A stretch of DNA of 26,541 nt from a virus. Numbering within the stretch: the first letter of the stretch is position 1; each line of letters begins with the position of its first letter. Positions 1 through 26,541 of this stretch are shown one piece after another. The position numbers and the translations under genes are program-made. Below the pieces are notes generated by a model. It did no database searches, had not been told where the DNA came from, and saw nothing but the letters and a program-made list of their open reading frames with translations. The stretch spans positions 1 to 26,541 of the IMG/VR virus record IMGVR_UViG_3300035698_026307, one strand, 5' to 3'.

Positions 1-1572
1 TATCGTAAAATTAAGAACAGGCTTCTCCAGATACATACCGCGACTTCTAATGGCTGTTCGTGTCTCCGTACCTTCTCTCGGCTTGTAGGTCCTCTGAACC
101 TGCGTGTACGGTACAATGGTTCCGATAGGCGCATCATCAAGCCCGTCCGGATCGGTTATCTTCACTCTATCGAAAAATGAACGTGCCAATGCTTCCACAT
201 TTCGCTTATGAGTGCCTACACCGTTATCATCAAGAATCCTGGAAAACTGTTTTATGAAATACGCACGCCCTGCTCCGAGACCCTTATACTTTGCGACCTC
301 TGCAGGATTAGGCGTGCCCTCTGTCAAAACATCTCCAGCTTCTACAATATCCCCGCGCTTTACCAGCACTTCGACACCCTGCTTCACATGGATACGCTCA
401 TCATTCACATTGATATAGTGACCCCCCTGCGGCGCAGGGATCACATACTTGACTGTCCCATCCTGCGGCGCAAGCCCGGCCCCTCCCTTGAATCGGCTAG
501 GCACTTGCATGAACCGATTAATCTCCTGAAAACCCGAGACACTGTCATCGTTAGTGCCTACCTGCCCGCCCACATGCTTAGCGCTTAACCCTAGAATTTG
601 CATCAACGGCTCCGCAGTGGCTCTAGCGTTGTCAATTCCAAGGTACGCGCCCTCTGCAGGGAATTTACCGTCCACCTGCCGTCCGGCACATCTCTTGCAT
701 ACCCCCTCAGGCTGCTGGCAGGTAGCCACGGATCGCAGCCATACCTCATCCTTATCCTGAAGTTTGTTGAGGTGTCGGCGCTCTATTACAGTGCCTATAG
801 GAAGCCCTGCTACAGGTTTGGACAACACTTTACCAAGGATGTCCGGATCATCTCCCTGCATATCCATTCCAAGTTCCGAGGCCCCACAGTCATCTCCGGT
901 AACACGTATCCGTTGAGCCATCAACGCCATTTGCTTCCCGAGAAATCCTGTATCCGCTGTAGCAAATTGTACATCAGAAAATCCTTTACGAGACCCATAG
1001 GAATTAGCCCAGTACTCTGCAGGGGTCACCCCTTCCCCGTATCCATGCATACCAGGTATCGGCACCGGTCTTCCCTTATGGTCCGCTACGAGTAGATCAC
1101 CGAACAACATCTGGGTCAGCTGCGCCTGCGACCCCCTGTACCCGTTTCGTATACTTGCTGCAAAAGAGTTGCCTCTGTTAAACGCTTCCTCCTCCACATT
1201 CTTATGGATACGATCGATCGCACCCTTCATCACCTTGACTATCTGTGCATTTTTTTCATGCTTATCCAAGGTGCGGCTCTGGGATATTGCATCAATACGC
1301 GCCTGCAGTGCTTTTCTATATTCCCGTGCCTTTGGAGGAAGGCGCAAGTCATTCTGGCTGACACTGGCCCCCCTTCCATACGTGGTAGCGGTCTCACGCC
1401 CTATATCGTTCAGACGCTGCAGCGTGCTTACATATTCTTCCGGGTCACCCTCCGCAAGCAAAGTGAACAGTGCAGTTATCTCGCGCTTATCAAGAGGCTT
1501 CTCCGGCATCTTCACCCCCGAAGGGAGTGCTGCCGCTACCTGAAGTCTTCCGATTGTGGTCACTGCTGCCAT
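1..1572 (-). CDS. rpoC: RNA polymerase beta' subunit, C-terminal part (partial)
   Basis: The reading frame opens at ATG 1572 and is still open at base 1, giving the first 524 residues. I translated it by hand and it aligns with the C-terminal two thirds of bacterial beta'. It begins TTIGR near the usual TTxGR segment. A YRGSQAQ stretch (about 145-151) matches the GARGSxxQ region. The bridge helix is about 181-206 (GSRKGFSDVQFATADTG). The second zinc site has all four cysteines, C229, C285, C292 and C295, with the classic C-x6-C-x2-C spacing. The trigger loop is about 313-340 and keeps its histidine (KHVGG). The sequence then follows the family into RNVEALARSFFDRVKI. It should complete the active site with the beta-beta'N fusion protein encoded upstream. 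The split point resembles the rpoC1/rpoC2 split of cyanobacteria and plastids. A GAGGG-like ribosome site precedes the start. Confidence 0.93.
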   Translation of the reverse strand, partial: MAAVTTIGRLQVAAALPSGVKMPEKPLDKREITALFTLLAEGDPEEYVSTLQRLNDIGRETATTYGRGASVSQNDLRLPPKAREYRKALQARIDAISQSRTLDKHEKNAQIVKVMKGAIDRIHKNVEEEAFNRGNSFAASIRNGYRGSQAQLTQMLFGDLLVADHKGRPVPIPGMHGYGEGVTPAEYWANSYGSRKGFSDVQFATADTGFLGKQMALMAQRIRVTGDDCGASELGMDMQGDDPDILGKVLSKPVAGLPIGTVIERRHLNKLQDKDEVWLRSVATCQQPEGVCKRCAGRQVDGKFPAEGAYLGIDNARATAEPLMQILGLSAKHVGGQVGTNDDSVSGFQEINRFMQVPSRFKGGAGLAPQDGTVKYVIPAPQGGHYINVNDERIHVKQGVEVLVKRGDIVEAGDVLTEGTPNPAEVAKYKGLGAGRAYFIKQFSRILDDNGVGTHKRNVEALARSFFDRVKITDPDGLDDAPIGTIVPYTQVQRTYKPREGTETRTAIRSRGMYLEKPVLNFTI

Positions 1573-1582
1573 ACACCCTCAT

Positions 1583-1598
1583 GTGCAGATATCTGCAC
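1583..1598. repeat. 16-bp perfect palindrome, copy 1 of 3
   Basis: GTGCAGATATCTGCAC is a perfect inverted repeat filling most of the 26-bp gap between the 251-aa gene and the beta' C-terminal gene. It directly abuts the upstream stop codon and ends 10 bp before the beta' start codon. As RNA it would form a 6-bp GUGCAG/CUGCAC stem with an AUAU loop just ahead of the ribosome site. With flanks it belongs to a 19-bp element also found at 14935 and 22841. Confidence 0.85.
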
Positions 1599-2354
1599 TT
1601 AGTCTTTCCCCTGCAGAAATGCTCTGAAGAACCCTGACGACTGTCCTGCAGGGTCCCTGGGATTTGCCATACGCAGAATATTCCCTATGGCCTCCGAACC
1701 GGCTCTGCCCATTCTTCGAAGTTTACCGCCGCCGCCTTTGTTCCCGGTAAGCATCCTGGAAGCAGGGGCGCCTACTGTACCTACGAGCGTATCAAGCGCA
1801 GCCTTAATGGCCGAGGATGCCTTACCCCCACTTGATAATGGCGAAAGCGTTGTTGCAACATTTCCTAATGATAACACCGGTCTGTTCCCATGTTTGTCGT
1901 CATATTGCTGCGGATTAAACGCCCCATGTATCGCAGAAGGTATGGCCGTTGCACCGTATACTGGAAGCGCTGTGGCAGCTGTGAGACCCCCCAGCCCCTT
2001 TGCCGCCAGCCATCCTGCCCCTGCACCCATTGCACCCACTCCTGCATTATCCCTAGACTCCCGGCCTTCATCCCCCAAGACCATATCTGCAAAGGTCTTC
2101 GTCTTGGACGGCTTTTCCCCTTTAGCTACTGCCTCGTTCTGCTCCTGTGTCTTGTAAGGGTCTTCATTCTTCTGAACAGAGCTAAGGTACCCAGACATAA
2201 CTCCCCCGCCAGCAGCCCCTGCACCTGCCCCCATCAAATACTTCAAGGCACTGCGCCTTTTAGGGTCCTGCATCTCATGCGCCAGAGCAGTCCCGATAAT
2301 AGACATCAGGGGAATTGTCACAAGCTTCGGATCGATATTCTGTGGCAAAGGCAT
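1599..2354 (-). CDS. Gly/Ala-rich putative internal virion protein
   Basis: A 251-aa protein with no family that I recognise. The N-terminus has a weak hydrophobic stretch (LVTIPLMSIIGTALAH). A Gly/Ala segment (GAGAGAAGGGVMSGYL, about 43-58) and a second one (GVGAMGAGAGWLAAKGLGGLTAATALPVYG, about 105-135) look able to insert in membranes or form glycine-zipper helices. The C-terminal third is basic and Gly-rich. It sits between the two parts of the RNA polymerase, 11 bp after the Pro/Gly/Met-rich gene and 26 bp before the beta' C-terminal gene. Composition and position resemble the presumed virion proteins at 8.7-12.7 kb, so a packaged or ejected protein is my inference. A role in polymerase assembly is also possible because of the location. 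Confidence 0.8.
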   Translation of the reverse strand: MPLPQNIDPKLVTIPLMSIIGTALAHEMQDPKRRSALKYLMGAGAGAAGGGVMSGYLSSVQKNEDPYKTQEQNEAVAKGEKPSKTKTFADMVLGDEGRESRDNAGVGAMGAGAGWLAAKGLGGLTAATALPVYGATAIPSAIHGAFNPQQYDDKHGNRPVLSLGNVATTLSPLSSGGKASSAIKAALDTLVGTVGAPASRMLTGNKGGGGKLRRMGRAGSEAIGNILRMANPRDPAGQSSGFFRAFLQGKD

Positions 2355-2365
2355 TGTCTACCCTT

Positions 2366-3199
2366 TCAGCGACGGTCTGTAGTAAGGACACCTGTCCCTT
2401 TGAGCCGCAACATAAGCTGTTGCACTTCCTCAATCTTTTTAGAAGATGCTGCAGCTTCTTTCACTTCGTCTGAGAATCCTTCTCTGACCACGTCCTGCGG
2501 CACCTCTGCACCCGGCATCGCCGCAGGCATTCCGGGAGGTGCTGCGAGCATTTCAGGACCGAGGTCCATAGGCCCCCCTGCCCCGGCAAGTTCTGCAGCA
2601 GCCGCTTCCGCGCCCATTGGGGGAAGGCCCCCTCCACCCATCGGGGGCATGGGCTGAATGCCCATAGCGGACATCATCTGCGCTATCATGTCTTCGATGC
2701 CGTTCATGCGCTCGTCCATGGCAGCCAGGAGCTTCTTGTTCGTGACTCTGCTCACCTCTTCCTCCTTCTCAGGAGGCTCTACGGCGGAAGGGGGCGCTGC
2801 CTCTGCACCTACGCCTGCCTGAGCAAGCATATCGGAGACAATCATCTGGAGATCCTCCAGATTCAATGTCACAGGCGTACCTCCGGGGGGTGGTGCCATT
2901 CCTGCGTCTGCTCCAGGAGGAGGCGGTCCCATCATATCAGGAGGCACTGTTGCAGGCATCCCCATCGCTGCAGGATCACCACCTGGGGGAGGCATAGGCA
3001 TCCCCATCGCTGCAGGATCACCACCTGGGGGAGGCATAGGCATCCCACCACCGGGCATCGGGGGCGCCCCTGGAGGCATAGGCATCCCACCACCTGCAGC
3101 CGCCATCGGGTCACCGCCAGGAGGAGGTCCTGGGGGCACAAATGCCACTTTCTCCTGACCGGCTACCGGAGGTACGCCTCTGATTGTAATCTTCTGCAT
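2366..3199 (-). CDS. Pro/Gly/Met-rich low-complexity protein with coiled C-terminus
   Basis: A 277-aa protein. After a short ordered start (MQKITIRGVPP), residues about 25-105 are made of Pro, Gly and Met repeats such as GMPMPPPGGDPAA, encoded in part by a 42-bp exact tandem duplication. A short acidic helix follows (VTLNLEDLQMIVSDMLAQ, about 108-127), then a Lys/Glu-rich helix (EKEEEVSRVTNKKLLAAMDERMNGIEDMIAQMMSAMG), more Pro/Gly/Ala, and a C-terminal amphipathic helix ending in LKGTGVLTTDRR. The ribosome site GAAAGGTG lies 6 bp before ATG 3199. The tail composition resembles the Met/Gly-rich C-terminal region of the portal protein. I know of no family. A flexible linker or scaffold-like virion role is inferred only from composition and neighbours. 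Confidence 0.82.
   Translation of the reverse strand: MQKITIRGVPPVAGQEKVAFVPPGPPPGGDPMAAAGGGMPMPPGAPPMPGGGMPMPPPGGDPAAMGMPMPPPGGDPAAMGMPATVPPDMMGPPPPGADAGMAPPPGGTPVTLNLEDLQMIVSDMLAQAGVGAEAAPPSAVEPPEKEEEVSRVTNKKLLAAMDERMNGIEDMIAQMMSAMGIQPMPPMGGGGLPPMGAEAAAAELAGAGGPMDLGPEMLAAPPGMPAAMPGAEVPQDVVREGFSDEVKEAAASSKKIEEVQQLMLRLKGTGVLTTDRR
2957..3040. repeat. 42-bp exact tandem duplication (two copies)
   Basis: The 42-bp unit at 2957-2998 is repeated exactly at 2999-3040, followed by a diverged partial third unit. It is in frame (14 codons) inside the Pro/Gly/Met-rich gene and encodes two copies of a GMPMPPPGGDPAA-type block. Exact identity suggests a recent duplication by slippage or unequal recombination. 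Confidence 0.9.
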
Positions 3200-3294
3200 C
3201 GGTTGTCACCTTTCAATATGTAGACAAAAGCTGCCGGTCCAGTCCCCAGACCCACAGGTCTGCACAGTGGTACTATACACGGAAAAACTCAATG
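3200..3294 (-). other. Intergenic leader with short hairpin
   Basis: This 95-bp gap lies between the end of the polymerase fusion gene and the next gene, unusually wide for this window. It holds a 6-bp stem, 4-base loop hairpin at 3247-3262 (CAGACC / GGTCTG) with no U-tract, so it is not a standard terminator. A TATAGT hexamer on the minus strand is not matched by a -35 at normal spacing. It may carry a phage-specific promoter or an RNA processing site, but nothing here proves that. Confidence 0.35.
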
Positions 3295-6200
3295 TTACCC
3301 CACCATGATCGGATCATCTACGCGTATCTCACCTCTTTCATACGCTTTTTGTGCCGCTTCCTCTGTCGGAAAACGCTTAGTGGTCTTTTTTCTATCCGGC
3401 GCTTTTGTAGCAAGCCAGAGGCCCTGAATATACTCGTTTTTCGGTACGTAATGCGGTCTGCCTGACCGCGTACTGTGCAGGTTCTGCTGCGGAAGCATCA
3501 ACTCGTTTGCCTCCTTGACAGCTGCCTTGGATACCGGTACCGAGAAACTCATGATATCCCCGTCGAAGTCCGCATTAAACGGACCGATTACCGACGGGCT
3601 GACCTGAAGCGTATTGCTTTTGACAAGTACCGGCTTAGCCGCCATGATGCTGAACTTATGCAGAGACGGCGCTCTGTTTATCAGAAGCGGTCTGGACGCT
3701 ACAACCCGCTGCAATGCCTCCATAGCGGATGCATCATGCTTGGCGACACTTTTAGCGGCTGTTGTAGCCGGAGCACCTCTCTGCACCATGTCTCTGACAA
3801 TGAAAGGCTCGTACAAATCCCAGGCCAATGCTTCGGGCAGCCCTACCTGATCCAATCTAAGCGAAGGATTGGGTGTAATCACTCCGAGCCCTGTTATATC
3901 CACATTCGCACCGATCAGGCGTCTCTGGACAAACCCCAGCTTAGGTGAGTTTTTACCGAACAACTGCTGTATCACACCGCCTACACGCTTCTGCTGCAGC
4001 TCTTCTTTTTTCGGCGGCTCCATCCCTGTCAGAGCCTTGTATCCGGCATAAATGTCACTGCGCGCCGCAGTCCGTACACCCTCAGGCAAATCTTTTGTCT
4101 CTTCGAAATCCTCGATCGTTTCGAGCAGATTCTTGTACATGTAATTCAGGTCGGACACCATTGTCAAACTGCTCTGCCGGGTGATCGGCCTATATCTCGG
4201 AGGAAGCACCGGTACACGTGTCATCATAAAGTCTGAAGGCGTCATGCCCTGCTTCTGCAATGCTGATAAAAACCCATATCGCTTTACGGCCTTGTCCCTG
4301 TTGCTTTCTGCACCATTAAGGATATCATCCTTTGTCTGAGCCATCAATGCCGGAACATTGAGATTGTCCAGCAGCTCTTTCAATGCAGGTCCACCTCTTT
4401 TGCCCTCTACCTCTTTTTCCCCTGACTGTATGGCCTCCAGCTCCTTCTTTGTAATTCCGAGGATAGACCGTACCGGGTTCTCCATAATAGGATTGAGCAT
4501 AGGTTCAGGAAGCTGGATATATGCCCATTTGTCCCCATTCGCCTTCGACCCTGTCATCTCAGGATCGAACAGGCCTCCTACAACAGGTGCCAGTGTCGTT
4601 CCGCTGAATGTTCCTGGATTTACTATGCGTCGATTGCCTGTGAGACCTTCCGCCTCTTTATTCGTCATGGCAAACAGACTGTCCCCCTCAGCTTTCTTGT
4701 TGATATTCACACCTGATGCACGTATCAGGTCTTCGAACTTCTCATAGACAAACGGGGTCTTCGGCATGGAAGGGGTCTGCCCGAGGCGTATCTGCCTCCA
4801 AAACTCGTTGTTCCTCTGACCTTTGATCAGCTTCAGGTCCTTAATCACATTGTCCGCACCATGTGCCAGGAGCGCTTGCCATTCCATGTCCCCAAAATGC
4901 TTCGCGCCAGTGCTTCCGCCTCTGCTCGGCTGCTCCTCCTGGGTGTACCCTGCAACAGCTCTGGACTTTGCTTTCGAATCCGCCATCTGACTGAACTTAT
5001 AGAAGTATGCATTACCTGTGTATATCCCGTCAACATTCTTCTTTGAATCCGGGTCGAACAGCGTCTCCGTATCTTTGAGGTTGTTGGCCTTCAGCTCCCG
5101 ATCAACAAAATCGTTCATGTCCTCGTCCATGAACCCCGGTATCGTATAAGGCCTTCCCCGCTTCTTCGCAGCCTTGCCAAGCTGAGCTTCATGGAGCTGT
5201 ATGTTATTCGTACGTGTCAAGACCCCCAAATGGCTCAGCAGGATCTCCATAGGCAGTCCTTTTTCGTTACGCGGCATCTCATCATCAGGGACGATTAAAG
5301 AGATCGTCCCCTTATTCCCGTAACGCCCGGCCATTTTATCTCCGACCTGCATCGGTGAGTTGGCCCTTGCATAAATAGATATGCCACTGCGGGTCTTCTC
5401 AGCATCGGTAACTACGCCCGGTACCTGATGCTTCCACGTTACAGCCTCATTGCGTATAGAACGCCGTCCCATGGAGCTGAGAGTGGGTTCTCTTTCACGA
5501 ATGGCGAGCACCATAGGATCTCCGTATTGAAGCACGGTTCCAGGCTTAGCCATCCCTGTGCCGTCTATGGTCTCAAGCTGTTTCTTGGTAAACTCGGCAG
5601 GGAATGCATTTACGAAAGTTTCCTTACCCTCCCGCATGTCCTCGTCAAGAGTCACATCACTATGGTACATCTGTTCCGATGTTCCGCGCTTCGCGGCACT
5701 CTCGCTAATTACAATAGCGTCTTCAAAGTTGTGCCCCCTCCACGTCATGTATCCTACGCGAAAGTTGGTGCCCAGTGCCAGCTTGCCTTTATCATCCGTG
5801 TAGTTACTCGTGGCAAGCACATCCCCCTTGGCTATCTGCTGCCCTGCCTTGACGGTAGGCATATTCCTGATAGCCGTCTTTCTGGCAAACGGGAAATTGT
5901 CATATAGTTCGTGACGAGTTTCACTACCATCTCGATGTCCTACGGTGATGTGGTCTTTGTAGACAGCCTTTACGATACCTGGCTGCTTCGCCTTGATAGC
6001 GCCTGCAACTTCTGCCAGATCCTCTTCGAGAGGACGTCCTGTCTCCGGTGACTGCGTCTGCACCAGGGGCTGCTCGCGTTTTACCAGCGGCAATGCATTA
6101 CCCGCACCCTTAGCTCCCAGCAGCAGTCGCATTGCTTTAGTGCCACTCTTCCCGGGTACCATGTTGGAACCGGTGCTGAACAGGGAGTCCCCGGAAGATA

Positions 6201-8748
6201 CTTCAAGATCCACTTCATCACGAGGCAGATAGAAGATCCCACGGGAGCGTTCCATAGCCGGTACATACTCTTTACCTGATGCCATAGCTCCTGGGAACGC
6301 GATATTCAGCCCACTAACTTCTTTGGAACTCACCCAGCGCGGACGGTTTGTCCGTGCATCTGTGAACTGCTTATAAAGGTTCCCATCCTTACCGACGGCA
6401 GTACCCTGCGCAAAGTACATGTCCACGCCGATCTTCCTGCTATTACCGCACCAGAAACTGTGACCCTCCCTACTCATCACATACAACAACCCCCCGGGAA
6501 CCGTGGCACAATGTACATCCCCATCGTACCTTTCTATGTAATGCCCGTACCTCTTCAGACCTTCTCTTCCGTAATCTGCAGTTGAACGGCATGTTATGTG
6601 TTTACACGCAGGCCCCTGGCGTATACTGATCAACCACTGCTGTCTGCAGTTACCCGCCAGCATCTTTCTAAAACTTGGAGTGTTTCTCCGACGAATACTG
6701 GCTGTATACCCTAGAGAAAGGGCCAGTTCATGCACATCTAATGCTAATTGGTATGACGTAGTAACCGCCACATACGAAGCACCGCTCTTTCTTTTTTCTT
6801 TGTGGCCATCTCCGGCTAGATATGCATCCAGAAATAGCTTCCGACATTTGCTATCTTGTTCAAACACATAACGCGGTATATTTTTGTCAGCTGCTTTTCC
6901 GAAAGGGAGTAGATAGTATGCTAATTGTTTAGAGTTAACGACGTGCTGTAAATTAGACGCCGTGTAATTCCAGTTAAAAGACATACTGCTCAAGCATTGT
7001 CTAATCGATGCACAATGTTCTGGATTGATGCTTTCCGATTGCGTAATGCTTACCCTATAACACGGGCTATCCGCGTCCCATGTCACATGACCTTCTGCTA
7101 AATACCACCCGAGAAAAGTACACCATGTGCCCATGTGTATGGGGATGCCCTTATCTGTCCGGGGACCTTTTCTAGCCTGCGGGCAGGGTGGTAGCTCAAA
7201 TACATCTGAAGCAGTGCCTCGATTTAATTCACCGGTGCTGGCTAAAAATTTTCTACGCTTACCCAGTGTCTCTGCCGCAAACTCGAAACGAAAAAGTGAC
7301 TTTTTCTTAGCAGGCTTCGTCCACAGTCTATGATTAGGGGTGACCAGATAGCTCAGCTTCTTTGCCTTCAAGCCTATCATAGGCCCGGCGTATGCTTGAT
7401 GTACCACACCTTCAGGCAAGCAGAATGTTGGCTTGCCGTCTACATTGCACAAAAAACGATCTTTATCTGTGACATCTTCCCAAGCCTTCCAACCGTCATA
7501 AGTCATTACGTAAGAGCCACTTGGGTAACATTCCGGAGCTCTTACTGGGTCCAGGAAACCCATGTAGCTCGGCTGAACATTTCTTGCCTCGCGGGGGATG
7601 CTATCCACAGAACTCATTGCGCCTTCACCGGTACGGACAAGCCGCTGGTTCTGATCATGTAACTGCAGCGGGTTAATGCTCTCAACTGCCTGCGCCAGCC
7701 CGGCATCTGAGAAAAAATGATCTATATGCGCGTCAAGGATACCCGGCTGCAGCCTATCCAGGTTACCCCTGTTAGTCGCTTTCCACAGCGCCTGCCTGAG
7801 CACTCTATTCTGATCAAATCGAATCTTGTCCTTCAGAAAATCTGCAAAGGAGTGTACACTTTGAAACTCCAGCCCATCCCTGTCATCAGCGTCTTCCGTA
7901 CCTCTGGATACCCCGAGGATACGCTCCGATGCTCTGACCATAGCCTCGGGTGTCACACGCGAATACGGTTTGCCGAATGTCGCTGTTGTCGCATCTTCAT
8001 CCAGCTCAGCCCTGCCGAAGAATTCCGTCAAAGCCTGCGGTGTTGTATCCACATCAGCAGTGGCTGCGGTCTTGTCCAGGAGCTTCGCTTCACGCTCCTG
8101 CCGTTTCTCCATAATGCCCTTCATCCAGCTAATAGCATGCGGTGAATGCTCCACCTGCTTGTTGGCAGCCAGTATATCAGGTCCCCAGCTTTTCGCCATA
8201 GCTTCCTCGGGATGCCCCATACGTCTAAGAACGGGGTACATAGGCACCTTACGTCCCTTAACCCGCATATAGAACACACTGCTGGCAGGGTCCATGAATA
8301 CGCGAAAGTTAGGGCCTGTTCCGGGCTTGGCGTTGAACTGTGTCTCGGTTACCCCGTCATCCCCCACACGGGTGTACGTCCCTGCGGCAAGTCGTGCCTG
8401 ATAGGGAACAGTGTATTCGACACCCTTACGGATAAAGGTACCTCTACGTGTGAGGTACGGAATATTAGCAAGAGTCTTTGCAGGGGTCTGAGAAACTACC
8501 TCCCCTGTTTCACGATCCACCAGGTTCATGCTTCCTACAAGACGCCTTGTCAGGGAAGTGCTCTGAAGTATCGCCCGTTTCTCATCAGCAATACTATAGG
8601 TCTCCGGTCCCTGATACTTCACGCCTCCCAGCTTCAGCTGGAACCTATCGTTCTCTACCGGGAAAGCCTCCTGCGCAGCAGAAGCTGCTTCTTCGAAGAT
8701 CCGTTTTCTTCGAGCATCGTAATCATTCGTAGCTGTGATCGAAGGCAT
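3295..8748 (-). CDS. rpoB-rpoC: RNA polymerase beta / beta' N-terminal fusion with intein
   Basis: An 1817-aa precursor; I chose ATG 8748 with GGAGG 12 bp upstream. A GTG at 8793 would add 15 residues overlapping the previous gene. Beta signatures in order: GTFIRKGVEY (about 103), VRAPE joined to SRKIG (the ETPEGPNIG region, broken by the intein), MTWRGHNFEDAIVISE (about 1001), QVGDKMAGRYGNKGT with the two conserved lysines (about 1134), and the end of beta at KTPFVYEKFEDLIRASGVNI (about 1330-1350). Beta' continues without a break: VPVLPPRYRP, then LINRAPSLHKFSIMA and NADFDGD (bases 3556-3576), which holds the three Mg-binding aspartates. It ends after YVPKNEYIQGLWLAT. The beta' N-terminal zinc-ribbon cysteines are absent. 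Fused beta-beta' is known in Helicobacter and Wolbachia, but here beta' stops at a plastid-like C1/C2 boundary. It presumably transcribes phage genes. Confidence 0.95.
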   Translation of the reverse strand: MPSITATNDYDARRKRIFEEAASAAQEAFPVENDRFQLKLGGVKYQGPETYSIADEKRAILQSTSLTRRLVGSMNLVDRETGEVVSQTPAKTLANIPYLTRRGTFIRKGVEYTVPYQARLAAGTYTRVGDDGVTETQFNAKPGTGPNFRVFMDPASSVFYMRVKGRKVPMYPVLRRMGHPEEAMAKSWGPDILAANKQVEHSPHAISWMKGIMEKRQEREAKLLDKTAATADVDTTPQALTEFFGRAELDEDATTATFGKPYSRVTPEAMVRASERILGVSRGTEDADDRDGLEFQSVHSFADFLKDKIRFDQNRVLRQALWKATNRGNLDRLQPGILDAHIDHFFSDAGLAQAVESINPLQLHDQNQRLVRTGEGAMSSVDSIPREARNVQPSYMGFLDPVRAPECYPSGSYVMTYDGWKAWEDVTDKDRFLCNVDGKPTFCLPEGVVHQAYAGPMIGLKAKKLSYLVTPNHRLWTKPAKKKSLFRFEFAAETLGKRRKFLASTGELNRGTASDVFELPPCPQARKGPRTDKGIPIHMGTWCTFLGWYLAEGHVTWDADSPCYRVSITQSESINPEHCASIRQCLSSMSFNWNYTASNLQHVVNSKQLAYYLLPFGKAADKNIPRYVFEQDSKCRKLFLDAYLAGDGHKEKRKSGASYVAVTTSYQLALDVHELALSLGYTASIRRRNTPSFRKMLAGNCRQQWLISIRQGPACKHITCRSTADYGREGLKRYGHYIERYDGDVHCATVPGGLLYVMSREGHSFWCGNSRKIGVDMYFAQGTAVGKDGNLYKQFTDARTNRPRWVSSKEVSGLNIAFPGAMASGKEYVPAMERSRGIFYLPRDEVDLEVSSGDSLFSTGSNMVPGKSGTKAMRLLLGAKGAGNALPLVKREQPLVQTQSPETGRPLEEDLAEVAGAIKAKQPGIVKAVYKDHITVGHRDGSETRHELYDNFPFARKTAIRNMPTVKAGQQIAKGDVLATSNYTDDKGKLALGTNFRVGYMTWRGHNFEDAIVISESAAKRGTSEQMYHSDVTLDEDMREGKETFVNAFPAEFTKKQLETIDGTGMAKPGTVLQYGDPMVLAIREREPTLSSMGRRSIRNEAVTWKHQVPGVVTDAEKTRSGISIYARANSPMQVGDKMAGRYGNKGTISLIVPDDEMPRNEKGLPMEILLSHLGVLTRTNNIQLHEAQLGKAAKKRGRPYTIPGFMDEDMNDFVDRELKANNLKDTETLFDPDSKKNVDGIYTGNAYFYKFSQMADSKAKSRAVAGYTQEEQPSRGGSTGAKHFGDMEWQALLAHGADNVIKDLKLIKGQRNNEFWRQIRLGQTPSMPKTPFVYEKFEDLIRASGVNINKKAEGDSLFAMTNKEAEGLTGNRRIVNPGTFSGTTLAPVVGGLFDPEMTGSKANGDKWAYIQLPEPMLNPIMENPVRSILGITKKELEAIQSGEKEVEGKRGGPALKELLDNLNVPALMAQTKDDILNGAESNRDKAVKRYGFLSALQKQGMTPSDFMMTRVPVLPPRYRPITRQSSLTMVSDLNYMYKNLLETIEDFEETKDLPEGVRTAARSDIYAGYKALTGMEPPKKEELQQKRVGGVIQQLFGKNSPKLGFVQRRLIGANVDITGLGVITPNPSLRLDQVGLPEALAWDLYEPFIVRDMVQRGAPATTAAKSVAKHDASAMEALQRVVASRPLLINRAPSLHKFSIMAAKPVLVKSNTLQVSPSVIGPFNADFDGDIMSFSVPVSKAAVKEANELMLPQQNLHSTRSGRPHYVPKNEYIQGLWLATKAPDRKKTTKRFPTEEAAQKAYERGEIRVDDPIMVG
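6442..7530 (-). mobile_element. Intein with LAGLIDADG homing endonuclease in beta
   Basis: A 363-residue in-frame insertion. The extein reads VRAPE, then the intein begins CYPSGSYVM and ends SFWCGN, and the extein resumes at SRKIGVDMYF. Block A has Cys1. Block B is LVTPNHRL with the usual Thr and His. Two dodecapeptide helices are present, FLGWYLAEGH (about 560) and FLDAYLAGDGH (about 654, numbering from GTG 8793), with a D-block KNIPRYVF between them. The end has YDGDVHCATVPGGLLYV before the terminal Asn, and the +1 nucleophile is Ser. The residue before the terminal Asn is Gly rather than the common His, a variant I know from other phage inteins. The element should splice itself out of beta, and the endonuclease would cut intein-less alleles. 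The insertion point corresponds to E. coli RpoB E565/G566. Confidence 0.93.
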
Positions 8749-8755
8749 AAGCTGC

Positions 8756-9775
8756 TCAGACCTCCAGCAGTTGCTGCATACCCGGTCCGTCACGGGGGTC
8801 TATCGGAATGTTCTGGCCAGCAGGCGCTTTTTCCGGGGACTGCCTTCCCTTGGCAGAACCCATAAGCCGCTGCATGTATCTGTTGTCGTCCATCACAAGC
8901 ACAGGAGCATCAGTCACCTTCGCCTTGTCTCTGGCGATACGCATCAGACCTTTCTGCCTGATACGCGAAGGGTCGTTGCTATCCATGTACTTCTTCGATG
9001 CGGAATGTGCTACCATTGATGCACCGATGAAGTATACCCAGGCAAGGGCTGCGGCTGCATTGACAGACCCTTTAGGGTCCTTGAAGGGATTCGCCGCAAG
9101 TCCCAGCACAGAGGCTTGAGATACATTCTCATTTTTGGGCTCAGCATCCTTGGAGATCCACTCCGCAAGCTTCGGCATCTCATTGATCCGCTTGTATTCG
9201 TTGAACATCAGCTTATCAATCTCATTCCTTCGCAGGTCTACACGATCTGTGAGCTGTTCCTTGCGCGCCAGATCCGCTTTACGGTCTGCAGCTTTCCAGC
9301 CAGCTGTTCCACCCAAAGCCAGCGCGGCTGTCACAAATGCCAAATGCCTCGGATCATACCTTCCCCGCTGCAGCCTGTGTATGGTCTCTGTGAAAGATGC
9401 AGGGTATTGTCCTGTTTCATCCCGCAGGAACGCAAGGGGGTTCAACCAGTCGTTGGCTATCTCCTTCATTTTGCCCCCTACCTCCCCCATCGTTTCTTTC
9501 CAATCAGCCTGCTTATCCACCTCAGGCAGCGCATCGAATTCAGGTACTCCCGCACCTCTGCGCTTTTTCTCTGTCTTTGCATCCCGGAGACTGGGGTCCA
9601 GGGACAGCACAGGATATCTCGCATTGACATATGACTGCAGCTTATCGTCAGTTCGTGTCTGCTCAGCTGCCTGCGCCTTCAATGCACCCTGCCTGATCAT
9701 ATACAACAACAGGCCCCATCCCATCGCTATGCGACCACTGTGCTGAAGAACCGGGGTAAGCTGATTATCTGACAT
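8756..9775 (-). CDS. Putative membrane-associated virion protein
   Basis: A 339-aa protein with no family that I recognise. Three hydrophobic stretches are visible: about 16-30 (IAMGWGLLLYMI), 144-160 (HLAFVTAALALGGTAGW) and 238-257 (VNAAAALAWVYFIGASMVAH). Between them lie charged helical segments, notably a Lys/Arg/Glu-rich one at about 161-200. The start ATG at 9775 shares one base with the stop of the 116-aa gene (TAATG), with GGAGA upstream. The stop at 8756 lies 7 bp before the polymerase start, so the two are probably translated together. Size, helices and position suggest an internal virion protein that may contact membrane during ejection; this is inference. Confidence 0.8.
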   Translation of the reverse strand: MSDNQLTPVLQHSGRIAMGWGLLLYMIRQGALKAQAAEQTRTDDKLQSYVNARYPVLSLDPSLRDAKTEKKRRGAGVPEFDALPEVDKQADWKETMGEVGGKMKEIANDWLNPLAFLRDETGQYPASFTETIHRLQRGRYDPRHLAFVTAALALGGTAGWKAADRKADLARKEQLTDRVDLRRNEIDKLMFNEYKRINEMPKLAEWISKDAEPKNENVSQASVLGLAANPFKDPKGSVNAAAALAWVYFIGASMVAHSASKKYMDSNDPSRIRQKGLMRIARDKAKVTDAPVLVMDDNRYMQRLMGSAKGRQSPEKAPAGQNIPIDPRDGPGMQQLLEV

Positions 9776-10125
9776 TATCTATCTCCAACAAATGTTCCGG
9801 CAGGGGTGGCTACAGGTTTCCCATAATATACTTCAAACCATCTCAAAAGGATACGCCACCCTTTCAGTCTAAGATCAAAACGACGTTCTTCAAAAGAAAC
9901 AACCGCCCGGCCCATAACCAATTTCTGCGATATCTCTTCATATTCTTTAAGCGACTCGACATCCGTTGTGTCAAACTGTTTCACGTGCACTTTGCGGAGC
10001 ATCGTTGGTTTGAAGTGATCAGGGTCGCTTTCCTTTATGTCTATCGGGGGACCTTCGTACGGGAACCCTTTATACGTACCCTGCACATGCACCGACATTG
10101 TGTCCGAACTGTTTTCATTAGCCAT
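9775..10125 (-). CDS. Hypothetical 116-aa protein
   Basis: A soluble-looking protein with no recognised domain. The N-terminal half is acidic and Ser/Thr/Asp-rich (MSVHVQGTYKGFPYEGPPIDI). The centre has VHVKQFDTTDVESLKEYEEISQ, and the C-terminal half is basic and aromatic (RFDLRLKGWRILLRWFEVYYGKP). ATG 10125 is preceded by an AGGTAA element 6 bp upstream. It follows the 129-aa gene after 27 bp containing a T-tract and is joined to the next gene by a 1-bp overlap. It is one of the few proteins in this cluster without a hydrophobic segment. A tail-completion or head-tail joining role could be considered from size and place, but nothing in the sequence shows it. Confidence 0.75.
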   Translation of the reverse strand: MANENSSDTMSVHVQGTYKGFPYEGPPIDIKESDPDHFKPTMLRKVHVKQFDTTDVESLKEYEEISQKLVMGRAVVSFEERRFDLRLKGWRILLRWFEVYYGKPVATPAGTFVGDR

Positions 10126-10136
10126 ATCTATTACCT

Positions 10137-10161
10137 AAAAAAAGACAGGGGATCAGGCCCC
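10137..10161 (-). terminator. Possible weak intrinsic terminator
   Basis: On the minus strand a GGGG / CCCC stem with a 6-base loop (10148-10161) is followed 4 bases later by seven T (10143-10137). The stop codon of the 129-aa gene lies across the loop. The stem is only 4 bp and the spacer is long, so any termination would be partial. Confidence 0.25.
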
Positions 10162-10542
10162 ATGAATACTGCGTACCGGATTCGCCGCTGCCCTCTCACG
10201 ATCCCTCTGATGCTCAATAGCAAGCGCTCTTTTACGTTTCAGCTCCGCTGCAAACTCTTCAAGCTCTGCAGCCAGGATTGCCTTCTGTATCCCCTCCTGG
10301 TCCAGCTTACTGGGGGATGTCAGCTTGGAATGCATTGCCCCCGTAGCAAGCCCCAATAGGGCAGGGGCCAGGATTGCCGTAGGCAGCACATAGCTATTTA
10401 TAGTGTCCTGCGCAACATCAGCCGCACCTGTAACCACTTCAGCCCCGCCGCCGAGCGCTCCGCTGAGCGCCTCACCCCACCCCCCAGCCTCTTTGAAAAA
10501 CGCATGGGTAAACCCCTGCAGCATTGGTGTCTTAAAATACAT
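10153..10542 (-). CDS. Small virion-like protein with N-terminal FxxxFFKEA motif
   Basis: A 129-aa protein beginning MYFKTPMLQGFTHAFFKEAGG, related to the start motif found at 25968, 12718 and 11853. A Gly/Ala-rich stretch follows (ALSGALGGGAEVVTGAADVAQ), then a hydrophobic helix (VLPTAILAPALLGLATGAM, about 52-70), then a charged Lys/Arg/Glu helix (about 83-118) that may form a coiled coil. GGAGG lies 7 bp before ATG 10542 and overlaps the end of the 112-aa gene, whose TAG directly precedes the start. I infer a packaged internal or inner-membrane-active protein. No family is recognised. Confidence 0.8.
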   Translation of the reverse strand: MYFKTPMLQGFTHAFFKEAGGWGEALSGALGGGAEVVTGAADVAQDTINSYVLPTAILAPALLGLATGAMHSKLTSPSKLDQEGIQKAILAAELEEFAAELKRKRALAIEHQRDRERAAANPVRSIHGA

Positions 10543-10881
10543 CTAGCTACCTCCAAATATTCCAGAGTTGATGATCGCGCCTGCTACTCCACCTACCCTG
10601 CTCAGACGTTTTGTCACAGGCGGAGGCATCGCCAGCACACCCCCTACGGCTTTGCCAAAGTAAAATGAGGGTACGAATCCTATCCCAAGTCTTAACGCGG
10701 CCATGGCCAGATCTTTCCCGCTCACCAGCCCTGTGCTCCTATTCTGCGTAGCATGCTCCACAATGCCGGTAGCTCTGTTCTTCTGCGGTACCGACAGAAA
10801 AGGATCTGTATCTATCAAATCTATAGACGTTCTCACAGGTATTCGCTGCCCGGTAAACGGGTTGGTGTCTTCCGTCCCCAT
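10543..10881 (-). CDS. Hypothetical 112-aa virion-like protein
   Basis: The first 50 residues are polar (NPFTGQRIPVRTSIDLIDTDPF). The second half holds a hydrophobic Gly-rich segment (LAMAALRLGIGFVPSFYFGKAVGGVLAMP, about 58-86) and a Gly/Ile C-terminus ending GAIINSGIFGGS. Start ATG 10881 lies inside the last 49 bases of the 150-aa gene, in another frame. A GAAAGACGCAGG stretch precedes it. I considered a later start, but no suitable codon with a ribosome site removes the overlap without losing the N-terminal half. The stop directly abuts the next gene's ATG. Function is unknown; it fits the group of small hydrophobic proteins in this cluster. Confidence 0.72.
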   Translation of the reverse strand: MGTEDTNPFTGQRIPVRTSIDLIDTDPFLSVPQKNRATGIVEHATQNRSTGLVSGKDLAMAALRLGIGFVPSFYFGKAVGGVLAMPPPVTKRLSRVGGVAGAIINSGIFGGS

Positions 10882-11285
10882 CCTGCGTCTTTCAGAAGCT
10901 GTGCGCTTGTTTTCTGCTGCATCGACACACGCCCGCTATGATAAGGGATATGATTGTACGCCGTAGGTGCTGTCAAGGTACCCGCAGCATATGCCTCGGG
11001 CACCCCTTTATGTTTGTACCGAGAATACAATGCACCCAGCACTCCGCCTGTAAGTCCTGCACCTATGCCGATACGTTTGAATGAGCCTCTCTCCTTCATC
11101 TGCTCCAACATCTTCCGCTTTTCTGCCGGAGACATCCCTACAGACATTGCAGAGATCATTCTCTTTGCAAGCCATGGAGCGCCAAGGTACCCTGCAGCAC
11201 CGAGCGATGTTGCTAAAAAAGGCAATTCGGTAGACTGTTGTCCACCGATATTCTTCTCATACCATGTAGGTATTTCTAACGCCAT
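10833..11285 (-). CDS. Hypothetical 150-aa protein with Gly-rich hydrophobic segments
   Basis: The frame could start at 11402, but that region overlaps the previous gene's C-terminus and is compositionally odd (Arg-rich). ATG 11285 has GAGGT 5 bp upstream and gives MALEIPTWYEKN, so I chose it. A hydrophobic stretch (LATSLGAAGYLGAPWLAKRMISAM) is followed by a basic helix with AEKRKMLEQMKERG, then a second Gly-rich hydrophobic stretch (IGIGAGLTGGVLGALYS). The C-terminus is basic and Tyr/Pro-rich. It starts 7 bp after the preceding gene. Likely a member of the internal virion protein set; no named family. Confidence 0.75.
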   Translation of the reverse strand: MALEIPTWYEKNIGGQQSTELPFLATSLGAAGYLGAPWLAKRMISAMSVGMSPAEKRKMLEQMKERGSFKRIGIGAGLTGGVLGALYSRYKHKGVPEAYAAGTLTAPTAYNHIPYHSGRVSMQQKTSAQLLKDAGWGRKTPTRLPGSEYL

Positions 11286-11292
11286 AGCTACC

Positions 11293-11853
11293 TCACTGAC
11301 GTAGTCTGTACGCGTACGGTGCCTGAGGAGTAGTCGCACCCGCAGCCGGTCGCGGATTGAGCTTACCCAGTCTCTGATATATCTGCCGGAGTTTGTGTGC
11401 ATTCATGGCGTTAAAGCCCATACTCATCAAAGGAAGGCCCACCAGTCCTGCTCCTACGCCTATACCTGCGGTGCGCATCTTCTGCATATTCTCTGGCGTC
11501 ATAAACTGACTGATATTCTTTATAATAGGGCTTACCCTATCCCACCAATCATTAGTCGCCCGCAAATGCTTGTAGGACCGCTCCGCTTCATGTGCCACAC
11601 CTTTTACGCCCGTGATCCCAGTGTCTGCAACCCTGCCTACACGCTTCCCGGCTCGAACCATAGGACTGTGCTCGGGGGTTTGCGCCGCCTGAAAATCAGG
11701 CATTCCGGGTATCATCCCTAGTGCTGTATTCTTAGCACCACCCAGCAAAGAGTTATCTGCAGACCGATTGCCCTTCGGCCCTACAAAGTCAAAGGCCTCT
11801 TTGGACATATAACCCGTCATGAATGCACGGGCGTTAATAGGTATATCCGCCAT
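11293..11853 (-). CDS. Virion-like protein with N-terminal ARAFMTGYMSKEA motif
   Basis: A 186-aa protein from ATG 11853, which has GGAGG 5 bp upstream and sits 1 bp after the upstream stop; the longer reading to 11931 would overlap the previous gene. The start reads MADIPINARAFMTGYMSKEAF, closely matching the start of the zincin-like protein at 25968 (NTRAYIAGYMYKGA). The middle is polar and basic. The C-terminal third has a hydrophobic segment (AGIGVGAGLVGLPLMSMGFNAMNA) and a basic tail. The shared N-terminus between otherwise unrelated proteins suggests a targeting or processing signal, probably for packaging in the head. That is inference; no family is recognised. Confidence 0.8.
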   Translation of the reverse strand: MADIPINARAFMTGYMSKEAFDFVGPKGNRSADNSLLGGAKNTALGMIPGMPDFQAAQTPEHSPMVRAGKRVGRVADTGITGVKGVAHEAERSYKHLRATNDWWDRVSPIIKNISQFMTPENMQKMRTAGIGVGAGLVGLPLMSMGFNAMNAHKLRQIYQRLGKLNPRPAAGATTPQAPYAYRLRQ

Positions 11854-11854
11854 A

Positions 11855-12718
11855 TCAACCTCCGTTGAAAGAGCTGTCAAACGGCTCTTCAACCTTAGTC
11901 GTAGTGATTCGCGTAGGCATCTTGGGCGCACCTCCCTGATCAGTTCTCACATCAGGAGGAAGATCCTGACCTGTTGCCCGCCCTTCTGCAGCCGCTGCAG
12001 CCGCTGCTGCAACTGCCGGGTTACCCACAGCTTGCGTCTTCTCCGCCTCATTCTGCGGCTGCGGCCCAGGCACTGCAGGCGACCCTACATTCGCAGGAAC
12101 CTTCGGTGAGGCACCTCCTGCATTGGCATCTACGCGTTCCTGCAGCTCAGTAGCCGCTACGGTCTCTGCTCCGGTATTCACAGGTGCCGGTGGCTCGGGC
12201 TGAGGCGCCTCCATAGCCTTTGCCGCCGCATCCTGATTCTGGCTCACAAGCCTTTTGACATTCCAGCGCATCACGCCTTTACTGATCCAGTCTCTCACGG
12301 TCGTCCAGGCTTTCTGCACTTCCTTCGCATCTCCGAACAGTGTCTGCGCCACAAATGCCACAAGAGCTCCAACTGCTCCTCCCATCACAGCACCTTCACG
12401 CCCTGCTATGGCCGCTCCGATACCTGCACCTACACCGCCTCCGCCCAGTGTCATGGTACCGGCCTGTACCGCAGCACTGTCAAAGAAATCCAAAATCCCC
12501 TGTTCTCTGCCCATCAGGCGTTCGACCTGTTCCCGGCTGGGCTGATTGGCCTGAAACCCCGGAATATCCTTGCCGTACGTTTTTCCCAAATCCTCCAGCC
12601 TTGTCTTCCATGGGGGTACCTGCTTCTGCGCAACACGGGTTGCGAGCTCTTCCGCAGCTGTAGGCGCCGCCTGTTTGAAGAAACCTTCAACAAATCCATC
12701 CCATGTATGTACGTCCAT
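11855..12718 (-). CDS. Putative internal virion protein with glycine zipper
   Basis: A 287-aa protein. The start MDVHTWDGFVEGFFKQAAP carries the F-x-x-G-F-F-K-x-A form of the shared motif. Residues about 91-128 form a Gly/Ala-rich hydrophobic block (GGGGVGAGIGAAIAG, then MGGAVGALVAFVAQTLFG), a typical glycine-zipper or membrane-spanning hairpin. Residues about 160-287 are disordered, Pro/Ala/Glu-rich, with an eight-alanine run near 240. It starts 7 bp after the portal stop with GAGGG upstream. Such architecture is common in proteins ejected with phage DNA or lining the portal vestibule, which is my inference from position next to portal. No conserved enzymatic motif is visible. Confidence 0.82.
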   Translation of the reverse strand: MDVHTWDGFVEGFFKQAAPTAAEELATRVAQKQVPPWKTRLEDLGKTYGKDIPGFQANQPSREQVERLMGREQGILDFFDSAAVQAGTMTLGGGGVGAGIGAAIAGREGAVMGGAVGALVAFVAQTLFGDAKEVQKAWTTVRDWISKGVMRWNVKRLVSQNQDAAAKAMEAPQPEPPAPVNTGAETVAATELQERVDANAGGASPKVPANVGSPAVPGPQPQNEAEKTQAVGNPAVAAAAAAAAEGRATGQDLPPDVRTDQGGAPKMPTRITTTKVEEPFDSSFNGG

Positions 12719-12725
12719 AACGCCC

Positions 12726-14642
12726 TCACTGAATAGGTATTTGACCCTGTCTCAACATCTGCACCCCGGTCGTCCGGCCGATCTGTTCCAGATCATTCAA
12801 TCGACTCTTAACCTGAGCATACAGCGTCTCGTTCTGATGCTTAATCGCCGTAAGCGTTCTACGACGCGTTGCTGTGTCTGCGTACAGCAGCTCCATGGCT
12901 ATCTGATCTGACTGCGCCTGCAGCTCATCAATGGTTACGTTCGTAGCGCCTGACATCATACCTGCTGCACTCATATCACCACCCTGCATCATGGCACCGC
13001 CAGGACCTGCCTGAGGCATCATTCCACCCCCTGCAGCACCCGCTCCGCCTTCAGCACCTCCAGGCATCGGCATCTGGCCCGCCATCTGTTCCGCCATCAT
13101 CTGCTGTTCTCCGGGAGACGGTGTCTTGACAGCCTGCAGGTTTGCCTGACTGTCTTCCATCTTCTTCTGGCGTTCCTCCTGCAGCTCCGCGACTTCATCC
13201 TCCTCTTCAAAGGTGCGCTTCATCTCATACAGGTAGTCAAGACCTATAGCTCTATAGAATGTCGTATTCGAGCATTTTCCGGCAGCTGCCAGCTCACCCT
13301 TGGCCTGCAGTATCGCCGGATCTTCATACAGAGACGACGGTATAAACCGGGCATCCACTCTTTCCCAGTTCTCCAGTGCTCCCTGCTTCCTGGTCAACCA
13401 GTTCACCCAGCTGTTGATCTCATGTGCGAAATGCTGCCAGAATCTCTCGAACATCTTGAAATCGATAAGGGGCTGCGCGTTGGCCTGTGTAGCAGGTTTC
13501 GAGAAAGCTTCCGGTATTGACATACAGTGCAGCAGGCGCATTTCAAAATGCTCCTGGAACTCCACTGGGGTCAAATCCTTCGCTTCACCACCGAGAGCCT
13601 GGTACTGCAGAGGGAACGGCAGGAAGTTCCAATCAGTCGGATTCCTGCGATGCCCGTCAAGCATCCCCTGCACATGAGACGTAAATTCACTCATGCCGAT
13701 GTTGAGCATGGGATCTGCTGTCACATCATTCGCCTGTGGCGGAGTCAGTACCCTGAACGGGATAAGGTAATCAGACAGGATGCACTCATTGAACTTATCC
13801 ATCATCACAATCAGGATAACAGTCTCGAACTCACACAGAAACTTCGGTAACCCCCAGCCCTTCAGAGCCGGTTGCTGAAATGCTGCCTGCTGATTCCGCA
13901 TGTGGTAGATCTCATCTGCATCAAACTCAAACTCCTTGTCCGTCACGATGGCTTCAATAATCTCCCATGGAGTGTCAGCCAGAAACAGAGGGTCTCCCCG
14001 TTTGACAGGTACCGTCAGCTCTGTGTAGTTCTTCAGGTCAAGCCGGTACTCTGTCCGCTGACTGATTGGATGATACTTCAGCCTCATAAACTGCGGCGGC
14101 CACCTTACAATGACAGGCTTTGCCTCTACCCCCAACTGCTTAAAATCTTCATGCCTGTATACGCCCTCGCGCCTGCACCCAGGACACTTCCCCTGAAAAT
14201 GATCTCTCTGCCAGTTGGCGTGCTTCTCTTCAAACATCCTTCTCAGTGGTGCTTTGAACCCGCACTTTGTACATACGAGCTGTCGGATGAACGGAACCTG
14301 CAGGGAGGTGAAAGAGTTGCCCCAGGCAATAAAGTCATCACCTATGGTAGCAGCCTCTCCCTTGATATCAAAATTCTCGTCAATCGTCTTCAGATACTTC
14401 TGCCGGGTCTTGTAATCAACATCCTCTCCGATGATTTCCACCTCTGTCATAAAGTAGCGAACAGCCTTGGAGATAGCTGTTGAGTAAATACCCTGACGCA
14501 TCCACAGTTCCTGCGACCAGGCCATCACCTGTTCTATCGTCTGTGGAAACAGTTTTCGTGAAAGACTCTCAAATGGGGAGCTGACTTTACTACCAGCACC
14601 TGCCCAAAGGCTCTCCGCAGAAGAAATGCCATTAAATGCCAT
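12726..14642 (-). CDS. Portal protein (putative) with zinc-ribbon insertion
   Basis: A 638-aa protein of the size and layout of portal proteins of large phages. It has an N-terminal helical region (QTIEQVMAWSQELWMRQGIYSTAISKAVRYFMTEVEI), a DDFIAWGNSFTSL segment, a central body with long helices, and a C-terminal helix region (LLHCMSIPEAFSKPATQ, then FERFWQHFAHEINSWVNWL). Unusual features are C124-x2-C127 and C153-x2-C156 (bases 14175-14273), a likely zinc ribbon in the wing region, and a low-complexity Met/Gly/Ala tract at about 505-560 before a final coiled segment. As portal it would form the dodecameric ring at the capsid vertex through which DNA is packaged. ATG 14642 overlaps the previous stop (TGATG) with AGGTGA upstream. 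No terminase or capsid gene is in the window to confirm it. Confidence 0.78.
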   Translation of the reverse strand: MAFNGISSAESLWAGAGSKVSSPFESLSRKLFPQTIEQVMAWSQELWMRQGIYSTAISKAVRYFMTEVEIIGEDVDYKTRQKYLKTIDENFDIKGEAATIGDDFIAWGNSFTSLQVPFIRQLVCTKCGFKAPLRRMFEEKHANWQRDHFQGKCPGCRREGVYRHEDFKQLGVEAKPVIVRWPPQFMRLKYHPISQRTEYRLDLKNYTELTVPVKRGDPLFLADTPWEIIEAIVTDKEFEFDADEIYHMRNQQAAFQQPALKGWGLPKFLCEFETVILIVMMDKFNECILSDYLIPFRVLTPPQANDVTADPMLNIGMSEFTSHVQGMLDGHRRNPTDWNFLPFPLQYQALGGEAKDLTPVEFQEHFEMRLLHCMSIPEAFSKPATQANAQPLIDFKMFERFWQHFAHEINSWVNWLTRKQGALENWERVDARFIPSSLYEDPAILQAKGELAAAGKCSNTTFYRAIGLDYLYEMKRTFEEEDEVAELQEERQKKMEDSQANLQAVKTPSPGEQQMMAEQMAGQMPMPGGAEGGAGAAGGGMMPQAGPGGAMMQGGDMSAAGMMSGATNVTIDELQAQSDQIAMELLYADTATRRRTLTAIKHQNETLYAQVKSRLNDLEQIGRTTGVQMLRQGQIPIQ

Positions 14643-15412
14643 CAGGACTCACCTTGTGCAAGCACCATCACCTGGAAGCCCAGCCCGAGATCCTCGATGC
14701 TGAACCTGATACCCATGAAATATACCTGATGTTCCTCTCCGCCACAAACGATTCGGAAAGAGTTCTCTGAAGCGGGAGGTGTAAACACCGAAGAAGTAAG
14801 GTCATGGCACAGCACCAGGAACATCCCATCCTGCACTGCTGTTCGATACTGCCCCTTGAACTCTCCAAAATCTCCACTGAGCTGCACCTCGATCATCTCA
14901 TCCGGTAACGGTTGCCTCATCACGATAGGAGCTTGTGCAGAAATCTGCACTTCTTCGTGCTGCTCAACTGCAGCAGTCTGTTCCTCAATATTATCCAACA
15001 TAGCCCTGGCTGCATCCAGGTCCAGGCTCTCTGCCTTGTCCTCTATGTTCCCAGACTCTGATTCCCCCTGCCCTTCCTGCCCTTCCTGCCCTTCCTGCCC
15101 TTCCTGCCCTTCCTGCTCAGAGTCTTCCAGAAACGACGGAATAAGCGGAGCAATACGCTCAGTAGTCCCATCTTTCATGAAACGTACATGATACCCCTGC
15201 ACAACTTTTCCATACGGACTGGTAGGGGCTCCCCCGGTATCTACAGCCAGTGGTACCCGTGTCCCTCCCTCCGGATGCTGCATATTTCCAAAATCATAAT
15301 CATCTTCAGCGGCATCCAGTACAACAACTCCACGCCACTGATGGTGCCTCTTGCCTCCCTCAGGCACTTCAGCTTCATCGGGAGCCTGCACAAATACATT
15401 TTCCTGTTTCAT
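14642..15412 (-). CDS. Hypothetical protein with (GQE)n acidic linker
   Basis: A 256-aa protein in two parts. The first 95 residues are polar (HHQWRGVVVLDAAEDDYDFGN, VQGYHVRFMKDGTTERIAPLIPSFL). A very acidic linker of about 40 residues follows, built on a tandem Gly-Gln-Glu repeat encoded by five exact 9-bp units, then an acidic helix. The last 85 residues look like a compact beta-rich domain (MIEVQLSGDFGEFKGQYRTA, EHQVYFMGIRFSIEDLGLGFQVMVLA). It overlaps the genes on both sides by one base and lies immediately before the portal. Its place suggests a structural or assembly role, but I recognise no family. The linker is probably variable between relatives. Confidence 0.78.
   Translation of the reverse strand: MKQENVFVQAPDEAEVPEGGKRHHQWRGVVVLDAAEDDYDFGNMQHPEGGTRVPLAVDTGGAPTSPYGKVVQGYHVRFMKDGTTERIAPLIPSFLEDSEQEGQEGQEGQEGQEGQGESESGNIEDKAESLDLDAARAMLDNIEEQTAAVEQHEEVQISAQAPIVMRQPLPDEMIEVQLSGDFGEFKGQYRTAVQDGMFLVLCHDLTSSVFTPPASENSFRIVCGGEEHQVYFMGIRFSIEDLGLGFQVMVLAQGES
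14935..14950. repeat. 16-bp interrupted palindrome, copy 2 of 3
   Basis: GTGCAGAAATCTGCAC: 6-bp inverted arms with a 4-base centre. This copy is inside the 256-aa gene, where the minus strand encodes EVQISAQ. Including flanks it matches the element at 1583 in 18 of 19 bases in the same orientation, and the one at 22841 in the opposite orientation. Confidence 0.8.
15067..15116. repeat. 9-bp tandem repeat, five exact copies plus partial
   Basis: CCTGCCCTT is repeated exactly five times from 15067 to 15111, with a partial sixth copy. It encodes a Gly-Gln-Glu repeat in the acidic linker of the 256-aa protein. Units of three codons let copy number change without a frameshift. Confidence 0.92.
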
Positions 15413-15642
15413 CAGTCTCTACCTTTCAGTGCCTGCGCGGCGAGGTCCGGCCCAATATCTTTACCGGCATTTTTGGCGATTACCTCTACCAGAACCCGCG
15501 TAGCTGCTTCTGCTTTTACAATATGCCCTTCAGCATTCGTGCGATACACCATGCTGCCGGTTATGATAATCCAACCGGGCTCCTTCACCCGCGCAACAAC
15601 AATGGGCTCTTTTTTCCAGTTAAGTACCTTGTCTTTGATCAT
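15412..15642 (-). CDS. Hypothetical 76-aa protein
   Basis: A small basic protein (MIKDKVLNWKKEPIVVARVKEPGWIIITGSMVYRTNAEGHIV) whose N-terminal two thirds look like beta strands, followed by an Ala-rich helix (ATRVLVEVIAKNAGKDIGPDLAAQALKG). Its ATG overlaps the glycosyltransferase stop by 4 bp (ATGA) and its own stop overlaps the next gene by one base, so it is translationally coupled on both sides. No family is recognised. It may be a small partner of the portal-proximal proteins, but nothing proves it. Confidence 0.72.
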   Translation of the reverse strand: MIKDKVLNWKKEPIVVARVKEPGWIIITGSMVYRTNAEGHIVKAEAATRVLVEVIAKNAGKDIGPDLAAQALKGRD

Positions 15643-16520
15643 TGCCAGTCCTTGCTGAAATACCCGTCAGGGCCTTCGTCCTCGAATGCAATCGGCTTCT
15701 TGCAATTACGACAGTACCTGTATCCTTTACTCGGCCATGCCAGAGACTCTACACCGATATGCTGACAGAAGGAAGGCCGTGTGGCCGCCAGATTGCAGTT
15801 TCTGTCTCCTGCGAGACCCTGTATAGCGGTGTCTCCGGAGACCTTACCCGGCCTGCCTCCAAGGGCAAGCTGCCTGAACACATCTATTGCCCTCTTGTAA
15901 AACTCACGGTGCACAAGATACACTACACCTCCGATAGCTCTACTACATCCCCAGTGCCCATTTGCCAGCTTTTTGACCTTACGCCACGTCCATGGAGGGT
16001 CGTCCCCCTGACCGCTTCCAATACGATCGTAACACGTCAATAGCCCCAACGTGTCACCGTTAGGTCCTTTGGCATGCTGCACCTCAGGAAAAACATTCAT
16101 CAACGTTGTGTACCAGTCTTTGTGGAACACCGCATCGGCCTCTATTAGAATAATTGCCTCTGCCTCAGGGAACCGTTCCATCATATACTGCACACACCAG
16201 AACACGCCATGGAACACGCCCATGCGCATTTCCGGATGAACCACTTCGACCTTGTCGGCTATCCCTTTAAGTCTATGAACAGGTGCAAACGTTGCAGCCG
16301 CATTGACGAACTTCGCATCTCTTCGCCAAATCTGCGGTTGCGGAAGCACAAAATCGTCACAGGTGTTGAGATACTTCAGCTGCAGCTCATCATCACTGCA
16401 GTCATCGACTACAATCATCGGAGCATCCGAAGGTATATCAGTAGCCCACAGGCTCTTCAGAGTTGTGTCCAGATACACCGGTCTGTTTCTGGATCTCATT
16501 GCAATAGGAATGCTTGCCAT
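15639..16520 (-). CDS. GT2-like glycosyltransferase (GT-A fold)
   Basis: A 293-aa protein. ATG 16520 has AAGGAG 8 bp upstream; a TTG two codons earlier is less likely. The N-terminal strand and sugar-nucleotide region are SIPIAMRSRNRPVYLDTTLKSL and MIVVDDCSDDE (about 35-45). The DxD-like metal site is EADAVF in IILIEADAVFHKDWY (about 125-137). A GCSRAIGGVVYLVHREFY stretch fits the acceptor part. The last 27 residues carry a C-x2-C (YCRNCKKP), perhaps a zinc knuckle with further ligands not obvious. It should transfer a sugar from a nucleotide donor to an unknown acceptor, as part of the cassette with the next two transferases. It is coupled downstream by a 4-bp overlap and starts 12 bp after the methyltransferase-GT4 gene. 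Confidence 0.82.
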   Translation of the reverse strand: MASIPIAMRSRNRPVYLDTTLKSLWATDIPSDAPMIVVDDCSDDELQLKYLNTCDDFVLPQPQIWRRDAKFVNAAATFAPVHRLKGIADKVEVVHPEMRMGVFHGVFWCVQYMMERFPEAEAIILIEADAVFHKDWYTTLMNVFPEVQHAKGPNGDTLGLLTCYDRIGSGQGDDPPWTWRKVKKLANGHWGCSRAIGGVVYLVHREFYKRAIDVFRQLALGGRPGKVSGDTAIQGLAGDRNCNLAATRPSFCQHIGVESLAWPSKGYRYCRNCKKPIAFEDEGPDGYFSKDWQ

Positions 16521-16532
16521 CTGCAATTCTCC

Positions 16533-18824
16533 TTACATGTCAAGAAGCGCGGTTCTCCACACTTCCGGTCTGAATTGTTCAGCAGCCCTTTGCTTAGCTG
16601 CATTTCCTTTGTCCTCCAGGAGGTCCGGATAGCTCAATATTGACTGTACAGAGTTCAGGTAATCTTCAACAGTATTACAGAGCCATCCTGTCTCCTGAGT
16701 TATCCTATCCATCGCTCCATCTCTGTTATCCGCTATCACAGGTATTCCTGCACTCATCGCTTCGACAATGACCCGAGGCCCCTGATCCCTCAATCTCGGT
16801 GTGAGATGATAATGAAACAGATTCCCGTTTGCCAGAAACTCAGGAATACCCATGGCATTCCAGCCAAGCATATTGAAACGCGGATCGGCCTTGTACAATT
16901 TCTCCACATAGTCAGGTGTCTGCATGAACCAGAACTCTGCCCTGTCTCCACACATCTGCTCCCAACGTTTCAGCAGCGTGAGAGTATCTTCCTGCGGATA
17001 CTTACCCTTTCTCGACGCCCGTATGAAACGCAGCTTCCCGTCGAACTGAGGCTTGATAGAGAGGAAATCCTCTATGATTACAGGAGGCGCCAGCGTAAGC
17101 ATCTTAGATGGGGGTAACGACTTATCCACAAACCGTTTCCGCAGCTCCCCTTCCTTGGTAGTGTTCAGGAACATAAACAGATCCATACGCTGACTGTACC
17201 ACGGCTGCCAGGATTCGCCCATCACAAAATTGATGCATGTCGCCGCTTTCCCAGCCTTATCCAGCAGGCGCTCCATTACCTTCTTGTTCTTGCACAGCCT
17301 ATATACAAAGTCGTTCGCGTACACCATCAGGATATCACTGGTTCCGTCCGCTGCTCCGCTGGCGATAGACGGCAGCACCGATACGCCCTTCGGGAGCCGG
17401 TACTTCTTACTCATAGTTGCCGTTGGATGGAACTCCACATGCCAACCTATATCCAGAAACATCTGCATGATGTGCGCACTGGAAAACTCTCCGCCACCCT
17501 CTGCGTGTGCATTGGCTATCATCTTGAAAACAGACTTCCCCGCAGGCCGGGGAATTACTTCTACAGGAACTGCTTTCTTTTTCGGATTCGTCACACTTAC
17601 AGGGGATGCTACTACGCCCCCTGTAAGACGAGCTTTGACCAAATCAAACAATTCACGCTTGGTATGCTTCTTGTTACCTACTTCCACGGTCTCAGCGGGA
17701 GGTATCAACGAAAAGATAGCGGCAAGATCCGGCGCTGTGTGCACATTGTCTACAAACCAGTTCACCAGCTTGATACGCGGAACAATTCTCACAGAGAAGT
17801 TTCGACCCGCTACCCTGTCCATCTGCTGCTCTGCCTCGGCAGCTCTCTTTGCAAACTTCGGCCATATCTTATACCAGCGATGCCGCTCCTTATAAAAGGT
17901 CTGCGGCTGGAACATATTATACCTGAGCAGGGCTACATCAGGCTCTATGGCAACAGCCCTCAACTGCGGAGGCAGCCCGTCAGCAACAACCTTCTGCACC
18001 ATCTTTGCAGGAACGGGCAACGATACTGCTACAGGCTTCCCCGCAGACATATCCGCAGCCGGTACCGCAATAGCAGGCACTGCATCAGCAGGCAGGGGGT
18101 CAAACGCCGTCGGGATTGCCTCTGTCAATATCGAATGCCTTCTCTCAAGCTCCGCATCCGGATGCTTCAACTGCTCACGCATCTCCTGCGACATCTTCGC
18201 AAACAACACCGAACCCTGCTCATGCAGCACATCCGGCTGTGTCCATGCGTAACGTGCTGTTTCAAGAAACCCCTGCTGCAGAGTTAATCCATACTTCTCC
18301 AGCAGCTGCTCCACGAATGTTGTTTTCATGTAACAGGGCGTATTGGCACCCTCCTGATACTCCACCACACTGTTCGCCTGCAGTTTTGCGAATGTCAGGT
18401 GACCTAGAGCCGGTCCTTTAAGTACCCGCTGCAGGGCCTGCAGTATCTCCTCAAACCGGGATAGCGTAAGACCCTCTTCAAGGCTCAGCATTCCGTAGAC
18501 AAAATCAATAGAATCCGTATGAACCTGCGCCAGACTCTCCAGCAGCATCACATTATCAAGGCCCTGCCCTCTGAGCCATGCTGCCACATACCCCCTGTCA
18601 TCTACTGCCGGAACACCGAGCACAATCTTAAATACCCTGGCTGCAGGAGGTATAAGCCGGCCGAACCCGCACCCCAGGTTAAGCGCTATACATTCCATGG
18701 GGGGTTTCAGGAACATCCGACGCGTCTCATGCCCGAAACAGTACGCGTAGAAATCAAGATCCCCCGACGCTACGAACGTTTTACTGCTGTACAGCGCTGC
18801 CGCTTTTTCGGCTCGGTCCTTCAT
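16533..18824 (-). CDS. Methyltransferase-glycosyltransferase (GT4-like) fusion
   Basis: A 763-aa protein. I use ATG 18824, which overlaps the previous stop (ATGA) with GGGAG upstream, rather than 18860. Residues about 1-210 form a Rossmann methyltransferase with SAM motif ALNLGCGFGRL (about 47-57), an acidic IDFVYGMLSLEEGL segment where the post-motif residues are expected, and a late ALGHLTFAKL strand. A proline-rich, variable linker follows. The C-terminal half is a GT-B transferase. It begins near FKMIANAHAEGGGEFSSAHIMQMFLDIGWHVEF and ends with the donor-binding GPRVIVEAMSAGIPVIADNRDGAMD (about 682-707), with the glutamate typical of GT4. It likely glycosylates and methylates the same glycan; targets (DNA, virion protein or host surface) are unknown. 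Confidence 0.82.
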   Translation of the reverse strand: MKDRAEKAAALYSSKTFVASGDLDFYAYCFGHETRRMFLKPPMECIALNLGCGFGRLIPPAARVFKIVLGVPAVDDRGYVAAWLRGQGLDNVMLLESLAQVHTDSIDFVYGMLSLEEGLTLSRFEEILQALQRVLKGPALGHLTFAKLQANSVVEYQEGANTPCYMKTTFVEQLLEKYGLTLQQGFLETARYAWTQPDVLHEQGSVLFAKMSQEMREQLKHPDAELERRHSILTEAIPTAFDPLPADAVPAIAVPAADMSAGKPVAVSLPVPAKMVQKVVADGLPPQLRAVAIEPDVALLRYNMFQPQTFYKERHRWYKIWPKFAKRAAEAEQQMDRVAGRNFSVRIVPRIKLVNWFVDNVHTAPDLAAIFSLIPPAETVEVGNKKHTKRELFDLVKARLTGGVVASPVSVTNPKKKAVPVEVIPRPAGKSVFKMIANAHAEGGGEFSSAHIMQMFLDIGWHVEFHPTATMSKKYRLPKGVSVLPSIASGAADGTSDILMVYANDFVYRLCKNKKVMERLLDKAGKAATCINFVMGESWQPWYSQRMDLFMFLNTTKEGELRKRFVDKSLPPSKMLTLAPPVIIEDFLSIKPQFDGKLRFIRASRKGKYPQEDTLTLLKRWEQMCGDRAEFWFMQTPDYVEKLYKADPRFNMLGWNAMGIPEFLANGNLFHYHLTPRLRDQGPRVIVEAMSAGIPVIADNRDGAMDRITQETGWLCNTVEDYLNSVQSILSYPDLLEDKGNAAKQRAAEQFRPEVWRTALLDM

Positions 18825-20085
18825 ATCACAAGCTCCCTCGGCGTATCCATAATATGCCATTTGTCAGGATCGGGGTCTGAGTAGTCATAGAACATGAGGT
18901 ACTCCCGAACAGCTCGGATCACGTCCTCCGGCGTAATGAGATCAAGACACAGCGGAAGCGGCTGATTGCTTTCCGAATACACCACATTGTTGCAGAGATT
19001 TTTAGTATCCTTCTCGTCCCCATCTCCGATAGGCACTACTCTGGATGCCCAGCATCCACCATTGTCACAGCAGGGCAGCCTGCCGCATTTGTGCAGATAC
19101 GCGTGGTTTGTGTACCCTTCCCAGGAAGCGGGTTCCCTGCCGCCTGCCAGGACTACGCACGGGCGCCTCGGTCTCTTATAGCAATACTTGGTCTCCACAG
19201 CAGCCGCCAAATGCATAGGAAAAGACACAGGAGTAATCACACCCGCCGCATGGTACATCAACCGGACGAACTGCCTGGTATCCGTCTTTACCTATCAGAT
19301 TGATGATGTTATCCCCGTGTAACTCCGGGTGATAATGTTTTGGATCATCTGCGCCGATCTGCACAAATGTAATGTCCGGTCATCCGCTCTACAACTTCCT
19401 GGAAACTGTCCGTATTCCACATCTTTGCTGTGAAATCATCTTTACGTCCTGCGTCGATTATCCAATACGGAAGATCCTTACCGGTAAGTTCGTAGATCTG
19501 GCTGAGCCACCCCTTCTCATGCTCAGCAAGGGCTACATACGGCCAGAACTTTGTCGGACGTACCGGAATACCTGTCTTCCTCTCAAAGTCATCATGAAAC
19601 CCGAAAATGAAATGCCAAGGACCCTCATTACTCTCATCGATCAACTTGTACTCCGCCAAGTACTTCTGGGCATCCGGATCATCATCCGAAATGGGTGTGA
19701 TATCCTTATTCGCTTCCCATAAATGTGGACATGAAGTGCGCACATCGGTAATGAACCTTCCAGGATATGCCACATGAAGGTCCCTGATAGTCGCCGTCAA
19801 CATGAGCACATCGCCCGGACTCTGGTACTGCTCTATGATGAGCTTTGTAGGCCTGTCCCTGTGCACTCGAATTACAGGAGCCCCCCTATCACCGGGGGCG
19901 GCCTGCTGTTGATTGGCCTGCATTGCCTTTACCCTTTCAGCGAAGGGTAACCACACCAGACGTGCCTTCTTCCCTTTTACTGCTGCCTCTGCCAGCTTAC
20001 TCTCATGAAACGTCGAGGCTGTTGCTACAAGCCCCTTAAACCCGGGTACCATCTCCGCCATCTTTGTATCTGCTTCTTTAGACAT
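18821..20085 (-). pseudogene. GT9-like glycosyltransferase disrupted by two +1 frameshifts
   Basis: Three frames together give one continuous GT9 (heptosyltransferase-like) sequence. Frame one runs from ATG 20085 (GGAGG 9 bp upstream) and contains YQSPGDVLMLTATIRDL and WIIDAGRKDDFTAKMWNT; it stops at 19345. The family sequence continues in the next frame as PDITFVQIGADDPKHYHPEL from about 19379, and then in the third frame as TDTRQFVRLMYHAAG and VITPVSFPMHLAAAVETKY from about 19285 to the stop at 18821. Each junction needs one base skipped, near 19380 and 19286. The last frame has a Cys cluster (CGRLPCCDNGGCW). Neither site is a homopolymer longer than three, so a simple run-length read error is not obvious. 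Either the gene is decaying, or the assembly has two insertions. Intact, it would transfer a sugar from an activated donor. Confidence 0.75.
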
Positions 20086-21445
20086 CACCAATAACCTCCT
20101 CCCTATCTCCGCGCACAATAAATGTAGTACCTATCCTGAAAGCATAATGATCAGGAAACAGTCGCTTCCATAGCCGTTCTATCTTCTCTTTATCACCTGC
20201 ATGCGCTTTGGCAAACATGCGCATTACGCCACTTATAATCCGATTCTTCTGACACCGGCTACATCCCTTTTTCCTGACACTCAGCCTCTGCTTCATACTG
20301 GCCACAACTACTTTCTCAAAATACTGGGGAAGCTCTACCGCAAGCACATCGATATGCGCCCATACATCTGCTGCCCTGAGCTGTGCCCTGTGCGCCTCAG
20401 ACATACGTACACTCTGCCGTACTTTCTGTTCCGGGGCTGTTAACAGCGCCTGTATACCAGCAGCGTTTGTGCTGTCCAGTTTACGTCGCGACCTGAACAG
20501 TCGCTGAACAGACGCAGCCAACTCCTCGCGTCTCATACAGAGCACATCATTGTACGAAAGGTTATCCGTCGTGTAAATTCGTATACACCTCTTCCGACAT
20601 TCACTGGAGAATCCGCCATATCCGCTAAGCACTTCTCTGGCAGCAGCGTACCCTATATTCTTCCGCTGCTGCACCGACGGGTCCGGCGTCATGCTTACAA
20701 AACAGTACGTGTTCTCCTCCCGCAACATGGGTGCTCCGCATACCAGGATGTTCCAGGCACCTGTGAGTACCGCTACCGAGAGTGCCGCTATAAAGGAAGA
20801 ACCGGTACCGAAATCTGTAACCTCCGGCTCCTCGAAAAACTGCTCAAACGTCAGCTTCGGCTGATTGGTGTATCCAAATACAAACGGACACTCCCGCGCA
20901 GTCCGCTTAAGAAACTTCTGCTGCGCCGCATCCCAGAGATCTTCCCCAAAACGCTCCAGCGGTATAATGCTTACACAGTTCTGTGCAAGCAGCCCTTCAG
21001 GAACATATGACATAATTGCATGCGTACCTACCCAGATATGCGCCTGCTTTATACACTGAATCGCATTTCCCACAGCAATGACAGTGGCACCGGCTTCCCG
21101 CAGGCTTTCCACAAAGTCAGGATCGAGTTCCGGACCTGCGCCGACTACAACTGTTACACCATGCGCCATCGTACCGTTAATAGGGTACGCATCGCCCGCT
21201 TCATTCCATAGACTGTGCTCTGAAGTGACCAGCGCCTGCATCCACACATCGTACTGCTCACGTGCGCTCTTGCTGTACCTCAGCAACCCGCCCTCCTGCT
21301 GCTCAAACATATTATCCTGCGTAACAAGCTCCATGAAACGAACCCGTGCAGGAGCCCCCGGCGCTCCGAATGCCAAGTCCAGCCGCAGATCATCGCTCTC
21401 CATAGCTGACTGGTGAAACGACCACCCATCACGAATAACTGTCAT
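20078..21445 (-). CDS. Rossmann-type MptE/DUF115-like protein with C-terminal Cys domain
   Basis: A 455-aa protein. A nucleotide-binding-like core at about 97-145 reads GVTVVVGAGPELDPDFVESL, then AGATVIAVGNAIQC and HIWVGTHAIMSY. This resembles the GPSL...vN.A pattern of the MptE-like/DUF115 family found in glycan-related loci. A later segment, TDFGTGSSFIAALSVAVLTGAWNILVCGAPML (about 217-248), fits the same fold. The C-terminal 90 residues form another domain with C-x2-C (GCSRCQKNRII) and a helical stretch ending DHYAFRIGTTFIVRGDRE. It overlaps the zinc-ribbon gene by one base and the GT9 gene by 8 bp. From the fold and neighbours it probably acts in sugar or nucleotide-sugar handling; the substrate is unknown. 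Confidence 0.6.
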   Translation of the reverse strand: MTVIRDGWSFHQSAMESDDLRLDLAFGAPGAPARVRFMELVTQDNMFEQQEGGLLRYSKSAREQYDVWMQALVTSEHSLWNEAGDAYPINGTMAHGVTVVVGAGPELDPDFVESLREAGATVIAVGNAIQCIKQAHIWVGTHAIMSYVPEGLLAQNCVSIIPLERFGEDLWDAAQQKFLKRTARECPFVFGYTNQPKLTFEQFFEEPEVTDFGTGSSFIAALSVAVLTGAWNILVCGAPMLREENTYCFVSMTPDPSVQQRKNIGYAAAREVLSGYGGFSSECRKRCIRIYTTDNLSYNDVLCMRREELAASVQRLFRSRRKLDSTNAAGIQALLTAPEQKVRQSVRMSEAHRAQLRAADVWAHIDVLAVELPQYFEKVVVASMKQRLSVRKKGCSRCQKNRIISGVMRMFAKAHAGDKEKIERLWKRLFPDHYAFRIGTTFIVRGDREEVIGDV

Positions 21446-21621
21446 TACTTCGATCCTTTATCAGCCTGAACCATCGTGTCGTCGATAAACGTTTCAGAGG
21501 ACCATCCTCTGATTTTGCAGGCAGGGCAGTACCTTCTACGAAGCACCTGTCCCGGTACATCCGGTGTTGCCAGCGTTGACCGCACCCGCATCTTTGCCTG
21601 TTTACAGTTTGGGCATATCAT
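21445..21621 (-). CDS. NrdR/Ogr-like zinc-ribbon protein
   Basis: A 58-aa protein, MICPNCKQAKMRVRSTLATP, then LRRRYCPACKIRGWSSETF. C3, C6, C32 and C35 form a zinc ribbon. The layout CPxC-x25-C-x2-C with an RRRYC run and a following S/T-E-x-F resembles the N-terminal ribbon of NrdR and the phage Ogr/Delta activators. The NrdR ATP-cone is absent. It may bind DNA or act in regulation. I prefer ATG 21621, which overlaps the previous stop by 4 bp; an ATG at 21636 would add five residues. The end overlaps the next gene by one base. Confidence 0.7.
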   Translation of the reverse strand: MICPNCKQAKMRVRSTLATPDVPGQVLRRRYCPACKIRGWSSETFIDDTMVQADKGSK

Positions 21622-21959
21622 GAATGCAGTCCCCATCTATCCCACATGTCTGTCAGAGCCTCTCTGCGCGGATCTTTCTGACACTCGGACATATCGCGAT
21701 TACCTTCTATCTGTGATCTGTGATGGTCAAGTAAATCCATGGCCATGTAATCCCCAGACGCCTCGATAGCCTCCACTGTCAGCTTATACGCATCCAGCAC
21801 CGCCGGATCTCCGCAATCATCGTCTGTGGTCGCCTGTGTGCTCATAGCCCTCGATATATCCTCTTCAAATCGTCTCCACTCCACACTACTCGGTAAGTGC
21901 CTGCTCTTCGGCAGAATAGCCATCTCCCGCAGAAGCATCGTTCTCAACAGAGGGTTCAC
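21618..21959 (-). CDS. Hypothetical 113-aa acidic protein
   Basis: No domain recognised. The sequence is mostly helical and charged (WRRFEEDISRAMSTQ, VLDAYKLTVEAIEASGDYMAMDLLDHHRSQIEG), ending REALTDMWDRWGLHS. The start is uncertain. GTG 21959 has a good AGGGAG 6 bp upstream but overlaps the previous gene by 74 bp. ATG codons at 21938 and 21923 reduce the overlap but have poorer ribosome sites. The stop overlaps the zinc-ribbon gene by 4 bp. Codon use and the overlap chain support it as a real gene; its job is unknown. Confidence 0.65.
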   Translation of the reverse strand: MNPLLRTMLLREMAILPKSRHLPSSVEWRRFEEDISRAMSTQATTDDDCGDPAVLDAYKLTVEAIEASGDYMAMDLLDHHRSQIEGNRDMSECQKDPRREALTDMWDRWGLHS

Positions 21960-22242
21960 CGGCTTCTCCCTCTCTGAATGATCGTGTAAGCGCTGTGATC
22001 ATTTCAATATACTTCATCAGCACCGGCCGATACCCGTGGTCCCGCATCAGCTGGATGCGCTCAGAACGGATCATGTTCGCGAGTCGATCAAAACGACCAT
22101 CTGATATCAACTCATCAGAGGCTTCCGCCAAATGCCCTATAGCTATCCAGATATGATCCGGATATCCTAAATGCACTTCACCAAGCAGTACTGTGGCCTG
22201 GGCCAGATGCTTACGTGCGCAGTCTATACATGGAAATCTCAT
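21886..22242 (-). CDS. CxxC-motif small protein, conserved-looking
   Basis: A 118-aa protein from ATG 22242, overlapping the tiny upstream gene by ATGA. It opens MRFPCIDCARKHLAQATVLLGEVHLGYPDHIWIAIGHLAEASDEL. The C-x2-C-x2-KHL start followed by two His-containing helices (GYPDHIWIAIGHLAEA) gives possible metal ligands (two Cys and two or three His). The rest is helical and ends in a disordered acidic tail. The pattern looks like a conserved family of small phage proteins, but I cannot name it. The longer frame to 22287 would cover the upstream gene and lacks a ribosome site. Confidence 0.72.
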   Translation of the reverse strand: MRFPCIDCARKHLAQATVLLGEVHLGYPDHIWIAIGHLAEASDELISDGRFDRLANMIRSERIQLMRDHGYRPVLMKYIEMITALTRSFREGEAGEPSVENDASAGDGYSAEEQALTE

Positions 22243-22370
22243 TCTCCACCTTCCTGAGCATGCCCGCGCAGGCCCTGCGCATAGCAATGCTCACAGACAT
22301 ACGCGCTGTCGCGCTCATGACATGTGCAGCGGGACATCTCAGGCCGCTCCCGCTCTACCTTCCGCTTCAC
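22239..22370 (-). CDS. Tiny Cys-rich protein (32-43 aa)
   Basis: A short gene fills the space between two others. From GTG 22370, which overlaps the previous stop by 4 bp (GTGA), it encodes 43 residues. From ATG 22337, with GGGAG 9 bp upstream, it encodes 32: MSRCTCHERDSAYVCEHCYA, then QGLRGHAQEGGE. C-x-C ... C-x2-C plus histidines look like a small zinc site. Its stop overlaps the next ATG by 4 bp (ATGA), the same coupling used throughout this operon. No homologue is known to me. Confidence 0.6.
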   Translation of the reverse strand: MKRKVERERPEMSRCTCHERDSAYVCEHCYAQGLRGHAQEGGE

Positions 22371-22627
22371 CTCTTCAGATACAGACTGCTCCAGCTCACC
22401 TCTTCAAATACAGACTTCGCCGCATCTGCCATCATCTCAACTATCCTCTCCGGGGAGACTATTTCCCTGAATACTGACTGCTCACACCTATAGCGCGCGG
22501 ACAGGATATGAGCATCACCTACCCAGCACTCTGCCCACACCTCCATGATACCATTTGCATCTTGCTCAGCGACATACCTCAGAGTGTTTGCGGCCTGTAT
22601 CATACGTTGTTGCAGTACATCAGTCAT
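22367..22627 (-). CDS. Hypothetical 86-aa protein
   Basis: ATG 22627 has AAGGAG 6 bp upstream and was chosen over the in-frame codon at 22654, which overlaps the previous gene. The sequence reads MTDVLQQRMIQAANTLRYVA, then a short beta-like part (IMEVWAECWVGDAHILSARYRCE), then IVSPERIVEMMADAAKSVFEEVSW. It is a compact alpha/beta protein without a recognised family. It lies 10 bp after the small membrane protein gene and is coupled to the tiny Cys-rich gene downstream. Confidence 0.7.
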   Translation of the reverse strand: MTDVLQQRMIQAANTLRYVAEQDANGIMEVWAECWVGDAHILSARYRCEQSVFREIVSPERIVEMMADAAKSVFEEVSWSSLYLKR

Positions 22628-22637
22628 TTGAAACTCC

Positions 22638-22814
22638 TTACTCTCCCCATGCATCTACGTCGTGGTTCCAGGTTACGGCATCTAGGAAATGCAGCATGCA
22701 CTGCATATTCGTGAATTCCGGATTCCTGAAGCTGAATACCAGCATACTGAGCGACAGGTATCCAAATACGCACAGCATTACCAGCTCTGTCTTTTTAGAT
22801 GTCTTCTTATTCAT
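22638..22814 (-). CDS. Small single-span membrane protein
   Basis: A 58-aa protein from ATG 22814, with AGGAGG 9 bp upstream. After a basic start (MNKKTSKKTE) one hydrophobic helix spans about 11-28 (LVMLCVFGYLSLSMLVFS). The positive-inside rule predicts a cytoplasmic N-terminus and a mostly periplasmic or external C-terminus. Size and topology would suit a small accessory inner-membrane protein such as a lysis helper, but no lysis genes are next to it, so this is only a possibility. It follows the exonuclease after 51 bp that contain palindrome copy 3. Confidence 0.68.
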   Translation of the reverse strand: MNKKTSKKTELVMLCVFGYLSLSMLVFSFRNPEFTNMQCMLHFLDAVTWNHDVDAWGE

Positions 22815-22840
22815 GACCTGTGGCCTCCTGTTATAAAGAA

Positions 22841-22856
22841 GTGCAGCTTTCTGCAC
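22841..22856. repeat. 16-bp interrupted palindrome, copy 3 of 3
   Basis: GTGCAGCTTTCTGCAC lies between the exonuclease stop and the small membrane protein's ribosome site. The minus-strand reading GTGCAGAAAGCTGCACTT, with its flank CTT after it, matches copy 2 read on the plus strand in 18 of 19 bases (20 of 21 including more flank). As RNA it is a 6-bp stem with an AAAG loop. Confidence 0.82.
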
Positions 22857-22865
22857 ATGCCTACT

Positions 22866-24032
22866 CTACACACCCCTTCTGCCTATCAGTTCCTTGAACC
22901 ATTTATGCTTCCAGATCTGCCACCAGGCACCGTACAACTTCCTGGATATCTCCTGCACTGTCGGTACATGTCCAAAAGTCTCGTGAATACCACGCAACTC
23001 ACCTTCTTTGCCTCGCATGCGCATGTGTTCCTTTATCATGTTCTTTACCTGCTGAGGTTCCGTCTTCGCTGAAGGATCTATCTCACGGAACATGCCCTGC
23101 ACCGTGACTGGCAGGCGCATCCTACCCTGAGAACCCCTCCGCGTAATTACCTCCCCAATAACCACAGCACCATATAAATTCTTCTGAGCACCCGGCAGTT
23201 CACCTTCGAGGAAGAGAGTATCTTGCGAAGAATCGGTGCTGCTCTCATCCAGGGGCTGTCCAAGCTCTTCGCCAACAACCTCCCGGAGGTTCTCCGAAGC
23301 CAACTGGAGGACTTTCGAGTTGTTGAGAATGCTGTCCAGAAGCCCCTCATTCTGTGCCTTTACGGCGTCACGGTCGCTCGTCAGCATACTTTGCCCCTGA
23401 GATATGATCAGCGCACGCTCCAGCTCATGCCGCTCTTTCATCAGGTCCATCTTGTGCAACGTCAGGTATCTGTGACACGCACGCACCTCGAACGCATCAT
23501 ACAATGCGTTGTGCTTCATGTCCCCGAAGTCAGGCATATGCCCGGATGCAATCTGACTTCTGGAGAAATCAGGATCAAAGTCTGCTTCTGCGCAAGCCGT
23601 AGCCAGATCCATCGGAATATAGTAAACCATATCAGTCGGGAGATGCAACGCCCCTCCAAACAGCTCACAGAACAGCACCCAGTTATACGCGTTTACATCG
23701 GACCATATGACCAGCTGTTCATTCAGTTCATCCGCAGCCTCTTCAAAAATCGCAGCAAGCCAGCGTTTCAGCAGCTTAACGCAGTCCTTTGTCGTCCCGG
23801 CGCCCCCTGCCTCGACAGGTCCTTCCTCGTTCCATCGAAAGTACAGATCATCGAGCGACAGCCCTAGCAGATTGTTCATAACATTCTGCTGCAGCCGTTC
23901 ATCCAACTGCTCCTTGGCGTAGTCCGTGCATTCAAAATAAAAGGCATCGTCTCGATCTGAGACAATGCCTATACTGATCAACGTTGTGTTCTGATGCAGC
24001 CCGGTGAACTCTGTGTCCATGAAAAGGTTCAT
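22866..24032 (-). CDS. DEDDh-type 3'-5' exonuclease with extra C-terminal domain
   Basis: A 388-aa protein from ATG 24032. A TTG at 24074 is also in frame but less likely. Exo I is MNLFMDTEFTGL (D6, E8). Exo II is VIWSDVNAYNW (D112). Exo III is HNALYDAFE (H174-x4-D179). These make a complete DEDDh active site as in RNase T, DnaQ epsilon and oligoribonuclease. The exonuclease domain ends near 195. About 190 further residues contain an acidic linker (LDESSTDSSQDTLFLEGELPG) and a helical C-terminus (HVPTVQEISRKLYGAWWQIWKHKWFKEL) that I cannot assign. It would trim RNA or DNA 3' ends using two metal ions. It is the first gene after the sigma70-like promoter, with a 70-bp leader. Confidence 0.85.
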   Translation of the reverse strand: MNLFMDTEFTGLHQNTTLISIGIVSDRDDAFYFECTDYAKEQLDERLQQNVMNNLLGLSLDDLYFRWNEEGPVEAGGAGTTKDCVKLLKRWLAAIFEEAADELNEQLVIWSDVNAYNWVLFCELFGGALHLPTDMVYYIPMDLATACAEADFDPDFSRSQIASGHMPDFGDMKHNALYDAFEVRACHRYLTLHKMDLMKERHELERALIISQGQSMLTSDRDAVKAQNEGLLDSILNNSKVLQLASENLREVVGEELGQPLDESSTDSSQDTLFLEGELPGAQKNLYGAVVIGEVITRRGSQGRMRLPVTVQGMFREIDPSAKTEPQQVKNMIKEHMRMRGKEGELRGIHETFGHVPTVQEISRKLYGAWWQIWKHKWFKELIGRRGV

Positions 24033-24102
24033 GCGCTTTTTCCCTTGCTTACAAATATCATATCCGTTTTCCAATAAGACAGCAGCACCATCGCTACTGG
24101 TT

Positions 24103-24138
24103 TGATATATCTATAGCATATCTATCACACTATGTCAA
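24103..24138 (-). promoter_or_regulatory. Sigma70-type promoter for the exonuclease operon
   Basis: On the minus strand TTGACA (24138-24133) is separated by exactly 17 bp from TATAGA (24115-24110). The region is AT-rich against a GC-balanced background and lies in a 149-bp non-coding gap. Transcription would begin near 24103, about 70 bp before ATG 24032. The spacer and -10 region hold two copies of ATAGATAT 11 bp apart. It is the only near-consensus host promoter I found. Confidence 0.75.
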
Positions 24139-24181
24139 GTTCTCCGGTAAAGGTTTCGAGAGAAATTCAACAGGGGTTGCG

Positions 24182-24976
24182 TCAAGCGTGACCGTTCACA
24201 GCATCTTTGCTATGCATGCTGTCGATGTAATCATCCATGCTCATGCTCTTGATCTTCGTGAGCCAGCCGTCCACAAAGTCCAGCATAGGGGTGTTCTTCC
24301 CAATGGCATACAGACTTCCACCGCTGTTAGGTACCACGCGACCGGCTGTCTTGTCCATGCCACGATGCTGTTTGAGGATCGCGGCAATGACCTCATCCTG
24401 GGATGCTGTCTTGGCAATGCCTGCGAAAGGCCTTGGAGCATTTGCATTACGTGTCAGAATGATAGCCGCGCACTTAGACAACAGCGCACCCGCTGCAGAA
24501 GCATTACCGGGCGCCCTGTGCGGCTTAGGTATCACGATCTTGGCGAAGAGCGGGTCCTTGTTATCCCCGTCTGCTATCGGTGAAGATCCACCGGCAGATG
24601 GTGCAGCCGCAGCAGCAAAAAGTTGATCTGGTGTGCCGGAATTGTCAGCAGACAATTGATTACCCGGAGCCAGGGGCACTGTGGGCTGCTTGGTAGCGGT
24701 AACGACATTGCCTGACACAACCTGTGTCCCAGGTGCTGCTGTCTTACGTAACAGCTCAAGAGCTGCGTCTTTGTCCAATGTACCGCGTGTCATAGTACCC
24801 CCGCACTTTGCGCATGTCTGCTCATTACAGGGAACTGCGGTTGTATGTGCCACCGCCGCCCCGCACTTCGTACACACACATGCTCCACCAGGCCCGGCGC
24901 CTGCCTGATCTCCGTCCATACGCCCACGGCCTGCAGCTATCTTACTGATCAATTCAAGTGCTTCTGTCTTGTTCAT
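24182..24976 (-). CDS. Zinc-finger protein with Lys-Thr-Ala repeats
   Basis: A 264-aa protein from ATG 24976, with AGGAG 8 bp upstream. The N-terminus MNKTEALELISKIAAGRG is echoed at about 67-83 by LDKDAALELLRKTAAPG. Between them lies a Cys cluster, GGACVCTKCGAAVAHTTAVPC, then NEQTCAKCGG (C33, C35, C38, C50, C55, C58), which should bind zinc. The middle is disordered and Ala/Pro/Ser-rich. Later GIAKTASQDEVIAAILKQHRGMDKTAGR gives two more K-T-A segments. The C-terminus (MLDFVDGWLTKIKSMSMDDYIDSMHS) is helical. The repeated K-[IT]-A sites could be processing sites for a phage maturation protease, or simply repeated helices; I cannot decide. It lies between the zincin and the promoter. A virion or scaffold role is inferred from composition. 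Confidence 0.75.
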   Translation of the reverse strand: MNKTEALELISKIAAGRGRMDGDQAGAGPGGACVCTKCGAAVAHTTAVPCNEQTCAKCGGTMTRGTLDKDAALELLRKTAAPGTQVVSGNVVTATKQPTVPLAPGNQLSADNSGTPDQLFAAAAAPSAGGSSPIADGDNKDPLFAKIVIPKPHRAPGNASAAGALLSKCAAIILTRNANAPRPFAGIAKTASQDEVIAAILKQHRGMDKTAGRVVPNSGGSLYAIGKNTPMLDFVDGWLTKIKSMSMDDYIDSMHSKDAVNGHA

Positions 24977-25077
24977 CCGTCTAACTCCTACATTCATTGG
25001 AGATATTCACAAACTTACTGTACGCGCTCTTATTCCGCATGTCCACTGTTTCTGCATTTCTATCCTACTGCCCACAA

Positions 25078-25968
25078 CTACTCCGCTGTATGCATATCCA
25101 TCCACTGTTTGTACATCTTATTCAGGATGTTAGGATCACGCTTAAACCGGGGATAACCTGTAGGAAGTTTCCCATCCGCCCTCACTCCTCTGAGGCGCTG
25201 CATCCACTGCTCAATGGCGTTGATATCCTTAGCATTGTCCCCCGTAAGCTGCGGCCCGTGCTTTTCCATATGCCGGTATACCCATGGCACTGTTTTGCCC
25301 TGCCTCCGCATGGCCTGCGGGTAGCGTCCCGCAAGTGTTTCCGTAACCATGGCAGGTATCTCGGGTTCCTTGTTCGTGTTGTATCTTAATGCAGGTACAT
25401 AGAACGAAGGATCTACATAATGCGCATACTCATGTAACGCTATCTGCCGCCCTCCCGGCACATTTGGTTTAGGTACCTCTATGCTTCTACGCTTCGCGCT
25501 ACTGCTGCCGGGAAGTGCCACGCCAGACTTAAAAGGGTCCCTCAAAGTGATAAACTTTGCTTTCGGGTGCTTATCCTCGATACTTCTCATCAGATCCGTT
25601 GTCACAGGGGTTGGGTCTCCTGGAATAAGCTTAGAAGCGTTAGCCGCTATCGTGCTGTCCACTGCTTTAACATACTTCCCCCGATCTGCACCTGTGTATG
25701 TCTTCTTCCTATTCTCCATCATAGACCTGTAACGGACATACTGATCAAACAGAGCCCTTGGGAAAAGCGGATTGGACTTATTGTATGCCTTATATGTAGC
25801 GGCCACGCGTGGATGAATGTCTTTACTTTTACTATATTCCGGAAGGCCTTCCATGATATTGGTCCGCGTAGACGCTACGTCCGGATGCATGGAAGGGATC
25901 GTCAGATCCGTGCCCCACCAACCTGCTCCCTTGTACATATACCCTGCTATGTAAGCTCTTGTATTCAT
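25078..25968 (-). CDS. Zincin-like metallopeptidase with virion-type N-terminus
   Basis: A 296-aa protein. The start MNTRAYIAGYMYKGAGWWG matches the motif seen on presumed virion proteins. A HExxH site is present: GGRQIALHEYAHYVDPSF, with H179, E180 and H183. A helix with EIPAMVTETLAGRYPQAMRR follows about 25 residues later; E210 is a good candidate for the third zinc ligand, as in gluzincins. The rest is basic and Tyr/Pro-rich. If active it would cut peptide bonds with a bound zinc, perhaps maturing head proteins or acting on host protein after ejection. Its ATG overlaps the previous stop by one base and has no strong ribosome site, so translation is probably coupled. I could not find a signal peptide. 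Confidence 0.75.
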   Translation of the reverse strand: MNTRAYIAGYMYKGAGWWGTDLTIPSMHPDVASTRTNIMEGLPEYSKSKDIHPRVAATYKAYNKSNPLFPRALFDQYVRYRSMMENRKKTYTGADRGKYVKAVDSTIAANASKLIPGDPTPVTTDLMRSIEDKHPKAKFITLRDPFKSGVALPGSSSAKRRSIEVPKPNVPGGRQIALHEYAHYVDPSFYVPALRYNTNKEPEIPAMVTETLAGRYPQAMRRQGKTVPWVYRHMEKHGPQLTGDNAKDINAIEQWMQRLRGVRADGKLPTGYPRFKRDPNILNKMYKQWMDMHTAE

Positions 25969-26210
25969 CAGTCAAACAAGTCCGTGAGCATACCCTTTTC
26001 AGGCCAGTCTTCTCTGTTCTTCTGCGATCGCTTCTCAATCCGTTTCATTTCAGAAGCTGTAATCATAAGGCAACGCTCATTGCCGCCATCGGCATCCTCC
26101 ACCCATACCGAATGATAAAAGCTGCTCTCGGCCCTGTACTTACGAGCAGTATTAATCACCCGGATGATGCGCCCTGCAACCACTCTAACTTTGTCGATCC
26201 GCATAGCCAT
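25968..26210 (-). CDS. Hypothetical 80-aa protein
   Basis: A small basic protein: MAMRIDKVRVVAGRIIRVIN, then YRAESSFYHSVWVEDADGGNERCLMITASEMKRIEKRSQKNREDWPEK. The middle looks like a small beta barrel. A helix with E-M-K-R-I-E-x-R-S-x-K-N-x-E-D follows, a pattern I have seen in other uncharacterised large-phage proteins but cannot name. GAGGTG lies 5 bp before ATG 26210. It is coupled to the zincin gene by TGATG and follows the membrane protein gene after 27 bp. Confidence 0.7.
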   Translation of the reverse strand: MAMRIDKVRVVAGRIIRVINTARKYRAESSFYHSVWVEDADGGNERCLMITASEMKRIEKRSQKNREDWPEKGMLTDLFD

Positions 26211-26237
26211 TTCATCACCTCTTTAGCGAAAATCCGT

Positions 26238-26541
26238 CTACTGTCTCTGGTGCTCTCTCCAGGCCCAAGGGCAGGGGCTGGTCTTACATTGACATCGCTT
26301 ATTCTTACCCTCTCCCGTAACTCTCGTTTTGCAGCACTCGCAGAACCAGTACCCTGTGCTGTCCTTAGGCGGCCCTATCAGCCCCACCATAAGATAAAAG
26401 ACAACGCACGATACCCCTATAAGTATCATGAGCACAGGGTCTCCGACATTCCAGGCAACCAATATCCCCAGCAGAATGACGGAACTCAGGGTCAACAGGA
26501 TAATGAAAGCGATACAGGTCTCTTGTTTCTCCGTCTCCGCA
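26238..26541 (-). CDS. Two-helix membrane protein with Cys cluster (5' partial)
   Basis: The frame is open to the window edge, giving 100 C-terminal residues. Two adjacent hydrophobic helices are clear: TCIAFIILLTLSSVILLGILVAW and PVLMILIGVSCVVFYLMVGLIG. A soluble tail follows with WFCECCKTRVTGEGKNKRCQ, then CKTSPCPWAW, holding six cysteines likely to bind zinc. The true start is beyond base 26541; an in-frame TTG at 26495 is unlikely to be it because it falls inside the first helix. Function is unknown; a membrane-anchored zinc domain is all that can be said. Confidence 0.72.
   Translation of the reverse strand, partial: AETEKQETCIAFIILLTLSSVILLGILVAWNVGDPVLMILIGVSCVVFYLMVGLIGPPKDSTGYWFCECCKTRVTGEGKNKRCQCKTSPCPWAWREHQRQ

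What the first reader, a model, noticed from the sequence alone, without database searches (positions are those of the whole stretch)
1..8748. Beta fused to beta' N-terminus, with beta' C-terminus split off as a second gene
The catalytic NADFDGD is on the same chain as all of beta, while the bridge helix, trigger loop and second zinc site are on another. Fused rpoB-rpoC and split rpoC (C1/C2) are each known in cellular lineages. The phiKZ-type phages split both subunits differently as far as I recall. The combination here is unusual and would assemble an active centre from two chains.
Basis: partly seen in the sequence, partly recalled or inferred. Interest (0 to 1): 0.75.

Follow-up and report, generated by a model that had tools for sequence, protein, structure and literature searches.

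The report
Fused-and-split phage RNA polymerase with intein
This virus of bacteria makes its own RNA polymerase from one chain that joins the whole beta subunit to the first half of beta-prime and a second chain with the rest; the arrangement is shared by a whole group of large phages that seem to descend from phages with a one-piece polymerase, and in this phage the big chain is also interrupted by a protein-splicing intein.

Summary
Window 3295-8748 (-) encodes beta fused to the N-terminal half of beta-prime, up to just past NADFDGD. A separate gene at 1-1572 (-), cut by the contig end, encodes beta-prime C (bridge helix, trigger loop, second zinc site).

It is neither a misassembly nor unique. 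Cultured Salmonella phage Arash and Vibrio phages D69/D148/D181 share it, as do dozens of IMG/VR contigs. All 20 long or whole-genome records searched had one beta-prime N frame, one beta-prime C frame and no alpha. In Arash the two chains are among the most abundant virion proteins, so a virion RNAP is likely.

Trees place the architecture as one clade (SH-aLRT 98-99) inside phage RNAPs that are otherwise single-chain beta-beta' fusions of about 2000-2400 aa. The best reading is an old full fusion with loss of the N-terminal beta-prime zinc ribbon, then one secondary split after the catalytic barrel. I found no published description of the single-chain or fused/split state in the papers held. 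It is a new variant of a known kind.

The parts
3295..8748 (-). beta fused to beta-prime N, 1817-aa precursor (1454 aa without the intein)
   Evidence: same gene in Arash gp206 and D69_0261
7531..8748 (-). N-extein: N-terminal part of beta (residues 1-406, ends ...DPVRAPE)
6442..7530 (-). intein, 363 aa, C1...GN363 then Ser; LAGLIDADG endonuclease; in the fork motif corresponding to E. coli TPE^GPNIG
   Evidence: absent in Arash and D69; LAGLIDADG_3 3.2e-10; fold match to VMA inteins, 2.6e-14
4714..6441 (-). C-terminal half of beta with the beta double-psi barrel (GDKMAGRYGNKG at 5308-5343)
4579..4713 (-). approximate junction/linker between beta C-terminus and beta-prime N; the beta-prime N-terminal zinc ribbon is missing
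   Evidence: block-mean pLDDT 70-94 in the model
3298..4578 (-). beta-prime N with catalytic NADFDGD (3556-3576); chain ends at about E. coli beta-prime 551
1..1572 (-). beta-prime C chain (bridge helix about 1078-1185, trigger-loop His at 574-576, zinc-2 cysteines); truncated by the contig end
12726..14642 (-). portal protein homologue upstream of the RNAP, as in Arash and relatives
   Evidence: E 1e-59 with Arash gp204; 30 of the relative loci examined
9775..10125 (-). small gene shared with a gene just upstream of the RNAP in relatives

Best explanation
This is the core of a phage-encoded, alpha-less double-psi-barrel DNA-dependent RNA polymerase made of two chains. Chain A (beta + beta-prime N) is made as an 1817-aa precursor. 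The intein should excise itself and join TPE to Ser inside the fork region, giving about 1454 aa. Chain A carries both catalytic barrels: the beta lysines of GDKxxGRxGNKG and the beta-prime aspartates of NADFDGD. Chain B (beta-prime C, about 600 aa in relatives) adds the bridge helix, trigger loop and zinc-2 module, so the active centre closes only when A and B dock. Joining beta to beta-prime in cis probably replaces the alpha dimer as assembly scaffold. By analogy with Arash, the enzyme is probably packed in the virion and injected to transcribe early genes. Evolution: beta and beta-prime fused once in a phage ancestor with loss of the N-terminal beta-prime zinc ribbon, giving a single-chain enzyme; one descendant lineage then split beta-prime after the barrel. 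Shown: gene architecture, conserved residues, intein anatomy, clade, absence of alpha in relatives' records. Inferred: splicing, assembly, virion role, order of events.
For: Domain and PDB matches. Alignment with Arash and D69. AlphaFold model of the C-extein, pLDDT 86, best PDB matches RNAP beta. Relatives: fused + split in dozens of contigs; one beta-prime N frame and one beta-prime C frame per record, 20/20; no alpha in 20/20 and 10/10. Single-chain relatives of 2044-2391 aa, one PF04998 frame each, in records up to 193 kb. Trees: two-chain clade 0.99 and 98-99*; single-chain rows as one clade rejected, p-AU 0.00014. Zinc ribbon lost in window, Arash and three single-chain phages, kept in YerA41 and EP_H11. 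Intein. Virion abundance of Arash gp206 (3516 spectra) and gp216 (1210): PMC10585845.
Against: No expression, splicing or activity data for this phage. The window is a 26.5-kb fragment, so its own genome cannot be searched for a second RNAP. The intein ends in Gly-Asn, not His-Asn. The root among phage RNAPs is weak (0.35; L116 long-branched, 80-89 support). Sigma region 2 was not found in the window-like relatives, so promoter recognition is unexplained. The Arash authors note that presence in particles could be carry-over of abundant proteins.
Confidence: 0.8

Rival explanations
1. Non-virion enzyme: the same two-chain RNAP is made only inside the cell for middle/late genes and is not injected.
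For: The window itself gives no proteomic data. phiKZ-type phages have a separate non-virion enzyme (PMC7598289).
Against: In Arash both chains are among the top five virion proteins (PMC10585845). The gene sits beside the portal in window and relatives. Only one RNAP set per long record was found.
Confidence: 0.25
2. Pre-cellular modularity: the separate beta-prime pieces are primitive and the single-chain phages are secondary joins, as argued for phiKZ-type enzymes (PMC7824862).
For: Phage RNAPs branch outside bacterial RNAPs with full support.
Against: Outgroups (bacteria, Carin-5, L106/L110) have an undivided beta-prime. Single-chain rows are paraphyletic to the two-chain clade (p-AU 0.00014). 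Fewest changes favour fusion then split.
Confidence: 0.08
3. Assembly artefact or decaying gene at 3.3 kb.
For: Single fragment record.
Against: Same architecture at the same split point in cultured Arash and D69 and in dozens of independent contigs. Frames are open and catalytic residues intact.
Confidence: 0.01
4. Recent capture of a fused bacterial rpoBC (as in Helicobacter, Wolbachia or the Omnitrophota MAG L214).
For: NCBIfam rpoBC fusion models are top hits. L214 shows that cellular fusions arise.
Against: The fused phage RNAPs form their own clade away from bacteria (100*). L214 groups with unfused Omnitrophota.
Confidence: 0.02
5. The 363-aa insert is a dead or non-splicing insertion, so the chain is non-functional or works with the insert in place.
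For: Penultimate residue is Gly rather than His. No splicing data.
Against: Cys1, TxxH block, terminal Asn and Ser+1 are kept. Inserts at the same site in L015/L016/L062 and GN-ending inserts at other sites share the pattern. The insert lies in the fork, where it would be expected to block the fold.
Confidence: 0.08

Closest known systems
RNAP of Salmonella phage Arash (gp206 + gp216) and Vibrio phages D69/D148/D181
   Same: Same fused beta-beta'N gene and separate beta'C, same split point (about E. coli beta-prime 551/552, measured in Arash), same lost zinc ribbon (Arash), portal upstream
   Different: No intein; 26-33% identity; annotated simply as 'beta' or hypothetical, so the fusion went unremarked in PMC10585845; Arash-like phages encode a sigma-like protein
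Single-chain beta-beta' RNAPs of uncultured phages (L065, L101, L112, L116, L150, L171 ...)
   Same: Same clade, same junction, zinc ribbon lost in the three aligned (L065, L101, L171), no alpha found in the records searched
   Different: Beta-prime is not split: one ORF of 2044-2391 aa
mReC RNAPs (Weinheimer and Aylward 2020, PMC7481178)
   Same: Bacterial-like phage beta/beta' branching outside bacteria, from metagenomes, some contigs over 200 kb
   Different: The text reports beta and beta' subunits and mentions fusion only for crAssphage; whether their contigs include these genes could not be checked
phiKZ/AR9-type virion and non-virion RNAPs (PMC7598289, PMC7824862)
   Same: Alpha-less; beta-prime split after the barrel
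   Different: Four to five chains, beta also split, two enzyme sets per phage; here beta is whole and fused, and one set was found per long record of relatives
Cellular rpoBC fusions (Helicobacter, Wolbachia) and cyanobacterial rpoC1/rpoC2
   Same: Beta-beta' tether and a beta-prime split are each tolerated
   Different: Not combined; cells use alpha; the split here lies somewhat upstream of the cyanobacterial one (beta'N ends near rpoC1 model position 551 of 619)

Membership tests
Double-psi-barrel multisubunit-type RNAP core | beta-prime DxDxD (NADFDGD) and beta GDKxxGRxGNKG lysines | tested here: met
Double-psi-barrel multisubunit-type RNAP core | Bridge helix, trigger loop and second zinc site present | tested here: met
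   on the second chain
Double-psi-barrel multisubunit-type RNAP core | Catalytic activity | not testable with these tools
   needs biochemistry
phiKZ/AR9-type jumbo phage RNAP | Beta split into two or more chains | tested here: not met
   beta is in one frame and fused to beta'N
phiKZ/AR9-type jumbo phage RNAP | Two RNAP sets per genome | tested here: not met
   one set per record in 20 long records of relatives; the window's own genome is incomplete
phiKZ/AR9-type jumbo phage RNAP | No alpha subunit | tested here: met
   0/20 and 0/10 relatives' records
mReC phage RNAP | Phage beta/beta' separate from bacterial RNAPs in a tree | tested here: met
mReC phage RNAP | Groups with the published mReC sequences | not testable with these tools
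   contig list not available
Arash-like virion RNAP | Fused beta-beta'N plus beta'C near the portal | tested here: met
Arash-like virion RNAP | Both chains in the virion | not testable with these tools
   known for Arash only (PMC10585845)
LAGLIDADG intein | Cys1, TxxH block, terminal Asn, Ser/Thr/Cys at +1, absent in homologues | tested here: met
LAGLIDADG intein | His before the terminal Asn (common, not universal) | tested here: not met
   Gly-Asn end
LAGLIDADG intein | Splicing fold with endonuclease | tested here: met
   model pLDDT 74; Foldseek to TliVMA 2.6e-14 and PI-SceI 1.6e-13; global TM-scores are low (about 0.4)
Cellular rpoBC fusion | Complete beta and beta' in one chain | tested here: not met
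   beta-prime is split in the window; met in single-chain phage relatives

The most novel reading that the evidence does not exclude
A large, mostly uncultured phage lineage runs on an alpha-less RNA polymerase that was once a single chain (beta-beta', over 2000 aa, N-terminal beta-prime zinc ribbon lost) and was later cut again in one sublineage (window, Arash) just after the catalytic barrel. Split beta-prime would then be shown to arise secondarily, and the gene has become a landing zone for inteins at ten or so active-site motifs.
Probability: 0.6. Interest if true: 0.7.

Novelty: new variant of a known kind. Interest (0 to 1): 0.58.

Why it matters
A near-minimal cellular-type RNAP that seems to do without alpha and without the N-terminal beta-prime zinc ribbon would be a compact system for asking what those parts are for. 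The single-chain to two-chain to three-chain series, with cultured members infecting Salmonella and Vibrio, makes the debate over whether split phage RNAPs are primitive or derived directly testable. Incompletely labelled genes such as Arash gp206 ('beta') can also be re-annotated.

Tried and rejected
Single-sequence scan with beta-prime C found nothing; alignments were needed. Misassembly and intact rpoC elsewhere: rejected through relatives. Recent bacterial capture: rejected by tree. Apparent splits of the fused gene in Vibrio D181 and L041 are group I introns, not chain splits. The genome-contig scan returned what look like cellular rpoB/rpoC loci; no fused phage relative turned up, only one fused cellular gene. 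Bacterial sequences filed under phage names (L006, L211, L212, L213) were used only as cellular outgroup. A two-chain complex could not be folded with the tools given.

Full report
OBSERVATION. The window is a 26,541-base IMG/VR virus record, a fragment. On the minus strand, 3295-8748 encodes 1817 aa. Pfam finds Rpb2 domain 6 (5.9e-50), Rpb1 domains 1 and 2, and a LAGLIDADG domain. The frame at 1-1572 matches Rpb1 domain 5 and aligns with mycobacterial beta-prime 663-1178; it is cut by the contig end at aa 524.

INTEIN. Against Arash and D69 the fused chain has one clean 363-aa insert, residues 407-769, between E406 and S770 in the motif that reads TPE^GPNIG in E. coli (that motif from general knowledge). 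It starts with Cys, keeps a TPNH block, ends Gly-Asn and is followed by Ser. Relatives L015, L016 and L062 carry inteins at the same site. LAGLIDADG_3 hits at 3.2e-10. An AlphaFold model (pLDDT 74) matches TliVMA and PI-SceI inteins at 2.6e-14 and 1.6e-13, with low global TM-scores. Splicing is inferred. Known eukaryotic RPB2-c and RPC2 inteins also sit in the fork domain (PMC1635734); whether at the same residue was not tested.

RELATIVES. tblastn found the same pair in cultured Salmonella phage Arash (gp206, gp216) and Vibrio phages D69, D148 and D181. Scans of viral contigs with alignments brought 39 and 31 loci. Mapping frames to four domain profiles (beta N, beta C, beta-prime N, beta-prime C) shows beta-beta'N in one frame and beta'C in another nearly throughout (several loci are duplicates of one contig). 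All 20 long records of relatives searched, including complete Arash and D69, have one beta-prime N frame and one beta-prime C frame (one beta-prime C match is below the family cut-off), so no second, intact rpoC was seen. None of the 20 encodes alpha. Sigma region 2 was found in 10 of 20, the Arash-like ones and three others. The variants are informative: in L045, L047, L048, L052, L067, L077, L082 and L084 beta-prime N is cut again near the lost zinc ribbon (three chains), while in D181 and L041 a group I intron, not a chain split, interrupts the fused gene.

SINGLE-CHAIN PHAGES. Of ten further records searched whole, eight have their only PF04998 match in a frame of 2044-2391 aa; L104 is two-chain and L118 has beta and beta-prime apart. 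None of the ten has alpha. No cultured phage in the collection has the single-chain form.

TREE. On concatenated beta C, beta-prime N and beta-prime C, two- and three-chain phages form one clade (FastTree 0.99; IQ-TREE SH-aLRT 99*; 98* with 16 more cellular sequences). Single-chain phages lie around it; forcing them (with L118) into one clade is rejected (p-AU 0.00014). Bacteria and phage RNAPs are cleanly apart (100*). With an undivided beta-prime in the outgroups (bacteria, Carin-5, L106, L110), the fewest changes are one fusion, then one split. Caveats: L116 is long-branched, L167 unresolved, and the root among phage RNAPs weak. The beta-prime N-terminal zinc ribbon is absent in window, Arash and three single-chain phages but present in YerA41 and EP_H11, which fits one fusion event. 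The split lies at E. coli beta-prime about 551/552 in both window and Arash, 517/518 in EP_H11 and 674/675 in YerA41 (Salmonella beta-prime was the ruler); relative to the cyanobacterial rpoC1 model the chain ends near position 551 of 619. So split points in this region are not identical, which weakens the use of a split there as evidence of common origin.

FUNCTION. A model of beta core plus beta-prime N (1048 aa, 32 sequences) has pLDDT 86 with a mostly ordered junction and matches bacterial RNAP beta chains. Chain A holds both catalytic barrels; chain B must dock for nucleotide addition. In Arash virions gp206 has the most spectra of all proteins and gp216 is fifth (PMC10585845). The gene lies by the portal in Arash, relatives and the window. 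I therefore favour a virion RNAP, at about 0.6-0.7. The alpha-scaffold replacement is inference.

INTEIN HOT SPOT. Beyond the window's site, inserts with intein-like ends occur at roughly ten positions in the clade: RLLMG^, near beta-C 190, GDKM^, GRHGNKGI^, VISR^, GGKTG^, after DFDGD, GSRKG^, AAQA^ and the trigger-loop region; L056 carries four. These calls rest on junction pattern and, for five inserts (window included), on the LAGLIDADG profile.

LITERATURE. The 2020 mReC paper reports phage beta and beta' and mentions fusion only for crAssphage. Reviews describe four- or five-chain phiKZ-type enzymes. Within the papers held I found no account of this fused/split or single-chain state; preprints and most subscription papers were not searchable.

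VERDICT. Real, conserved, and informative about RNAP evolution; a new variant of a known kind with precedent in unremarked public genomes.

Noticed in passing
L056 (IMGVR_UViG_3300035698_024002): RNAP genes carry four intein-like inserts (GDKM^, VISR^, after DFDGD, GSRKG^); L057 and near-identical contigs carry three. About ten insertion sites across the clade.
   Followed up: partly
L007 7997-8277 and 4200-4407; L041 11512-11793: Group I introns interrupt the fused RNAP gene of Vibrio phage D181 and of L041 at the same place; a second one lies just upstream of D181's putative portal gene (ORF 4587-6179).
   Followed up: yes
L214 1240-8997 (JAGYNU010000002.1): A Candidatus Omnitrophota MAG has a 2585-aa rpoB-rpoC fusion in one frame, grouping with unfused Omnitrophota: an independent cellular fusion.
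   Followed up: partly
window 10153-10542, 11293-11931, 11855-12718, 25078-25968 (-): Several structural-region proteins start with a shared motif like F..G[FY]..K.A (also L043); possibly a virion-targeting leader. Not seen in the other relatives tested.
   Followed up: partly
L045, L047, L048, L052, L067, L077, L082, L084: Three-chain variants in which beta-prime N is cut again near the lost zinc ribbon, in some with about 3 kb between the pieces; no Rfam intron was found there in L045 or L047.
   Followed up: partly
phages collection: OR844998, OR846602, CAKLQH020000005, AFYI01000006: Records filed as phages that contain bacterial rpoB/rpoC, apparently host contamination.
   Followed up: no
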